Of a stretch of 64,000 nt of DNA, positions 1 through 64,000 are shown one piece after another. The translations under genes and the position numbers were made by a program. The DNA lies in NCBI GenBank assembly GCA_947491935.1, contig CANLLF010000002.1, forward strand, positions 682,001 to 746,000, read 5' to 3'. The number at the start of each line of letters is the position of its first letter. The first letter of the stretch is position 1. This DNA is from an uncultured Roseicyclus sp. (GTDB taxonomy: Bacteria; Pseudomonadota; Alphaproteobacteria; Rhodobacterales; Rhodobacteraceae). The notes beneath the pieces were generated by a model. That model was not told the DNA's origin. It saw only the letters and a program-made list of their open reading frames with translations, and did not search any database.

Positions 1-2
1 AT

Positions 3-416
3 GTGTCACTGGCCAGCATTCTGATGTTCGGCCTGATCTTCATGTGGACGCCACCGCATTTCTGGGCGCTCGCTCTGTTCATGAAATCGGATTACCACAA
101 GGCCAAGGTGCCGATGCTGACGGTCACCCATGGCCGGGCAGAGACCCGCCGCCAGATCCTGATTTACACCGTTCTTTTGGTGCCGGTGGCGTTGGGCTTG
201 GCATTCACGTCGGTTGCAGGCCCGGTCTATCTGGCTGCAGCGATTGTACTGAACGCAATCTTCCTGAAGGGCGCGTGGGACATCTGGCGTCGGGATGAGG
301 CGATGGCCGAGGTCGATGGCTACGCGGTCGAGAAGAAGGTGTTCAAATTCTCGCTCCTCTACCTGTTCCTGCATTTCGGCGCGCTTCTGGCCGATGCGAT
401 CTGGAGGGTGATCTGA
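3..416 (+). CDS. ctaB: Protoheme IX farnesyltransferase, C-terminal part (5' end outside window)
   Basis: The reading frame is open to the left edge, so only the last 137 or so residues are seen. They carry the UbiA-type features of heme O synthase: the HFWALALF stretch, the DYHKAKVPML motif after a membrane segment, and three further hydrophobic segments at about residues 52-70, 72-90 and 113-133. The enzyme transfers a farnesyl group to heme B in the inner membrane to make heme O for cytochrome oxidase. The stop is one base before the next start, and the downstream genes are all for oxidase assembly, which supports the call. Confidence 0.93.
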   Translation: MSLASILMFGLIFMWTPPHFWALALFMKSDYHKAKVPMLTVTHGRAETRRQILIYTVLLVPVALGLAFTSVAGPVYLAAAIVLNAIFLKGAWDIWRRDEAMAEVDGYAVEKKVFKFSLLYLFLHFGALLADAIWRVI

Positions 417-417
417 A

Positions 418-627
418 ATGGCTGAGACAACCCGCCCGCTGACCGAAACCCACGAGATACACAAGCGCCGGTTTGGCCGCAACGTCGGCACTGCGCTCTG
501 CCTTCTGGGCTTTTGCGCCGTTGTCTTCGGGCTGACGATTGCGAAGGTCCGCGAAGGTGGGCTTCTGGAAGCCAATGACCATGTGCCACGCGCCTCTGTC
601 CTGCCGGTCACGGAGGACAGCCAGTGA
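418..627 (+). CDS. Small single-pass membrane protein of the cta operon (CoxF-like)
   Basis: A 69-residue protein with a charged N-terminus, one membrane segment at about residues 24-43 and a short outer tail. Alphaproteobacteria usually have such a small protein between ctaB and ctaG, annotated as CoxF or as an oxidase assembly protein. Its exact role is not known from sequence. It starts one base after ctaB stops and its TGA overlaps the GTG start of ctaG, so it is translated within the operon. Confidence 0.85.
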   Translation: MAETTRPLTETHEIHKRRFGRNVGTALCLLGFCAVVFGLTIAKVREGGLLEANDHVPRASVLPVTEDSQ

Positions 628-1211
628 GCGACGCGCCCAAAGGCCCCAAGGCAAAGATGGATCCCAAATCCAAGACGGTCCTGCAGCTCTGCGGTGTGAT
701 CGTGTTCATGGGCGCGCTGACGGCGGCGGCGGTGCCGTTCTACGATTGGTTCTGCCGGGTGACGGGCTTTGGCGGTGCGACCGTGCAAGCCGATGCAGGC
801 AGCGACACGATCCTTGATGACGTGATCCGCATCCGGTTCGATGCCTCGGTCGCCTCCGACATGCCGTGGGAGTTCCGCCCAATGGTCCCCCATGTGGATA
901 TCCGCATCGGGGAGACCGGCCTTGCGTTTTACGAAGCCTACAACCCCACCGATTACCCGATTGCAGGGACAGCGAGTTTCAACGTCGCGCCCTTCGATAC
1001 CGGCGGATACTTCGTGAAAATCGCCTGCTTCTGCTTTGAAGAGCAAGTCCTGCAGCCCGGCGAAAGGGTTGAGATGCCTGTGACCTTCTTTGTCGATCCC
1101 GAGATCCAGAATGATCCCGAGACGCGTGACACACCCGCCATCACCCTGTCCTACACGTTCCACGTTATGGACATGCCCGAAGATTACGCCGCGTTGAACG
1201 ACGGCGAGTGA
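624..1211 (+). CDS. ctaG: Cytochrome c oxidase assembly protein CtaG (Cox11 family)
   Basis: A 195-residue protein that delivers copper to the CuB site of subunit I. It has one N-terminal membrane anchor at about residues 20-40, then the periplasmic Cox11 domain. The family's copper-binding CFCF motif is at residues 135-138, and a further conserved cysteine sits in FCRVTG (about residue 44). The GTG start overlaps the preceding stop (GTGA), so no separate promoter is expected. Confidence 0.95.
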
Positions 1212-1233
1212 GACAAAAGACCGGAGACGCGAC

Positions 1234-2046
1234 ATGGCCCACGTAAAACGCCACGATTATCATATTCTCCCACCCTCGATCTGGCCCTTGTTGGGGGCTG
1301 GCGGGGCCTTTGCGATGTTGTTCGGCGCGGTCAACTGGATGCATTCCGGGGCGCCATGGCTGTTCCTGATCGGCTTCGCGGCGGTGCTTTATGTGATGTA
1401 TGCGTGGTGGGCAGATGTCGTCCATGAAAGCGGCGATGGCGATCACACCCCAGTGGTGCGCCTTGGCCTGCGTTATGGCTTCATCATGTTCATCATGTCC
1501 GAAGTGATGTTCTTCGTCGCGTGGTTCTGGGCGTTTTTCAAACACGCCATCTTTCCGATGGATATGTACGAGGCCTCAACCTACGTCCCGCCGGAGATTT
1601 ATCAGGTCGACCCCTTCCACCTACCGCTGATCAATACGCTCGTTCTGCTGCTGTCAGGCTGCCTGGTGACCTGGGCGCACCACGCGCTGGTCCATGGCGG
1701 GTCGCGCAAGGATGTCGAATATGGCCTGATCGGCGCGGTGGTTTTGGGCCTCGCCTTCACCGGCTTGCAGGCCTACGAGTATTTCGAGCTGATTGCCCAT
1801 CATCATTGGCAGTTTGGCGGGCCGGATGGAGACAAATTCTATTCGACGTTCTTCATGGCCACGGGCTTCCACGGCTTCCACGTGATCGTCGGTACGATCT
1901 TTCTGTTCATCTGCTACCTGCGGGTGCGGTCGGGCCATTTCACCGCCGAGAAACATATCGGGTTTGAGGCGGCGGCCTGGTACTGGCACTTCGTTGACGT
2001 GGTCTGGCTGTTCCTGTTCGTGGCGGTTTACATCTGGGGTCAATAG
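1234..2046 (+). CDS. ctaE: Cytochrome c oxidase subunit III (aa3 type)
   Basis: A 270-residue, seven-helix membrane protein with the family motifs [18 protein letters not shown] and [10 protein letters not shown]. It is a core subunit of the terminal oxidase. A GGAGA-type ribosome site precedes the ATG. It lies 22 bases after ctaG in the usual order. Confidence 0.96.
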
Positions 2047-2145
2047 ACCCCGCCCGACCGAGACGCCGTCACCACCTCAGACGTCGGTGAACGCTGGACA
2101 GGGCCAGACGAGTATTCGTGGAAAGAGAAAGGGGCCCGCCAGCAG

Positions 2146-2847
2146 GTGGGCCTTTCGACATCGAAGGGGTTGGATTTGACGGGCCGTGTGATCTCGGTTG
2201 CTTTGTTCGGATTGATCGGGGCTGCGATCCTCGTCTCGCTTGGCGTGTGGCAATTGCAGCGCTTGGCGTGGAAAGAAGCTGTCTTGGCCGAGATCGATGC
2301 GCGGATCGAGGCGGCGCCGGTGAGCCTGCCTGCGGCGCTGGACCGGGAGCGGGATCGCTACCTTCCCGTTGAGGTGACCGGCATGTTTGCAGGCGACCCG
2401 GCGCGCGTTCTTGTCAGCGTACAGGGCAGCGGGCCCGGATACCGCCTGATCACGCCGTTTCGGGTTCAGGGCCGGGTAATCCTTGTGGATCGCGGCTTCC
2501 TGGCCGAGGGGGTCGATGTAGAGATGCCGGAGGGTGAGGTGACGGTCACCGGTAACCTGCACTGGCCCGATGAGGTGGATGGCTTCACGCCAGCCCCCGA
2601 TCTGGCGCGTAACATCTGGTACGCCCGTGACGTGGATGCGCTGGCGGACCATCTGGGGGCCGAACCGATCCTGTTGGTCACGCGGTCCTTGTCGGTCTCG
2701 GACGCGCCGTTGACGCCTTTGCCGGTGACATCCGAGGGAATTGCAAACAACCATCTGGGCTATGCGGTCCAGTGGTTTGGGCTGGCGCTTGTGTGGTTGG
2801 GGATGACAGCGTTCCTGCTGTGGCGTATCACCCGACGAACGGCCTGA
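2146..2847 (+). CDS. SURF1-family cytochrome oxidase biogenesis protein
   Basis: About 233 residues with the SURF1 layout: a membrane helix near residues 14-32, the GVWQLQRLAWK signature, a periplasmic domain with the DRGFL motif, and a C-terminal helix at about 207-226. SURF1 proteins help insert or retain heme a in oxidase subunit I. The start is uncertain: the GTG at 2146 is the longest option, with TTG codons at 2170 and 2176 as alternatives. Its place after ctaE is the usual one. Confidence 0.9.
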   Translation: MGLSTSKGLDLTGRVISVALFGLIGAAILVSLGVWQLQRLAWKEAVLAEIDARIEAAPVSLPAALDRERDRYLPVEVTGMFAGDPARVLVSVQGSGPGYRLITPFRVQGRVILVDRGFLAEGVDVEMPEGEVTVTGNLHWPDEVDGFTPAPDLARNIWYARDVDALADHLGAEPILLVTRSLSVSDAPLTPLPVTSEGIANNHLGYAVQWFGLALVWLGMTAFLLWRITRRTA

Positions 2848-2857
2848 GGGAGACCAG

Positions 2858-4246
2858 ATGCGATATGTCTCAACGCGCGGCACCGCGCCTGTTTTGAGCT
2901 TTGAAGAGGCGATGCTGACCGGGTTGGCCCGGGATGGCGGGCTTTATGTACCCGCCGAGATCCCGACGCTGTCGCGCGGGGATATCGCGGCGATGGCCGG
3001 CCTCAGCTATGAGGAAATCGCGTTCCGGGTGATGCGGCCCTTCATCGGCGATACCTTCACCGATGCGGAGTTCGGCGACCTGATCGCGCGCGCCTATGCC
3101 GGCTTCGGCCATGCTGCCCGCGCGCCGTTGAAGCAGCTTCAACCAAACCATTTCCTTCTTGAGCTGTTCCACGGGCCCACGCTGGCCTTCAAGGATTTCG
3201 CCATGCAACTGATTGGGCAGCTGTTCCAGGCGGCCCTTGCGCGGCGGGGCGACCGGGTGACGATTGTGGGCGCAACCTCCGGCGATACCGGATCTGCCGC
3301 GATGGAGGCGTTTCGCGGCCTCGACAATGTCGACGTCTTCATCCTGTTCCCCCATGGCCGTGTGTCGGATGTGCAGCGCCGCCAGATGACGACGGTGTCC
3401 GAGGATAATGCCCATGCGCTGGCGCTGACCGGCGACTTCGACGACTGCCAGGCGCGCCTGAAGGATATGTTCAACCACTTCGAATTCCGCGACCGGGTGA
3501 AACTGGCAGGCGTGAACTCGATCAACTGGGCGAGGGTTCTGGCGCAGGTGGTGTACTATTTCAGCGCCGCCGTATCCCTTGCCGCGCCACATCGACCGGT
3601 CTCGTTCTGCGTTCCAACGGGCAATTTCGGAGATATCTTCGCGGGCTACATCGCCAAGCGCATGGGGCTTCCGATTGAGAAGCTTGTGATTGCAACCAAC
3701 CAGAACGATATCCTTCACCGGGCGATGGTGTCGGGCGGATATACGACCGAAGGTGTGACACCATCGATCAGCCCATCGATGGACATCCAGGTGTCCTCCA
3801 ACTTCGAACGCGCGCTGTTTGAGGCCTATGATCGCGATGGTATCGCGGTGGCCCAGTTGATGGACGAGCTGAAAACGGGCGGCGGGTTCAGGATCAGCCA
3901 GGGTGCCATTGGACAACTGCGGGAGATCTTTGCCAGCGGGCGGGCGTCTGAGGCGGAAACCTCCGCCATGATCAAACGCGCCTTGCCCGAAATGTGCGAG
4001 CTGCTGTGCCCCCATACCGCGGTCGGTGTGCATGTTGCGCAGGATCATCTGGGGCCCACACCGCTGGTGACGCTTGCCACTGCCCATCCGGCCAAATTCC
4101 CCGATGCGGTGGAGGCGGCTACGGGCATCCGGCCCGCGCTGCCCGAGCGTCTGGGAGATCTGTTTGATCGGCCGGAACGCATGCGGCGCGTCGAAAACGA
4201 TCTGACGGCCATTGAAGCCCTCATCGAGGAAGGCGTATTTGCGTGA
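2858..4246 (+). CDS. thrC: Threonine synthase
   Basis: A 462-residue PLP enzyme of the fold-type II threonine synthase family that converts O-phosphohomoserine to threonine. The PLP lysine is K112 in LAFKDF, followed by the GATSGDTGSA phosphate-binding loop and, later, a PTGNFGD loop. The length matches the bacterial thrC class. Its TGA overlaps the next gene's GTG start, so it is coupled to the M16 peptidase, a common order in this group. Confidence 0.96.
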   Translation: MRYVSTRGTAPVLSFEEAMLTGLARDGGLYVPAEIPTLSRGDIAAMAGLSYEEIAFRVMRPFIGDTFTDAEFGDLIARAYAGFGHAARAPLKQLQPNHFLLELFHGPTLAFKDFAMQLIGQLFQAALARRGDRVTIVGATSGDTGSAAMEAFRGLDNVDVFILFPHGRVSDVQRRQMTTVSEDNAHALALTGDFDDCQARLKDMFNHFEFRDRVKLAGVNSINWARVLAQVVYYFSAAVSLAAPHRPVSFCVPTGNFGDIFAGYIAKRMGLPIEKLVIATNQNDILHRAMVSGGYTTEGVTPSISPSMDIQVSSNFERALFEAYDRDGIAVAQLMDELKTGGGFRISQGAIGQLREIFASGRASEAETSAMIKRALPEMCELLCPHTAVGVHVAQDHLGPTPLVTLATAHPAKFPDAVEAATGIRPALPERLGDLFDRPERMRRVENDLTAIEALIEEGVFA

Positions 4247-5505
4247 CGGTTGAAATTCATACCCTGTCCAACGGTCTCAGGATCGTCACCGAACATATGC
4301 CGGGCCTGCAATCGGCGGCGCTTGGCCTGTGGGTGAGTGCGGGCGGGCGCCACGAGCGCGTGGAGCAGAACGGCATTGCCCATTTCCTGGAGCATATGGC
4401 GTTCAAGGGGACGCAGCGGCGGTCGGCCGTGCAGATTGCCGAGGAAATCGAAGATGTCGGCGGCTATATCAACGCCTATACCAGCCGCGAGGTCACGGCC
4501 TATTACGCGCGGGTCCTGAAGGAAGATGTGGCGCTCGCGCTTGATCTGATTGGCGACATCGTTCTGAACCCCATCTTCGATCCACGGGAGATCGAGGTGG
4601 AACGCGGCGTGATCCTGCAAGAGATCGGCCAGGCCGCCGATACGCCGGACGATATCATCTTCGACTGGCTGCAGGAGATGGCCTATCCCGAGCAGCCCCT
4701 GGGCCGCACCATCCTTGGCCCGGCGGAACGCGTCCAAAGCTTCGGGCGGAGCGATTTCGATCATTTCGTGGCCGAGCATTACGGGCCCGAGCAGTTGATC
4801 CTGTCGGCAGCGGGTGCGGTTGATCACGATGAGATTGTACGTCTCGCCGAAGCCGCTTTCGGGCACCTCACGCCAATGCCGGGCGCGCATCCGCAAGCCG
4901 GGCAATTTGCGGGCGGGGAACGGCGCGTGATCAAGGGGTTGGAGCAGGCCCACTTCACACTTGCCCTGGAGGCGCCGGGATACCGCTCGGACGATATCTA
5001 TACAGCGCAGATCTTTGCAACGGCCTTGGGCGGCGGCATGTCTTCGCGCCTGTTTCAGGAAATTCGCGAGAAACGCGGCCTGTGCTACACGATTTACAGT
5101 CAGGTCGGGAGCTACGACGATACCGGTCTGCTGACCATTTACGCCGGGACAAGTGCCGAGGATTTGCCGGAACTTGTCGGCCTGACCATCGATGAGTTGC
5201 GGCGTTCGGCCGATACCTTGTCGGAGGCCGAACTGGCGCGCGCGCGCGCGCAGATGAAGGCCGGATTGCTGATGGGCCTTGAATCGCCCTCCGCCCGCGC
5301 CGAGCGTTTGGCGCGGTTGGTGGCGATCTGGAATCGGGTGCCGGCGCTGGATGAAACCGTCGCAAGGATCGATGCCGTGACGCTTGCGGGGTTGCGGGAT
5401 CACGCCGGGGCGCTGGGGCAGGCGGGCCGGGCCGCCATGGCGCTTTACGGCCCGGTGGAGGCCGCACCGGACCTGACCACAGTTACGGAGCGGCTCGTCG
5501 CCTGA
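4243..5505 (+). CDS. M16-family zinc peptidase (processing-peptidase-like)
   Basis: A 420-residue protein of the pitrilysin/mitochondrial processing peptidase class. The inverted zinc motif HFLEH is at residues 47-51 and a downstream EVERGVILQE helix supplies the third ligand. The second M16 domain contains SSRLFQEIREKRGLCY. One M16 gene next to thrC is typical of Rhodobacterales. A 16-base alternating GC run near 5236 encodes Ala-Arg repeats in a helix. Confidence 0.92.
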   Translation: MTVEIHTLSNGLRIVTEHMPGLQSAALGLWVSAGGRHERVEQNGIAHFLEHMAFKGTQRRSAVQIAEEIEDVGGYINAYTSREVTAYYARVLKEDVALALDLIGDIVLNPIFDPREIEVERGVILQEIGQAADTPDDIIFDWLQEMAYPEQPLGRTILGPAERVQSFGRSDFDHFVAEHYGPEQLILSAAGAVDHDEIVRLAEAAFGHLTPMPGAHPQAGQFAGGERRVIKGLEQAHFTLALEAPGYRSDDIYTAQIFATALGGGMSSRLFQEIREKRGLCYTIYSQVGSYDDTGLLTIYAGTSAEDLPELVGLTIDELRRSADTLSEAELARARAQMKAGLLMGLESPSARAERLARLVAIWNRVPALDETVARIDAVTLAGLRDHAGALGQAGRAAMALYGPVEAAPDLTTVTERLVA

Positions 5506-6089
5506 TGATTGCGCGTAAACGCAACTTACGATTGGAGACAGAGCGCCTGACGCTGCGCCTGCCGCGCCATGCCGATTTCCGGCCCTGGTCGGCTTTGCGC
5601 CTGCAATCTCGTGACTTCCTGAGCCCGTGGGAGCCACTTTGGGCCGATGACCACCTGACCCGCAAAAGCTTTACGGCCCGTGTGTATTGGGCACAGCGCG
5701 CGGTGGGGCAGGGATCGGCGGTACCGTTCTTCATCTTTCGCCGGGCCGACGACGCCCTTCTGGGCGCCATCACGCTGGACAATATCCGCCGTGGGCCAGC
5801 GCAGTCGGTGACGCTTGGATATTGGATTGGCGTGCCGTTCATCCGCCAGGGCTATATGCGCGAAGCCCTTGATGCCGTGTGCCATTATTCGTTTCGCGCG
5901 CTGGATCTGAGCCGGTTGGAAGCCGCCTGCCTGCCGGAGAACGCGGCCTCGCGCGGGGTGCTTGAGAAAGCCGGGTTCAAGTACGAGGGGGTGGCGCAGA
6001 GCTATCTGCAGATCGACGGGCGCTGGCGCAACCACGTGCTCTACGCCAATCTGCGCAATGACCGGCGCGGCAAGACCGATGCCGGGTGA
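5505..6089 (+). CDS. GNAT-family N-acetyltransferase (RimJ-like)
   Basis: A 194-residue protein with the RimJ/RimL-type GNAT layout: the LETERLTLRLP start, the GYWIGVPFIRQGYM acetyl-CoA loop, then ALDLSRLEAACLPENAASRGVLEKAGF. These enzymes acetylate protein N-termini or small amines; the substrate cannot be read from sequence. Its start overlaps the last base of the M16 stop. Confidence 0.9.
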   Translation: MIARKRNLRLETERLTLRLPRHADFRPWSALRLQSRDFLSPWEPLWADDHLTRKSFTARVYWAQRAVGQGSAVPFFIFRRADDALLGAITLDNIRRGPAQSVTLGYWIGVPFIRQGYMREALDAVCHYSFRALDLSRLEAACLPENAASRGVLEKAGFKYEGVAQSYLQIDGRWRNHVLYANLRNDRRGKTDAG

Positions 6090-6120
6090 CGACCCGCCTC
6101 CTGCGCGCTAGGTCTGGCGG

Positions 6121-7512
6121 ATGGATATTCTTCGAAAGCTAGAGGCGGCCCTGCCCTTAGGCGCCATCCGTGATGCCGAGGCTGGGTATCTGGAAGAGCC
6201 ACGCGGCCGGTGGCAGGGACAGGCGCTGGCGGTTGTGGCGCCATCCGACGTGGCGCAGGTGTCCACCGTTTTGCGTCTCGCCAACGAGACTGGAACACCA
6301 GTTGTCCCCTATGGCGGTGGCACGGGATTGGTCGGCGGGCAAATCAAGCACGGTGGAAAAGCCCCTATCTTGTTGAGCTTGGAGCGGATGAACGCGGTTC
6401 GCGCCCTCGATGCGGAAGCCGGGACACTGACGGTGGAGGCGGGCGCGATCCTGCACGATGTGCATGAAGTGGCGGAGGCGGAGGGGTGGATCTTTCCGCT
6501 GACGCTGGCATCCCAGGGCACGGCCCGGATTGGTGGATTACTGGCGACGAATGCGGGTGGGGTGAACGTGATCCGTTATGGCAATGCCCGCGATCTGGTG
6601 CTTGGGATCGAGGCGGTACTGGCCGACGGCACAGTGATCGAAACTCTGTCGCCCCTGCGCAAGAACAATATGGGCTATGATCTGCGCCATCTTCTGATCG
6701 GGTCGGAGGGGACGCTGGGTGTGATCACGGCGGCCTCTTTACGTTTGTTTCCAAAGCCTTCCGCCGATGGTGCCGCTTTGATGGTCGTACCGACCCCGGA
6801 CGCGGCGCTTGGCCTTTTGCGGCTCGCGCAGGCGCGGATCGGCGAGGGGATATCGGCCTTCGAGTTGATCGGGCGGATGGGGTTCGAATTTCTGGCGGAG
6901 GTCGGGCCGGAGGTGCGGATGCCGTTTGAGAACGCGCCGGACTGGTGCTGTCTGATCGATCTCGGCCTGAGCCACGGCGCACCGGAAGCCGCCCTTGAGG
7001 CCCTGTTTTCAGAGGCTTACGAGGCGGGGCTCGCCACCGACGGTGTCGTCGCGCAGTCCGAAGCACAACGGCGCGATCTATGGGCGATCCGCGAGAACAT
7101 TCCCCAGGCCAATCGCCGGATCGGGTCGGTCTCGTCCCATGACATATCCGTGCCTGTGGCCAAGATTCCCGCTTTCATCGCCGAAGCGCCCCGGCGGATC
7201 GCGGAGATAAACACGTTTCGGATCAATTGCTTCGGGCATCTGGGCGACGGAAACCTGCATTACAACGTGTTCCCTGAGAAGGGCCGGTCGCGCGCCGACC
7301 ACGAAGCGGAACGGGCGGCGATCAAGACCTGCGTGCACGATCTGGTCCATGATATGGGCGGATCAATCTCAGCGGAACACGGCATCGGGCGGCTGAAAGT
7401 GGGCGATCTGGAGCGCTATGGAGATCCCGGCAAACTGGCCGCGATGCGCGCGATCAAGATGGCGCTGGACCCGAATGCCATCCTCAATCCGGGGGCGGTT
7501 TTGCGGGAATAG
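6121..7512 (+). CDS. FAD-linked 2-hydroxyacid dehydrogenase (GlcD/D-lactate dehydrogenase type)
   Basis: A 463-residue flavoprotein. The FAD-binding PCMH domain has the YGGGTGLVGG loop at about residues 64-73 and ATNAGGVNVIRYG at about 147-159. The C-terminal oxidase domain has the FGHLGDGNLHYN motif and AEHGIGRLK. The family oxidises D-lactate, glycolate, D-2-hydroxyglutarate or related acids; no partner subunit is adjacent, so the substrate is open. Confidence 0.9.
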   Translation: MDILRKLEAALPLGAIRDAEAGYLEEPRGRWQGQALAVVAPSDVAQVSTVLRLANETGTPVVPYGGGTGLVGGQIKHGGKAPILLSLERMNAVRALDAEAGTLTVEAGAILHDVHEVAEAEGWIFPLTLASQGTARIGGLLATNAGGVNVIRYGNARDLVLGIEAVLADGTVIETLSPLRKNNMGYDLRHLLIGSEGTLGVITAASLRLFPKPSADGAALMVVPTPDAALGLLRLAQARIGEGISAFELIGRMGFEFLAEVGPEVRMPFENAPDWCCLIDLGLSHGAPEAALEALFSEAYEAGLATDGVVAQSEAQRRDLWAIRENIPQANRRIGSVSSHDISVPVAKIPAFIAEAPRRIAEINTFRINCFGHLGDGNLHYNVFPEKGRSRADHEAERAAIKTCVHDLVHDMGGSISAEHGIGRLKVGDLERYGDPGKLAAMRAIKMALDPNAILNPGAVLRE

Positions 7513-7526
7513 GCCGATATAGAACC

Positions 7527-7555
7527 GGTATATCTGTGGTATATCTCCGGTATAT
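7527..7555. repeat. Three direct GGTATAT repeats with an 11-bp period
   Basis: GGTATAT begins at 7527, 7538 and 7549, separated by 4-base spacers. The first copy also forms the right half of GATATA-(7)-TATATC. This AT-rich patch lies in the 91-bp gap between two convergent genes. An 11-bp period places each copy on the same DNA face, as in iterons or protein-binding arrays, but no function is shown. Confidence 0.7.
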
Positions 7556-7603
7556 ACGCGATCCACGCACAGAACGCCGCGAATTCGGGATGATGGTGCG
7601 CGC

Positions 7604-9313
7604 CTAGACCCGCACACCCGAGAACCGCGTGGCCCAGGTGGCCCGATCCTCATCCGCGATCTTGGCGAAGAGCACCTCCGGCACCGTGAAGGGGTGGCCG
7701 ACGGGAAGGCGTGAGAGGGCGCTTGCCGCGTCGGATGGCCAGTCGAGATCCGTGCCCATCGCCTCGGCCATGGCCGCGGCGGCGTCGGGAATGAAGGGCG
7801 CCGACAGCGCCGCGTAGAACGGGATCAGATTAAGCGCAAACCGGGTGATCGCAGCGGCGCGGTCGGGATCTTCCTTGAAGGCGGTCCACGGCGCGGCGGA
7901 TTGCAGGTATTCGTTTCCGGCGACCCAAATGGCGCGCAGCTCGGCGGCGGCCTTGCGAATGTCGATGGCATCCATATGGGCCTGATAGGCGGTCAGCCGG
8001 GTCTGCAGGTCCGCGATCAGCACCTGTTCCTGTTCGCCGTATTCGCCCGCTTCAGGCACCGCCTCTCCAAACTTGGAGCGGCAGAATTTGGTGATCCTGC
8101 TGACAAAGTTGCCAAGCACATCGGCCAGGTCCTTGTTCACATCCTGCTGGAACGCCTCCCACGTAAACTCGCTGTCGGACGTTTCCGGCGCGTGGCTGAG
8201 GAGCCACCAGCGCCAGTAATCGGCGGGCAGGATTTCTAATGCCTGATCCATGAACACACCACGGCCCTGGGACGTACTGAATTGCCCGCCATCGTAGTTC
8301 AGGTAGTTGAACGATTTTATGTAATCGACCAGCTTCCACGGTTCGCCTGATCCGAGGATCGTGGCGGGGAAGGACAGGGTATGGAAGGGCACATTATCCT
8401 TGCCCATGAATTGCACATATCGGACGTCATCTGCGCCCTTATCCACACGCCACCAGCGCTTCCAATCAGAAATCGAACCCTCCTCCACAGCCTCGGCGGC
8501 GCAGGCGATATATTCGATGGGAGCGTCGAACCAGACGTAGAACACCTTGCCTTCCATGCCGGGCCAGTCGTCGTCACCACGCTTGACGGGGATGCCCCAA
8601 TCCAGATCACGGGTGATGCCGCGGTCTTGCAGGCCGTCGCCGTCATTGAGCCATTTCTTGGCGATGGAGGTGGTCAGGATCGGCCAATCTGTCTTGCTGT
8701 CGATCCAGTCGCTCAACTGACCGCGCATCTGGGATTGCCGCAGGTAGAGATGCTTGGTTTCGCGGACCTCCAGGTCGGTGGACCCGGAAATGGCCGAGCG
8801 CGGTTCGATCAGGTCGGTCGGGTCAAGCTGTTTGGTACAGTTCTCGCACTGATCGCCGCGCGCCTTGTCGTAGCCGCAATTGGGGCAGGTGCCTTCGATG
8901 TAGCGGTCCGGCAGGAAGCGGCCATCGGCGTTGGAATAGACCTGTTTTTCGGACACTTCGGTGATCAGGCCCGCATCGGCGAGGCGCCCCGCGAAATGCT
9001 GGGTCAGCTTATGGTTCTGGGGCGAAGAGGAGCGACCGAAATGATCGAAGCTGAGGCGGAAGCCCTTCGCCAGCTCGGCCTGAACCGCCCACATCTCGGC
9101 GCAGTATTCGGCAACAGGCTTGCCTGCCTTGGCGGCGGCAAGTTCCGCTGGAGTGCCATGCTCATCGGTGGCGCAGAGGAACAGCACCTCCTGGCCGCGT
9201 GCGCGCAGGTAGCGGGCGTAGAGGTCGGCGGGCAATTGGCTGCCCACCAGATTGCCCAGGTGTTTGATCCCGTTGATATAGGGGATGGCGCTGGTGATGA
9301 GCGTGCGGGTCAT
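7604..9313 (-). CDS. metG: Methionyl-tRNA synthetase
   Basis: A 569-residue class I synthetase. The HIGH-type motif is HLGN (residues 18-21). A zinc knuckle has Cys143, Cys146, Cys156 and Cys159. The KMSKS-type loop reads FSTSQ (345-349) and lacks the usual lysine before the F and the usual arginine after it. There is no C-terminal tRNA-binding extension, so this is the short form. It is the only tRNA synthetase seen in the window. Confidence 0.95.
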
Positions 9314-9380
9314 GGAGCGGGCTTTCGGCGGCGATTTGTCCGGCCTGCTTTACCGCCGCGTGTCGTCCATGGCCAGCAGG

Positions 9381-10619
9381 TTAGCGCATGGCCGCAGAAA
9401 TTGCCCGTCCAAGCTCCGTATCGGTGGCTGACACACAGGCGCCGGACCAATTGGCAGAAAACACCACGCCGTCGCCGCGCGCGTGAAAATACGCCCCGAG
9501 ATTCGGGCCGCCGCCGTGGCAGAACCTTCCGGCATGGGAGATGTCGGCGGCTTGCCCGGAGCCATGGATCATGTAGCCAAGCGCATAATGGTCGTGCATC
9601 GGGCGTTCGGCCGGAGTGTCGATGGCGGGATTTCCGGTGGTGAACCAGTGTTGGGCAAGGCGGGCATAGGCCTCGGCCGACAATTCCCACCCGCCATAGG
9701 CCGAGCGGGAGCCCATTTGCCCGTGGATCTCAGCATCGGTGATGCCTGCTGGCGTGACGACGCGATCCATGCAGGCCTCGGCGTAGGATTGGCCGGTGAG
9801 CGCCTCGATCACAACGCCCAGAACCGCGTAGTTCGTGTTGTTGTAGAAAAAGCGGCGGGGCGTGCCTTGCATATTCTCCTCGCGCAGGGCCTCGGATGCG
9901 ATGCGCCGGTGCAGCCCAAGCGCGCCGTGCAGATCGCTGCCCATCGTGCCCTGGGTCAGATCCGGGGCGAGGCCGGATGTGTGCGTGACGAGCGATGCGA
10001 GGGTGAGGTGCTCGTTCCAGGATTGCGGCGTGACACGCACGGCAGACATTTGGGGCGCGATCTCATCCAGCCGCGTATACCAGCCAAGTCCTTGTTCCTG
10101 AAGCACGATATCGAGGCAGATGCCGGTGATCGCCTTGGACAGGCTGGCCACGGGAACGGGTGTTGCGGTGTCCCGCCCGATGGCCACGCGGTGCATCGCG
10201 CCGTCAGGCATCAGCACAACCATGGCGCCGTCGGTCAGGGCGTTGTCGGCCATCCAGCCCCGCCACTCGGCCTCAAGCGTTTGGGCGAGATCGCTCGCAA
10301 TGGGGCGATTGAGAGTAAGCGTGATATCTGCGGGCGCGTCAGGTGACGTGCTGGCCAGGATGGGCGCCCCGATGGGCACGCTGCCCGGCGCGGTAACCGG
10401 TGTCTGACCAGGGGCTTCGTTGGAGCCCATCATGGTAAAGACAAGATCGCGCAGGACCGAGACGGTGCTGACCTCCGGCTGGGCGTCAGGCGCGTCGGAC
10501 GCGAGCTGGATTGCGTTAGCTTCGCCCGGCCCATCGTTGCGCGGAACCAGCAGGGCGGCCAGCGCCAACAGGAAGGCGCCGCCAATGACGACGTAGAACA
10601 GGCGTTGAAGAAAGATCAT
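9381..10619 (-). CDS. Membrane-anchored serine hydrolase (beta-lactamase/penicillin-binding family, class C fold)
   Basis: A 412-residue protein with an N-terminal membrane helix at about residues 7-25 and then a periplasmic beta-lactamase-fold domain. The SxxK motif is S159-L-S-K162; a YNNTNYAV segment supplies the Tyr-x-Asn motif; a C-terminal HAGRFCHGGG segment fits the third motif. Such proteins are esterases, D-aminopeptidases or carboxypeptidases; substrate unknown. Confidence 0.88.
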   Translation of the reverse strand: MIFLQRLFYVVIGGAFLLALAALLVPRNDGPGEANAIQLASDAPDAQPEVSTVSVLRDLVFTMMGSNEAPGQTPVTAPGSVPIGAPILASTSPDAPADITLTLNRPIASDLAQTLEAEWRGWMADNALTDGAMVVLMPDGAMHRVAIGRDTATPVPVASLSKAITGICLDIVLQEQGLGWYTRLDEIAPQMSAVRVTPQSWNEHLTLASLVTHTSGLAPDLTQGTMGSDLHGALGLHRRIASEALREENMQGTPRRFFYNNTNYAVLGVVIEALTGQSYAEACMDRVVTPAGITDAEIHGQMGSRSAYGGWELSAEAYARLAQHWFTTGNPAIDTPAERPMHDHYALGYMIHGSGQAADISHAGRFCHGGGPNLGAYFHARGDGVVFSANWSGACVSATDTELGRAISAAMR

Positions 10620-10722
10620 GTGAACGGCTCGGCCCCGGTGTCCTTGTTGCGCGGGATTTGACCCGGTGAAGGCGGCAGGAATACGACCGGTTCTTGGAAT
10701 TTCGGCGAACGTGGCGCGTCAG

Positions 10723-11961
10723 CTAGTCGTCGTCCTTGCGCTCGGAATCGGCGCCGCGGCGAAAGATGCGTCCCACCTGGAACGAGGTGCGGGGGATCCA
10801 GACATAGGGTTGGATCGTCCCGGACGACGCGCGGCGGCGCATACGCACGAGGCCGAAGAGGATCAGGGCCAGATGGGCGAGGGAGATGAAGTAGAACAGG
10901 GCGGCCGGGCCGAAGGCGGTGATGAGGCCGGAGGTGGCCAATGGGGCCACGATGGCACCGCAGGCGAAGAAGAACATCAGTGCGGCGGACAATTCGATGC
11001 GCTGGTGATCTTCGGCCCAGTCATGGGCATGGGCGGCGGAGATGGAGTAGATCGGGAAGGTCGTGGCGCCGAAGAGGAAGGCCGCGGAGAAGATCCCGGC
11101 CTCCCCCAGGCCCGGCACCGCGATGGTGATGGCGCAGGACAGGATCGAGGCGCCGGAAAAGCCGATCAGCACCCAGCGCCGGTCGAACCGGTCGGCCAGC
11201 AGGCCCGCAGGCCATTGTGCCAGCGCGCCGCCAAGCACGAAGGCGGCGAGAAAGAGGCCGATTTCGTTGGCCGCGAGGCCCACTTCCGTGCCGTAGAGCG
11301 GGCCTGTCATCCGCAAGGACGCGCCCGACACGCCAGAGACCACGACACCGCCCACGGCCAGCGGCGAGAGGCGCCACGCCAGACGCGGGCGCAGGCGCGG
11401 TGTGCCATGGCTTTCGGGCTGTTTCAGGCGGGTGAGCGTGAGGGGCAATAGCGCCGCGCAACACAGCATCGCCAGCAGATTGTAGGAGACGTAAGAGGCG
11501 GGTGCCAGAAACCCGATCATGAATTGCGCTACCAATTGCCCGCCCGTGTCGACCATGCGGTAGACGCCCATGGTGCGGCCCCGATTCTCGTTCGTGGCCT
11601 TGGCCTGCAACCACGCCTCGATCACGGTGAAACACCCCGCGATGCAAAGCCCCGTGGCCACCCGCATGGCGGCCCAGGCATAGGGGTTGATCACCACCAT
11701 ATGCGCCAGCAGGCCAATCGCGCCCATGGCGGTAAAGACGGCGAAGGCGCGCGAATGGCCGACACCGCCCATCAGGCGCGGCGCCCACCAGCAGCCGATG
11801 AAGAAGCCGAAGAAGTGCGCCGAGCCCAGAAGACCGATCTGACCGTTGCTGAAGCCAAGTACGGTGCCCGACAGAACGTCGAGCGGCCCCACGCCGCTGG
11901 TAGAGAATTGCAGCAGCAGCACCGAAAGGAACAGCGCTGCAAATGAGACGAGGAGACGCAT
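10723..11961 (-). CDS. MFS transporter (YcaD-like)
   Basis: About 412 residues with twelve hydrophobic segments and MFS loops such as FGFFIGCWWAPRLM and GRTMGVYRMVDTGGQ. The frame is open for another 44 codons upstream, but those residues are charged and non-membrane, so I place the start at the ATG at 11961 (MRLLVSFAAL). The family includes YcaD-type exporters; substrate unknown. It is divergent from the aldo/keto reductase gene across 231 bp. Confidence 0.88.
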   Translation of the reverse strand: MRLLVSFAALFLSVLLLQFSTSGVGPLDVLSGTVLGFSNGQIGLLGSAHFFGFFIGCWWAPRLMGGVGHSRAFAVFTAMGAIGLLAHMVVINPYAWAAMRVATGLCIAGCFTVIEAWLQAKATNENRGRTMGVYRMVDTGGQLVAQFMIGFLAPASYVSYNLLAMLCCAALLPLTLTRLKQPESHGTPRLRPRLAWRLSPLAVGGVVVSGVSGASLRMTGPLYGTEVGLAANEIGLFLAAFVLGGALAQWPAGLLADRFDRRWVLIGFSGASILSCAITIAVPGLGEAGIFSAAFLFGATTFPIYSISAAHAHDWAEDHQRIELSAALMFFFACGAIVAPLATSGLITAFGPAALFYFISLAHLALILFGLVRMRRRASSGTIQPYVWIPRTSFQVGRIFRRGADSERKDDD

Positions 11962-12192
11962 GGCTGGGCCAGCCCGGGTTTGGATGGGTTGGGTTTGGGC
12001 CGCGCAACGGACAATCGCAAGCTCAAACGCGCCATGCCCGTGTCGGATATGGGTCGGTGGAGTGGTGTTGGCCCGTTTCCGGGAATTCGGCACGCGCGGC
12101 GCCCGCCAGATCGATCCGGGCCGCGCTATCTTGCCCCCCGATCAAACGCCGCTAGTTTGCGCGACTCAAGCTCCGCGAAAAGGACATCGCCC

Positions 12193-13236
12193 ATGCGTTC
12201 CATCCCCCTCGGCTCCTCCGGCGAGACCATCACCGACTATTGCCTGGGTACGATGACGTGGGGGACCCAGACATCGGAGGCCGACGCCCACCGGCAGATG
12301 GATATGGCGCTTGCGGCGGGGATCGACGTGGTCGACACGGCCGAGATGTATCCCGTCAATCCGGTGAAGGCAGAAACGGTCGGCCAAACCGAAACGATCA
12401 TCGGCAATTGGAACGGCGCCAATCCGGGACGTCGCAGTGAGTACAAGCTCGCCACCAAGATCTCCGGCCTGAACGACGCCTTTGTGCGGCCCGGCCAACC
12501 GATCACCGGGGCGAGCTTCGCCGAGGCGCTTGATGGATCGCTGCGGCGGTTGCAGACGGATTACGTCGATCTCTACCAACTGCACTGGCCCAATCGCGGA
12601 TCCTACATGTTCCGGCAGCATTGGACCTATGCGCCCAAGGCTGACCGCGCGGCGATCATCGCGAACATGCACGAGGTGCTGGACGCCGCGGCGGACGCGC
12701 GGAAGGCGGGCAAGATCAAGTACTTTGCGCTCTCCAACGAAAGTGCATGGGGCACCGCGAACTGGTTGCGGCTGGCAGATGATTACGGTTTGCCGCGGGT
12801 GCAGACGATCCAGAACGAATATTCGCTCCTGTGCCGGATGTATGACACCGATCTGGCGGAACTGGCGGTGCAGGAAGGTGTGACCTTGCTGGCGTTCTCC
12901 CCGATGGCGGCTGGGCTTCTGACCGGGAAGTATCAGGCCGGTGCCGTGCCCGACGGCAGCCGCATGTCCCTGACGCCGGATCTGGGCGGCCGCAAGACCG
13001 CGCGCGCGCTTGAGGCAGTGGCGGCCTATCTGCGGGTGGCGCGGAGGCATGGGCTGGACCCGGTGCACATGGCGCTGGCCTTCACTGTGCAGCGGCCCTT
13101 TGCTGTCTCTACCATCTTCGGGGCGACCACCTGTGACCAGCTTCAGCACATCCTTGATGGGCGCGATACCGTCCTGAGCGATGAGGTTCTGGCGGATCTG
13201 GATGAGGTCCACCAAGCCCATCCGCTGCCCTATTGA
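12193..13236 (+). CDS. Aldo/keto reductase (Tas-like)
   Basis: A 347-residue NADPH-dependent reductase with the family signatures GTMTWG, the catalytic tyrosine region DTAEMYP, DLYQLHWP and the C-terminal NADP-binding segment. The start at 12193 gives MRSIPLGSSG, matching family N-termini; upstream codons look non-coding. The insertion after DTAEMYPVNPV resembles the Tas group. Confidence 0.9.
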   Translation: MRSIPLGSSGETITDYCLGTMTWGTQTSEADAHRQMDMALAAGIDVVDTAEMYPVNPVKAETVGQTETIIGNWNGANPGRRSEYKLATKISGLNDAFVRPGQPITGASFAEALDGSLRRLQTDYVDLYQLHWPNRGSYMFRQHWTYAPKADRAAIIANMHEVLDAAADARKAGKIKYFALSNESAWGTANWLRLADDYGLPRVQTIQNEYSLLCRMYDTDLAELAVQEGVTLLAFSPMAAGLLTGKYQAGAVPDGSRMSLTPDLGGRKTARALEAVAAYLRVARRHGLDPVHMALAFTVQRPFAVSTIFGATTCDQLQHILDGRDTVLSDEVLADLDEVHQAHPLPY

Positions 13237-13240
13237 ACCG

Positions 13241-13936
13241 ATGCTGCGCGAGATTGCCCTTGCGCCGATCGTGATCCCGCAAGCCCTGTGGGTGGCCGCC
13301 CGCGCGGCGCGTCTGCCCGAGGCCGCCGGCCCGCGGGCGGGGCAGGTGGGGCAGGGGCCGATCCTGCGGCTGCTGATCTTGGGCGACAGTTCGGCGGCCG
13401 GAGTTGGCGTGGCGCATCAGGATCAGGCGCTGGCCGGGCAATTGAGCACCGATCTGGCGCGCGATCACCGGGTGGAGTGGCGGCTTGTGGCGCGGTCCGG
13501 CGCGACGGTGGCCTCGGCCTTGGACATGGCCGCGGGCCTGGATGATCGCGGGTTCGATCATGCCCTGATTGCGCTGGGCGTGAACGACGTGAAAAACGGT
13601 GTGCGGCTGGTGGATTGGACGCGGCGCTACGATGCATTGCTTGGCCTGCTGCGGGAGCGGGCACAGGTGCGGGATATCATCGTCACCGGCCTGCCGCCGA
13701 TTGCGCATTTTCCCTTGTTGCCAAGCCCTCTGCGCGACGTTCTGGGTGCACGGGCCGAACAATTCGATGCCGCCCTGCAAGACGTTGCGGCCCGCCACGG
13801 GGCGGCGCACCTGCCGGTGGGTCCGCTGGACGATCCCGCATTGATGGCCTCCGACGGGTTTCATCCCGGTCCTGTGGTCCATGCCGAATGGGCGCGGCAG
13901 GCAGCCGAGGTGATGCGCGGGCTTCAGGGGCCTTGA
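13241..13936 (+). CDS. SGNH/GDSL-family hydrolase
   Basis: About 231 residues of the SGNH esterase superfamily. Block I is LGDSSAAG with the nucleophilic serine, block III is LGVNDV, and the catalytic Asp-His pair lies in DGFHPG. A short hydrophobic N-terminus precedes the domain. It starts 4 bases after the aldo/keto reductase stop. A second SGNH gene follows 43 bases later. Confidence 0.88.
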   Translation: MLREIALAPIVIPQALWVAARAARLPEAAGPRAGQVGQGPILRLLILGDSSAAGVGVAHQDQALAGQLSTDLARDHRVEWRLVARSGATVASALDMAAGLDDRGFDHALIALGVNDVKNGVRLVDWTRRYDALLGLLRERAQVRDIIVTGLPPIAHFPLLPSPLRDVLGARAEQFDAALQDVAARHGAAHLPVGPLDDPALMASDGFHPGPVVHAEWARQAAEVMRGLQGP

Positions 13937-13979
13937 CCCCGCCCGTGCCGCTGGCCACCGTCTGCCCCGAGGGGGCACC

Positions 13980-15173
13980 ATGGCGAACATCCTGATTTAC
14001 GGCGACAGCAACACGCATGGCACGATCCCGCTTCGGGAGCTTGGGCAATCCACGCGATATCCGGCCGGGCAGCGCTGGACCGATATTCTTGTCCGCCAAT
14101 TGGGGCCCGGCCATACGGTTATTGCGGAGGGGTTGCCCGGGCGCACGAGTGTGCATCACGATCCCGTCGATGGCGGCAATCGCAACGGGCTTGATGTGTT
14201 GCCCGCCGTTCTGGGCAGTCACGTTCCGCTTGATCTTGTGGTCGTCATGTTGGGCACCAATGACCTCAAACCGCGCTTCCCCGGAACGGCGTTCGAGATC
14301 GCGCGCGGGGTGGAGCGGGTTGTGGGAGCGGCGCAGGCGCTCTTGCCCGAGGGGCTGATCGTGCTGGTCTGTCCCGCCCCGGTGCGCGCCGCGGGTGTTC
14401 TTGTGGATGCGTTCGAGGGTGCGGAGGCGCGGCAGGCCGGGCTGGAAGACCAGATGCGCGCGGCGGCCGCGCGAGCGGGTGTGCCTTTTGTGGCGGCAGG
14501 TGATCACGTGACCGTCTCCGACATCGACGGGGTTCATTGGGAGGCCGAGGCCCATGCCACGTTCGGGGCCGCGATGGCGGAGATCCTGGGCGGGCTTCTG
14601 GCCGAGCGGGGGCTGTCGGATGGCGAAAAGGCGGTGGCCAAGGCGGCCAATGCGCTGCCCGCGCCCGACCCGGATGCCCCGGAACCGCTTATCACCGCAA
14701 CCCGCGCCGTGCCGCCCCATTGGGCGGATTACAACGGCCATATGAACGAAAGTCATTTCCTGACCGTGTTCTCGGATGCCTGTGACCAGCTTCTGCATTG
14801 GGCCGGAATGGATGCCGATTGCGTGGCCGAGGGCCACTCCGTCTTCACCGTCGAAACCCATATCCGGCATCTTGCGGAGGTGGATCTGGGGGATCGGATG
14901 GAGGTGCGGTGCCGGGTGATCGAGGGCGGCGGCAAGAAGCTCCATATCTGGCAGGAGATCTGGGTGGGCGAGCGGCTTTGCGCCACGGGCGAACAGCTGC
15001 TGCTCCATGTGGATCTAGGCGTGCGCCGCCCCGCCCCGCCGCGGGCCGATGTGGGCGGCTGGTTTGCCCGGGTCAAGGCGGCGCAGGCGCATCTGCCCTT
15101 GCCCGATGGGTTCGGGCGCCATGTCGGGCAGCCGCGGCAGGCGGTCAACGCACCTGATCACGCAAGGTCTTGA
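13980..15173 (+). CDS. SGNH hydrolase fused to a betainyl-CoA-type hotdog thioesterase
   Basis: A 397-residue two-domain protein. Residues 1 to about 215 are an SGNH esterase (YGDSNTHG, then LGTNDLKPRF, then DGVHW). Residues from about 235 to 365 are a 4HBT hotdog thioesterase with the DYNGHMNESHF active-site loop and a VETHIRHLAEVDLGD segment, like the thioesterase part of carnitine dehydrogenase fusions. There is no frameshift or linker stop; the linker is Ala/Pro rich. The last 29 bases overlap the convergent regulator gene. Confidence 0.85.
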   Translation: MANILIYGDSNTHGTIPLRELGQSTRYPAGQRWTDILVRQLGPGHTVIAEGLPGRTSVHHDPVDGGNRNGLDVLPAVLGSHVPLDLVVVMLGTNDLKPRFPGTAFEIARGVERVVGAAQALLPEGLIVLVCPAPVRAAGVLVDAFEGAEARQAGLEDQMRAAAARAGVPFVAAGDHVTVSDIDGVHWEAEAHATFGAAMAEILGGLLAERGLSDGEKAVAKAANALPAPDPDAPEPLITATRAVPPHWADYNGHMNESHFLTVFSDACDQLLHWAGMDADCVAEGHSVFTVETHIRHLAEVDLGDRMEVRCRVIEGGGKKLHIWQEIWVGERLCATGEQLLLHVDLGVRRPAPPRADVGGWFARVKAAQAHLPLPDGFGRHVGQPRQAVNAPDHARS

Positions 15174-16008
15174 GGTAATCCGGGATGTCACGGGCGGAAA
15201 TCGTCGCCTCGCGCACCAGCCAGTCAAAATGCCGGGTGAGGGTCTGCACCCGCTCCCGGTCGCGAAAGGCGATGTAGTGCCGCCCCATATAGATCACCGC
15301 CATCTTCGGCCCGAAGACGGTGATGGGTGAGGAATAGACGACACGCGCGTCGAACAGGAACATCCGCAGGCCGGGATACCGGCGATCATACACCTCGATC
15401 ATCCAATCCAGTTGCTGGCGCCGCGTCTCCGCGTCCAGACCGGCATAATACCCCTCCCCCCGGGCGAAGCTGTCCAGCTCGTGGACAGGCAACGCCATCT
15501 CGTAGTCGCTCAGCGTCAGGCGGAGCCAATCGAGCCGCTCCGCTGCTGCATCAATCGCCTCGGCCGGCCGTCGGTGGGTGATCGGCGCGTATTCCCAGCG
15601 CAGGACATCGGGGGTTTTCAACACATCAGGCAGGGTCGCAGGCACGTGGCGGATCTTGTAGCCCTCGGCCTCCTGCTGCCATTCGAAGATCTGATCGTCG
15701 AGCGTGGTGGCGCGCCCGGTCTCGGAAATCGACAGGCTAGAATCCAGCAACGCGCCCGCCTGTTCGGGCCGGTCGCTCAGCCCCAGGAGCCAGTCGGCAG
15801 AGACATCAAGCGCCTGGGCACTGGCCGCCACGACATGGCCCCCGGGCATCCGCGTCTCCCCCTCCGCCAGCATCTGGGTGATCGTGGAGCGGTCGACACC
15901 AACCTGCCGGGCCAGCCCGGCGCGGCTCAGGTCCGATGCAGTCAGCGCGGTCAGAAGCCGCTCCCTGAAGAGCGATGCACGGGCCCGTTTGTCGATTATA
16001 TCCCGCAT
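15145..16008 (-). CDS. XRE-type helix-turn-helix transcriptional regulator with C-terminal effector-like domain
   Basis: A 287-residue protein. Residues 20-75 form an XRE-type DNA-binding domain (RAGLARQVGVDRSTITQML). The following roughly 200 residues are a conserved Trp/Tyr-rich domain (FDWLVREATI near the end) with no fold I can name. It is convergent with, and overlaps, the SGNH-thioesterase gene and is divergent from the desaturase gene, which it may control. Confidence 0.85.
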   Translation of the reverse strand: MRDIIDKRARASLFRERLLTALTASDLSRAGLARQVGVDRSTITQMLAEGETRMPGGHVVAASAQALDVSADWLLGLSDRPEQAGALLDSSLSISETGRATTLDDQIFEWQQEAEGYKIRHVPATLPDVLKTPDVLRWEYAPITHRRPAEAIDAAAERLDWLRLTLSDYEMALPVHELDSFARGEGYYAGLDAETRRQQLDWMIEVYDRRYPGLRMFLFDARVVYSSPITVFGPKMAVIYMGRHYIAFRDRERVQTLTRHFDWLVREATISARDIPDYLKTLRDQVR

Positions 16009-16136
16009 TGTTGATAATACTCAGCATTGTTGTTTTCATGTGGAGAAAACACTGACTGCTCCTGACAATCAACCTGTCATAGCCTTGTCATATTGGCGCA
16101 GGGGACGCGCCGAGCATCGACAATGTTGGAGACGTT

Positions 16137-17018
16137 ATGCGGATCGAGTGGCCGACGCTGGGCCTGATCGTGCTGTGCTATGCGGCGTGGGGATTGGCGC
16201 TGTGGGTTTTGCCGGGGTTTGGTGTGGGGCTGGCGATTGCCGTCCTGGTGCCGGTGATTGCGCTGCATGCCTCGCTCCAGCATGAGGTCCTGCACGGCCA
16301 CCCGTTCGGGCAACGGAAATGGGGCGAGCCGCTGGTGATCGCCTCCCTGAACCTCGCCATTCCCTACCTGCGCTTTCGCGATACGCACCTCGCCCATCAC
16401 CGCGACGAAAACCTGACCGATCCCTATGATGATCCTGAAAGCAATTATCTGGACCCAGCGGTCTGGTCCGGCCTGCCGGGCGGGCTGCGCGCGGTGCTGG
16501 CCGTTAACAACACGTTGTTGGGGCGGATGATGATCGGGCCGTTGCTGGCCCAGGCCGTGTTCATGATCGGCGATTGGCGCCTGATCCGCGCAGGCGAGCG
16601 CGCCGTTCTTTTCGGCTGGTTGCTCCACGTCCTGATGTCGTCGGCCATTCTGGTGCTGGTCGCGGCCTCCCCGCTGCCAGTCTGGGCCTACCTCGTAGCC
16701 TGCTACGCAGGTCTGTCCGTTTTGAAAATCCGCACTTTTCTGGAGCATCAGGCCCATGCCCGCGCCCGCGGCCGCACCGTTATCATCGAGGATCGCGGAC
16801 CGCTGGCCTTCCTCTTCCTCAACAACAACCTGCATGTCGTCCATCACATGCATCCCAAGCTGCCCTGGTACCGCCTGCCGCAGGTCTATTTCAAAGATCC
16901 GCGCAAATATCTGCGCCGCAACGATGGCTATCGCTACGCCAGTTACGCCCAGATTTTCCGGCGCCACCTTCTGCGTGCCAAAGATCCGGTGCCGCACCCG
17001 CTTTACCCGCAGAAATAG
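16137..17018 (+). CDS. Fatty acid desaturase
   Basis: A 293-residue membrane diiron enzyme. Three histidine clusters are visible: HEVLHGH (about residues 45-51), HLAHH (about 83-87) and HVVHHMH (about 235-241). These bind the diiron centre that inserts double bonds or hydroxylates lipid chains. At least four hydrophobic segments surround them. The ATG follows a GGAGACGTT leader. Confidence 0.9.
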   Translation: MRIEWPTLGLIVLCYAAWGLALWVLPGFGVGLAIAVLVPVIALHASLQHEVLHGHPFGQRKWGEPLVIASLNLAIPYLRFRDTHLAHHRDENLTDPYDDPESNYLDPAVWSGLPGGLRAVLAVNNTLLGRMMIGPLLAQAVFMIGDWRLIRAGERAVLFGWLLHVLMSSAILVLVAASPLPVWAYLVACYAGLSVLKIRTFLEHQAHARARGRTVIIEDRGPLAFLFLNNNLHVVHHMHPKLPWYRLPQVYFKDPRKYLRRNDGYRYASYAQIFRRHLLRAKDPVPHPLYPQK

Positions 17019-17054
17019 CTTGGCATCGGTGCGCGTCGGGCGCATTGGGGCGTT

Positions 17055-17975
17055 ATGCCATTCTGGGTCGTCGCCACCATCTTCGCCGCCTTCATGCAGA
17101 ACCTGCGGTTCCTGCTGCAGCGCCACCTGAAGGTCACCAGCCTGTCAACGGGCGGCGCCACCTGGGCGCGCTTCGTTTTTGCCACGCCGTTGGTCGCGCT
17201 GGCCCTGGTGGTCTACAAATCCACCTCGGGTCAGGATTGGCCGGTGCCGGAGGCCGGATCGGGCTATTGGGGATACGCGGTGACAGGTGCGCTGGCGCAG
17301 ATGCTGGCCACCGCCTGCGTTGTGGCGCTCTTTGCGCGGCGGCACTTCTACGTCGGCATCACGCTGAAGAAATCCGAGGTGATCCTGACGGCCCTGATCG
17401 GCCTTGTGGTTCTGGGCGAGGCGGTCTCGCCCCCGGTTCTCGTCGCCATCGCCATCGGATTTGTCGGCGTGCTGGTCCTGTCGGACCCTCCACAGGAAGA
17501 CGGATTGCCCTGGACCGCGCGCATTTTCAATGCGGCGTCGGGCTACGGGCTGGCCTCCGGCCTGCTTTTCGGCGTTTCTGCCGTCTGTTACCGGGGCGCG
17601 ACGCTGGCGCTCGATGGCGGTGACGCGCCGCTTCGGGCCGCAACGGCCCTTCTGACGGCGACCCTTGTGCAATCGCTCAGCCTCGGCCTCTGGCTCGCGC
17701 TCCGCGAACCGGGCGAAATCGGGCGTGTGATCGCCTCGTGGCGCATCTCCAGCCTGACGGGCCTCACCTCCATGCTCGGCTCGCTCGGCTGGTTCACGGC
17801 TTTCGCGCTTCAAACGGCGGCCTACGTCAAGGCGCTTGGTCAGATCGAGTTGGTCTTCACCTTCCTCTTCTCCGCCTTCTGGCTGCGGGAACAGACGTCA
17901 CGCAGCGAAGTCACCGGCATCGCTCTGATCATCGTCTCTTTAACCCTCGTCCTCTGGGCCGGGCTCTCGGGCTAG
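17055..17975 (+). CDS. DMT-superfamily transporter (EamA family)
   Basis: A 306-residue protein with ten predicted membrane segments in two EamA repeats. The second repeat has the GQIELVFTFLFSAFWLREQ segment typical of the family. Substrate unknown. It lies 36 bases after the desaturase on the same strand and ends just upstream of a strong hairpin. Confidence 0.88.
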   Translation: MPFWVVATIFAAFMQNLRFLLQRHLKVTSLSTGGATWARFVFATPLVALALVVYKSTSGQDWPVPEAGSGYWGYAVTGALAQMLATACVVALFARRHFYVGITLKKSEVILTALIGLVVLGEAVSPPVLVAIAIGFVGVLVLSDPPQEDGLPWTARIFNAASGYGLASGLLFGVSAVCYRGATLALDGGDAPLRAATALLTATLVQSLSLGLWLALREPGEIGRVIASWRISSLTGLTSMLGSLGWFTAFALQTAAYVKALGQIELVFTFLFSAFWLREQTSRSEVTGIALIIVSLTLVLWAGLSG

Positions 17976-18010
17976 CCACCTCTTCCATTGGTTCAAAATA
18001 CCCTGGGGGT

Positions 18011-18030
18011 CTGGGGGGTGAACCCCCCAG
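18011..18030 (+). terminator. GC-rich hairpin after the DMT transporter
   Basis: CTGGGGGGT pairs perfectly with ACCCCCCAG around a 2-base centre. No long T run follows. Similar G-run/C-run hairpins are frequent after genes in Rhodobacterales and probably act as terminators. It lies between convergent genes. Confidence 0.6.
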
Positions 18031-18069
18031 CCGGTCGACGACGACGTCGGCGACATACCTCTGCCAGGG

Positions 18070-18765
18070 TCACAAGCGGCGAAAGCGGCTTACATCGGTG
18101 GCGTTGTCGAAAAACGGCACACCCGGCGCGGCGCGGCCGTCGATCCGCGCGGCCAGTTCGGCCAGAACCACCTCGGTGATGAACGGCATGTCAAACCCGC
18201 GCACCTTGCTCAGCGGGATCCATTGCAGATGGCTCAACTCATCTTCCGCGCCCGAGAAATCATCGGCGTCCGAGGCCAGCGCCCCGGCATCCACCAGGAA
18301 AAAGCGTGCATCGAAGCGGCGCGGGCGGCCGGGCGGCGTGATGGCGCGGAACACGTATTCCAGCGCGGCCCCGTCGGGCAGATGGCCGGTGGCAAGATAG
18401 CCGCGCCAGCCGCGGGGCGCGTCGATCGTGGCGGATTTCGCATCCTTGCGCCCCAGAAGCAGCCCGGTTTCCTCCCAAAGTTCGCGCACCGCCGCGGCCA
18501 TCAACGCCTCGGGCTGTCCGCCATCCTCCGCCAACCGCGCGTGGCAGGCAGGGGCCGGCGGGCGGGCCAGCGGGATGGTTGCGTCCGCCGCATCCACCGC
18601 CCCGCCGGGGAAGACGAATTTGGAGGGCATGAAGACGGCCCCCTTGCCGCGTTGACCCATCAGCACGCGGGGCGTCGTCGTGTCCGCATCACGCAGCACG
18701 ATCACCGTGGCCGCGTCACGGATCGGGACGGTCTCGTTCAAAAGCCGTGCATCCGTTTGGCCCAT
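18070..18765 (-). CDS. NUDIX hydrolase
   Basis: A 231-residue protein. The Nudix box is split by an insertion: FPGGAVD begins it, then about 30 residues, then AAVRELWEETGLLLG with the REx2EE metal site. This layout matches the CoA-pyrophosphatase/NUDT19-like branch. It hydrolyses a nucleoside diphosphate linked to another group; substrate not certain. Its start overlaps the DUF983 gene by 28 bases, so the two are probably co-translated. Confidence 0.88.
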   Translation of the reverse strand: MGQTDARLLNETVPIRDAATVIVLRDADTTTPRVLMGQRGKGAVFMPSKFVFPGGAVDAADATIPLARPPAPACHARLAEDGGQPEALMAAAVRELWEETGLLLGRKDAKSATIDAPRGWRGYLATGHLPDGAALEYVFRAITPPGRPRRFDARFFLVDAGALASDADDFSGAEDELSHLQWIPLSKVRGFDMPFITEVVLAELAARIDGRAAPGVPFFDNATDVSRFRRL

Positions 18766-19130
18766 TGCACGCCCACGATCAGCCCCTTGAACCGAGGTAG
18801 CAGCGCCAGCGCCATCACAGTCACCCCGACCGAGAACGTGACGGCCATCACCCAGGGCTCGGGCTGTAGCTGCTCATAGGTCACCAGTTGGAGCGTGCCC
18901 ATGATCTTCGCGGTCACAAGGATCGACAGATAGGCGGGGCCGTCATCGGCCCGCGCATGGCTCAGATCCTCGCCGCAGGCCGGGCATTCCGTGCGCAGTT
19001 TGAGATAGCGTTCGTAGAGCGCGCCTTCGCCGCAATTGGGGCAGCGGTGGCGCAGGCCCTTGGCAATCGCGGGCCAGGTCGCGCGTTCGGGCGGGGCGGG
19101 CGCATACATATCGGGGGTGTCGGTTTCCAT
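18738..19130 (-). CDS. DUF983 family zinc-ribbon membrane protein
   Basis: About 130 residues starting at METDTPD; an upstream extension to 19220 looks spurious. Two CxxC pairs (CPNCGEG and CPACGED) form a zinc ribbon, followed by two membrane helices near residues 70-115. DUF983 proteins are common in alphaproteobacteria and their function is not known. It overlaps the Nudix gene. Confidence 0.87.
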   Translation of the reverse strand: METDTPDMYAPAPPERATWPAIAKGLRHRCPNCGEGALYERYLKLRTECPACGEDLSHARADDGPAYLSILVTAKIMGTLQLVTYEQLQPEPWVMAVTFSVGVTVMALALLPRFKGLIVGVQWAKRMHGF

Positions 19131-19287
19131 AGGCGGAAGATGGGCCCGACGGGCCGGCAGGTAAAGGCCCAAGGCCCGCGACCTTGGCGCGCGGGCCGAC
19201 CGTGCAGGGCAGCCATGCATTTTTTTCGACGGAACCCGCGCCCTGGCCCGTGAGACCCATCAGACACGAACAAGAGGAGTTATTCGC

Positions 19288-19776
19288 ATGTCTTTCTGGA
19301 AAGCTAGCATTCTTGCCCTGATGATCCCTGCCGCCCTGGCCGCACCTGCCATGGCGCAGGACGGCCCCGGCCAGGGTCCGCGCTTCATCTTCGAGGAACT
19401 CGACGCCGACGGCAGCGGCGCGGTGACGCTTGAGGAGATGGAGGCCGCAGGCGCAAGCCGCTTTGCCCGCGCCGATGCCAATGGCGACGGAACCCTGACC
19501 CGCGCCGAACTGATCGCGCAGGGGCAGGCCGGGGTTGAAGCCCGTGTCGACCGGATGCTGGAGCGCGCCGATGCCGATGGCGACGGTCAACTGACCCTGG
19601 CCGAGATGGAAGAGGCCCGCGAGAACGGACGTGGCCGCCGTGGCCCGGACCCCGAGCGGATTTTCAATCGTCTCGACGCGGATGGCGACGGGTCGGTCAC
19701 GCAAGCCGAGTTCGACGACGGCGTTGCCCGGTTCATCGAGCGGATGGGTCGCCGCCACGGTGGGCATCGCGGCTGA
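19288..19776 (+). CDS. Periplasmic EF-hand calcium-binding protein
   Basis: A 162-residue protein with a signal peptide (cleavage after APAMA, about residue 22) and four EF-hand loops: DADGSGAVTLEE, DANGDGTLTRAE, DADGDGQLTLAE and DADGDGSVTQAE. All have the 1-3-5 acidic ligands and the position-12 Glu. It is exported and probably a calcium buffer or sensor. It is followed by a hairpin and then a sigma-factor operon. Confidence 0.92.
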   Translation: MSFWKASILALMIPAALAAPAMAQDGPGQGPRFIFEELDADGSGAVTLEEMEAAGASRFARADANGDGTLTRAELIAQGQAGVEARVDRMLERADADGDGQLTLAEMEEARENGRGRRGPDPERIFNRLDADGDGSVTQAEFDDGVARFIERMGRRHGGHRG

Positions 19777-19785
19777 GACGTGATT

Positions 19786-19813
19786 TGGGCGGTGCGACAG
19801 GGTGCACCGCCCA
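19786..19813 (+). terminator. Stem-loop between EF-hand gene and sigma-factor operon
   Basis: TGGGCGGTGC pairs perfectly with GCACCGCCCA around an 8-base loop. A short ATTTCC follows. It probably ends transcription of the EF-hand gene. Confidence 0.65.
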
Positions 19814-19848
19814 TTTCCAACGAAACGGCCACGGGGTAAGCAGGGCGC

Positions 19849-20436
19849 ATGGTGCAAGGAGACGCAGAGCTTGGGGCGCTGGAGGACGGGGCCCTGATGG
19901 TCCTCTTCGCCAATGGCGACCCGGGGGCTGCACGCGTTTTGTCCGAACGCCTGTTGCCGCGGGCCTTCCGCCACGCTGCACGGGTTCTGGGGGATCGGTC
20001 CGAGGCCGAAGACGTGGCGCAGGAAGCGATGTTGCGCCTTTGGCGCGCGGCACCGGACTGGCGCACCGACGGTGCGGCCAAGCCCTCGACATGGCTGCAC
20101 AAGGTGGTGGCCAATCTCACGATCGATCGCCTGCGCCGATCGGGCCGCTCGGTTGAGCTGGGGGATGACGATTTCGCCGATGACGCGCCGGGCGCGGAGG
20201 CGCGGCTCATGCAGGCCGGACGGCTCGACGCGCTGGATGCAGCCCTTGCCACATTGCCGGATCGTCAGCGGCAGGCAGTGGTGCTGCGTCACATCGAGGA
20301 TTTATCGAACCCCGAGATTGCCGAGGTGCTCGGCGTCGGAGTGGAAGCGGTTGAAAGCTTGACGGCCCGCGGAAAACGAGCGTTGAAGGCAGCGCTTTCT
20401 GGTCAGAAGGAGGCCTTGGGATATGGCGACGAATAG
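19849..20436 (+). CDS. ECF-type RNA polymerase sigma factor
   Basis: A 195-residue sigma-70 family protein with only regions 2 and 4. Region 2 contains GDRSEAEDVAQEAMLRLW (about residues 48-65); region 4 contains LPDRQRQAVVLRHIEDLSN and a helix-turn-helix to the C-terminus. The gene overlaps the next by 14 bases. The following membrane and periplasmic proteins suggest control by an envelope signal, perhaps metal stress. Confidence 0.9.
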   Translation: MVQGDAELGALEDGALMVLFANGDPGAARVLSERLLPRAFRHAARVLGDRSEAEDVAQEAMLRLWRAAPDWRTDGAAKPSTWLHKVVANLTIDRLRRSGRSVELGDDDFADDAPGAEARLMQAGRLDALDAALATLPDRQRQAVVLRHIEDLSNPEIAEVLGVGVEAVESLTARGKRALKAALSGQKEALGYGDE

Positions 20437-20788
20437 AGATGATGACGCCTTCGATGCGCTGATCGCCGAGGCCCGAGCCGATCGGCCGGGCCCTGACCTG
20501 TTGGCCCGCGTGCTGGCCGATGCAGCGGAGGTTCAGGCCGCTCAGACCAAGCCGCGTGTTGTGGTGCCCACCCGTCGCTTATGGCTGGCCGGGGCGTTGG
20601 GGGCGATTGGCGGCTGGGGCGCCGCGTCGGGTATTGTGGCTGCCGGCGTGATGGGCTTGGCCGTAGGGTTCTACGCGCCCGATGAGATTGATCTGTGGCT
20701 TGGGGGCGACACGCTGAGTTTCGGGGAAACGAGCTACGCGATCACCCCGGATCTGGGCGAATTGTGGACGGAGGGCGACGATGTCTGA
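20423..20788 (+). CDS. Single-pass membrane protein, possible anti-sigma partner
   Basis: A 121-residue protein with a cytoplasmic, acidic N-terminus (about residues 1-50), one Gly/Ala-rich membrane segment at about 56-80 and a 40-residue outer tail. No zinc-binding anti-sigma motif is visible. Its overlap with the sigma gene upstream and the metal-sensor-like gene downstream suggests it inhibits the sigma factor. That role is inferred from position only. Confidence 0.75.
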   Translation: MATNRDDDAFDALIAEARADRPGPDLLARVLADAAEVQAAQTKPRVVVPTRRLWLAGALGAIGGWGAASGIVAAGVMGLAVGFYAPDEIDLWLGGDTLSFGETSYAITPDLGELWTEGDDV

Positions 20789-21269
20789 AGGGAACGAAGC
20801 GCCGAAGCGCAGCGGCACGGCCGTAAAGATCGCGCTGGCGCTGTCACTGGCGCTGAACGTGGCGATTATCGGAGTGATCGGCGGCGCCGTTCTGGGGCGG
20901 GACAGGCATGACGGCGGGTCACCGGCCCTGCGGACGTTGGGGCTTGGGCCCTTTGCCGTGGCGTTGTCGCGCGATGACCGGGCGGCCCTGCGGGATCGGA
21001 TCGAAGTGCAAGGCGCGCCGCTTCGGGAGGAACGCCGCGCCATCGGCGGCGCGCTGCGCGCGGTTCAGGCGGCTCTTCTGGCAGATCCGTTTGATCGCGC
21101 CGCGGCGGAGGCGGCGCTTGCCCGGAGCCGGGCCAGCGCCGGCAGCCTGCAAGAAGCCGGGCACACGGCGCTGCTGGATCAGATCGAGGGGATGGATGCC
21201 GAGGCCCGCGCGGCTCTGGCCGAGCGGTTGAACCGCGTTATGAGGCGGCTGGGCGGACCGCGCCGCTGA
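20781..21269 (+). CDS. Periplasmic heavy-metal sensor-like protein (CnrX/ZraP type)
   Basis: A 162-residue protein with an N-terminal membrane anchor at about residues 15-40 and then an all-alpha, Arg/Ala/Glu-rich helical hairpin like CnrX, ZraP and CpxP relatives. No cluster of metal-binding His or Cys is obvious, so metal binding is unproven. It is the third gene of the sigma operon and ends 10 bases from the convergent pleD. Confidence 0.78.
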   Translation: MSEGNEAPKRSGTAVKIALALSLALNVAIIGVIGGAVLGRDRHDGGSPALRTLGLGPFAVALSRDDRAALRDRIEVQGAPLREERRAIGGALRAVQAALLADPFDRAAAEAALARSRASAGSLQEAGHTALLDQIEGMDAEARAALAERLNRVMRRLGGPRR

Positions 21270-21279
21270 CGAACCCGCC

Positions 21280-22671
21280 TCAGGCCGCGGTCACCGATAC
21301 CTGGCTGACGCGGTCGCGGCCATGGGCCTTGGCGCCGTAAAGCGCGGCGTCGGCTTGCCGGATCAGCATGTCGGCCTTGGGCGACGGGCCCTGATCGCCG
21401 GGAAGCGCGAGGCCGACGCTGGCCGTCACCTTCACAGGCAGCGTGTCGCGGGCCAGATTGAACATCTTGCCGCCCACAGCATTGCGCAGGCGTTCGGCGC
21501 AATCGATGGCGCCCGCATGGTCCGTATCGGACAGGACCACCAGGAATTCCTCGCCGCCGATGCGCGCCAGCAGGTCATTGGCCCGCAATTGCGCCCGCAG
21601 CCGGTGGGCAACCTGTTGCAGGACCTGATCACCGGCGGCGTGGCCGTATTGATCGTTGATCGTCTTGAAGAAATCGAGATCGATCATCATGACAGCGAGA
21701 TCGGCGCCGTTGCGTTCGATCATCTGCTCCATCCGATGGAGCGCGTAGCGACGATTGTGGAGTCCCGTGAGTGGATCGGTAATCGCAGCTTCAAGTCCGG
21801 CGCGCACACCTGCACGCATCCGGTCGGATTGGCGCTTGCGGTCAAGTTGCACACCAATCCGGATTGCCAGTTCTTTGGCATCGAACGGATCGTGCAGCAC
21901 ATCACTTGCACCCAGATCCAGCGCGATGGCAGCCCGTTCGCTATCGCCTTCGGGCAGGATCATCACCGTGGCCGCATGGCGTGTGCCGGGCCGCGAGCGC
22001 AGATCCGACAGCAGGCGAAGGCCTTCATTGCGTTGCGCCAGATCCGCGGAGATCACAAAGACATCGGGCGCCTCGGACGCGTCCGACGTGGCTTCGGACA
22101 GCGCGGTTTCGCGCGGGATGATGCGCACCTGGGCGCGCAGCCTGTCATCGATGGCGGATTTCCAAAGCACCGCGCCGCGCGGGCCGGGGGCCACAAGCGC
22201 GATCTGGCCCGGGCGATCCTTGCCCTCGAAGCCCGAGGCGGCTTCCGCGAAGCCGAAGGCCGACACGGTATCGTCGCGCATCTGTAATTCCCGCACACCG
22301 TCCTGCGCCCGCAAAAGCGACCGGACGCGTGCCAGCAGCGTGACCTCTTCCACCGGCTTGGTCAGGAAATCGTCGGCGCCCGCCTCAAGCCCCTCCATCT
22401 TCGCGTCACGGTCCGACAGGGCGGTGATCAGCACGACCGGAATACTGGCTGTGGCCGGGTCCCGTTTGAGGGCGCGGCACACGTCCAGCCCGCTCATATC
22501 GGGCATCATGACGTCGAGAAGGATCAGGTCAGGCCGCGTCTCCCGGGCCGCGGCAAGGGCGGAAGCCCCATTCTCGGCCTGGTCGACCGTGTAGCACGCG
22601 GCTGCGAGCTTCACTTTCATGACGATGCGGTTTGTCGCTACGTCATCTACGACTAGAATTCGCCCCGCCAT
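21280..22671 (-). CDS. pleD: PleD-type response regulator diguanylate cyclase
   Basis: A 463-residue protein with REC-REC-GGDEF layout. The first receiver has its phosphoacceptor at Asp53; the second, at about residues 155-275, lacks an obvious one, as in PleD. The GGEEF motif is at 372-376 with the inhibitory RxxD site (RAND, 363-366) five residues before it. It makes cyclic di-GMP on phosphorylation. The start at 22671 begins MAGRILVVDD; the longer frame adds an unlikely leader. Confidence 0.93.
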   Translation of the reverse strand: MAGRILVVDDVATNRIVMKVKLAAACYTVDQAENGASALAAARETRPDLILLDVMMPDMSGLDVCRALKRDPATASIPVVLITALSDRDAKMEGLEAGADDFLTKPVEEVTLLARVRSLLRAQDGVRELQMRDDTVSAFGFAEAASGFEGKDRPGQIALVAPGPRGAVLWKSAIDDRLRAQVRIIPRETALSEATSDASEAPDVFVISADLAQRNEGLRLLSDLRSRPGTRHAATVMILPEGDSERAAIALDLGASDVLHDPFDAKELAIRIGVQLDRKRQSDRMRAGVRAGLEAAITDPLTGLHNRRYALHRMEQMIERNGADLAVMMIDLDFFKTINDQYGHAAGDQVLQQVAHRLRAQLRANDLLARIGGEEFLVVLSDTDHAGAIDCAERLRNAVGGKMFNLARDTLPVKVTASVGLALPGDQGPSPKADMLIRQADAALYGAKAHGRDRVSQVSVTAA

Positions 22672-22783
22672 GGGTACCTCATTTCTACCTGTCACCAGAC
22701 GCTGTATATAAGGAGCATCAGTAGCTTGATCCAAATTTGACGGGCATTAGTTAACAAACCCTTTATGAAGAAAGTGAACTAAA

Positions 22784-23065
22784 ATGATGCGGCAAGAATT
22801 CGCCGAAGCCCGCGCCCTGACCCTGTTGGCGTGGCTTGCGGCCAACGACGAATTGCTGCCTGTTTTCATGGGGGCGACGGGGGTTGGTGAAGATGATTTG
22901 CGCAACCGGGCCGGAGAGGCGGATTTCCTTGCGTCAGTCGTTGACTTTTTATTGATGGATGACCGCTGGGTATTGGAGGCAGCCGAGGACACCGACATCC
23001 CCGCCAATGACTTCGCGCAGATCCGCGCCGTCCTGCCCGGCGGTAGCCTGCCGAATTGGACATGA
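22784..23065 (+). CDS. DUF3572 family protein
   Basis: A 93-residue protein with the family's FAEARALTLLAWLA start and DFLLMDD core. DUF3572 proteins are conserved in alphaproteobacteria and uncharacterised. The TGA overlaps the ATG of the HAD gene (ATGA), so the pair is translationally coupled. Divergent from pleD. Confidence 0.88.
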   Translation: MMRQEFAEARALTLLAWLAANDELLPVFMGATGVGEDDLRNRAGEADFLASVVDFLLMDDRWVLEAAEDTDIPANDFAQIRAVLPGGSLPNWT

Positions 23066-23778
23066 GCATGGCGCGCCGGGATGTTGCGGGTATTCTATTC
23101 GACAAGGATGGCGTCCTTTTCGACTTTCAAGGCACCTGGGGGCGCTGGGTGGTGGATATCATCGCTCATTTTGCCGCCGGTGACGGGGCGCTGGCGACCC
23201 GATTGGCCGATGCGCTGGAGGTTGATCTGACCACAGGGCTGGTGCGCCGGGGCAGTTTCATGATCGCGGGCACCGCCGACGAGGTGGCCGATGCGTTTAC
23301 GTCGGTTCTGAGCCACCGTGACCCGGGTGACGTGATCAACGTGCTGGAAGAGACGGCGGAGCGCGTGCCGCTGGTTCCCGCCGTGGCCTTGCGCCCAACT
23401 TTCACAGATTTGCAGGCGCGCGGGCTGAAGATCGGGCTGGCCACCAATGATCTGGAGGCCGCCGCCCGCACCCATCTGAGCACAGCGGGTGTCTTGGATT
23501 GCTTCGACTTCATCGCCGGGGCGGATAGCGGGCATGGCGCGAAACCGGCGCCGGGGATGTGCAACGCCTTCGCCTCGGCCGTGGCACTTCCGTCCGAGCG
23601 GCTGGTGATGGTGGGCGACGCGACCCACGATATGCATGCTGGCCGTGCTGCGGGCTTTACCTGTGTGGCGGTGCTGACGGGTGTGGCCCATGCCGAGGAT
23701 CTTGCCCCCCATGCCGATGCCGTCTTGCCGGATATCGCGGCGCTGTCCGATTGGCTGGATCGGCCTGCCGAGGCCTGA
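23062..23778 (+). CDS. HAD-superfamily hydrolase (phosphoglycolate phosphatase-like)
   Basis: About 238 residues. HAD motif I is FDKDGVLFD, motif II is near LATNDLEAA, and motif IV is VGDATHDM. A helical cap follows motif I. It dephosphorylates a small metabolite, not identified. The ATG at 23062 overlaps the DUF3572 stop; a TTG six bases upstream is less likely. Confidence 0.9.
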   Translation: MSMARRDVAGILFDKDGVLFDFQGTWGRWVVDIIAHFAAGDGALATRLADALEVDLTTGLVRRGSFMIAGTADEVADAFTSVLSHRDPGDVINVLEETAERVPLVPAVALRPTFTDLQARGLKIGLATNDLEAAARTHLSTAGVLDCFDFIAGADSGHGAKPAPGMCNAFASAVALPSERLVMVGDATHDMHAGRAAGFTCVAVLTGVAHAEDLAPHADAVLPDIAALSDWLDRPAEA

Positions 23779-23795
23779 CAACAGTGTGATCCCCA

Positions 23796-23819
23796 AATGC
23801 GACGCTTCGGCGTCGCATT
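23796..23819 (+). terminator. Hairpin with TTCG tetraloop
   Basis: AATGCGACGC pairs perfectly with GCGTCGCATT around a stable TTCG loop. Flanking CCCCAAA and TTTTGGGG can extend the structure. It lies between the HAD and MttB-like genes and most likely ends transcription. Confidence 0.75.
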
Positions 23820-23901
23820 CCGGCACCCTTTTGGGGCCGCGGGTGGGCGAGGGTAAAAGCCAAATACCGATTGCCCAATTTGCCAAAAGGCCCGTGCCGC
23901 C

Positions 23902-25509
23902 ATGACAGATTCCGCCCCCGAGACCACCGCCGAGACCGCGACGGAGTCGACCGTCCCCGCCGCGGCCCCCCGCAGGCGTCGGGCCGGAGGACGCGCGGCC
24001 ACCACGGCACGCGCGTCGGCCCACGCCATCGAGCAAACGCCGTGGCGCTTGCCCGTCAACAATGATCGCCCGACCGAACCGCTGGACGAAGAGGGCGTGC
24101 AAGCGCTTCACCGCGGTGCGATGCGCATTCTGTCGGAGATCGGGATCGAGTTCCTGAATGACGAGGCGATTGGCCACCTGAAAGAGGCGGGCTGCAGGGT
24201 CGAGGGGCCGACCGTGTTCTTCGATCCGGCCTTCGTGGAAGAGATGGTGGCGCGCGCGCCTGCGACGTTCACGATTACGCCGCGCAACCCCGACAGAAAG
24301 CTGATCCTGGGCGGAAAATACATGTTGTTCGGCAATGTTTCATCGCCGCCCAACGCGTGGGACCTGGAGCGCGGCAAGCGCCCGGGTGACATGAAAACTT
24401 ACATCGAATTCATCAAGCTGACCCAGTATTTCAACTGCATCCATTTTGCAGGCGGCTATCCGGTGGAGCCCATTGACGTGCATGCAAGCGTGCGTCACCT
24501 CGATTGCCTCTACGAAAAGCTGACGCTGACGGACAAGGTCGCGCACGCCTATTCGCTGGGAGCGGAACGGGTCGATGACGTGATGGAGATGGTGCGGATC
24601 GCCGGTGGTCTGAGCCATGAGGAATTCGATGCCAGCCCCCGGATGTACACCAACATCAATTCGGTCAGCCCGCTGAAGCACGATTTCCCGATGCTGGACG
24701 GGGCGATGCGCTTGGCGCGGCGGGGCCAGCCGGTGGTGGTGACGCCGTTCACCTTGGCCGGGGCCATGGCGCCGGTGACGCTGTCGGGTGCCGTGGCGCT
24801 GTCGATTGCAGAGGGCTTGGCCGCGATCGCACTCTTGCAGTGGATCGCCCCGGGTTGCCCGGTAGCGATTGGCACGTTCACCTCCAACGTGGACATGAAA
24901 TCCGGCGCGCCCGCCTTCGGTACACCGGAATACATGCGCGCCACCCAGATGACCGGCCAGATGGCGCGGTTCTATGGCCTCCCGATGCGCGCCTCGGGCG
25001 TGTGTGCCGCCAATGTGCCCGATGGTCAGGCGATGTGGGAGACCTCCAATTCGCTCTGGTCGGGCGTGCAGGCCGGCGCAAACATGATCTACCACGCCGC
25101 CGGTTGGCTGGAGGGGGGGCTGATCGCGAGCCCCGAGAAATTCGTGATGGATTGTGAGATACTCCAGCAGATTCAGCGGTATTTCGAGCCGCAGATCCTC
25201 GGCGTGTCGGACGATGATCTGGCCATCGATGCGATCAGGGAGGTTGGCCCAGGAGGCCATTTCTTCGGCTGCCAGCACACCCAGGACCGCTACCAGGACG
25301 CATTCTATGGCCCATTTCTGTCGGATTGGCGGAACTTTGAGTCGTGGCGTCTGGATGGTGCCGTGTGGACTGCGGAGCGCGCCCACAAGACCTACAAGTC
25401 GATCCTGGCGGACTTCGAAGCACCGCCCATGGATGCGGCCATTCGCGATGAGTTGGCCGACTTCGTGGCGCGCCGAAAGGCCGAAGGCGGCGCACCTACG
25501 GATTTCTGA
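23902..25509 (+). CDS. Trimethylamine methyltransferase family protein (MttB-like, without pyrrolysine)
   Basis: A 535-residue protein of the MttB superfamily (COG5598). The C-terminal TIM barrel spans about residues 70-500. There is no in-frame TAG, so it belongs to the non-pyrrolysine branch, whose known members demethylate quaternary amines such as glycine betaine. The first 60 residues are an Arg/Ala/Thr-rich tail. No corrinoid protein or reductive activator is adjacent, so the methyl acceptor is unknown. Confidence 0.9.
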   Translation: MTDSAPETTAETATESTVPAAAPRRRRAGGRAATTARASAHAIEQTPWRLPVNNDRPTEPLDEEGVQALHRGAMRILSEIGIEFLNDEAIGHLKEAGCRVEGPTVFFDPAFVEEMVARAPATFTITPRNPDRKLILGGKYMLFGNVSSPPNAWDLERGKRPGDMKTYIEFIKLTQYFNCIHFAGGYPVEPIDVHASVRHLDCLYEKLTLTDKVAHAYSLGAERVDDVMEMVRIAGGLSHEEFDASPRMYTNINSVSPLKHDFPMLDGAMRLARRGQPVVVTPFTLAGAMAPVTLSGAVALSIAEGLAAIALLQWIAPGCPVAIGTFTSNVDMKSGAPAFGTPEYMRATQMTGQMARFYGLPMRASGVCAANVPDGQAMWETSNSLWSGVQAGANMIYHAAGWLEGGLIASPEKFVMDCEILQQIQRYFEPQILGVSDDDLAIDAIREVGPGGHFFGCQHTQDRYQDAFYGPFLSDWRNFESWRLDGAVWTAERAHKTYKSILADFEAPPMDAAIRDELADFVARRKAEGGAPTDF

Positions 25510-25510
25510 G

Positions 25511-25529
25511 CCGCAAATCCGCTTTGCGG
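25511..25529 (+). terminator. Hairpin followed by T-rich tract
   Basis: CCGCAAA pairs with TTTGCGG around TCCGC. A T-rich stretch follows from 25537. It is two bases after the MttB-like stop and separates it from the sensor operon. Confidence 0.7.
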
Positions 25530-25610
25530 ACAAGGGTTTGTTTACTTCTTTTCCGTAGCGTCCGCTCTGACGGCGCGTCATGCGCATTCGAGGTGAGGGA
25601 CGGACCGGCA

Positions 25611-26198
25611 ATGCACGGTATGATCAATCGCGCGCTGCAGAGTTTTCTGGTGGCGACCTACGGCAATGATGTCTGGGTCGAGGTCCGCAATCTGGCCAAA
25701 TTGCCGTTCGACGATTTCGAATCAATGCTGACCTACGATGATGCCCACACGATGGATTGCTTCACCGCGGCGTGTCAGACGATGCATCAATCACCCATCG
25801 CGCTTTTGGAGGATCTGGGCACGTTTCTGATTACCCATCCGCCGCTGGATCCGCTGCGGCGGTTGTTGCGGTTCGGCGGCGCCAGTTTTCAGGATTTCAT
25901 TCTGTCCCTGGATGAATTGGCCGATCGGGGGCGGATGGCCATGCCCGCCATCGAAATGCCCGAGATCGAGGTCACCGAACTTGGCGCCAATACCTATCGG
26001 CTCAGCGCCCATTGGAAGTTGCCGGGCATTGGCCCGATTCTGTTTGGCGCGCTCCGGGCGATGGCAGATGATTACGGAAGCCTCGCCACGCTCAAACTGG
26101 CCGGCGTGCGCGACGGCGCGGAATGCCTCGAGATCGAGGTTCACGATACCCGCCACGCCGAAGGGCGCAGCTTTCAACTCGCGGAAATGACATCATGA
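25611..26198 (+). CDS. H-NOX-like (HNOB) sensor lacking heme-binding residues
   Basis: A 195-residue protein that starts like H-NOX proteins (MHGMINRALQSFLVATYGND). Family H-NOX domains bind heme through a proximal His in the helix before the linker, and a YxSxR motif holds the propionates. Here the helix reads SLDELADRGR, with Ala104 where the His should be, and the YxSxR region reads RLSAH (130-134). Heme binding by the usual means is therefore unlikely. Its TGA overlaps the ATG of an HNOBA-GGDEF gene, its probable partner. I chose the ATG at 25611; upstream codons look non-coding. Confidence 0.85.
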   Translation: MHGMINRALQSFLVATYGNDVWVEVRNLAKLPFDDFESMLTYDDAHTMDCFTAACQTMHQSPIALLEDLGTFLITHPPLDPLRRLLRFGGASFQDFILSLDELADRGRMAMPAIEMPEIEVTELGANTYRLSAHWKLPGIGPILFGALRAMADDYGSLATLKLAGVRDGAECLEIEVHDTRHAEGRSFQLAEMTS

Positions 26199-27211
26199 CG
26201 ATGCATTCGCCGCCGCCGCGCCCCGAGCTTCGGTTGCCGATCGCCGTTCTCGACCGGCTAATGCCCATGCATCTGTCGATCGATCCGCGGGGGCAGATCC
26301 GCCATGCCGGACCGACGATCCGTAAGATGCTCGGTTGGGATGGATCAGGGACCCCTTCGATCTTCGAACACGTGGAGATCCGTCGCCCCCAGGGTGTCGA
26401 TGATGTAAAGGCCTTGATGCAACAGGCGGGATCCCGTCTGTCCCTCGCGTTGAAATCGGCGCCGGATCTGCAATTGCGCGGTGTCCTCCTTCCGATCAAC
26501 GATGGGGGTGGTGCAATCATGGATATCTCGCTTGGTCTGTCTTTCGCGCGGGCCGTCGCCGAATTCTCGCTGACGCTGCATGATTTTTCGCCGTGTGATC
26601 AGACCGTTGAACTCCTTTATTTGCACGAGGCCAATACCTCCACGACCCGGCTCTCAACACGTCTGTCCGAGCGGCTGCAATCGGCCCATGCGGCGGCGCA
26701 GCACCAGGCGCGCACCGATGTTTTGACCGGGCTGTCGAACCGGCGCGCCATGGACGATGAACTGGAACGGCTGCTGTCTGACAAGAACCAGGATTTCACG
26801 TTGCTTCATCTCGACCTTGATCTGTTCAAGGAGGTCAACGACACCCACGGCCATGCGGCGGGCGACGCGGTGTTGATGAATGTCGGTGCCATCTTGTCGC
26901 GCGAATTGCGCCGAAACGATTTTCCAGCCCGGATTGGGGGGGACGAATTCCTTGTCCTGCTGCGACCGACGGTTGGGGAGGAGGTGGCCGGTCGCATCGC
27001 GCAGCGCCTTATTCAACGGATCGAGGCGCCCATTGCCTTCGAAGGGGTTGAATGTGCGGTGTCGGCCAGTATCGGCATCGTGATGACCACGCAATATTCG
27101 CAACGTCCGACGATGAATGAGCTGATGGCCGATGTGGATGCCGCACTCTATCAGGCCAAACATGCGGGCCGGGGGCGGTACGTGGTTCACAGCCAGGCCG
27201 GCCTTCACTAG
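26195..27211 (+). CDS. Diguanylate cyclase with N-terminal HNOBA (H-NOX-associated) domain
   Basis: A 338-residue protein. Residues about 13-150 resemble the PAS-like HNOBA domain (VLDRLMPMHLSIDPRGQIRH), which partners H-NOX proteins. A coiled-coil signal helix at about 150-172 leads into the GGDEF domain, with GGDEF at 248-252 and an inhibitory RxxD site (RRND, 239-242). It makes cyclic di-GMP, probably controlled by the H-NOX-like protein encoded just upstream (ATGA overlap). Confidence 0.9.
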   Translation: MTMHSPPPRPELRLPIAVLDRLMPMHLSIDPRGQIRHAGPTIRKMLGWDGSGTPSIFEHVEIRRPQGVDDVKALMQQAGSRLSLALKSAPDLQLRGVLLPINDGGGAIMDISLGLSFARAVAEFSLTLHDFSPCDQTVELLYLHEANTSTTRLSTRLSERLQSAHAAAQHQARTDVLTGLSNRRAMDDELERLLSDKNQDFTLLHLDLDLFKEVNDTHGHAAGDAVLMNVGAILSRELRRNDFPARIGGDEFLVLLRPTVGEEVAGRIAQRLIQRIEAPIAFEGVECAVSASIGIVMTTQYSQRPTMNELMADVDAALYQAKHAGRGRYVVHSQAGLH

Positions 27212-27283
27212 AATGCTTTGCGCTGTGCGACGGTGTGTTGGGCCCTATGTCACGGCTTGAGCGCCGCAACCACACCTTGAGCC

Positions 27284-28618
27284 ATGACCGATCCGATCTC
27301 CTCTGACGATGCGCCGCCCCGCGCGGTGCCGACCGGCCGCCTCGCGCGGTTCACGCGGCTGGGCGGCTTGGCGACGGGTCTGGCCGGGCGAGCGGCAGCA
27401 GGCCGGGCCCGGGCGGCGATCCTCGGGGAACCCGCGGATATGGCGGCAATCCTGCTGACGCCTGGCAATATCACCCGCATCGCCAACCGTTTGGCGGAAA
27501 TGCGTGGGGCGGCAATGAAGCTTGGTCAGCTTCTGTCGATGGAAACCGGCGACGTGCTGCCCCCCGAACTGGCGCAGATCCTCGGGCGCCTGCGCGCTGA
27601 CGCGGATGCGATGCCGCCGCAACAACTCAAGACTGTCTTGGCGGCGTCCTACGGCCCGGAGTTCCGCAAGCAGTTCAAAAGCTTCGATACGCGCCCGATG
27701 GCTGCGGCCTCAATCGGACAGGTGCATCGTGCGCAATCCAAGGATGGCATGCGGCTGGCTTTGAAAGTGCAATATCCCGGTGTGCGGGCTTCCATCGACA
27801 GTGATCTCGACAACGCAGCGGGATTGATCAGATGGTCGGGTCTCTGGCCCGCCGAGTTGGATATTGCTCCGCTAATGGCGGAGGCGCGCCGGCAACTTCA
27901 TGAGGAGGCCGATTACGGGCGCGAGGGCCGATACCTCGCCCGGTTCCGCGCGCTTCTGGCCGGTGATCCCCGGTTTGTCGTGCCTATCCACCGCGAAGAC
28001 CTATCCACGCAGGATGTGCTGGCGATGTCGTTCGAACCCTCCGCCCCGATCGAGGCTTTGGCGGAGGCGGATGCGGCCATTCGCGACCGTGCCGTCAGCG
28101 CGCTGATCGAACTGTGCCTGCGCGAACTATTCGAGTTTCGCGTGATGCAGACGGATCCGAATTTCGCCAATTACCGATGGCGCGCGGAAACGGAGCAGAT
28201 CGTCCTGCTGGATTTCGGCGCGTCGCGAGAGATCCCCGGCGATCTTGCCGATCAGCACCTCAACCTGATGCGCGCTGGTCTGGCTGGAGATCATGGCGCC
28301 ATTTACGCTGCGCTGGAGGAAATCGGGTTTATCAAACCCGGCCTGTCACCGGCGCACCGCCAAGCCATTCTGGATATGGCCGATATGGGCCTTGCGGCCT
28401 TGCGCGGGCCCGATGCGTTCGACTTTGCGACCAACCGCCTTGCCGAAGACCTCCGCGCGCGCGGTCAGGTGATCGGGCAGGAGCGCGATCTGTGGCACAT
28501 CCCGCCCGCCGATACCCTGTTTCTGCAACGCAAGATCGGCGGGCTTTACCTGCTGGCGGCGCGCCTCGGGGCGACGGTCGATATCCCCGCGCTCGCCCGG
28601 CGCTTTGCCAACGGCTAG
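27284..28618 (+). CDS. ABC1/UbiB-family atypical kinase
   Basis: A 444-residue protein of the ADCK/AarF family. The KxGQ motif appears in AAMKLGQLLSMETG (about residues 75-88), the Ala-rich loop in MAAASIGQVHRA, and the LDFGASREIPG segment carries the metal-binding Asp. Relatives support ubiquinone or lipid metabolism. No ubi gene is adjacent. It lacks C-terminal membrane helices. Confidence 0.9.
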   Translation: MTDPISSDDAPPRAVPTGRLARFTRLGGLATGLAGRAAAGRARAAILGEPADMAAILLTPGNITRIANRLAEMRGAAMKLGQLLSMETGDVLPPELAQILGRLRADADAMPPQQLKTVLAASYGPEFRKQFKSFDTRPMAAASIGQVHRAQSKDGMRLALKVQYPGVRASIDSDLDNAAGLIRWSGLWPAELDIAPLMAEARRQLHEEADYGREGRYLARFRALLAGDPRFVVPIHREDLSTQDVLAMSFEPSAPIEALAEADAAIRDRAVSALIELCLRELFEFRVMQTDPNFANYRWRAETEQIVLLDFGASREIPGDLADQHLNLMRAGLAGDHGAIYAALEEIGFIKPGLSPAHRQAILDMADMGLAALRGPDAFDFATNRLAEDLRARGQVIGQERDLWHIPPADTLFLQRKIGGLYLLAARLGATVDIPALARRFANG

Positions 28619-28682
28619 ATCGGGGCGAGACATTTGGCGTGGCCCGTGGCAGCGTCGGGGAAATTGTTGCCCGAGGGACCAG

Positions 28683-29609
28683 ATGCCGACAGATCACAAG
28701 ACCACCCATGACGCGCTGGAAGATCCGCGCAACGCCGATATCCAGATTTACGTGAACGGAACGCTTTATCACCGGGATGAAGCCAAGGTGTCCGTCTATG
28801 ACAGCGGCTTCATGCTGGGGGACGGCATGTGGGAGGGGATGCGCCTTTACGATGGTGTCTGGGCCTTTTTTGACGAGCACATGGATCGGTTTTTCGACAG
28901 CTGCAAGGCGGTGAGCCTGGATGTCGGGATGGACCGGGCGGGCATCGCCGAGGCGCTGGAGATGACCCGGCAGGCCAACGGGATGGTGACGGATGTCCAT
29001 TGCCGCCTGATGCTGACGCGGGGCGTGAAGGTACGCCCGTTCCAGCACCCGGCCTTAAGCCGGTCGGGTCCCACGCTGGTGATTATCATGGAGCATTCCA
29101 AGCCGGTGGACCGGCTGCAATCGGCAGGCATACGGCTGGCTACGGTGCCACAAGTGCGCGGCTTGCCGATGAGCCAGGATGCGAAATACAACAGCCATTC
29201 CAAGCTGAATTGCGTGATTGCGTGCCTGCAGGCGGAACAGGCGGGCGCCGACGAAGGGCTGATGCTCGACCCCCATGGTTTCGTCAACACGACCAATGCG
29301 TGCAACTTCTTCGTTGTCCGGAAAGGTGCGGTTTGGACCTCGACCGGGGATTACTGCATGAACGGCGTCACACGGCAGAAAGTGATCGATCTGTGCCGCT
29401 CGGATGGCATTCCGATCTTCGAGAAGAACTATTCGCTTTATGAAGCGTATAGCGCGGATGAGGCGTTCTTGACCGGGACCTTCGGGGCGCAAACCCCGGT
29501 GGCTGAGATTGACGGAAAACGCATCGGACGGGGCGATCGCCCGGTGACCGCTCGGATCCGCGAACTCTACAAGAACATGATCCGCGATCACGTGGCAGAC
29601 CGAGGCTGA
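28683..29609 (+). CDS. Class IV PLP aminotransferase (branched-chain or D-amino-acid type)
   Basis: A 308-residue fold-type IV transaminase. It begins ADIQIYVNGTLYHRD, has the YDSGFMLGDGMWEGMR segment and the probable PLP lysine in SHSKLNC. The TTNACNFFVV and LTGTFGAQTPV motifs are family-typical. BCAT, D-alanine transaminase and ADC lyase all share these, so the substrate is open. The ATG at 28683 has the best family fit. Confidence 0.88.
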   Translation: MPTDHKTTHDALEDPRNADIQIYVNGTLYHRDEAKVSVYDSGFMLGDGMWEGMRLYDGVWAFFDEHMDRFFDSCKAVSLDVGMDRAGIAEALEMTRQANGMVTDVHCRLMLTRGVKVRPFQHPALSRSGPTLVIIMEHSKPVDRLQSAGIRLATVPQVRGLPMSQDAKYNSHSKLNCVIACLQAEQAGADEGLMLDPHGFVNTTNACNFFVVRKGAVWTSTGDYCMNGVTRQKVIDLCRSDGIPIFEKNYSLYEAYSADEAFLTGTFGAQTPVAEIDGKRIGRGDRPVTARIRELYKNMIRDHVADRG

Positions 29610-29616
29610 CCTGTTG

Positions 29617-30345
29617 TCAATCCGCCGGCTCATCGGGTTCGGCCCCGAGGGTCAGCGTCACCCGATCTGCGGCGAACCACGAGCGTCCGTACTCGACGGG
29701 TGTCCCCGCGCCATCCACGTTGATGCCGATCGTCCGTAAGATCGGACTGCCGGGCTTCACGCCCAGGAGGCCAGCTTGCGTTCTGGACGCAACCTTTGCC
29801 GTGATCTCGGTTGAGGCCCTTGTATAGTCGGTCACGTCATGGGCGGCGAAGGCTGCGGTGACGGATTGTGTGTCGCGCAGCTGGTCCAGCAGATCCGGGA
29901 AGCGTCGTGCCGGAAAAACGGACTGAAAAAAGGCGAGAGACACGCCGTCGGACAAGCTGATCCCCTCGTAGATATGCACTTGCGCCGGTCGCTCAAGCTG
30001 CAACGCCGTGCTTTCGCGTTCGTTCGCGGCGCGGGTTTCGAGATGCAGGATGCGTTTCTCGGGAACGTGTCCGGCGGCCAGAAGGTTCTGGTGGAATCGA
30101 ACGCGACGCCCGATCGGGTAGGAAGTTGGAACGTGCATTACGAAGACGCCCGCGCCGCGCCGGGCATGCACTATCCCCCGCTCGGCCAGGACGGCGAGAG
30201 CCCGTCGGATCGTGTGGCGGTTCACTCCGAAGCGGTCGGACAGTTGGGCCTCGGTCGGCAGGCGATCACCGGGAGCATAATGGCCTTGGGCGATTTCGTC
30301 GGACAGAGTGTCCTGGATCGCGGTCCAGAGTGCAGCACGGCCCAT
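29617..30345 (-). CDS. GntR-family regulator with UTRA domain (PhnF/HutC type)
   Basis: A 242-residue regulator: a winged-helix DNA-binding domain at residues 5-70 (GDRLPTEAQLSDRFGVNRHT), then a UTRA ligand-binding domain to the end. The start at 30345 is preceded by GAAGGAGGGC on the coding strand, a good ribosome site. Placed next to phnN and phnM, it is probably the PhnF-type regulator of this group. It is divergent from the gene at 30441. Confidence 0.87.
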   Translation of the reverse strand: MGRAALWTAIQDTLSDEIAQGHYAPGDRLPTEAQLSDRFGVNRHTIRRALAVLAERGIVHARRGAGVFVMHVPTSYPIGRRVRFHQNLLAAGHVPEKRILHLETRAANERESTALQLERPAQVHIYEGISLSDGVSLAFFQSVFPARRFPDLLDQLRDTQSVTAAFAAHDVTDYTRASTEITAKVASRTQAGLLGVKPGSPILRTIGINVDGAGTPVEYGRSWFAADRVTLTLGAEPDEPAD

Positions 30346-30400
30346 GAGATGCCCTCCTTCGCCGAATAGGGCTTGCGCCGACCGACCGGGAAACGTTACG

Positions 30401-30422
30401 TATTTGTATAGTTGTATAAATA
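30401..30422. promoter_or_regulatory. Candidate operator for the GntR/UTRA regulator
   Basis: TTGTATA occurs twice (30404-30410 and 30412-30418), framed by TATTT and AAATA in inverted orientation. HutC/PhnF-type regulators favour TTGTATA-like half sites. It lies in the 95-bp divergent gap between the regulator and the gene at 30441. Confidence 0.55.
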
Positions 30423-30440
30423 AATGGACAACTTGGCAAG

Positions 30441-30827
30441 ATGTCGAAATCCAAATCACCTCGTTCACAGCGGACAGTGGAGAGCGCCGATCTGGAGGCG
30501 TCGCAGGGCTTTGTAGGGGAAAGCTTGAGTGGCGTCGTGTTTGGCCGCAACCCGGTTAATCCGGCAGCTTACGCGACCGACGACCACGGTAAGCTGATCC
30601 CTTGGCAGCTGCGCGGTTTCCATCGCCATGCCCATATCGGCCACAATCACACGGCGCAGAAAGTGCCGGATGAGACCGTGTTTCACGCGCTGCTCGAGTG
30701 GGTCGTCGCCCGTCCCGGCGATGTGGCGCAATTCAATCCGGAGCCGTTGGGCCAGGGGCCGAAGGTGCATGTCATGATGCGCAAATCCGGTGGCACGCAT
30801 TTGGAGTTTATTCATGATCCGCGCTGA
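30441..30827 (+). CDS. Uncharacterised protein of the phosphonate-type gene group
   Basis: A 128-residue protein I do not recognise. It is His-rich in the middle (GFHRHAHIGHNH) and ends with HVMMRKSGGTHLEFIHD. Codon use is typical of the genome, with high third-position GC, unlike the antisense frame. No signal peptide or membrane helix. The start is uncertain because no ribosome site precedes the ATG. It precedes phnN by 24 bases and follows the operator-like site, so it is probably part of the same transcript. Confidence 0.65.
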   Translation: MSKSKSPRSQRTVESADLEASQGFVGESLSGVVFGRNPVNPAAYATDDHGKLIPWQLRGFHRHAHIGHNHTAQKVPDETVFHALLEWVVARPGDVAQFNPEPLGQGPKVHVMMRKSGGTHLEFIHDPR

Positions 30828-30851
30828 ATGCATCTCAGCACGAGTGACCAC

Positions 30852-31397
30852 ATGAAACCGGGGCGGTTCATCGCCGTGGTCGGCCCATCAGGTGCCGGCA
30901 AGGACAGCGTGATGGACGGGGTGTGTGCGGCGCGGCCTGATCTGCATCGCGTGCAACGGGTCATCACCCGCGCCGCCGGATCAGGTGGTGAGCTGTTCGA
31001 CGCCGTCTCGGAACAGGTCTTTGCCACCCGCGCCGCGCAGGGCGCGTTTGCCCTGCATTGGACGGCCCATGGGTTGTCATACGGGATACCGACCGTGGTC
31101 CATCATGTCTTGCAGGGCGGGCGGGACGCTTTGGCCAATCTGTCGCGGGCTATGTTGAGTGCGGCAGCGGAGGAATTCAACGATCTGATCGTACTGCACG
31201 TAACGGCAAAACCTGAGACGCGCGCGCGCCGCCTGTCCCGCCGGGGCCGTGCGACCGGCCACGATGTCAACCGCCGTCTGGCCCGGCCTGACCCCGAAAT
31301 GCCGGGGAGTCTGACCACGTTGACCATCGATAATTCCGGCGCTCTAGAGGACAGCGTCGAAGCCGCCCTCGCGGCGCTTTATCCGGACAGGGCGTAG
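30852..31397 (+). CDS. phnN: Ribose 1,5-bisphosphate phosphokinase (PhnN)
   Basis: A 181-residue guanylate-kinase-fold protein with the Walker A loop VVGPSGAGKDS (residues about 9-19). PhnN makes PRPP from ribose 1,5-bisphosphate at the end of the C-P lyase pathway. The ATG at 30852 (MKPGRF) fits better than one eight codons earlier. The C-terminus overlaps the convergent DUF1045 gene by 19 bases. Confidence 0.88.
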   Translation: MKPGRFIAVVGPSGAGKDSVMDGVCAARPDLHRVQRVITRAAGSGGELFDAVSEQVFATRAAQGAFALHWTAHGLSYGIPTVVHHVLQGGRDALANLSRAMLSAAAEEFNDLIVLHVTAKPETRARRLSRRGRATGHDVNRRLARPDPEMPGSLTTLTIDNSGALEDSVEAALAALYPDRA

Positions 31398-32059
31398 CGA
31401 TGCACGACGTGAAACGCCCCATCCACGGCTTCGCCCATCAACGCAAGACTATCGATCACGAAGGGTTCGGGCAGGATCGGCGCGAAATGCACGGCCAATG
31501 CGGCGCGCACGGCTTCGACGTTATCGGTGCGGCCCGTCAACGTCATATGAAAGCGGAATTCCTCCATCACATAGGGGTAGCCCCAAGTTTGCAACATCTT
31601 GTCTTGCCGATTGGTCAGGCCAGCCTTGCGGCGGCGGGCCAGTTCCGCGTCCGAGGGGGGGGCGCGGAACGCGTCGAGGGCGGCGACCGCGGCTCCCGCC
31701 AGATCCGCCAATGCGTCCGACCACTCGGATGGCTTCAGGGCCACGAAGCCATCCATCCGACAGACCTTCAGCGCAGGGACAACGACCGGCGCGCGGCCAG
31801 CGCAGAAGGCGCGCGCGGCTCTATCGAGCGCCGGGACCGTCGTGCCCGGGGCGAGGTAAAACGGCGGTTTGATCGTGCCGTGGAAGCCGTATTTTCCAGG
31901 TGTGGCGGTCAGGGCGTCGGGCGGCTCGGGCAGGTTGGCCACAACGGGATGGGCAACGGCGACGCCGGCCATGCTGTCCCATCCAAGCCAGGACGAGCCC
32001 GCATCGAAGAACGGGCCTTCGGGCACCACGTAGAGGCCGTATCGCTTGAATTCATCCAT
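31379..32059 (-). CDS. DUF1045 family protein (phosphonate-associated 2H phosphoesterase-like)
   Basis: A 226-residue protein starting MDEFKRYGLYVV. Two histidine segments, KYGFHGTIKPPF and EEFRFHMTLTGR, are each H-x-T/H-x-T-like and form the 2H phosphoesterase pattern. DUF1045 genes are regularly found with C-P lyase genes and have been proposed to process phosphoribosyl cyclic intermediates. Here it lies between phnN and phnM. Its start is within 14 bases of the divergent phnM start. Confidence 0.87.
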   Translation of the reverse strand: MDEFKRYGLYVVPEGPFFDAGSSWLGWDSMAGVAVAHPVVANLPEPPDALTATPGKYGFHGTIKPPFYLAPGTTVPALDRAARAFCAGRAPVVVPALKVCRMDGFVALKPSEWSDALADLAGAAVAALDAFRAPPSDAELARRRKAGLTNRQDKMLQTWGYPYVMEEFRFHMTLTGRTDNVEAVRAALAVHFAPILPEPFVIDSLALMGEAVDGAFHVVHRYALSG

Positions 32060-32072
32060 GTCCGAGGTCCCG

Positions 32073-33239
32073 ATGCCTGAAGATGCCGCCGTGATGCCCC
32101 AGCCGATCACACTTGCCAATGCCCGACTGATCCTGCCCGAGGGCGAGATGCGGGGGCGGATCACGATGGCGGGCGACCGGATCGTTGAGATTGCCGAAGA
32201 TGCGTCTGTTCCCAAGGGCGCGGTGGATTGCTTTGGTGACATCGTGGCGCCGGGCCTGGTGGAGCTGCACACCGACAATCTGGAGCGGCATATCCGCCCG
32301 CGCCCGGCGGTTCACTGGCCCCATGCCGCCGCGCTGATCGCCCATGACGCCGAGCTTGCCTCTTGCGGGATCACGACCGTTTTCGACGCGATCCGAGTCG
32401 GCTCGATCGAAGGGAAGGGAAGCGTCGGGTGGATGCGCTATGCCCGTGATCTCGCCGATGAGGTCCGGGCGATCCGGGCGCGCGGTGCCCTGAAGATCAG
32501 CCACCACCTGCATCTGCGAGCCGAGATCTGCTCACATTCCTTGATCGATGAACTGGCGCAGTTTGGGGAAGAGGACCGCGTCGGGATCGTCTCGTTGATG
32601 GATCACACGCCCGGGCAGCGGCAATTTGCGGATATCGGACAATACGAGATCTATATGAAGGGCAAACATGGCCTGAGCCACCAGAGCTTCGAAGAACATG
32701 TGGCAACCCGGCAGGCCCTTGGAACGAAGGTTCGCGATGTCCATGAGGCCGCGGCGGTTGCTGCCGCGGCACGGTTCGGCGCGGCTCTGGCGAGCCATGA
32801 TGACACGACACCCGATCATGTGGCGCGTTCGGCTGGATATGGAATCGCACTTGCGGAGTTTCCAACGACCCGCGCGGCGGCCGAGGCGTGCAGATCCCAC
32901 GGCATCGCCGTCATGATGGGAGCGCCAAACCTGATCCGCGGCGCGTCCCATTCCGGGAATGTCGCGGCCGAAGATCTGGCGCAGGCGGGACTTCTGGATA
33001 TCCTGTCGTCGGACTATGTGCCCTCCGCGCCGCTGTACGCCGCGGTACATCTTGGGGAGATCTGGGGAGACATGGCACGGGCGATGGCGACGGTCACATC
33101 CACGCCCGCCCGCGCCGCGGGCCTGACAGATCGGGGTGTGTTGGCCCTTGGCAAGCGCGCCGACGTGATCCGCTTTAGGCCGATGAACACAGTTCCGGTT
33201 CTGCAAGCCGTGTGGTGCGCCGGGACGCGCGTGGCCTAG
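32073..33239 (+). CDS. phnM: Alpha-D-ribose 1-methylphosphonate 5-triphosphate diphosphatase (PhnM)
   Basis: A 388-residue amidohydrolase. It has the metal-site region LVELHTDNLERHIRPRP, the PhnM signature MDHTPGQRQF and an SSDYVPSAPL segment. PhnM removes pyrophosphate from the triphosphate intermediate of C-P lyase. I chose the ATG at 32073, which has GAGGT four bases upstream; in-frame ATGs at 32058 and 32094 are possible. No phnG-L core genes are in the window. Confidence 0.9.
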   Translation: MPEDAAVMPQPITLANARLILPEGEMRGRITMAGDRIVEIAEDASVPKGAVDCFGDIVAPGLVELHTDNLERHIRPRPAVHWPHAAALIAHDAELASCGITTVFDAIRVGSIEGKGSVGWMRYARDLADEVRAIRARGALKISHHLHLRAEICSHSLIDELAQFGEEDRVGIVSLMDHTPGQRQFADIGQYEIYMKGKHGLSHQSFEEHVATRQALGTKVRDVHEAAAVAAAARFGAALASHDDTTPDHVARSAGYGIALAEFPTTRAAAEACRSHGIAVMMGAPNLIRGASHSGNVAAEDLAQAGLLDILSSDYVPSAPLYAAVHLGEIWGDMARAMATVTSTPARAAGLTDRGVLALGKRADVIRFRPMNTVPVLQAVWCAGTRVA

Positions 33240-33951
33240 GCGCGAATGTGAATGTTGGTGGCCTCCCTCCTCCGCTGCAAACGCGAAGGTTTTCTTGCCG
33301 CACAACCAATGATCGCATCCCGTCCGATACGCTGATCCTGTTTGTCTCGCGGCAAACGATGGCCTCCCGCCTCACCGTTGGCCGCGTAAGAGCCAATGGC
33401 CCATCGGCCAGCATCTTGAGCACGCGTTGGGGCCGCTTCACACCCGCGCCGGGGCCGACCCCCACATTGGCAACACATACCGCGACAGTGCCGCGTTGCC
33501 GGGGTAGGTTTGGCGAGAGCGCAATCTATTGGTGTAAATCGGGGATAAATGGCAGCCCGTAGGGGAGGGTGGAAAGGATTATGAAACAGACAGTTAGGAG
33601 GCGGTGGGACAATTGAAGTTCCCGCAGTCTTCCGCAGCTTTCTGAAAGAAGTGTCCCACCTGCGAAACACCATTGGCAATAGGACGCCGCATCCAATTTG
33701 GCAATTTGCGTAGTAAGCGAGAGGCAACAATCGGTCCGAGATCATGAGCTCTCCGAGCCGACAACCAACCTTCAATTCGAATGCGTCGGAAACCGAAGTT
33801 CTGCTCTGGTCGAGTTGGTTTTCAGGCGCGGGCCACCGCATAGAAGACGTCCAAAAAGGCAAACTTATTGGACATAACGGAGGGCCGCAGGGTGGGGCGG
33901 TTTATACATCATATTGTGGACGAAAGCGCCGCCGCAGGATAGTCTTGTGGC
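33240..33951. other. Gene-poor stretch between phnM and the DUF1403 gene
   Basis: No convincing gene. Short open frames on both strands have mixed composition and no family signature. One plus-strand frame (33744-34034) contains LIGHNGGP, a motif seen in some small alphaproteobacterial proteins, and may be a relic. A 9-bp inverted repeat lies at 33603-33660. The stretch looks like the boundary of an acquired region. Confidence 0.6.
33603..33660. repeat. 9-bp inverted repeat in the gene-poor stretch
   Basis: GGTGGGACA (33603-33611) is matched by TGTCCCACC (33652-33660) with a 40-base spacer. No open frame spans it. It may be the ends of a tiny relic element or a long stem. Confidence 0.5.
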
Positions 33952-34842
33952 ATGACATACGCCCACCAGAGCTTCACCGACGACCACGAGATAGTATCCC
34001 GGATGCCGTCCTGGGTCACCTCTACACGAACTGAAACCCTTGAAGATGTGGCGTTTTTGTCCGGTGCTACACTTGGCCACCTGCATCTGGTGCTGAGCCG
34101 GGACGACGTCCCCCAGACCTTGCTGAGGGCGCGGCTGGCATTGTGGGCTGCGGAGGCCTGTGTGGCGCACCAGGGACGTCCGGAAAGGGCCGCGGAGCTG
34201 CGCGATGCTGTGGCGTTCCTGCAGCCCGGCGACAGTCCCGGTCCGGCGGGCGAGGTCTACCAGTGCTGGCGGCGCGCAATAGAGCGACCAGTGTCTGTCA
34301 AAGCGCTGCATCGGGCCTTGCCAGAGGTCGAGGCGGAGCAGATCGCAACCTGGCTGGACGCGGGGCAAGGGGCGCCGGTCCGGCGTGCTGCGGCCGTGTT
34401 GCAGGCGGTTCTGGAGGATCGGCCGCGCGATCATGCTGCAGCGCTGATCCTGGCTGAGGCGGCTTTGTCGCAGGTGCTTGGCTGGACCCACCTAAACCCG
34501 CTTCTGGCGCTTGGCCTGAAACGCGCTGATCTGCGGAAGACGGCCGAGGCGCTGCAGCTGGCCTGTCATCGGGCAATTGTAACGGCAGCGATCGAGGCGA
34601 CGCGGGCGGCCGCCGATCTGACCCGTCGCGCGGCGCGCTTGATGGCCGTGGCCCCGAATTTGCGGGCGAAGGGCGCCGACGAGGCGGTGGCGCTGTTCCT
34701 GAGCCGGGATACGGTTGCGCCGGCGGCGCTAGCATCCCTCCGGTCTGATCGTGCGGCACGCCGGTTCTGCGACCGACTGGTTGAGCTCGGGGCGGTCCGC
34801 GAGTTGACTGGCCGCGACACGTTCCGGCTTTACGGGATCTAA
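33952..34842 (+). CDS. DUF1403 family protein
   Basis: A 296-residue protein matching my recall of DUF1403: EDVAFLSGATLGHLHLVL, GRPERAAELRDAV, PGPAGEVY and a C-terminal DRLVELGAVRELTGRDTFRLYG. It is mostly helical and Ala/Leu/Arg rich, without catalytic motif or membrane helix. Its function is not known. It ends 3 bases before the scpB-like gene, a pairing I recall from alphaproteobacterial plasmids and islands. The ATG at 34003 is an alternative start. Confidence 0.8.
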   Translation: MTYAHQSFTDDHEIVSRMPSWVTSTRTETLEDVAFLSGATLGHLHLVLSRDDVPQTLLRARLALWAAEACVAHQGRPERAAELRDAVAFLQPGDSPGPAGEVYQCWRRAIERPVSVKALHRALPEVEAEQIATWLDAGQGAPVRRAAAVLQAVLEDRPRDHAAALILAEAALSQVLGWTHLNPLLALGLKRADLRKTAEALQLACHRAIVTAAIEATRAAADLTRRAARLMAVAPNLRAKGADEAVALFLSRDTVAPAALASLRSDRAARRFCDRLVELGAVRELTGRDTFRLYGI

Positions 34843-34845
34843 GCA

Positions 34846-35439
34846 ATGGCCAAGGATCACGCAGATCAGGTGCTGGACCGGGAGCTGAAGGAGCTGCCAG
34901 CCGATCTGCGCTGGCGCGAATGGATGCGCCGGATTGAGGCGGTTCTCTTTGCCTCAGCGTCACTCGTGTCGCGCGAGGACCTTGCGCGCGTGGTGGGGCA
35001 GGGGGTCTCGGTTGACCTCCTGGTCGACGATCTTATGGCGGATCTCGAAGGACGATCCTTCGAAGTGGCAAGGGTGGCCGGCGGTTGGACGCTGCGGACT
35101 CGGCCGGCCTATGCGGCGGCGATCCGGACCGCGGCGGATCTTGGCGACCAGGATGTCGATCTGCGCGAATACGATGTCGCCGTTCTCGCCGCCATCGCCT
35201 ACCATCAGCCGATTACGCGGGATGGGCTCAAGGATATCTTCGGCAAGGAGATCAGCCGCGATCTCATCGGGCGCTTGCATGCCCGTGGCCTGATCGGGAC
35301 GGGGCCTCGGTCGCCACAGCGTGGGGCGCCGTATACTTACGTGACGACCCAGCAGTTTCTTGTCTCCTTCGATCTGGAGTCGCTGCAGGACCTGCCCGAC
35401 CGAGAGCAGTTGGAGGATGCGGGGTTTGGAGTTACATAG
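34846..35439 (+). CDS. ScpB-like protein (SMC-ScpAB kleisin-associated winged-helix family)
   Basis: A 197-residue protein with the ScpB layout: a first winged helix (RRIEAVLFASASLVSREDLA) and a second with the signature YDVAVLAAIAYHQPITRDGL and GLIGTGPRSPQRGAPYTYVTT. ScpB normally works with ScpA and SMC in chromosome condensation, but neither partner is nearby. Coupled to DUF1403, it looks like an accessory copy, not the housekeeping gene. Confidence 0.83.
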   Translation: MAKDHADQVLDRELKELPADLRWREWMRRIEAVLFASASLVSREDLARVVGQGVSVDLLVDDLMADLEGRSFEVARVAGGWTLRTRPAYAAAIRTAADLGDQDVDLREYDVAVLAAIAYHQPITRDGLKDIFGKEISRDLIGRLHARGLIGTGPRSPQRGAPYTYVTTQQFLVSFDLESLQDLPDREQLEDAGFGVT

Positions 35440-35751
35440 TTTTGTCTCAATCGGACAAATCGTGGCGAAGCTAACGGACAAATCGTGAAGTCTTTAGCGG
35501 CCACGATGAGCGACAGGTCGGACGGTTTTATTCGTGGATGGGTCGAGGCTCGCCAAGTATGCCTTCTACCATGGTTTCCGACCTTGGCTTTGCTCATCCT
35601 CGCGCCCTCACCTGCCCATCGCCGGAGCTCAGCCTCTCAATTTGGCGACAAGAATTATGGACCTGCGGTCCACAGGCACCAGAGAGCATCATTTCGTTGC
35701 GCCCTATGAGGCATAGAATTGACCTCTATAGCTCAAGAATGATCTACATGT
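35440..35751. other. Intergenic stretch before the Fic gene
   Basis: No convincing gene; overlapping short frames lack family features. The sequence becomes AT-richer toward the Fic gene. A TTGACC at about 35719 could be a -35 element for it. A CTCTATAGCTC sequence near 35724 resembles half of the downstream hairpin. Confidence 0.5.
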
Positions 35752-35778
35752 GAGTTATAGAAAGGAGTTCTATAACTC
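35752..35778 (+). promoter_or_regulatory. Perfect hairpin enclosing the Fic ribosome-binding site
   Basis: GAGTTATAGAA (35752-35762) and TTCTATAACTC (35768-35778) are perfect inverted repeats around the 5-base loop AGGAG, which is the Shine-Dalgarno sequence. The ATG begins at the next base. As DNA it is a palindromic operator candidate; as RNA it could hold the ribosome site in a loop. It probably controls the Fic gene, perhaps by its own winged helix. Confidence 0.75.
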
Positions 35779-36879
35779 ATGGCATGGAACTGGCAGATGC
35801 TCGGTTGGCCGGATTTCCGGTATGACAAAGCAGTGCTTGCATCCCTCGAGCAGCGGTTCCTTCTGTCATCAGGCGAAGTCCTGGGTGCCGTTCAGCATGT
35901 CAATTCGGCAGAACGTGATCAACTCCGCATCGACCTGCTAAGCGATGAGGCCATGAAAACCAGCGCCATTGAGGGCGAGATGCTGGATCGGCGCAGTGTG
36001 CAATCCTCTCTTCGCCGACACCTCGGATTGGAACCGGACACCTATCCGAACAAACCCCGAGAGCAAGGTGTGGCTGAGATGATGGTTGACGTGTACTCGA
36101 CCTATGCCGAGCCCCTCGAGCACGAAACACTCTTTCGGTGGCACGAAATGCTCCTGTCTTTCGATAAACGGCTCGAGGCCATCGGGTCCTATCGGCAGCA
36201 CGAAGATGCCATGCAGATCGTCTCGGGTCGTGTTGATCGCCCGGTCGTACATTTTGAGGCCCCGTCATCTGCGCGGGTTCCGGATGAGATGGAAAGGTAT
36301 GTCGACTGGTTCAACCGGACAGGTCCGGATGCGGAAAAGCCTCTGCCAGCGTTGACGCGCGCCGGCCTCAGCCATCTCTACTTCGAAAGTATCCATCCAT
36401 TCGAAGACGGGAATGGTCGCCTGGGTCGGGCCCTCGCCGAGAAATCTCTGGCTCAGAACATTGGGCAACCAAGCCTGATCGCGCTCGCCTTCACCATCGA
36501 GCGAAAGCGGAAGGACTACTACGATCAGCTTGAGCGGCACCAGAAGACGCTGGATGTCACGCCTTGGCTGGTCTGGTTTGCAGAGGCCGTTCTGGAAGCG
36601 CAGCAGGTGACGCTCGACCGCGTGTGTTTCTTCATTGCCAAGGCACATTTCTACGACCGGCATCGCGACGCGTTGAATGAGAGGCAGGCTAAGGTAATCG
36701 AGCGAATGTTCCGGGAAGGGCCCGACGGGTTCAAAGGTGGCCTGAGCGCGCAAAACTACATTTCGATTTCCGGAACATCGCGGGCAACGGCAACCAGGGA
36801 CCTACAAGAGCTTGTCGACGTTGGAGCCCTGACTCGCACCGGCGAACGCCGATACACACGTTACTGGCTCGAGCTTTGA
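35779..36879 (+). CDS. Fic-domain protein (AMP-transferase) with intramolecular inhibitory helix and winged helix
   Basis: A 366-residue class II Fic protein. The N-terminal DUF4172-type domain has the inhibitory motif in TSAIEGE (residues 61-67). The catalytic HPFEDGNGRLGR is at 206-217 with His206 intact. Residues about 310-366 form a winged helix (SGTSRATATRDLQELVDVGAL). Fic proteins transfer AMP or similar groups to proteins. The winged helix and the upstream palindrome suggest self-regulation. Confidence 0.92.
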   Translation: MAWNWQMLGWPDFRYDKAVLASLEQRFLLSSGEVLGAVQHVNSAERDQLRIDLLSDEAMKTSAIEGEMLDRRSVQSSLRRHLGLEPDTYPNKPREQGVAEMMVDVYSTYAEPLEHETLFRWHEMLLSFDKRLEAIGSYRQHEDAMQIVSGRVDRPVVHFEAPSSARVPDEMERYVDWFNRTGPDAEKPLPALTRAGLSHLYFESIHPFEDGNGRLGRALAEKSLAQNIGQPSLIALAFTIERKRKDYYDQLERHQKTLDVTPWLVWFAEAVLEAQQVTLDRVCFFIAKAHFYDRHRDALNERQAKVIERMFREGPDGFKGGLSAQNYISISGTSRATATRDLQELVDVGALTRTGERRYTRYWLEL

Positions 36880-37183
36880 GCAGCCGGGTGGCAAGCGCGC
36901 GATGGGCAGGGTGGGCGGGAAGCGGACCTTCGCTGCACCTGAATAGTGTCGTCGGCTTACCAACTAAAGCAGACATTCGCCCAATTTTGACAATCGATCG
37001 CCGATGAATCCATGCAGTTGACGAAATTGCATAAAAGCCGACCGATGCGCGGCCATCCACACATCGCAAAGAGGCCTTTTCATTGTTGAATCATGCCCTC
37101 GTGAAAGGTTTGACCTTTTGCGGCAACTGAAAGCACAAACATCGACAAAAGATACGCGTAGCACTAACGGCAACTGCGGCCGC
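36880..37183. other. Intergenic stretch between Fic and the response regulator
   Basis: About 300 bases between convergent genes. Short frames here have no family features. I see no strong hairpin or repeat. Confidence 0.5.
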
Positions 37184-37795
37184 TCAGAACAAGTCATGTT
37201 CCTTGGCCAGCAAAGCCGCTTGCGTCCGGTTGCTCACGCCCAGTTTCGCGAGAATGTTCTTTACATGAAGCTTGATCGTTACTTCCGCCAGATTGAGGGC
37301 CCGCGCGATTTCCTTATTGGACACGCCGCGGCTCAGAAACTCCAACGTCTCCATTTCTCGGGCGGACAGCCCCTTGAAACTCTCTGGCGTTTCGGGTTTC
37401 GCCTCGGCGAGATCAAAGGGGAAATATTGCTCTCCCGCCAGAACAAACCGGATCGCATTCACCATTGATTTCGCGGTCGCGGATTTCGGGAGGAAGCCGT
37501 TAGCCCCGCGTGCCATCGCCTCGCGCGCGACATCGGGCTTGGCCACGCCAGACATCAAGACCACCTTGATATGGGGATAGCCCTTGATGACGCTTTCCAT
37601 CCCCTCAAGGCCATCCATCCCCGGCATATTGTAATCGAGGATGGCCAGATCGAACGGTATGACGCCTTCCAAAAGCGCGCGCGCCTCGGCCAATCTGTCC
37701 GCAGTTTCCACGTGAAAATCGTCCTGCTGGCCCAGGTAGGCCGCAATGGTGTCACGCACTAGGTCATGATCGTCAGCAACAAGAATATTTGGCAT
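37184..37795 (-). CDS. LuxR-family response regulator
   Basis: A 203-residue NarL/FixJ-type regulator. The receiver (1-120) has Asp54 as phosphoacceptor in AILDYNMPG and the K104 region FLPKSA. The LuxR helix-turn-helix spans about 140-200 (LSAREMETLEFLSRGVSNKE). The long open frame upstream is spurious; the ATG at 37795 begins MPNILVADDH. It is the likely output of the hybrid kinase encoded at 38483, whose HPt domain would pass the phosphate. Confidence 0.93.
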   Translation of the reverse strand: MPNILVADDHDLVRDTIAAYLGQQDDFHVETADRLAEARALLEGVIPFDLAILDYNMPGMDGLEGMESVIKGYPHIKVVLMSGVAKPDVAREAMARGANGFLPKSATAKSMVNAIRFVLAGEQYFPFDLAEAKPETPESFKGLSAREMETLEFLSRGVSNKEIARALNLAEVTIKLHVKNILAKLGVSNRTQAALLAKEHDLF

Positions 37796-37861
37796 AGCGC
37801 AGTCTTTTCCGAAGTTGTCGCAAGTGCCTAGGGGGAAAATGTGGCCCGGGCGAGGCAGACC

Positions 37862-37875
37862 TATACCAAAGTATA
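37862..37875. promoter_or_regulatory. 14-bp palindrome in the divergent promoter region
   Basis: TATACCAAAGTATA has 5-base arms around CAAA. A further half-like TATCCCAAT is at 37882-37890. It matches the sqdB upstream palindrome TATCCCAATGGATA at 11 of 14 positions. It lies between the response regulator and the divergent periplasmic protein gene. Confidence 0.6.
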
Positions 37876-37960
37876 TACACCTATCCCAATCCCCGTACGA
37901 TGCGGGCCTGAGCACAGTGTTAAAGGTCGCGGCAACCACGTGATGCAAAAGGTATCTGAC

Positions 37961-38434
37961 ATGCTTCGCTCCTTCGTCTGTGCAGCCCTTCTGGCGATTT
38001 CGATGACATGCCCCGCGATTGCGCAGGATCCGACCGCCCTTCAGATCACGCCGGAAGGTGGCGAGCAGTTGTCGCTCTCTCTCGCGGATCTGGATGCGCT
38101 GGATCAGGTCACGATCACCACCACGACCATCTGGACGGAAGGCGAAGTGACGTTCACCGGGCCATCCCTGACAAGCGTTCTGGATGCCGCCGGTGCCGAG
38201 GGTGCGGACCTGACGCTGACAGCATTGAATGACTACGCCATTGAAATGCCCGCACCCGAAAGCGGCGCGACCTATCCGATCATCGCCACGCGAATGGACG
38301 GCGCGCCAATGTCTGTGCGCGACAAGGGCCCGTTCTGGATAGTTTTTCCGTATGACAGCGATGCGGCTTACCAGACGGAAGAGGTCTATGCGCAAAGCAT
38401 CTGGCAACTGGACCGGATCGAAGTGTTGGAATGA
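37961..38434 (+). CDS. Small periplasmic protein with molybdopterin-oxidoreductase-like fold
   Basis: A 157-residue protein with a signal peptide (MLRSFVCAALLAISMTCPAIAQ). The mature part resembles the C-terminal part of the Oxidored_molyb domain (FTGPSLTSVLDAAG, ALNDYAIEMP, GPFWIVFPYD). The cofactor-binding Cys is absent, so it is unlikely to hold molybdopterin. It sits between a response regulator and its kinase and may be the periplasmic input. ATG at 37961 has AAGGT upstream; 37943 is an alternative. Confidence 0.82.
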   Translation: MLRSFVCAALLAISMTCPAIAQDPTALQITPEGGEQLSLSLADLDALDQVTITTTTIWTEGEVTFTGPSLTSVLDAAGAEGADLTLTALNDYAIEMPAPESGATYPIIATRMDGAPMSVRDKGPFWIVFPYDSDAAYQTEEVYAQSIWQLDRIEVLE

Positions 38435-38482
38435 CACCTTGTCAGCGGTATTGGTCGGGCCGGAGCAAATGAAAGGCGCGCC

Positions 38483-40978
38483 GTGACCGACAAAAAGGGC
38501 CGCAGACGCATTGGCGTGCTGATCGTCGTGCCGCTGCTGATCGTCCTGTTGGGCGTGTTGGGCGGCAATCTGTTGCGGGAGTTGCGGGGCCTCTCCACGG
38601 CGGATGCTGACAATCTGCAATGGACCATCCTTCAGGTCGAAACCGAAATCGCCAACCTCAGCGCGACCTTGAGCGAGGCCATCAACGACCCCTCCCCCGA
38701 TGTCGATGCGGTGCGCCTGCGGGCTGACATCGCGCTCAGCCGCCTGTTGATCGTCGGGCGGGGCGAGGCACGCGATCTGTTTCCCAGTGACGCCGCAGAT
38801 CTTCTGGCTCGGGTGAACGCATATCAGGACGATATGATCGCGGTGCTGGATGCCGACTCAGGCCTGTCAGAGAACGACATAATCGCCCTGCGCGATCTGA
38901 CCCGCGACATCCGCCCGGATATCCGCGACCTTGTTCTTTTGGGGCTCGAGGCTGGAACGGACCGCGCATCGGCGCGCCGTGCCGGCTTTGCACGCCAACT
39001 CGCCGTGACAGGTGCCATCGCGATTGCCGTTATCCTCGGCCTCTCAGCCGTGCTGGTTGTGCTGGATCGCATGCTGAGGCGCGCGGATCAGCGAGATACG
39101 GAACTGCTGAACTCCAGCTCACGGCTTGCCTCGACCGTTACGGCATCGCTCGACGCAATCGTCACAGCGAATGAGGCTGGCGAAATTATCGAATTCAACG
39201 CCTCGGCAGAGCGGATTTTCGGGTGGTCGCGGGAAAAGATCATCGGGCAGAAAATGGATTCAACCATCATCCCCCACCAGCACCGCAAAGCGCACGCCGC
39301 CGGGATGGAGCGTTATCTGGCAACCCATGAACCCCATGTCGTCGATGCCGGGCGGGTGGAGCTTTCGGCCCTGCGCAAATCGGGTGAGGAATTCCCGGTG
39401 GAACTCAACATCACCTCCGTTGAAAGCGCCAATGGAGAGCTCTTTATTGCCTATCTGCGCGACATTTCGCAGCGGAAGATCAACGAGCAGAAGCTGATCG
39501 ACGCGCGCGACAAGGCCGAAGCCATGGACCGTGCGAAGTCGCAGTTCCTGGCCGTGATGAGCCATGAAATGCGCACGCCCCTGAACGGTATCCTCGGCGT
39601 ACTCGACCTGATGCGGCAAACCCGCCTGACAAAGCAGCAGGACCGGTACATGCGCGTCGCCTCTGCCTCGGGCGAAATCCTGCTGGAACATGTGAACGAG
39701 GCGCTCGACATCACGCGGATCGAAATGGGGTCGATGCAGCTGTCGCCACAACCGTTCGAGATGCGGCCTGCGATTGAAAGTGTTTGCGACGTGCTCACCC
39801 CGCTGGCGCAGGAGAAGGGCCTGTCACTGTCGCTGGACTTCGACCCCGGCATGGACCGGATCTTTGACGGGGACGGCGCGCGCATCGGCCAGATCCTGAC
39901 GAACCTCATCGGCAACGCCATCAAATTCACGGAGGATGGCCAGATCGTGGTGTCCGTTTCCGGCATCCACGGCGCTGACCTCACCAATGCGACAATCACC
40001 GTCTCAGATACCGGTCGCGGGATCCCCGAAGACCGGATGGAAGACGTGTTCGAAGATTTCGTCGCACTGGCGCATTCCGAAGGCCGCCAGGCGCGCGGCG
40101 ATGGGCTGGGATTGTCGATCTCGCGCAAAGTGGCGCGGTTGATGGGCGGTGAGCTGTCGGTGCAATCGACCATTGGCCAAGGCAGCGTCTTCACACTGCG
40201 TATCCCCTTGACCCGCGCAGAAGCCGTGGCCGAGGCAGCATCGACCGAGGTTGCCGATGAAAGGCCGGCGGAAACGGCCCAAGCAAAACGCATTCTGGTT
40301 GTCGAGGACAACGCCATCAACCGCTCGGTCCTGAGTGACATGCTGGACCGGCTTGGACACAGCGTGACAGAGGCCTCCGATGGGCTGGATGGTTTGCAAC
40401 AAGCACAAAAAACCGCTTTCGACCTGATCATCATGGATGTCTCGATGCCTGTCATGGATGGCATCGAAACCGCGCGGCGGATCAGGGCGGAGGTCGGGCC
40501 GAACCAAAGAACCCGCATCGTCGGGCTCACGGCCCATGGACGCGAAGAATACCGCGACCGCGCCATCCGGGCGGGCATGGACGGCTTCTTCACTAAGCCC
40601 ATCCGGTTCTCTGCTTTGCATGACGTCGTATCGGCAGATGCACAAACGGCCTTACCTGCCGGACTGGACGCCGAGGTAGTCGTTGATTTGATCGACGTAC
40701 TCGGGCCGCAAAAGGTCAAAGCGACGGCCGATGCGTTCTTTGCGGAAAGTGAATCGCAACTGGACTTGCTGTCTTCGCCCGAAGGCGATGTTGCCGCGAT
40801 CTTGCACAAGATGCGGGGCGGGGCCGCACTCTTGGGGTTGAAATCCCTCGTCGCGCAGATTGATGCGCTGGACGGCGCCACCATGAACCGACAGGCGGTG
40901 GCGGCCCTGTGCGGGGCGATCTCTGCCGGCCGCAAGGATCTGACCGATCGACTTCGGCAGACCGATCCGACCGGCTAG
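38483..40978 (+). CDS. Hybrid sensor histidine kinase (PAS, HisKA, HATPase, REC, HPt)
   Basis: An 831-residue membrane kinase. Helices at about 10-30 and 172-195 flank a 140-residue periplasmic helical domain. A PAS domain covers about 215-335. The phosphorylated histidine is His361 in MSHEMRTPLNG. The ATPase domain follows, then a receiver with Asp652 and an HPt domain with His775. The full relay is in one chain, so the final acceptor is probably the LuxR-type regulator at 37184. Confidence 0.93.
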   Translation: MTDKKGRRRIGVLIVVPLLIVLLGVLGGNLLRELRGLSTADADNLQWTILQVETEIANLSATLSEAINDPSPDVDAVRLRADIALSRLLIVGRGEARDLFPSDAADLLARVNAYQDDMIAVLDADSGLSENDIIALRDLTRDIRPDIRDLVLLGLEAGTDRASARRAGFARQLAVTGAIAIAVILGLSAVLVVLDRMLRRADQRDTELLNSSSRLASTVTASLDAIVTANEAGEIIEFNASAERIFGWSREKIIGQKMDSTIIPHQHRKAHAAGMERYLATHEPHVVDAGRVELSALRKSGEEFPVELNITSVESANGELFIAYLRDISQRKINEQKLIDARDKAEAMDRAKSQFLAVMSHEMRTPLNGILGVLDLMRQTRLTKQQDRYMRVASASGEILLEHVNEALDITRIEMGSMQLSPQPFEMRPAIESVCDVLTPLAQEKGLSLSLDFDPGMDRIFDGDGARIGQILTNLIGNAIKFTEDGQIVVSVSGIHGADLTNATITVSDTGRGIPEDRMEDVFEDFVALAHSEGRQARGDGLGLSISRKVARLMGGELSVQSTIGQGSVFTLRIPLTRAEAVAEAASTEVADERPAETAQAKRILVVEDNAINRSVLSDMLDRLGHSVTEASDGLDGLQQAQKTAFDLIIMDVSMPVMDGIETARRIRAEVGPNQRTRIVGLTAHGREEYRDRAIRAGMDGFFTKPIRFSALHDVVSADAQTALPAGLDAEVVVDLIDVLGPQKVKATADAFFAESESQLDLLSSPEGDVAAILHKMRGGAALLGLKSLVAQIDALDGATMNRQAVAALCGAISAGRKDLTDRLRQTDPTG

Positions 40979-40984
40979 CGCACA

Positions 40985-40998
40985 TATCCCAATGGATA
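40985..40998. promoter_or_regulatory. 14-bp palindrome upstream of sqdB
   Basis: TATCCCAATGGATA has 5-base perfect arms around CAAT. It shares its design with the palindrome at 37862. Additional TATC-type half sites follow at 41011 and 41027. It lies 133 bases before the sqdB ATG. Confidence 0.6.
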
Positions 40999-41130
40999 GA
41001 TGCCCCCTTCTATCTCCCCGGTTTCCTATCCCTCGGAGCGCACAAATCGAAAAAAATGTCCGTAAATCCTTGGTCATCGAAACGAGGGCACGTCCACGGA
41101 GGCGGCCCACCTGACCAAAGGACAAAGACT

Positions 41131-42342
41131 ATGACAAAGGAAATTCTGGTAATCGGTGGCGATGGTTTCTGTGGCTGGCCCACGGCCCTGCACCTGTCGA
41201 AACTGGGTCACAACGTCACCATCGTCGATAACCTCTCGCGCCGCTGGATCGACAAGAAAATGGGCGCCGACAGCCTGACACCGATTGCAACCGTGGAAGA
41301 ACGGCTTGAGGCCTGGCACGACGTCACCGGCCTGATGATCAACTTCGAATGCATCGACGTGGCCCGTGAATTTGATCGCCTGACGGGCCTTCTGGCCGCG
41401 CTCAAGCCCGACACGATCATCCACTTCGGCGAACAGCGCGCCGCGCCCTATTCCATGAAGGGCATCGAGGAAAAGCGCTACACCGTCGACAACAATATCT
41501 CGGCCACCCACAACCTGCTGGCCGCCGTGATCGAACTGGGCCTCGACCCGCACATGATCCACCTCGGAACCATGGGTGTCTACGGCTACGACGATGACGG
41601 GATGGAAATCCCCGAAGGGTATCTGCGCGTCTTCATCCCCGGCGACGACAAGCAGATCTTCCAGCGTGACATCCTTTACCCGACCAACCCGGGCAGCGTG
41701 TATCACATGACCAAATCGATGGATCAGCTGCTGTTCCAATTCTACGCCAAGAACGACCGCCTGCGGATCACCGACCTGCACCAGGGCATCGTCTGGGGCA
41801 CGCAAACCGATGAGACCCGTCTGGATGAGCGCCTGATCAACCGGTTCGACTACGATGGTGACTACGGCACCGTGCTCAACCGCTTCCTGATGCAGGCCGC
41901 CGTTGGCCACCCGCTGACCGTCCATGGGACAGGCGGCCAAACCCGCGCGTTCATTCACGTCAAGGACACGGTGAAATGCATCGCCCTAGCGGTCGACAAT
42001 CCGCCGGCCAAGGACGGCAAGGTCAAGATCATGAACCAGATGACCGAGACGCACACGGTGTGCTCGCTCGCCCAACTGGTCGCGGCCAACACCGGCGCCC
42101 AGATCGCGATGGTCGACAATCCTCGCAACGAGGCTGCCGAGAATGGCCTGCGCGTGTCGAACGCGTCGTTCATCGATCTCGGGCTTGAACCGGTCACCCT
42201 GGCCTATGGCCTGATGGAAGAGACGCAGGAGATCGCCTCCAAATACGCGGATCGCTGCATCATGCACATGATCCCATGTGTCTCCACCTGGACGGAAAAC
42301 CAGCGCCCCGGCGTCGTCACCCCCGAAAAGGTCGCTGCCTGA
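41131..42342 (+). CDS. sqdB: UDP-sulfoquinovose synthase (SqdB/SQD1 family)
   Basis: A 403-residue short-chain dehydrogenase-fold enzyme. It matches SQD1 from end to end: GGDGFCGWPTALHLS, HFGEQRAAPYSM, LGTMGVYG and NRFLMQAAVGHPLTVHG. Catalytic-type residues Thr147, Tyr191 and Lys195 are present. The family makes UDP-sulfoquinovose from UDP-glucose and sulfite for sulfolipid. No sqdD or sqdC is here; instead, the gene leads into bcsB-like and GT2 genes. Confidence 0.9.
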   Translation: MTKEILVIGGDGFCGWPTALHLSKLGHNVTIVDNLSRRWIDKKMGADSLTPIATVEERLEAWHDVTGLMINFECIDVAREFDRLTGLLAALKPDTIIHFGEQRAAPYSMKGIEEKRYTVDNNISATHNLLAAVIELGLDPHMIHLGTMGVYGYDDDGMEIPEGYLRVFIPGDDKQIFQRDILYPTNPGSVYHMTKSMDQLLFQFYAKNDRLRITDLHQGIVWGTQTDETRLDERLINRFDYDGDYGTVLNRFLMQAAVGHPLTVHGTGGQTRAFIHVKDTVKCIALAVDNPPAKDGKVKIMNQMTETHTVCSLAQLVAANTGAQIAMVDNPRNEAAENGLRVSNASFIDLGLEPVTLAYGLMEETQEIASKYADRCIMHMIPCVSTWTENQRPGVVTPEKVAA

Positions 42343-42431
42343 CCCGGAATTGAGCACCGGTCAGCCCCGCGTGGAGGTGAGGCTGGCCAACGCTCAACCG
42401 CGCTCGGGCCTTTTGCAGAAAGGCAAGGACG

Positions 42432-43922
42432 ATGAGACTGATTGGCATCGGGCTATTGGCATTTCTACTTGCAGGTTTGGCCCTCCTGCTGGCGCGATCC
42501 GAGATGGTCGGCCAAAGCTTTCGCGCCGCGCGGACCCTAATGGACGGGCCGCAGCTGCGCTTTGAAACGCCCATGGCCGCCGAAGCCCAACGGGGTGCGG
42601 ATCAGGCCATCATCTTGCGGGCGGACGCCTCCGCGCCGCTCGTTCTTTCTGGATTTCCCGCCTATCAGGGCGCTGTGTTTCATATGCCAATCGACGCACG
42701 CCCGACATCTGGATACCTCCAAATCGATGCGACATCGCAAGTGTTGGACGGGGTCGAGGGGGTGCTGCGCATCTCCATCGACAATACCCGCCGGGCTGAG
42801 GTGTTGCTGCATCCAGGTGAGGCGGTGCGCGCCGTACGGATCGAGCTGACCCCAGCCGATATCGCACGGGCGCAGCTGGTCGTCTCTTTCTCGCTGCAGG
42901 GGACGGGTGCCAACCTCGTCTGCACCAACGATCACTCCGTTGAGGCTGTGGTCGAGATCGAGACGACCAGCGCTGTTTTCCTATCCCTCGACGCACCGCT
43001 TGAAACCCCGCGCGACCGCGTCGCGGGGTGGGGCGATCAGGTGCGACTGGAATGGACAGGCACAACCGACACGCTGATCCACGCGGTCAGCGCAATCCGC
43101 CTTGGAACGAACGCCATAATCGTCCCGGAGATGGGCCTAAATGCTCAAGAGGCGCAGGCTGCCATTGATCCCACCGCCGCAGGCGTGTCCCGCCCGCAAT
43201 ACGCATGGTCCGACGCGATGGCGCCCGAGGGCGGTCTGTTAGGCCTCCGCCGCTTCCAGCACAGCCACACGTGGCGTCTGCGCTATGATTTCACGCGGGC
43301 GGAAAACGCGAACCGGCCCAGCGTTTTGGACCTCGCCATGCTTGTGCCTGCCCACCCCCAGGGCGCGGATTGGCAGGTCACGGTCACGCAAAATGGTCGC
43401 CTTCTCAGCCATTTCACCGGCACCGCCGACCAGACGCGGATCGGCGCGCGCATCGCGATCCCCGCCGCCCCTGGCCCCGCCCATACGATTGAGATCACCC
43501 TGACCTCCGCTTTCCTGCGGGAAGGCGAATGCAACGATGGTCCTGAACTCCTCGCCGAAATCCTGCCAGAGACGCAGATCGTGCCCTCCAACATGCTTTT
43601 CGATGATCCCGTCCGCGCACTCAGCCTCGCCTTGACCGCCGATGTCACTGTGTCGACGCCACGAACGCTTAATACTGCTGAGGCAAACGTCGCCGCAGAT
43701 CTTCTCGCGGCCCTCCTGCCCCATACGCCCATCAACGCAGCACAGGATAACGCAACGGTAACAATTCTTCCCCGCGGGGCGCGGATCGCGGTGAGCGAAA
43801 GCCATTGGCTCGTCTTCCGCGATGAACTTGGGGCGCTCTCGGCACAACCCGCCGCAGCGTTCGCGGGGCAAGAGATACAAGCCGTTTCCCTCCTCGTGCA
43901 TATGCCGGAGGACGCGGCATGA
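42432..43922 (+). CDS. BcsB-like periplasmic protein of polysaccharide synthesis
   Basis: A 496-residue protein with an N-terminal membrane or signal segment (residues 4-22). It resembles BcsB with paired carbohydrate-binding-like and ferredoxin-like repeats (VLDGVEGVLRISIDN, then CTNDHS). It is shorter than enterobacterial BcsB and I see no C-terminal membrane helix. BcsB guides the growing glycan through the periplasm. Its stop overlaps the GT2 start by four bases (ATGA). Confidence 0.8.
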   Translation: MRLIGIGLLAFLLAGLALLLARSEMVGQSFRAARTLMDGPQLRFETPMAAEAQRGADQAIILRADASAPLVLSGFPAYQGAVFHMPIDARPTSGYLQIDATSQVLDGVEGVLRISIDNTRRAEVLLHPGEAVRAVRIELTPADIARAQLVVSFSLQGTGANLVCTNDHSVEAVVEIETTSAVFLSLDAPLETPRDRVAGWGDQVRLEWTGTTDTLIHAVSAIRLGTNAIIVPEMGLNAQEAQAAIDPTAAGVSRPQYAWSDAMAPEGGLLGLRRFQHSHTWRLRYDFTRAENANRPSVLDLAMLVPAHPQGADWQVTVTQNGRLLSHFTGTADQTRIGARIAIPAAPGPAHTIEITLTSAFLREGECNDGPELLAEILPETQIVPSNMLFDDPVRALSLALTADVTVSTPRTLNTAEANVAADLLAALLPHTPINAAQDNATVTILPRGARIAVSESHWLVFRDELGALSAQPAAAFAGQEIQAVSLLVHMPEDAA

Positions 43923-45754
43923 GCGAGGCAGAAGACAACCGCGACAAGATCGCCTTCATCTCCGTCGACAGCGCCCCCAAACGGTTCGCAGGCTTCATCC
44001 CGCAATGGCGTGGCCCTGCCATGCTGGCCCTGTTTACCTTAATCGCCGTCGCTCTTCTGCTGGCCGTCAACTCCCCCACCGGGGCGGCGATCTTCCCCAA
44101 CCGCGACCTCGTATTCTCCCCTTACGAGGGGCGGCACTCCATCGCGATCCGCATCTTTCTAATCGCCTTCTATATCAGCGTCGCGGCCTTTTCCTCGGCC
44201 GACTGGAAAGGCAAACTCCTCTTCGGCCTCGACATGGTGCTGACCTTCGCCTTGATCTGCGCCATCTTCGATCTGGCGAACCTGGCGGGCTATATGGCCT
44301 TCGATCTGGCCTTCTCCTTGCATTTCAGCGCTATCGCATCCGGTCTTCTGGGCTTTTGCATCTACTCGTGGAAATTGCTGGAACGTGGTCTGATGCCCGT
44401 GCGCATCCCGGTTGAACACCGCCCCGTCAGCAACCGACGTGCGATCATCCGGCTGCTTGTCACCATCGCCATCGCCATCGCAACGTCGATCTGGGTCACA
44501 TCGTTGCAGCTTGAAATGGTCGAACGCCTGCGCAGCTGGACCCTTCTGGGCGGCATCGGGCCGGGCGTGTTCCTCGTTCTCCCGGTCCTTTTCGCGCAGC
44601 TCTACGCCCTCGCCATCTGGGACGTGAAAACGGCAAAGACTCCCAAGTTCAATCCACCCGTATCGATCATAGTGCCCGCCCATAACGAGGAATACATCAT
44701 CGAAAACACGATCCGGGCCATGGATCGCGCCGCCGCCCATTACGGCGGTGAGGTGCACATCCTAATCATGAACAACAACTCCACCGACGCTACCGAAAAG
44801 ATCGCAAATGCTACGCTCGCCTCCTGCGAGGCAGCCTTGGGTCGCGTGATCAACGTTCCAAAACCCGGCAAATCCAATGCCTTGAACGCGGGCCTCGATG
44901 CGGCAGAGACCGAATTCCTGGTGCGCGTTGATGCCGACACGTTGGTTGGGCAAGACAACCTCACCCGCGCCATGCCCTACTTTACGAACCCCGCCGTCGG
45001 CGTTGTCGGCGGCGTCCCGGTGCCGCCCGGTGGCGCGCTCTTCGACCGCGCCCGGCTTCTGGAGGTTCTAGTCAAACACGGCTTTTATTCCGTCGCCATG
45101 GGCGCGGTGAATGGGGTGGTCGGCATTCCCGGCATGTTCGTGGTCTACCGCACCGAACACCCGCGCTACCTCGGCGGCTTCGTGGAGGGGATGAACGGCG
45201 AAGACACCGATGTGTCCCTGCGGATCGGAGAGCTTGGCTACCATTCCGTGGTCGATCCCAAGATCCGCTACATCTCTGAAGTACCTTCGGCCTATGAGCA
45301 CATGCGCGAACAGAGGATGCGTTGGTTCAGGTCGATCTACCACATCTCATCGCGCTGCCGGGACTTGATCTACTCCGGCAACGGCTCGCTCAGAGGCAAG
45401 ATCATCCTGCCCTACATGCTGGTCAATTCCGCCCGACGCGCGATGCTCGTCCCGTTAATCATTTACGGTGCGTTGGAATGCATCTTCGCTTTCAACCCCA
45501 ACAGCCCCATCGTGTGGCAAGCCGTAGTGGCTGTCACAACCGGCGCACCTGCGATCATGGCCGTGATTGCATCGCTTCTGAACGGCGTCCCTAAAGGCAT
45601 CCTCGCCTTGCCGGAATACCTGATCTTCCGCGTCCTGCGCGCCTATTTCACACTTGAGTCTATGATGAGCATCCTGGTCGGCCATGACGGAGAAGATCTC
45701 GAATTAGCGACCAAGAAGAACGTCGTACCAACAGGCCCGGTTCGCGTGGCATGA
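43919..45754 (+). CDS. Processive membrane glycosyltransferase, family 2 (cellulose/hyaluronan synthase-like)
   Basis: A 611-residue membrane protein. Helices at the N-terminus (about residues 34-55, 78-95, 100-120, 125-145, 178-198, 210-230) precede the GT2 domain (about 240-480). The synthase signature is intact: DAD (338-340), ED at 428-429 and QRMRW (465-469). Further helices follow. It would polymerise and extrude a glycan. No c-di-GMP-binding PilZ domain is visible. It is coupled to the BcsB-like gene. Confidence 0.88.
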   Translation: MSEAEDNRDKIAFISVDSAPKRFAGFIPQWRGPAMLALFTLIAVALLLAVNSPTGAAIFPNRDLVFSPYEGRHSIAIRIFLIAFYISVAAFSSADWKGKLLFGLDMVLTFALICAIFDLANLAGYMAFDLAFSLHFSAIASGLLGFCIYSWKLLERGLMPVRIPVEHRPVSNRRAIIRLLVTIAIAIATSIWVTSLQLEMVERLRSWTLLGGIGPGVFLVLPVLFAQLYALAIWDVKTAKTPKFNPPVSIIVPAHNEEYIIENTIRAMDRAAAHYGGEVHILIMNNNSTDATEKIANATLASCEAALGRVINVPKPGKSNALNAGLDAAETEFLVRVDADTLVGQDNLTRAMPYFTNPAVGVVGGVPVPPGGALFDRARLLEVLVKHGFYSVAMGAVNGVVGIPGMFVVYRTEHPRYLGGFVEGMNGEDTDVSLRIGELGYHSVVDPKIRYISEVPSAYEHMREQRMRWFRSIYHISSRCRDLIYSGNGSLRGKIILPYMLVNSARRAMLVPLIIYGALECIFAFNPNSPIVWQAVVAVTTGAPAIMAVIASLLNGVPKGILALPEYLIFRVLRAYFTLESMMSILVGHDGEDLELATKKNVVPTGPVRVA

Positions 45755-46065
45755 AAAACAGTCCGGAAATGCATCACACACTTCGATGCGAGGTTGAGCT
45801 TTCTCTAATATGGTCTCTGGAACTGGCGGACGCATGTTGAGTGCTTGAAACGGCCTTAGGCCACCTCGGCCACAAAGAGCATCGAAATCCTGTTTTGAGC
45901 GGGAGGCAGCCCTTTTAGCTCAGGATATTAAAGTCAGTTTTGGCGCATTGACCGCCCCGAATGCCGCGTGAAATTCCGACATCCGCTTTGGGGAAGCTGT
46001 ATAGTAGCGCCCGATCAAGAGGCGAACGGCAGCTCTGGGCCGCCCTTAAGGGCGACCCGAAGTTG
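45755..46065. other. Intergenic stretch before the integrase
   Basis: No convincing gene. One plus-strand frame starting at 45961 has no family feature. A 14-bp perfect palindrome lies at 46041. Confidence 0.5.
46041..46054. repeat. 14-bp perfect palindrome CGCCCTTAAGGGCG near the recombinase 3' end
   Basis: The palindrome is 12 bases outside the stop end of the tyrosine recombinase gene. It could be part of a recombination site or a terminator stem. No repeat copy was noticed elsewhere in the window. Confidence 0.5.
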
Positions 46066-46698
46066 CTAGATTTCAATGGCCTCGGCTATCGCAAGCGCAT
46101 CCTCCAGCTCGACGCCCAGGTACCTGACCGTACTGTCCATCTTCGTGTGTCCAAGCAGCAACTGAACCGCCCGCAAGTTGCCTGTCTTCTTGTAGATCTG
46201 GGTCACCTTTGTTCGCCTCATCGAATGCGTGCCATACGCACTCGCTTCTAGACCGATTGATGTGACCCAATCGCGGACAATCCGCGCATACTGGCGTGTC
46301 GAAATATGCAGGCGCTCGTGGAAGCGGCCAGGCCAGAGATACTCTGAGCCGACCATAAGCTCATCTTCCATCCATTTCTCGACTGAAGCGCGTGTGCCCT
46401 CGGAAATCTCGAAGCGAACAGGTTTCTGGGTTTTGCTTTGCAGCACTGAAGCCCGTTCTTTGATCTGACCAGACGCCATGACGTCGACGACTTTCATTTT
46501 CACCAGATCACAGCCGCGCAGCTTGCTGTCGATCGCCATGTTGAACAGTGCGAGGTCGCGATGGTTTTCGGCCAATTCAAGTCGAACTCGGATTGCCCAG
46601 ACATGCTTTGGTTTCAATGGTCGCTTTTGTCCGACGATGCGGCCCTTGTTCCAAGCAGGACGAAGCGCGCGAATGACAGGTAGGTTTGGTGTTTCCAT
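46066..46698 (-). CDS. Short tyrosine recombinase/integrase
   Basis: A 210-residue catalytic-domain-only recombinase. The active-site set is complete: Arg61, Lys89, His158-x-x-Arg161 (HSMR), His184 (LLGHTKMDST) and the nucleophile Tyr193. There is no N-terminal core-binding domain, as in FimB-type integrases. The start METPNLPVIR at 46698 is preferred over a longer frame. It marks a likely mobile or invertible region. Confidence 0.87.
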   Translation of the reverse strand: METPNLPVIRALRPAWNKGRIVGQKRPLKPKHVWAIRVRLELAENHRDLALFNMAIDSKLRGCDLVKMKVVDVMASGQIKERASVLQSKTQKPVRFEISEGTRASVEKWMEDELMVGSEYLWPGRFHERLHISTRQYARIVRDWVTSIGLEASAYGTHSMRRTKVTQIYKKTGNLRAVQLLLGHTKMDSTVRYLGVELEDALAIAEAIEI

Positions 46699-47034
46699 GA
46701 CTGATCCTCCGATCCGCCATGCCCTCCACAACGACAACCCGACGTTGACCAGGCAGCATATCACGGGATTGCTGCGCTGCCTCCGAGGTCGGGTTTGAGC
46801 CCATACCTCCCGAATGCTGCGCTCTGCTCAAATAGCGGCAATGCGCCACGAGCCGACATCTAAGTCTTGGGAGGTTTGCGGCCAGTAAGCGGTGATGGAG
46901 AGTAGTCTCAGATAATCCTCTAGCGAAATCAGTCTACAATAGAGAGTATGGCAATCGGGCTGCTTGGATTGCCGGAACAAGGTTCTCTAGAGGACCTCGA
47001 TTGAGGCCAGCGATGATGCTGGCCCCTTATCAAG
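46699..47034. other. Intergenic stretch after the integrase start
   Basis: No convincing gene on either strand. It contains a near palindrome centred on CTCTAGAG near 46987 and a hairpin at 47005-47024. Confidence 0.5.
47005..47024 (-). terminator. Hairpin after the SRPBCC operon
   Basis: GGCCAGC pairs with GCTGGCC around GATGAT. It is 11 bases past the minus-strand stop at 47035 and probably ends that operon, although no T run follows. Confidence 0.5.
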
Positions 47035-47481
47035 TCACCCTACCGTCGCGTGGGCCTCGAGGCCCTGAAAGGCCGCATGGTAGGAGTGCAGCATCATCGG
47101 CCGGACCTCCTCCAGCACTTCTGGCTCGGCGTCGAAATGTGCCGTCCAGATCGCAAGCACGCCGTCGTCGGTCTGCTCCGTGGTGACGGTGCCGCCGAGG
47201 TTCTCCACCGGGAACGGCGGGTTGGCAATGGCGTAGCCGAAGCGCCCCGCATCGCGGTCGTTCTCGGTGATCGTCTCCTGCAATTCGTAGCCATCAAGCT
47301 GCGGGTCGGGATGCGCCATGACGCAAACGCGCGCCGATCCGGCGGCATCCCCCTCGCAGGTGTCGGATTTCAGGAACGGAACCCATTTGCTCCAGGCCGG
47401 ATCGTGCACGGCGGCGCGCACGGCGTCGAGCGGTGCGTCGATGTGGGTTGCAAGGCTCACGGAGGCGGATGTCTTGGTCAT
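47035..47481 (-). CDS. SRPBCC-superfamily protein (polyketide cyclase/START-like)
   Basis: A 148-residue lipid- or aromatic-binding fold protein: ATHIDAPLDAVRAAVHDPAWSK at the N-terminus, then beta strands and a C-terminal helix. The ligand is unknown. It is the last gene of a three-gene minus-strand operon with a second SRPBCC gene and an exported hydrolase. Confidence 0.85.
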   Translation of the reverse strand: MTKTSASVSLATHIDAPLDAVRAAVHDPAWSKWVPFLKSDTCEGDAAGSARVCVMAHPDPQLDGYELQETITENDRDAGRFGYAIANPPFPVENLGGTVTTEQTDDGVLAIWTAHFDAEPEVLEEVRPMMLHSYHAAFQGLEAHATVG

Positions 47482-47516
47482 TTTTTCAGTCCTATCTGTA
47501 TTGAGATTTCGGTCGA

Positions 47517-47975
47517 TCAGGCCATCACGCCTTCGACGTGACGCGCGTTGCCATCCAGCGCCTTGGCCATCTTGCCGCGCAGCATGGGTTTCATCATCGG
47601 CAGCATCAGCATGCCGATTGGGCCCATGGGCGGCTTGAAGTCCATGGTGAAGATCAACTCGCTCCGGTTCGGGCCCAACTCGCGCACTTCGAACAGGCAG
47701 GTCGCGCTTTTCATCGGCATGGTCGTGTCGTCGATGATGAGGCCGAGTTTCCGCCCCGGCTCGTACTGGTTGATGGTTTCGCGCAGGTATTGGCTGCCGT
47801 CCGCGTTGAGATCGCACTGGCGCTTCGCGCCGAGGCCGGTTTCCGCGCTGCCTGGCAGGATGCGCGAAGCGGCGAGGTTTTGGTTCCATTTCGCGATGCC
47901 GCCGTAATCGTCGAGGCTTTTCCAGACCTCGGACGCGGGGGCATCAATTTTGCGGCGGGTGGTGACTTTGGCCAT
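47517..47975 (-). CDS. SRPBCC-superfamily protein
   Basis: A 152-residue protein with the fold's RRKIDAPASEVWKSLDDYGG N-terminus and GAKRQCDLNADGSQYLRETI core. Its ligand is unknown. It starts 3 bases after the hydrolase stop. Two different SRPBCC genes side by side suggests handling of a hydrophobic compound. Confidence 0.88.
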   Translation of the reverse strand: MAKVTTRRKIDAPASEVWKSLDDYGGIAKWNQNLAASRILPGSAETGLGAKRQCDLNADGSQYLRETINQYEPGRKLGLIIDDTTMPMKSATCLFEVRELGPNRSELIFTMDFKPPMGPIGMLMLPMMKPMLRGKMAKALDGNARHVEGVMA

Positions 47976-47978
47976 GGG

Positions 47979-48935
47979 TTAGTTCTCCAGATTAGTGTTC
48001 AGGAAGTCAGTGAGGGCGGCGACGTAAGCCGCAGGCGCCTGCGCTTGCAGGAAGTGTCCAGTCTCCGGCAGGCGGGTGATATCGCCAGCGTTCGTGCCGA
48101 GTTTCGCCGCGAGATCGGCGATCACGATGTCGGCTGCAAAGAAGCCATCCTGTTCGCCAAAGATGATGCCGGTGGGTCCGTCATAGGCGGCAAGATCAGT
48201 GGTAAGCGCCTCACCACCCTGCATGAAAGCTGGGACGGCCATGCCGAAAAATGCGGCGTAGGCGGTGCTTGCACCCACAAGATCCGCGCCATAGGCATCG
48301 ACCTCCTCGGCGGGTGCGGTGCCGGGGCCGGAATAGCCCTGATCCATCCACATCTGCGCCATGTCTCGCGCCGCAGCCGGGTCATCGAGATCCGCGAAGG
48401 CGTCCGTGGGCGAGACCTGACCGGCCATCATCTGCATCACGAGCGGCGCAGGCGTGACGCCATCGAGACCGGCCAGCGTGTTGGTCGCGACGACCGCTGA
48501 CAGCCGTTCGGGTGCCTGCCCGACCATGGCCCACCCGGTCATGCCGCCAACGTCGTGGAGGACCAGCGCGAAGTTCTCGATCCCGAGCATGTCGGCCAGC
48601 GCGAACATCCGCACGGCGCGGGCGTCGGTCGCGTAGGCGGCCATATCGTCCGGCCTGTCGGACGCCCCGTGGCCCAGAAGGTCAGGCGCGATGACACGGT
48701 AACCTGCAGCGGCGATCTGTGGGGCGACGTCCCGATAGAGGTAGGACGAAGTCGGGATACCGTGCAGCAGCATGACAGCAGGATCGGCAGGGTCGCCGAG
48801 ATCAAGATAGGCAATGCCGTGCCCGCCAATGTCCGCGCGTTCGAGCGTTGCGCGATGGGCTTCCCGTGGGGTTTCAGCCCAGGCGGGCTGCCCTGCCACG
48901 AACAAGAGCACGGTCGAAAGAAGAAGATGTTTCAT
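47979..48935 (-). CDS. Exported alpha/beta hydrolase of the haloalkane dehalogenase/epoxide hydrolase group
   Basis: A 318-residue enzyme with a signal peptide (MKHLLLSTVLLFVAGQPAWA). The HGIPTSSYLYRD loop forms the oxyanion hole. The nucleophile elbow reads LHDVGGMTG, with Asp in place of Ser, as in haloalkane dehalogenases and epoxide hydrolases. The catalytic His is in LPETGHFLQ. Export is unusual for that group. It heads the operon and is divergent from a metallo-hydrolase-like/TetR pair. Confidence 0.87.
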   Translation of the reverse strand: MKHLLLSTVLLFVAGQPAWAETPREAHRATLERADIGGHGIAYLDLGDPADPAVMLLHGIPTSSYLYRDVAPQIAAAGYRVIAPDLLGHGASDRPDDMAAYATDARAVRMFALADMLGIENFALVLHDVGGMTGWAMVGQAPERLSAVVATNTLAGLDGVTPAPLVMQMMAGQVSPTDAFADLDDPAAARDMAQMWMDQGYSGPGTAPAEEVDAYGADLVGASTAYAAFFGMAVPAFMQGGEALTTDLAAYDGPTGIIFGEQDGFFAADIVIADLAAKLGTNAGDITRLPETGHFLQAQAPAAYVAALTDFLNTNLEN

Positions 48936-48971
48936 GGATTTCCTCTGGTCGGAAGGGTGAAGTCTGTGTAT

Positions 48972-48987
48972 CACTACAAGTGAAGTG
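48972..48987. promoter_or_regulatory. Operator-like palindrome 1 in the hydrolase/TetR divergent region
   Basis: CACTACaagtGAAGTG is an imperfect palindrome. A near-identical copy starts 22 bases downstream. Probably bound by the TetR regulator encoded at 49703. Confidence 0.65.
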
Positions 48988-48993
48988 CTATAA

Positions 48994-49009
48994 CACTACG
49001 TATGAAGTG
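48994..49009. promoter_or_regulatory. Operator-like palindrome 2 in the hydrolase/TetR divergent region
   Basis: CACTACgtatGAAGTG repeats the arms of palindrome 1 with a different spacer. The 22-bp offset is two helical turns, so both would lie on one DNA face. Confidence 0.65.
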
Positions 49010-49040
49010 AAATGATTGTCAACGCAGAATCCAAAAGAGG

Positions 49041-49703
49041 TTGCCCTTGCCCGTCAAACCCCTTGATCCATTGAGCCTCGTGCCCGGATCGTCCAACCTT
49101 TTCACCGCGCGCCGAGGGGCTGCCCGGATGATGGCGGCGCGTCTGGCCGACGGCGCGCTGGCGCTTTACTCGCCTGTCCCTGCGCCCGATTCGGAGGCTG
49201 TCGACGCGGCCCGTGCGCGCGGCGGGGTCGCGGCCATCATCGCGCCGTCGCCTTATCATCATCTCGGCATCGCGGCATGGATGGATGCTTTTCCAGAGGC
49301 ATCGCTCTGTGCACCCGAGGGTGCCTGCGACCGGCTGGAGAAACGTCTGGGTGTTCGACCATCAGCAAAGATGCCGTCACTCGTCGATGGTGCTGCGTTT
49401 CTCTTTCCCGAGGGTCTGAAGGCACCGGAGGTCTGGCTCCGCGCGGAAACGGCGGACGGCGTCGCGTGGGCCGTCTGCGACGCGTTCGCGGGGCCGGCGG
49501 GCACGGACGACGCGCCCGCCACGGAGCCCAAGGCGCGGGGAGCCTTTGCCACAATGTGCCTTGGCGATCCGCCGCGCTACAAGGCCTGGGCGCTCGCGCA
49601 GATCGAGCGGGACCAGCCGACGCAGCTTTTTCCGGCGCATGGCAATCGCGTCGCAGGAACTGGACTTGCGATGGGCTTGAAAGACATTGTGGAGGGTCTC
49701 TGA
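49041..49703 (+). CDS. Metallo-beta-lactamase-fold-like protein (DUF4336-like)
   Basis: A 220-residue protein that starts LDPLSLVPGSSNLFTARRG. A SPYHHLGIAAWMDAFP segment sits where the MBL metal motif would be and a FPAHGNRV segment near the end resembles the last MBL motif, but the full HxHxDH set is absent. Its function is unknown. Its stop overlaps the TetR start (TGATG). Confidence 0.75.
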   Translation: MPLPVKPLDPLSLVPGSSNLFTARRGAARMMAARLADGALALYSPVPAPDSEAVDAARARGGVAAIIAPSPYHHLGIAAWMDAFPEASLCAPEGACDRLEKRLGVRPSAKMPSLVDGAAFLFPEGLKAPEVWLRAETADGVAWAVCDAFAGPAGTDDAPATEPKARGAFATMCLGDPPRYKAWALAQIERDQPTQLFPAHGNRVAGTGLAMGLKDIVEGL

Positions 49704-50299
49704 TGGCGCGTCCAAAAAGTTATGACCGTGCAGAGGTTGTCGAGCGCGTGCGCAATCTGTTCTGGAAGCACGGCTATCAGGGGCTTGGCATTCGCGCCAT
49801 CGAGGAGGGGACCGGCCTCGGGCGCTTTGCGATCCGCACCGAATTCGGCGGTAAAGAAGGGCTGATGCTTGAAGCGCTCTCGTCCTATTCCGGCGACACC
49901 GAAACCTATGTCTATGACGTCCTTCGCAAGCGTGACGATCCTCAAGCCATCGTCGAGGTTCTCGAAGGCATGGTCGCGCCGCACCCCGAGACGCTGAGGC
50001 ACCTGGGCTGTCTTATGGTCAACACTACCATCGAGAACGTATCGCTCGACAGCGGCCCACTCCGCGAAGCGACCGACCGGCATTTCGACACGCTGAGGGA
50101 CGAAGTCGCGGCGTTGTTGATCCGGGGCCGCGCGACCGGAACGGTGCGGGATGATGTCGATCCGGCCTCCGCAGCGGAGTTCGTCAAGGGCGCCGTGATG
50201 GCGGCAATGGTGCTCAACCGGGCAGCGGGCGACGCCTCGGGCGGGAACTCGTTTATGCGCGAGGCGGTTCGGACCGTGGAGGGCTGGGCCGCGGGTTGA
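49703..50299 (+). CDS. TetR-family transcriptional regulator
   Basis: A 198-residue regulator. The DNA-binding domain is residues 8-55 (LFWKHGYQGLGIRAIEEGTG), followed by a helical ligand domain like the TetR_C_33/YcdC group. Coupled to the preceding gene and divergent from the dehalogenase-like operon, it is the obvious ligand for the paired palindromes at 48972-49009. Confidence 0.9.
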   Translation: MARPKSYDRAEVVERVRNLFWKHGYQGLGIRAIEEGTGLGRFAIRTEFGGKEGLMLEALSSYSGDTETYVYDVLRKRDDPQAIVEVLEGMVAPHPETLRHLGCLMVNTTIENVSLDSGPLREATDRHFDTLRDEVAALLIRGRATGTVRDDVDPASAAEFVKGAVMAAMVLNRAAGDASGGNSFMREAVRTVEGWAAG

Positions 50300-50327
50300 G
50301 CGCCCCGCCTCACGGGCGGCGTTTTGC

Positions 50328-50645
50328 TCAGTCCGCCAGACGGTCTGCCAGCCAAATCTGCAGCCGCAGCCGGCCCGCGTTTCCAACGACGTGGGGCACG
50401 CCCTCGTCAAACGGGGTGACCCGCCGCCCGGCCGCGGCAAGCATGGCCCGGGTCAGCGCGATGTCTTGTTCGGAGATCAGGGGATCCAGTCGCCCGTGCG
50501 CTGCGAGAACTGGCAGCGGCGCGGTGGCTTGTGGTGTGGCGAGGTCACCTGGCAGTGCCCCCGCGAAGGCCGCCACGCTGGCCACAGCTTCGGGTCGGTC
50601 CAGCGCAAGCGCCAGGGCGAGGGCTCCGCCTTGGGCCCACTTTGA
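50328..50645 (-). pseudogene. Phospholipase/carboxylesterase, 5'-truncated
   Basis: The minus-strand frame reads QGGALALALALDRPEAVASV through to a normal C-terminus with the catalytic Asp (HGRLDPLI) and His (GVPHVVG). Upstream of QGG the family's GFS is missing: the frame reads SKWA and then a stop at 50646-50648. The nucleophilic Ser is lost, so about the first half of the gene is gone. It is convergent with the TetR gene. Confidence 0.8.
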
Positions 50646-50706
50646 CTAATGCTGCGGATTGGACGAACGTCCGCTATTCTGGTGTGCCTGTTGAAATGCA
50701 CGCCTG

Positions 50707-51360
50707 TTAGTCTTCGTTGCGTGGCATTACAATTGGGAGAGGTTTTGCTCGCTTGCCTTTGTGTCTGGCGCGCTTGTACTGACTTAGATACTCGCGTCTC
50801 TGTTTTGCAACTTCATAAAGAACGATGCCTGAACTTGTGCCGAGGTTCAGGCTCTCGATCATGCCGAACATCGGCACCGCGACGCACATTTCACTGCGGC
50901 TGACCGCAGCTTCACTAATTCCGTGCTTTTCGTTGCCAAACCAAACAGCAAGTTTCGTGTGCTTGGTGAAGTCACCTTCATGAAGGAAGACGTTAGTTTT
51001 TCCCTTTACATGCGGAGAAGTGACCACGGACACAAAGCCTTTTCTTTCAAGATGATCCATGCAGTCTTCCGTACTGTCGAACCGTTTTACGAACGTCCAT
51101 TTCACCGCGGAAACTGACGTAGATGACAGCGATTTTCGCTCACGCATATCCTGCCAATCTTCTGGCAGAGCTTTTCGTGGATCAACGACATAGGCTTTTT
51201 CGACCCCAAGCGCGTTTACGTTTCGAATAACGGTTCCGATGTTTTTGATGTCAACGGGGTCTTCGATAACTGCAATAAGGTTCTTGCATCGAAAATCTTT
51301 GATTGCATCGGCGCGATTTCGTACCGACGATTTCTGTTTCTTTGGAGGTTCGTTTTCCAT
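50707..51360 (-). CDS. TrmH/SpoU-family RNA methyltransferase
   Basis: A 217-residue SPOUT enzyme with motif 1 NIGTVIRNVNALG, motif 2 VWFGNEKHGIS and motif 3 VPMFGMIESLNLGTSSGI. These methylate 2'-OH groups in tRNA or rRNA. A Lys/Arg-rich C-terminal tail (YKRARHKGKRAKP) may bind RNA. The start at 51360 (MENEPPKK) is preferred. It is clearly lower in GC than its neighbours, suggesting recent transfer. Confidence 0.88.
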   Translation of the reverse strand: MENEPPKKQKSSVRNRADAIKDFRCKNLIAVIEDPVDIKNIGTVIRNVNALGVEKAYVVDPRKALPEDWQDMRERKSLSSTSVSAVKWTFVKRFDSTEDCMDHLERKGFVSVVTSPHVKGKTNVFLHEGDFTKHTKLAVWFGNEKHGISEAAVSRSEMCVAVPMFGMIESLNLGTSSGIVLYEVAKQRREYLSQYKRARHKGKRAKPLPIVMPRNED

Positions 51361-51911
51361 ATCGGCACTATAAGTAGAGGGAGTCCGGGAACAAGGTCGT
51401 AGAGTACAACGAAACGACCCATGAAACCTATAGCCGTCTTTGGAGCAATTGCGCCGAACGGCAGCAAAGTCCCGCTCTTCGGTCATCTAAAAAGGCGGAA
51501 CAACGCCGGTGCGGCCAATGTCCGCTAAGCGGGCTGCAAACGCAGCAATCTGGCACCCGGTCGAGTGACCGCTTTGGGCCGATGGCGGACCTCTGAAAGG
51601 CTGCTGGTAAAACCAGCTATGTACGAAACTGGTCAATGCTGAACGTGTCTGTCTTCTGCGATTTTTGCCGGGTTGAAAATTTTCTTATGAGGCAAGTCTG
51701 GAAGAGTTTTGGGCGATCTGGCTTCAAACGACTTTGCGTCACAACCACTTAAGTTATTACTTCTTGCACCGATATGACGTTCACGGCAATCGGTGTCCAT
51801 TGGGCGAACGTACTATTGGTAGCGCCGCTCGAAGGCGTCCCCCGAGGTCATCTATGTGACGATCAACTGACCTGCGCTTGCGAACGATCTTATGGCGGAC
51901 GCTTGGGATTT
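51361..51911. other. Low-GC intergenic stretch with repeat copy A
   Basis: No convincing gene. It contains repeat copy A (51511-51590) and a small hairpin (GCTGGT-AAA-ACCAGC at 51603-51617). The rest is AT-richer than the genome. Confidence 0.55.
51511..51590. repeat. Dispersed repeat, copy A
   Basis: The first 70 bases align without gaps to 60641-60710 at about 49 of 70 positions, with best matches at AAGCGGGCTGC and CGCAGCA. Neither copy lies in a gene. Confidence 0.5.
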
Positions 51912-52250
51912 CTAGCCACCCGCATTTGCCATGCGGGTCTCACTCATCCCCTCGGCTTCGGCCAGCGACAGCGCCGTGAACATCGCGCGTTGCGGAACTG
52001 ACAGGGCAACCTGGCCGATAGCTTCGACGAATTCTTCCACGCTCGGCACGGTCTGTGCCGCCTCGCGGCCATCACGTCCGGCTTCTACGTCGAACGTGAC
52101 TTTCTGGTCGTCATCGAGACTGATGGTGCCTGCCCGTTCCAGTGCGGAGATGTGCAGAAATTCATCCTTGCCGCCGGTTTCCGGTGCAATGAAGCCGAAG
52201 AGCGCACGCGCTGAAAGCGCGTTTGCAGATCCGTCACCGGACTGAGGCAC
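51912..52250 (-). CDS. Cold-shock-domain-like protein missing the first strand
   Basis: A 112-residue protein. Its core matches CspA-type proteins: FGFIAPETGGKDEFLHIS, then ALERAG, and GQKV-like DDQKVTFDVEAGRDGREAA. The usual start (GTVKWFN) is replaced by an unrelated SGDGSANALSARAL. A 40-residue tail follows. Either it is a degraded copy or a divergent variant. Nucleic-acid binding is possible but the missing Trp would weaken it. Confidence 0.7.
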   Translation of the reverse strand: MPQSGDGSANALSARALFGFIAPETGGKDEFLHISALERAGTISLDDDQKVTFDVEAGRDGREAAQTVPSVEEFVEAIGQVALSVPQRAMFTALSLAEAEGMSETRMANAGG

Positions 52251-52294
52251 CGACCGGCATCACCGACCAGGCTGGCACTGGGTGGCAGATTGCC

Positions 52295-52531
52295 TCACGA
52301 GCGGCGCGACAGGTTACCGCCAAGGATGATGTCGTTGATTAGCTTGGCGGCTGCCGTATGAGCCTTGTGTTCGACTGACGATTCATTGGCGTGTTCATGG
52401 GTCGCCGCCGCATCGCGTAGAACGCCCACGATCTCGGGTTCAGGCAGCAAATTGGAGTCATTGAGCGCGAGCAGGAGCGCCTCGCAGATCGAGAGGGCAG
52501 CCATGCCCGCAGGGTCGCTGTGGTCTGCCAT
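52295..52531 (-). CDS. Small uncharacterised protein
   Basis: A 78-residue protein starting MADHSDPAGM, with an acidic helical middle (LSICEALLLALND) and a HANESSVEHKAHTAAAKL segment. I do not recognise it. A similar short acidic helical protein is common in Rhodobacterales stress regions. It lies between the cold-shock-like gene and the Crp regulator. Confidence 0.65.
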   Translation of the reverse strand: MADHSDPAGMAALSICEALLLALNDSNLLPEPEIVGVLRDAAATHEHANESSVEHKAHTAAAKLINDIILGGNLSRRS

Positions 52532-52682
52532 CTCGGTTATTCCCTTTACCAATGATGAATGCGATCAAGTGAAGTCCTGAAGAACTTGGCCATCGTCGCA
52601 GAGTTTTCGATATGCTGGATTAATCGAAGGCAGTCTCTGCCCCCCGATTTTGGTGGAAAACTCGTCCGTTTGAGAGAAGCTG

Positions 52683-53417
52683 TTGAAATCAATTGAAACC
52701 AGTCCGCTGGCACGAAAACTCGCCGCATTCGTTGCGTTGTCGGAGGCCGAGTTGGCCGTTCTGGAACGTTTGCATAAGCGAAGGACGTCCTTTGCCGCAG
52801 GGCGGGACCTGGTTCATCAAGGACAGCGCGAGCAGGCGGCCTATATTCTCGCGGCGGGTTGGGTTGTGTCCTACAAGATCCAGCCTGACGGGTCGCGGCA
52901 GATCGTCGATTTCCAGATACCCGGGGATTTTCTGGGGCTGCGCAGCGTCCTGTTGCACACATCCGATCATGGCATTGAGCCGATTGTCGAAATCGAGGCG
53001 GCCGAGGTCATGGCAAGCGATCTGCTGCACGCCTTTGCAGAGACGCCCAGGCTCGCCACAGCCATTCTATGGGCGGTGTCGCGCGACGAGGCTATGGTGG
53101 TCGAGCATTTGGTGGGGTTGGGGCGACGCGATGCAGACGCGCGCATGGCGCATTTCCTGTTGGAACTCGGGGCGCGGCTCTCCCTGGTCGGCATGGGAAG
53201 CAAAGCGGGCTATGCCTGCCCGCTCACGCAGTACCACCTTGCCGACGCGCTTGGATTGAGCGCCATTCACGTCAATCGGGTTTTGCGGAAACTCAGGGAA
53301 GATGGGTTGGTCACGTTTCGGAACGGAGTCGTGACGTTTGAAGACTACGCCCGTCTCGTTTCGCTTGCCGATTTCGATCCGGCCTATCTGGATCAGGCAC
53401 GGCCTCTGTTGCCATGA
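52683..53417 (+). CDS. Crp/Fnr-family transcriptional regulator
   Basis: A 244-residue regulator: a cyclic-nucleotide-binding-type domain at about 15-130 (QIVDFQIPGDFLGLRS), then a winged helix (LADALGLSAIHVNRVLRKLRE). The N-terminal Fe-S Cys set of Fnr is absent. The start is TTG at 52683. It resembles the regulator at 62338 in layout. It ends in a bidirectional hairpin. Confidence 0.88.
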   Translation: MKSIETSPLARKLAAFVALSEAELAVLERLHKRRTSFAAGRDLVHQGQREQAAYILAAGWVVSYKIQPDGSRQIVDFQIPGDFLGLRSVLLHTSDHGIEPIVEIEAAEVMASDLLHAFAETPRLATAILWAVSRDEAMVVEHLVGLGRRDADARMAHFLLELGARLSLVGMGSKAGYACPLTQYHLADALGLSAIHVNRVLRKLREDGLVTFRNGVVTFEDYARLVSLADFDPAYLDQARPLLP

Positions 53418-53420
53418 AAC

Positions 53421-53449
53421 GGCCGCCCGCACTCTGATTTGGGGCGGCC
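53421..53449. terminator. Bidirectional hairpin between convergent genes
   Basis: GGCCGCCC pairs with GGGCGGCC around a 13-base loop. It lies between the Crp gene and a small minus-strand gene. Confidence 0.65.
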
Positions 53450-53473
53450 CTGCATTCGTGTCAGACAAACAGG

Positions 53474-53674
53474 CTACACCAAGGCCCGGCTGGCTTCCTT
53501 GAGTTCCTTATGGGCCTCTTCGTCGTTCTCGGCCTCATGGGCCTTTTCGGCGGCCTGGTAATGCTTCAGGGCGGTAGCCTTCTTTGAGCCTTCGGGCGCC
53601 TTGTCCCACGCGGCCTTGACGGAGGCCATGTGTTTGACGGTCTGGTTCTCTTCGCTTTGGTTTTCTTCACTCAT
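53474..53674 (-). CDS. Small acidic helical protein
   Basis: A 66-residue charged protein (SEENQSEENQ start; KHYQAAEKAHEAENDEEAHK middle). It is predicted fully helical with no membrane segment. Such Ala/Glu/Lys proteins near Crp and CsbD genes are typical of stress genes, but the function is unknown. The ATG has GGAGATGTCC upstream on the coding strand, consistent with translation. Confidence 0.75.
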   Translation of the reverse strand: MSEENQSEENQTVKHMASVKAAWDKAPEGSKKATALKHYQAAEKAHEAENDEEAHKELKEASRALV

Positions 53675-53851
53675 GGAGATGTCCTTTCCTGGACGGTCCG
53701 AGAGATTGAGGCGTCGGATTCAAGCGGTAAGTCTGGAACAGCATGATCCCGCGCCCTGGAGGTAGTCGGAGAAAAGCCCACCAAACTTGAGGCGGGGCCA
53801 TCTCACCTAGCTGGATGCACCGTGCCGCTGCACTGACGCAGATTAGCCCGG

Positions 53852-54259
53852 TTATGCCAGGAAGATAATCCTCACAATCGCCACAATGCCGACGAGGGCC
53901 GCGATGATCCACAGGGTTGGGATCCGGCGGCCGTCAAACGTTACCGATGCGGACGGATCGGCGATGCCGCGCGACGCGCGCTCGGGCAACAACGCGATCA
54001 ACCGCGCCGCCACATTGCCGCTCTCATTGCCAAGTGCCGGCACGCTGTCCACCTTTGAAAGATGTGACTTCAGTTGAGTATGCGCGGCATCCCGACAGAG
54101 CAGCGCAAGCTCGCGGGCCTCCGTCCAAGGGTCCAGCCCAAGCCGTGCAAGAGCGGACACCACCGTTACGGTTGCGCCGCGCTTGTCCTCTCCCACTTCG
54201 GCGAACAGGAACGGATCGTAGTCCGAGCCGTCCGGGTGGAGAACGTCTGATACGGACAT
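53852..54259 (-). CDS. Uncharacterised protein with C-terminal membrane anchor
   Basis: A 135-residue protein. The first 105 residues are soluble and mixed; the last 25 form a membrane helix (LWIIAALVGIVAIVRIIF). The family is not recognised. The ATG at 54259 is preceded by AAAGGAACAACC on the coding strand, a plausible ribosome site. Confidence 0.72.
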   Translation of the reverse strand: MSVSDVLHPDGSDYDPFLFAEVGEDKRGATVTVVSALARLGLDPWTEARELALLCRDAAHTQLKSHLSKVDSVPALGNESGNVAARLIALLPERASRGIADPSASVTFDGRRIPTLWIIAALVGIVAIVRIIFLA

Positions 54260-54586
54260 GGTTGTTCCTTTCCGGTATCGAGGGGTAGTGCAACAGCGGA
54301 TCAACCCGGACAGGTTTGCGATCGGCGCTCTGTTGCCCGTCAGTGTCACGTGCAGGCTCAAGGGGCCAAAGGTCGCGTACGCAACGATCTCGGCATCTAC
54401 ACACGGTGTTGACCTGGAGACACTGACAGCAAAGAAACAGCCGCGTGCTAACTTCGATCAGCGTGGGGGCCCGGAGAAGGCTCTATTGTGATCCAAAGTG
54501 CCGTGCCTTGAGGGGGCATCTTTTCTGATGCGGTCTGCAAAAGGCAGTTCGGCCACGGCAAACCATCAAACCCTTGGAGGCTCGGG
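54260..54586. other. Divergent intergenic stretch
   Basis: No convincing gene. It lies between divergent small genes and so must hold their promoters, but I see no clear promoter or operator. Confidence 0.45.
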
Positions 54587-54859
54587 ATGCTGACGCGTTC
54601 AACCAGATCAATGGTGACGTTTGACAATGCCTTCAGGTTGGATGGCTATCAACATCCGTTTCCGTCCGGCGCATATGAAATTGTGGTCGAGGAAGAACTT
54701 CTGCAGGGCGTCAGCTTTGAGGCGTACCGAAGAACGGCAACCTTCCTAACAGTTCAGGGCGGCGGGGGGCGCTCCGGTCACACAACCTTACACATGACGA
54801 CCAGGGAGGATCTGGAGCACGCCATCGCGTGTGACCAGAACCCCCGCGAAACCACTTGA
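54587..54859 (+). CDS. Small uncharacterised protein
   Basis: A 90-residue protein with DAYNAF-like start (MVTFDNAFRLDGYQHPFPSG) and a THMTTREDLEHAI end. It is probably all beta plus a helix. I do not recognise the family. It has a GGAGGCTCGGG leader upstream, a good ribosome site. It is 38 bases upstream of the next gene on the same strand. Confidence 0.65.
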   Translation: MLTRSTRSMVTFDNAFRLDGYQHPFPSGAYEIVVEEELLQGVSFEAYRRTATFLTVQGGGGRSGHTTLHMTTREDLEHAIACDQNPRETT

Positions 54860-54897
54860 AATAGCGAAGCGGCGCTTTCCCCGCTGGAGAACCTGAC

Positions 54898-55251
54898 ATG
54901 AACACACCTGAATGGCTGAAACCCGGTATCTACGGCGCGCTCATTGGCGGAGCCTTTGTCGGCATCGTCGGATTTTCCTGGGGCGGCTGGATGACGTCGG
55001 CGGGTGCGAATGAATTGGCCACGGAGATCGCCGATGATCGGGTGATCGCAGCGTTGGTGCCGGTCTGCCTCGACATTTCGAGGACGGACCCGAACAGGGT
55101 CGCGCAGCTTGCAACGATCACCGCGGCGTCGGGCTTCCGGCAGCGCGATGCGGTCATGGAAGCCGGGTGGGCCACCATCCCAGGCGCTGACGGTCCGAAC
55201 CGGGATCTGGCACTGGCCTGCATCGAGGGGCTTGATCTGGATGCATCATGA
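54898..55251 (+). CDS. Small membrane-anchored uncharacterised protein
   Basis: A 117-residue protein. An N-terminal membrane helix (IYGALIGGAFVGIVGFSWGG, about 11-30) is followed by a predicted periplasmic helical domain with two Cys residues (about 59 and 109). The family is not recognised. Its last 11 bases overlap the next gene. Confidence 0.7.
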   Translation: MNTPEWLKPGIYGALIGGAFVGIVGFSWGGWMTSAGANELATEIADDRVIAALVPVCLDISRTDPNRVAQLATITAASGFRQRDAVMEAGWATIPGADGPNRDLALACIEGLDLDAS

Positions 55252-56092
55252 CATGCTGGCCTTGCTACAGCGCCCTCCGATGAGTTTTCGGGCGCGTTTG
55301 CAGGCCACGTTGTGCAGAGGCGCATCGGTCGTGCCGCGCCTTCTTGCGCTGGCGGTCTGCGGTTTCATCGCCACGGGGTTGCAGGCCAACGCGCAGGCCG
55401 AAGCCGCCCCCATCCCCGAAAACGCCCAACCCAGAAGTTTTGGCGGAGGATGGGATTGTGACCGGTCGTATCGGCGCGACGAAGATTTATGTCTCCCAGT
55501 CGTCGTCCCGGTCAATGCTTTCGCGACAAACCGGACTTACGGCGCTGGGTGGCGATGCTCGCATGGTTTCAGGGAGGCCGAGGGCGAGACATGTGTCGAG
55601 GTCTTCGTTCCCGAGGGCGGATATCTGGATGCATCCGGGCAAAGTTGGAACTGCCTGCGCGGTTACCTGGAGAGCGACGACGGCTGCGTCGAGATCGTCC
55701 TGCCGCCAAATGCATATCTTGTGGACAATGTCTACGGCACGCTTTGGCTCTGTGACCGGGGCTATGAGATAGACGGTGACACATGCACGGCGATCGCGGT
55801 GCCGGAAAACGCCTTTCTGAATGGGTCCAGCCATGGACAGCCGTGGACATGCGAACGTGGATTTGTCGCGCAAGGCAGCACCTGCGCGGCAGTTGCCATT
55901 CCCGAAAACGCTTATTTCGACGATGCCAGGTATCGGCCGGGATGGCGGTGCGATCGCGGATTTGCGGCCTCTGACACTGCCTGCACCCAGATCGAGCTTC
56001 CGGAAAATGCGCATCTCGACCGGTCCGGGAACCGGTGGGAATGCAACCGGAACTTTCACCGCTCGAGCGGCCGCTGCGCCCTGAACGAGTAG
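55241..56092 (+). CDS. Exported Cys-rich tandem-repeat protein
   Basis: About 283 residues. A hydrophobic export segment near 30-50 (VPRLLALAVCGFIATG) is followed by seven units of about 35-40 residues. Each unit has W-x-C at the start, G-F/Y a few residues later, a second Cys and a closing V/I-x-x-P-x-N-A. Two Cys per unit suggest one disulfide each. Function unknown; perhaps an envelope binding protein. ATG codons at 55253 and 55280 are alternative starts. Confidence 0.8.
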   Translation: MHHDMLALLQRPPMSFRARLQATLCRGASVVPRLLALAVCGFIATGLQANAQAEAAPIPENAQPRSFGGGWDCDRSYRRDEDLCLPVVVPVNAFATNRTYGAGWRCSHGFREAEGETCVEVFVPEGGYLDASGQSWNCLRGYLESDDGCVEIVLPPNAYLVDNVYGTLWLCDRGYEIDGDTCTAIAVPENAFLNGSSHGQPWTCERGFVAQGSTCAAVAIPENAYFDDARYRPGWRCDRGFAASDTACTQIELPENAHLDRSGNRWECNRNFHRSSGRCALNE

Positions 56093-56189
56093 CGGCCGAT
56101 ACTCAAAATGAAACTTGGCTCGCTGGCCCGGGCGCACCTGACGCAGGTGCGGTCCGTCCACGCTCTCTGCCGCATGAAAAGGATACTCA

Positions 56190-57389
56190 ATGACATCGGA
56201 CAGTACACAAACGCCGACCACACGGCTTTCAATCATGGGGCCTCAGGCCCCACCTCACGTCTCCGTCGCCGATCAATCTGACACGGACGACGCGATCGCC
56301 ACGCAAGTGCCGACGGCCGTCGTTTATTGCGAAGGCAATTTCGGGCAGATCGACGGCAAGACGGCAAATGGTCTGGTCCGGCATTCGCAGGCCTACCGCA
56401 TTCTTTCGGTGATTGACGGCACGCTCGATGGGCGCGACAGCGGCAAGGTGCTGGACGGCGTGGATAACGGCATCCCCATTCTCGAAACTCTCGATGCCTC
56501 GATTGAGCTGGCGGCGCAAATCCCCGCCACGCTGATCTACGGAATGGCGCCCTCGACCGGTAAGCTGTCGCGCGGCGATCGGGAAGTGGTGCTGGACGCC
56601 ATCGCGCTCGGCATGAACATCGTCAGCGGTCTGCACGAATATCTTGGCGATGATCCCGAAATCTCGGCGGCGGCACACGCGGCCAATGTGACAATCCGCG
56701 ATATCCGCAAACCCCGGCCAAGCAAGGACATGCGCCTGTTCGACGGCAGCGTCGCCGCGGTGAAGGCGATCCGCATCGCCGTTCTGGGAACGGACTGCGC
56801 GATCGGCAAGCGCACGACGGCCACCGTTTTGGCAGCTGCCCTGAACGCTGAGGGGATCCGAACAATCCTAGTTGGAACGGGCCAGACCGGTCTGATGCAA
56901 GGCGCCAAGTACGGCGTGGCCATGGATGCGGTGCCGCCGCAATTCTGCTGTGGCGAGCTTGAGCGCATGATCGTGGCGGCATCACAGGGCGAAGACCCGG
57001 ACGTTATCCTGATCGAAGGGCAGGGCGCGCTCAGCCACCCGGCCTTTTGCACATCGGCCTTCATCCTGCGGGGCAGCCAGCCCCAGGCGGTCATCCTCCA
57101 GCACGCGCCCAAACGTGCCCACCGCTGCGACTTTCCGGCCATGCCGATGCCCGACCCGCGGGCCGAAATCGCGCTGATCGAAGCGTTTGCGGACACACGC
57201 GTCATTGGCATGACGATCAATCACGAGAGGATGACGGAAGCCGACGTGGATACGACCATCGAAGCCTTTTCACGCGACTTGGATCTACCTGTCACGGACG
57301 CGCTTACCCGACCGGCGGCACATCTGATCGATATGGTTCTCTCCGCCTTTCCACGGCTGCGGCCAGCGCCTCTTGTGGCTGCACAATGA
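56190..57389 (+). CDS. dgcN: DUF1611 family acyltransferase-like protein (DgcN type)
   Basis: A 399-residue protein. The P-loop-like GTDCAIGKRTTA begins at about residue 200, then GTGQTGLMQGAKYG and DVILIEGQGALSHPAF. DgcN acetylates D-glutamate in a marine D-amino-acid pathway and normally pairs with the epimerase DgcA. Here the TGA overlaps the ATG of a PLP racemase gene instead. Substrate for this copy is inferred, not shown. Confidence 0.85.
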   Translation: MTSDSTQTPTTRLSIMGPQAPPHVSVADQSDTDDAIATQVPTAVVYCEGNFGQIDGKTANGLVRHSQAYRILSVIDGTLDGRDSGKVLDGVDNGIPILETLDASIELAAQIPATLIYGMAPSTGKLSRGDREVVLDAIALGMNIVSGLHEYLGDDPEISAAAHAANVTIRDIRKPRPSKDMRLFDGSVAAVKAIRIAVLGTDCAIGKRTTATVLAAALNAEGIRTILVGTGQTGLMQGAKYGVAMDAVPPQFCCGELERMIVAASQGEDPDVILIEGQGALSHPAFCTSAFILRGSQPQAVILQHAPKRAHRCDFPAMPMPDPRAEIALIEAFADTRVIGMTINHERMTEADVDTTIEAFSRDLDLPVTDALTRPAAHLIDMVLSAFPRLRPAPLVAAQ

Positions 57390-58507
57390 CCGCGCCGCGC
57401 ATGGAGATCGATCTGAGCAAGATCACGGCGAACACGCGGTTTCTTGTCAGACGTCTCGCCAAACGCGGGATAAGTGTGACGGGCGTTACTAAAGCCGTGT
57501 GTGGCCACCCTGACATTGCGCGCGCCATGCTGGAAGGCGGCGCCATTGGCCTTGCAGATGCTCGCGTCAGCAACGTCAAGCGCATGCGCGAAGCTGGGAT
57601 TGCATGTCCGCTCTCGATGATCCGTGCACCGATGCAATGCGACATTGAGCAGGTCGTCCGACATTGTGATGCCAGCTACAACACCGAGTTGGACACGATC
57701 CTCAGTCTCGCCGCTGCCGCGCGGCAACTGGGCAGAGTGCACAATGTCATCCTGATGGTCGAAATGGGGGATCTGCGCGATGGCATCCTGCCCGAGAACG
57801 TTGAAAACGTCGCCTCCAGGGTCGCCGAGACGCCGGGTGTCGCACTCAAGGGGCTTGGAGCCAATTTCGCCTGTATGGGCGACGTGGCACCAACGGCAGA
57901 CGACATGAAGATGCTTTCTCGCATGGCAAACAACGTCGAAGGCGTATGCGGCCCCTATCTTGAACTGGTCTCTGGAGGCAGCTCGGCCAATTTACGTTGG
58001 GCGCTGGGCCACACGACAACGGGTCGGATCAACAATCTGCGATTGGGTGAGGCGATCCTATTGGGGATCGAACCGGTTTCAAGACAACCGATAGAAGGCC
58101 TTCACGTGGATGCGGTCACGCTTTTCGCTGAAGTGATCGAAACTCAATCCAAGCCGAGGTCACGGCCAGTCATTCCGGTAGCGCCAGCGCTTGGGACGCC
58201 CCGTTTGGTGGAGGAAGACCACAGCACAACCCGGTCCATCCTTGCCATCGGGCAGCAAGATACGGATACAAGTGGTTTGAGATTTCCCACGGGGACTACA
58301 TATCTCGGGGCGACGAGCGATCACACCGTCATCGATACAGGTAAATCCAGCTTGCCCGTCGGAAATGAGATCCAGTTGGACGTGAACTACAGTGCACTGA
58401 TGCGTGCCATGACCACCTCCGACGTGGCAAAAGTTTTGCTTCAAAAATACATCGTGCCCGAGACGATCAGAAATGGCGCAAAACGTCCGCGTCTGGTGCT
58501 GGTATGA
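57386..58507 (+). CDS. PLP-dependent amino-acid racemase (alanine/ornithine racemase family)
   Basis: A 373-residue fold-type III enzyme. The PLP lysine is probably K36 in VTGVTKAVCGHP. The barrel contains LKGLGANFACMG, LELVSGGSSANLRW and RINNLRLGEAILLG. It resembles ornithine racemase and YhfX-type proteins more than Alr. The 4-base overlap with the DUF1611 gene makes it a co-translated partner: racemisation followed or preceded by N-acylation. Confidence 0.85.
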   Translation: MTAPRMEIDLSKITANTRFLVRRLAKRGISVTGVTKAVCGHPDIARAMLEGGAIGLADARVSNVKRMREAGIACPLSMIRAPMQCDIEQVVRHCDASYNTELDTILSLAAAARQLGRVHNVILMVEMGDLRDGILPENVENVASRVAETPGVALKGLGANFACMGDVAPTADDMKMLSRMANNVEGVCGPYLELVSGGSSANLRWALGHTTTGRINNLRLGEAILLGIEPVSRQPIEGLHVDAVTLFAEVIETQSKPRSRPVIPVAPALGTPRLVEEDHSTTRSILAIGQQDTDTSGLRFPTGTTYLGATSDHTVIDTGKSSLPVGNEIQLDVNYSALMRAMTTSDVAKVLLQKYIVPETIRNGAKRPRLVLV

Positions 58508-58673
58508 ATTCGGTATGATCGCGCCGAAGCCCAACACTACACCCTATTCGCTCACATGTCTGGTGATGCGGCATGGTAAGTTGCCCTTTCAATCCCCACA
58601 TACTTGCTAGCCGCTAGCGAAAACTCGGGCCTGATCGAGGTGCTGAGTTGCAGCGGAAAACCCAAAAAGGAAA

Positions 58674-58817
58674 ATGATCGTGTCTTTCAAAGACCTGACG
58701 ACCAGAGCCGCGGCCCTGCTGAAATCCAAACCTGCTGAACAGTCAAAGAAGGAACTGGAAACCAAGGCCCCTGACGCAGCATCGGACTCAGCCCAACCTG
58801 ACCTCAAGAAATCCTGA
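58674..58817 (+). CDS. Short charged protein
   Basis: A 47-residue frame (MIVSFKDLTTRAAALLKSKP start, ending LKKS) with an AAGGA ribosome site three bases upstream. It is Lys/Glu/Ala rich and probably helical. Not recognised; it resembles the small stress-type proteins nearby. Confidence 0.6.
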   Translation: MIVSFKDLTTRAAALLKSKPAEQSKKELETKAPDAASDSAQPDLKKS

Positions 58818-58860
58818 CGTGCGCATCGGGGGTCGGGCATGGCCGTGAGTCCCGCCGGGT

Positions 58861-59196
58861 GTGTCGAACAAAAACGTTCAGTCCAACAGATTGTCGGCAG
58901 CAATGGGCTGGATTACGAGTATCCACTCGCGCGTGATTTCAATACAGTTTAAGCAGTCGACGGAACGACGCGGCTCCGGACTTTGCTGCATTCTGGCCGA
59001 GGACGTGTCAGCAAAGCCGCCAACCATCATCCGGAGCATTCGGACGCGCCGCGAAGGTCCGCGATGGCGGGCTGCGTCGCAGTATCGCAAGTGGTGGCTT
59101 GAGTTCCGGATCGCGCCGTTCGATGTAGAGGTACAGGTAGAGCGGCGCCTGGATGCTGCACTGCATCTGATGTCCGGAAAGAGCCTGGAGTCCTGA
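58861..59196 (+). CDS. Doubtful small protein
   Basis: A GTG-start frame of 111 residues with the segment RKWWLEFRIAPFDVEVQVE. Codon use is intermediate and no family is recognised. An internal ATG (58903) could be the real start. The antisense frame here is less protein-like. Low confidence. Confidence 0.35.
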   Translation: MSNKNVQSNRLSAAMGWITSIHSRVISIQFKQSTERRGSGLCCILAEDVSAKPPTIIRSIRTRREGPRWRAASQYRKWWLEFRIAPFDVEVQVERRLDAALHLMSGKSLES

Positions 59197-59497
59197 ATGC
59201 TGCGGCTCGGCAAAACAACTAAGAAGCGCGCATTGCTGCTTTTGGTCACCGGATGGACCGGCCCAACCTGACGTCGGTCATATCGTCGAACGCTGCGGCT
59301 CTCGTTCACCTGACCGCCCATTCACCGGAGTTATAAGATTAAGGTCGGCGCGAATTCACACGTCCCGAGAAGGAACGGATGTCAGGTAAACAAGAATTTG
59401 TTTGTTTCTCCATGGCATTGCTGCGGCGCAGCATTATCTGTGGAAGGGAGGTTGACTTGGCATCGGCCCATTCCGGTGTCGCCAAGGAGCCCAATCT
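59197..59497. other. Intergenic stretch before the esterase
   Basis: No convincing gene. It contains AAACAA-GAAT-TTGTTT (59388-59403), a 16-bp palindrome about 95 bases before the esterase start that may be a regulatory site. Confidence 0.5.
59388..59403. promoter_or_regulatory. Palindrome upstream of the esterase gene
   Basis: AAACAA and TTGTTT form perfect arms around GAAT. Possible operator; no regulator is assigned. Confidence 0.4.
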
Positions 59498-60418
59498 ATG
59501 AACGATCATGTCTTTCGAAGAACGTTGGAAATCAGGGGTCGCCTTACCGTCCTGAGCAAGTTCGGAACCGACCCCGGTTCGCTGAGTGCGGGCATCTATA
59601 TTCCGGAGAACTTTCCGAAAAACGGCCCTCTTGTAGTCGTGCTGCATGGTAGCACCCAGTCGGCTGAGAGTTACGATGTCGGATCAGGCTGGTCCAGTCT
59701 CGCCGACGAGTGCGGGGTCGCGCTTTTATTTCCAGGGCAAAGGAATACCAACAACGTCATCGGCAGCTTCAACTGGTTCAATCCAGCCGACAGCCATCGT
59801 GGTGGCGGTGAACCGCTCTCAATCCGGCAGATGATCACGCAGGTCGTTGACGATCATGCCATCGACCCGTCGCGGGTCTTCATTACAGGGCTGTCTTCGG
59901 GGGGAGCCATGGTGTCCGTGATGCTGGCGACCTATCCGGAAGTGTTCGCGGGCGGCGCGATCATCGCCGGGCTGCCCTACCGCAGCGCGAACAGTTTTAT
60001 GCAGGCGCTCTTTCGCATGAAAGGCTATGGCGGGCCGTCGGACCGCAAGCTTGGTGCGCTTGTACGCAGTGCCTCGAAATCCATCGGCCCCTGGCCGACA
60101 ATTTCGGTATGGCATGGAGACGCTGACCAGACCGTCGACAGTTCCAACGCCGAGTCCATCATCCGGCAATGGCAGAAAATCCACGAAGTAGAAGGGCCAC
60201 CAACGCGTGTGGAGACGATTGACAGCTTTCCCCGGCGGGTCTGGTGCGACACCTTCGGGCGAGACGTAATCGAGGAATTCATCATCGAAGGAATGGGCCA
60301 TGGCACGCCAATCAGTGCCGAAGGAGACGGAGGCCTTGGAAAAGAAGGCAAGTATATGCTGGAAGTCGGCATTTCCTCGACCCGCCACATAGCGGACTTC
60401 TGGGGCCTGACGCAGTAG
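59498..60418 (+). CDS. PHB-depolymerase-like esterase (LpqC family)
   Basis: A 306-residue alpha/beta hydrolase. The nucleophile elbow is GLSSGGAM, the Asp is in HGDADQTV and the His is in GMGHGTP. The LVVVLHGSTQSAESYD segment is the oxyanion loop of the PHB depolymerase/feruloyl esterase group. No signal peptide or substrate-binding domain is visible, so it is probably an intracellular esterase. Confidence 0.88.
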   Translation: MNDHVFRRTLEIRGRLTVLSKFGTDPGSLSAGIYIPENFPKNGPLVVVLHGSTQSAESYDVGSGWSSLADECGVALLFPGQRNTNNVIGSFNWFNPADSHRGGGEPLSIRQMITQVVDDHAIDPSRVFITGLSSGGAMVSVMLATYPEVFAGGAIIAGLPYRSANSFMQALFRMKGYGGPSDRKLGALVRSASKSIGPWPTISVWHGDADQTVDSSNAESIIRQWQKIHEVEGPPTRVETIDSFPRRVWCDTFGRDVIEEFIIEGMGHGTPISAEGDGGLGKEGKYMLEVGISSTRHIADFWGLTQ

Positions 60419-60640
60419 AGTGCCATCGCCGGGTTCACGTGGTCATTATATCAACCTGCGAAGCACGTAATTTCAATAAGTGACCTTATGCGGCAGCATG
60501 CAAAACATGCTCGCCGATAAGAAAAGTGGCACTTAAATGCCAACGTCTGCTCAGGGAAGCTGCGGAGCGGCATCCTGCGCTATGCCAATTTCCGGTACGT
60601 CCGCGATGTGTGAGTTCGACAAAGCTTGAAGTTTGCGCTT

Positions 60641-60720
60641 GCAGCGAATGACCGAAAAGCGGGCTGCGACCGCAGCATCTTGGCCAGACGGTGAATGACT
60701 GGTCTGGGCCATTATCGACG
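60641..60720. repeat. Dispersed repeat, copy B
   Basis: Matches copy A (51511-51590) over the first 70 bases at about 70 percent identity, ungapped. Lies in an intergenic stretch. Confidence 0.5.
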
Positions 60721-60922
60721 ATGATCGCCATGCTACCCACTATTGCAATTTTGGCCCGCGAGAACTGCTGCCAACCACCGACCGTCCATCGGCAAAGGGT
60801 GAGTGGCTATTTGGAGCGGGCGGGTCGGGCGATCCGCAACGACGGTCCCTGCGTTTGAACGATCCTGAACTGGATGGCTCACAGTAAACGTGGAGGTTAT
60901 GCCGCATCGCATGCGGAACGTC

Positions 60923-60945
60923 GGAGCCGCCGGTTGGGCGGCTCC
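60923..60945 (-). terminator. Hairpin after the CsbD gene
   Basis: GGAGCCGCC pairs perfectly with GGCGGCTCC around GGTTG. It is eight bases past the CsbD stop on the minus strand. Confidence 0.65.
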
Positions 60946-60952
60946 TTTCCAG

Positions 60953-61150
60953 TCAGTGCTCATTCAGGAAGTCGTCGACTTCCTTTTGAGCTTCTTCCTT
61001 GGTCTTGCCGTACTTGGCCTGGATCTTTCCTTCCAGGGCCTGCCGGTTGCCGTCGATCTCGGCAATCTCATCGTCGGTCAGATCGCCCCACTTGGCTTTC
61101 ACATTGCCAGTCATCTCTTTCCATTTGCCTTCGACTTGATCCCAATTCAT
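60953..61150 (-). CDS. CsbD family stress protein
   Basis: A 65-residue protein matching the CsbD family: MNWDQVEGKWKEMTGNVKAK, then WGDLTDDE and GKIQAKYG. CsbD proteins are induced by general stress in many bacteria; their biochemical role is unknown. A hairpin follows the stop. Confidence 0.92.
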   Translation of the reverse strand: MNWDQVEGKWKEMTGNVKAKWGDLTDDEIAEIDGNRQALEGKIQAKYGKTKEEAQKEVDDFLNEH

Positions 61151-61427
61151 CCGATTTCCTTCTCTGATATCGGGCAGCGTGCGGTCACCCGTCTACGTGC
61201 GGCGCTGCCTTTCGGGTCGTAGAGGAGTTGATATGTGACGGCGAACTGCCCGCGCGCATCAGTGCGCTCTTGGCGGCTTGGCCTATCTCAACCGCATGAT
61301 CACAGATAAGACGCGATCTATGATCTCACCATGACATGGCGGCCACAGCATCGCGTTTCACTAAACCAGAATAACTATCTCCTGATCATGGCGCTTCAAA
61401 AGGACCATTCGCGGGCCGGTTACCTGC

Positions 61428-62207
61428 TTAGCCCGCAACAGCGACACTGACGGTCTGCGACCGCAGAGTCATCGGCCCGAAGCTGCTGAGGAAGGCAACC
61501 TCTGCGGCATCCAGCCCGACACCGGTCCGCACGATTTCATCCGCCCGCGCCATTCCCGTTGCATCCACCAGATGCCAGGTCCCGTCCAGAAACACCTCGG
61601 CTACGGCGTGGAAATCCTGTGGCGTGACGCCCGGCGCGTAAACACTGGCAAAACGAGCCGGGATCGCCGATGCCCGGGCGAGTGTGATCAGCACATGGGC
61701 AAAATCCCGGCACACCCCCCGCCGCTGAACGAAGGTATCAATGGCGGTGGTCTGCGCGCTGCTGGATCCGGGAACGTATCGAAACCGCTCAAAGACCCAG
61801 TCCCGCATCGCGGCAATCCGGGCGCCCCCTTGATATTGGCCGAACTCCGCCGCCACGAAGCTCTGCAACTGATCGGCAGGGCAGAAACGGGACGGCATCA
61901 GGTAACGCACAGCATCACCGGGAAGGTGGTGCACCGCGACGGCGGGCAAGGTCGAGATATCCAGCACCGGTCGCTTCACATCGATCGTTGCGGTGTAGGT
62001 GCAAGACAGGTCGCCGCTGGTCTTGAGCAAGATTCGCTCTCCCATTCCGGCCTCGGCGGCAACCCGGGCGATCTGCTGCACGTCGCCAGGGTCCAGGTTT
62101 TCGTGCACCACCGATTGATCCGCGAAGCTGGGCGCCTGGATCTGAAGGATGAGATCGATCGGTGTGTCGATCTCATAATCGAGCTGAACTTCGATGTTGA
62201 GGTGCAT
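61428..62207 (-). CDS. Transglutaminase-like cysteine protease-fold protein
   Basis: A 259-residue protein. An N-terminal beta domain is followed by the transglutaminase core with Cys in RRGVCRDFAHVLI, His in FHAVAEVFLDG and Asp in WHLVDATG. These fold relatives are usually proteases or amidases. The target is unknown. The gene is divergent from the Crp-type gene at 62338. Confidence 0.88.
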   Translation of the reverse strand: MHLNIEVQLDYEIDTPIDLILQIQAPSFADQSVVHENLDPGDVQQIARVAAEAGMGERILLKTSGDLSCTYTATIDVKRPVLDISTLPAVAVHHLPGDAVRYLMPSRFCPADQLQSFVAAEFGQYQGGARIAAMRDWVFERFRYVPGSSSAQTTAIDTFVQRRGVCRDFAHVLITLARASAIPARFASVYAPGVTPQDFHAVAEVFLDGTWHLVDATGMARADEIVRTGVGLDAAEVAFLSSFGPMTLRSQTVSVAVAG

Positions 62208-62337
62208 GAGTTTGACTTTCGGTTGGCCGATTGGGGTTTGGTTGTCCTGTCGGGGACCAGCGGCACGGTGATGACAGTGCAGACGCCGCCCTGAAACGCA
62301 AAGTTGAGGAGCTTGAATTGCCTGTCAGTACGCCCTC

Positions 62338-63138
62338 ATGTTAGCTTCAAGCATGTCGTCATCCTATGAAAGCTGCCTCGTCAGCCGCCTGTCCCGGTTC
62401 GTTGATCTCACCGAACACGAATGCGCATTCATTGCCGAGCTGGAGAAGGATGAGCACTCTCGCCAAAAGGGCCGCCCCGTCGTGAGTGTCGGTGATCCGA
62501 CCGATGGCATCATGGTCCTCAAATCCGGATGGGCGGTCGTGAAGTACGACACGTCGGATGGGCGCAGCCAGATTTTGCGCGTGTACCTGCCGGGCGAAGT
62601 GATGGGGCTGGCCGAGATTGGATCCTCCCATGCCAATCACCGCATCGTAATGCAGACCGATGGCATTATCTGCCCATTCCCACGCAAAGGCCTGGCTCCG
62701 ATGTTCTCCGACTATCCCCGGTTGGCAGCCTTGCTGCTGGCGGTGGGAAGCCTGGATCAGATCGCGCTTCGCCACCACGCAGGATGCCTTGGCGCTATGG
62801 ACGCGACAGATAAGCTGAAGTTCTTCTTGCTGCAATTGCGGTCCCGGCTGGAGGTGGCCAATGTGGGTTTAGGCAATCGGTTTCAGGTTCCGTTCAGTCA
62901 GGTCGAGATCGGGCAGGCCGTGGGCCTGACGTCTATTTACGTGAACAAATTGCTGCGATCCTTCGTCAATGCCGGTGAGATCGAGATCGAGCGGCCTTAC
63001 GTCCGTCTCTTGGCCCGGGACAAGTGGGAGAAAGACGTCGAGTTCGTGGACGCCTTCGTCGACATGGACACAACCTGGTTCCCGTCCGCGCTTGAGCCGG
63101 GGCCCATCGGCAAGCTCGACACCGCCGAGCCCGCCTGA
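62338..63138 (+). CDS. Crp/Fnr-family transcriptional regulator
   Basis: A 266-residue regulator with a cyclic-nucleotide-binding-type domain (QILRVYLPGEVMGLAEIG) and a winged helix (IGQAVGLTSIYVNKLLRSFVN). Fnr-type Fe-S Cys residues are absent. It is similar in layout to the one at 52683 and may have the same ancestor. It ends 4 bases from the convergent DUF892 gene. An internal ATG at 62353 is an alternative start. Confidence 0.88.
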   Translation: MLASSMSSSYESCLVSRLSRFVDLTEHECAFIAELEKDEHSRQKGRPVVSVGDPTDGIMVLKSGWAVVKYDTSDGRSQILRVYLPGEVMGLAEIGSSHANHRIVMQTDGIICPFPRKGLAPMFSDYPRLAALLLAVGSLDQIALRHHAGCLGAMDATDKLKFFLLQLRSRLEVANVGLGNRFQVPFSQVEIGQAVGLTSIYVNKLLRSFVNAGEIEIERPYVRLLARDKWEKDVEFVDAFVDMDTTWFPSALEPGPIGKLDTAEPA

Positions 63139-63142
63139 AGGC

Positions 63143-63640
63143 TCAGTCCTGTGCCTCTTCATTGATGCCGCCGGTGGCCAGATCGGTCATCGTCCGGTCG
63201 CCCTCATATGAAGCATCCAGGCACTCTTTCAGCGCGGTCACGTCCTCGGCCAGATCCAGGCGCGCCGCAAAAGCCGCGAGGCATCCGTAGCCCGCAATGG
63301 CGTAGTGTACGAGCCGCTGATATTGCGTGATGATCATGGCGTCGCGGGTTGCATCTTCGCCGAAACTCTCGTCCAGCGCGTGGGCACGGGCTTCTTTGAC
63401 AAGCCCCTCCATACCTTTGCAATGTTCGCCACTTGGCCGTTCGTCATGCCGCGCGGCAATCCCTTCCAGCGCGTCAATTCCGGCTTGAATGCCGTCTGCG
63501 CCCGCCTGCAGCGCGTCCTTCAGGCCCGTATCGGTGGCCGCCTCCGCCATCGCTTTGGCAACATCCAGCGCTTGCGAGTTGGCGCTGTAGATGTCCTTGA
63601 GTTGCTCGACGTAGAGGTCTTCCAATGTGTCGATGGTCAT
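63143..63640 (-). CDS. DUF892 (YciE/ferritin-like) stress protein
   Basis: A 165-residue helical bundle: TLEDLYVEQLKDIYSANSQ at the start and a HYAIAGYGCLAAFA segment later. Family members are ferritin-like and stress induced; the metal-site Glu and His positions appear present. The start at 63640 is preferred over one five codons upstream. Confidence 0.9.
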   Translation of the reverse strand: MTIDTLEDLYVEQLKDIYSANSQALDVAKAMAEAATDTGLKDALQAGADGIQAGIDALEGIAARHDERPSGEHCKGMEGLVKEARAHALDESFGEDATRDAMIITQYQRLVHYAIAGYGCLAAFAARLDLAEDVTALKECLDASYEGDRTMTDLATGGINEEAQD

Positions 63641-63837
63641 GGTGTTTCCCTTCAAGGTCAGGCCACCACGCTACGCCCTTACTCCTCTGCCGATAGGCCT
63701 GATCGTGCAAGTAGGCGCCATAACCCGGCAAACCCTAAACCAGATTAGCGCCTGCGCGCCGCACGGACGCAACCGAGCCCTTACGTTGGATCATGCGGGG
63801 CCGCTGCCATCGCCCCGGCTCTGGAAAAGGATGCCTC

Positions 63838-63906
63838 ATGAATAACGTTTTCTACCTGATCGGATTGATCGTCGTCGTTTTGGCCGTTGTCGGCTTCATC
63901 CTCTGA
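63838..63906 (+). CDS. 22-residue membrane peptide
   Basis: An ATG with an AAAAGG ribosome site nine bases upstream opens MNNVFYLIGLIVVVLAVVGF and two more residues, then TGA. It is a single membrane helix. Small proteins starting MNN-F-IG-I-VV are widespread in alphaproteobacteria, so I think it is real. Too short for most gene finders. Confidence 0.65.
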   Translation: MNNVFYLIGLIVVVLAVVGFIL

Positions 63907-63926
63907 CCCTGAATTGGAGATCACTT

Positions 63927-64000
63927 ATGTCGACCCCCAAGAAGCCTGCCACCGAGCAGGTCAAACAAGCCTCAGCTGACGTGGCAGAACAGGCCAAGAT
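63927..64000 (+). CDS. Start of a small charged protein, cut off by the window edge
   Basis: ATG with GGAGA upstream opens MSTPKKPATEQVKQASADVA and continues past the edge. It is Ala/Lys/Gln rich and probably helical. Too little is seen to name it. Confidence 0.55.
   Translation, partial: MSTPKKPATEQVKQASADVAEQAK

Follow-up and report, generated by a model that had tools for sequence, protein, structure and literature searches.

The window analysed here is a 64,000-nucleotide stretch (positions 682001-746000 of contig 2) from the genome of an uncultured Roseicyclus sp., and the coordinates of both the initial annotation and the present report refer to it. Surveyed genomes are labelled with G numbers, G000 being the window's own, and fetched sqdB loci with L numbers. 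Positions 41131-45754 hold three intact genes, all on the plus strand and of the kinds that the initial annotation had claimed: an SqdB-like protein, a protein with a predicted BcsB fold and a synthase-type GT2 (Table 1). A gap of 89 bp separates sqdB from the BcsB-like gene, and the open reading frames of the BcsB-like protein and the GT2 overlap by 4 bp.

Table 1. Genes of the operon and of its upstream flank, in window coordinates; counts of families F3, F5 and F6 are among the best 80 of 480 sqdB loci.
Feature	Position	Strand	Length	Basis and occurrence
LuxR-type response regulator	37184..37801	-		Pfam Response_reg + GerE; family F5 in 23/80 loci
Small protein, weak Oxidored_molyb match	37943..38434	+		Pfam 26 bits against a cut-off of 24; family F6 in 23/80 loci
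Hybrid histidine kinase (PAS, HisKA, HATPase, receiver)	38483..40978	+		Pfam; directly upstream; family F3 in 26/80 loci
SqdB-like UDP-sulfoquinovose synthase	41131..42342	+	403 aa	Intact ORF; homology and catalytic motifs
BcsB-like periplasmic protein	42432..43922	+	496 aa	Intact ORF; fold match, N-terminal hydrophobic helix
Membrane GT2 synthase	43919..45754	+	611 aa	Intact ORF; GT2 domain and motifs

The best PDB relative of the window SqdB is Arabidopsis SQD1 (1qrr), matched at an E value of 9.4e-96 over residues 3-387 of 403. Its best NCBIfam model is that of UDP-sulfoquinovose synthase (NF041015), on which it reaches 320 bits, under the cut-off of 575 bits. Every one of the eight SqdBs scored on this model, including two from canonical sqdBDC loci, falls between 320 and 337 bits, so the cut-off excludes such relatives too, and the low score was dropped as a sign of another function because other SqdBs score alike. 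Residues T147-M148-G149, Y191 and K195 are identical in 80/80 fetched relatives and agree with the [ST]MG-xn-Yx3K triad given for SQD1 and Agl3 in an excerpt of PMC8987622. The stretch E101-Q102-R103 is likewise identical in the 78 fetched relatives covered there; position 98 holds His in 73 of them and Gln in the other 5, and position 100 is either Gly or Ala, which is why a first pattern for the GEQR region matched just 32 of the 80 SqdBs. According to the excerpted text of PMC4388408, Agl3 activity is lost on changing His95, Arg101, Met145, Tyr182 or Lys186, and a change at Glu147 impairs the enzyme; in place of this glutamate the window SqdB has Val, as do all 80 relatives including those from the 20 SqdD-linked loci. 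By homology, we take the window SqdB to be a true UDP-sulfoquinovose synthase with the predicted activity.

Pfam places GT2 domains in the 611-aa membrane protein, with about six hydrophobic helices on their N-terminal side and several on their C-terminal side. The intact motif set described in the initial annotation is present (D338-A339-D340, E428-D429 and Q465-R466-x-R468-W469) and is invariant in 25/25 aligned GT2 sequences, these being the window's and 24 of those from the 41 GT2-bearing loci. Such motifs within a multi-helix membrane protein point to a putative processive-type synthase; QxxRW on its own does not prove processivity. The best NCBIfam model is PgaC, on which the protein reaches 77.8 bits where 422.3 are required; on CelA it reaches 17.7 of the 699.1 bits required. 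Both by sequence and by fold (structure model with a pLDDT of 84), the top PDB match is the mannosyltransferase PcManGT, which is no polymer synthase and calls for caution about assuming a polymer product; the fold matches that follow are hyaluronan and cellulose synthases. Hyaluronan synthase, likewise a membrane GT2 of one chain, builds its anionic polymer from UDP-GlcNAc and UDP-GlcA and is not known to need a BcsB partner. The window GT2 resembles it in fold and in being a single-chain membrane GT2; the two systems would differ in the nucleotide sugars used, and they do differ in the presence of the partner. At one related locus (L047), the GT2 reading frame continues into a 312-aa C-terminal tail for which no relative was found.

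The BcsB-like protein of the window has no Pfam or NCBIfam match of its own, and a search of the PDB by sequence gave nothing better than an E value of 0.13. Among the 32 aligned members of its family (the window's and 31 from the 38 loci having a BcsB-like match), 26 match Pfam BcsB at E ≤ 1, the best at 7.1e-10, and the window's member is not among them. An AlphaFold2 model (pLDDT 86) was compared with the PDB by Foldseek, and the top 22 matches are all chains from entries of BcsB or of the cellulose synthase complex, with E values from 1.7e-17 to 1.7e-11. In total 207 PDB chains pass an E value of 0.001, among them unrelated beta-rich proteins, which are listed directly after the top 22 and whose TM-scores there do not exceed 0.23. 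TM-scores to BcsB are themselves only 0.39-0.47, and therefore the resemblance is better by domain than across the whole chain. On the strength of the model, the 496-aa protein is predicted to have a BcsB fold.

These two proteins recall the BcsA-BcsB pair, with which they share a membrane GT2 carrying D-x-D, E-D and QxxRW and a periplasmic partner of BcsB fold. They depart from it in that the GT2 gave no PilZ match in the Pfam scan, the genes are linked to sqdB, and the hydrophobic helix lies at the other end of the partner. BcsB carries a C-terminal membrane anchor, whereas the sole hydrophobic segment of the BcsB-like protein comprises residues 1-27, with none at the C-terminus. A further difference is that the window's own genome has no Pfam BcsB match.

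In order to assess how far the arrangement is conserved, patterns from the window's SqdB were used to find 480 relatives, and sqdB loci were fetched for the best 80 of them, a set biased to close kin by the way it was drawn. Among these best 80 of 480, the order sqdB, BcsB-like, GT2 proposed for a search of other genomes occurs in 37 loci (one of which, L009, is nearly identical to the window, and another, L033, has only 249 aa of the GT2 matching), and four have sqdB and GT2 without a BcsB-like match. Twenty carry SqdD and SqdC beside sqdB; the remaining 19 fall into none of these groups, one of them (L056) having a weak BcsB-like match without GT2. GT2 and SqdD were found together in none of the 80. 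Cultured marine strains with the trio include Tateyamaria omphalii DP5N21-5 and Ruegeria atlantica (L031, L028 and L032). A second survey covered 295 genomes of the family drawn by taxonomy, with GT2 and sqdB-like genes called at E ≤ 1e-60 and SqdD at E ≤ 1e-10. The GT2 is present in 13 of the 295 genomes and adjoins an sqdB in all 13, the matched stretches lying 57 bp to 2.2 kb apart, while an sqdB-like gene occurs in 73 genomes, some at only 39-42% identity, and SqdD in 45. The BcsB-like gene, at E ≤ 1e-68, is found in 12 of the 295, all among the 13 GT2 genomes; three further genomes (G041, G116 and G135) gave weak matches of 7e-11 to 3e-7. With GT2 beside sqdB in 13/13 and the BcsB-like gene in 12/13, chance adjacency of the trio is ruled out by the family survey. 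In a survey of 385 genomes of the class, GT2 at E ≤ 1e-50 was found in three, namely the window's own genome, G238 and G548, and G548, from another family of the same class, holds the entire trio.

The linkage of sqdB and GT2 outlasts rearrangement: in G101 and G066 the BcsB-like and GT2 genes converge on an sqdB on the opposite strand, 57-82 bp away by the matched stretches. It also occurs in five places without a BcsB-like match (L037, L042, L043, L045 and G238), so some lineages can do without that partner. Within its genus the operon is accessory, the BcsB-like gene being present in two of 12 same-genus genomes besides the window's own. The connection drawn in the initial annotation between UDP-sulfoquinovose and the GT2/BcsB-like pair is thus strongly supported by conserved gene linkage. 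Adjacency might reflect co-regulation only, with the GT2 and its partner polymerising another sugar and UDP-sulfoquinovose passing to a separate acceptor such as side groups, lipopolysaccharide or, via a GT4, a lipid. Neither SqdD nor this GT2 is found in 18 of the 73 sqdB genomes of the family survey, which speaks for this reading by making further users of UDP-sulfoquinovose probable; however, every GT2 of this type detected at E ≤ 1e-60 lies next to sqdB, and among the identified neighbours no other glycosyltransferase recurs beside the trio, and we regard the explanation as unlikely.

A tree of 79 SqdB sequences (midpoint root; L009 and L051 left out) sets apart, by one starred branch (99/97), 41 GT2-linked SqdBs together with L049 and L050, and with these two inside the GT2-linked side the label of GT2 linkage needs two changes on the tree. 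The SqdD-linked SqdBs form another starred group, with SqdD present in all 20 rows. Octadecabacter algicola D2-3 carries two such operons, L019 and L035, which share 73% identity in SqdB and 66% in GT2; L019 is 96% (SqdB) and 94% (GT2) identical to L021 from another Octadecabacter, and L035 is closer to L040 from Flavimaricola, at 88% and 77%. Over 35 loci (L009 and L033 excluded), the pairwise distances of the three proteins are correlated with a Mantel r of 0.90-0.95, a value that includes shared species history.

The alphaproteobacterial sqdBDC system has an SqdB of the same family, at 61-65% identity between the window and the 20 SqdD-linked loci, but there sqdB is accompanied by SqdD (a GT8) and SqdC rather than by a BcsB-like protein and a GT2, and the window-type SqdB stands on a different branch of the tree. 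The initial annotation had named sqdC or sqdD in the same genome as evidence against its reading; both were looked for and not found, since the window's own genome has a single SqdB, no SqdD at E ≤ 1e-10 and a best SqdC-like match of only 33.3 bits. The sqdBDC route to sulfolipid therefore does not explain the operon of the window. The GT2 could still be a sulfolipid synthase in its own right, transferring sulfoquinovose to diacylglycerol in place of SqdD/SqdC or SQD2: of the 73 family-survey genomes with sqdB, 43 have SqdD, but only one of the 13 with GT2 does, which is the pattern expected of a replacement, and some membrane glycosyltransferases do make glycolipids. Two assemblies argue against the GT2 as a mere substitute for SqdD, since G053 (L100 and L101) and isolate YR2-508-J (L038 and L086) carry both sqdBDC and the operon, on separate contigs. 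If these assemblies are pure rather than mixed, the operon has a function beyond that of sqdBDC. Together with the near-constant presence of a BcsB-fold partner in the GT2 genomes and the appearance of hyaluronan and cellulose synthases among the best fold matches of the GT2, this coexistence makes a role as sulfolipid synthase improbable.

Turning to the neighbouring genes, the hybrid kinase directly upstream of sqdB is possibly a regulator of the operon. The module of response regulator, Oxidored_molyb protein and kinase is inverted and on the other side of the operon at L038, and G002 and G006, both of the same genus, have it but lack the operon; it was therefore set aside as a part of the system and is only a flanking candidate regulator. 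That the module senses sulfite or drives the operon is a guess. A motif search over 40 upstream regions gave a best 9-mer present in 17 of them.

A porin-like gene stands beside the genes in seven places. In L037, L042, L043, L045 and G238 it precedes sqdB-GT2, and in G101 and G066 it runs with the BcsB-like gene and GT2 toward the sqdB on the other strand. Pfam recognises Porin_4 in the genes of L037, L045 and G238, while the one in G101 has no Pfam or PDB match and is named by its 49% identity to the porin of L045. With an occurrence of only seven places, one of them lacking such a match, the porin-like neighbours were rejected as an exit pore. No outer-membrane exporter, endoglucanase or BcsC-like gene is found among the identified recurrent neighbours. 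The product might accordingly stay unsecreted, as a periplasmic anionic glucan of the osmoregulated, OpgGH-like kind; the missing conserved exporter would fit this, as would a weak MdoG match (E 0.015) in one of the 32 BcsB-like members. We consider it very unlikely, as the partner folds like BcsB in its model and a porin-like gene does adjoin in those seven places, though porins are common.

The operon is probably a dedicated route to a sulfoquinovose-containing glycan that crosses the inner membrane and meets the BcsB-like protein as its partner in the periplasm. In the cytosol, SqdB would, by homology, make UDP-sulfoquinovose from UDP-glucose and sulfite. The GT2, judged by its fold, its motifs and its partner, would take this substrate, alone or with another UDP-sugar, to elongate the glycan, and may pass the chain through its own membrane channel in the manner of cellulose and hyaluronan synthases. 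The BcsB-like protein, anchored by its N-terminal membrane helix, would be placed by its fold to receive the chain in the periplasm, and the glycan product would be anionic. More tentatively, the GT2 and its BcsB-fold partner may constitute a dedicated polysulfoquinovose synthase of marine alphaproteobacteria, yielding a cellulose-like homo- or copolymer whose repeat sugar bears a C6-sulfonate; we hold this narrower proposal to be possible, with some doubt.

There is a precedent in the Agl3 pathway of Sulfolobus, in which UDP-sulfoquinovose goes into a glycan and not a lipid, as described in the excerpt of PMC4388408, and the fate proposed here is alike in this respect. The glycan of that pathway is, in the excerpted text of PMC9549778, a short N-glycan on protein, and the excerpts mention no GT2/BcsB pair. 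Among the open-access papers listed as matches, we found no recognisable account of a bacterial sulfoquinovose polymer or of an sqdB-BcsB-GT2 operon. A figure legend in PMC12555021 names UDP-sulfoquinovose synthase among the sugar-synthesis genes for cyanobacterial EPS, and the idea of sulfoquinovose entering EPS is, judging from that legend, not wholly new. Taken singly, the genes belong to known types; what appears new is the combination of sqdB, BcsB-like protein and GT2.

The recurrence of sqdB beside a cellulose-synthase-like GT2, usually with its partner, in many relatives suggests an unrecognised sulfoquinovose glycan and not the usual sulfolipid. In the text excerpted from PMC4796936, sqdB is assigned to sulfolipid synthesis, in marine environmental studies as well; should the product of this branch of sqdB go into a glycan, such studies can misassign marine bacterial sqdB. 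The trio offers a compact three-gene target for biochemistry, and its product, if the proposal is true, would be a new sulfonated bacterial glycan feeding the marine pool of sulfoquinovose.

The operon of sqdB-like, BcsB-like and membrane GT2 genes is followed in the window by an integrase gene. At the sqdB locus L014, which comes from another genus and whose BcsB-like protein shares only ~45% identity with that of the window, the GT2 gene is followed by a copy of this integrase gene with 94% identity. Downstream of the GT2 gene in six Tateyamaria loci (L018, L022, L026, L029, L030 and L031) lies a gene for an RTX calcium-binding protein. The GT2 reading frame of the Marinicaulis locus carries a C-terminal extension for which Pfam and PDB searches returned no relative, and which may represent a fusion or an assembly fault.

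Features at and around the sqdB, BcsB-like and GT2 genes
Feature	Location	Strand	Remark
Phage_integrase family gene	window 46066-46764	-	directly after the operon
C-terminal extension of the Marinicaulis GT2 reading frame	L047:14770-15705		~312 aa beyond GT2
Sulfate permease-type gene, STAS and cNMP domains	L041:2523-4685		upstream of the trio

Genes of other kinds accompany sqdB elsewhere. At the two Granulosicoccaceae loci, sqdB is followed 3' by a protein of a single cluster (878 aa in L054, where a GT4-type domain was found, and 910 aa in L059) and also by a small protein that matches GT2 weakly, an arrangement that constitutes another sqdB context without the glycosyltransferase SqdD. A further context is that of Caulobacteraceae-type sqdB, which precedes a member of protein family F27 at six loci (including L066, L070, L074 and L075), the L074 member resembling NAD-dependent epimerases by domain match.
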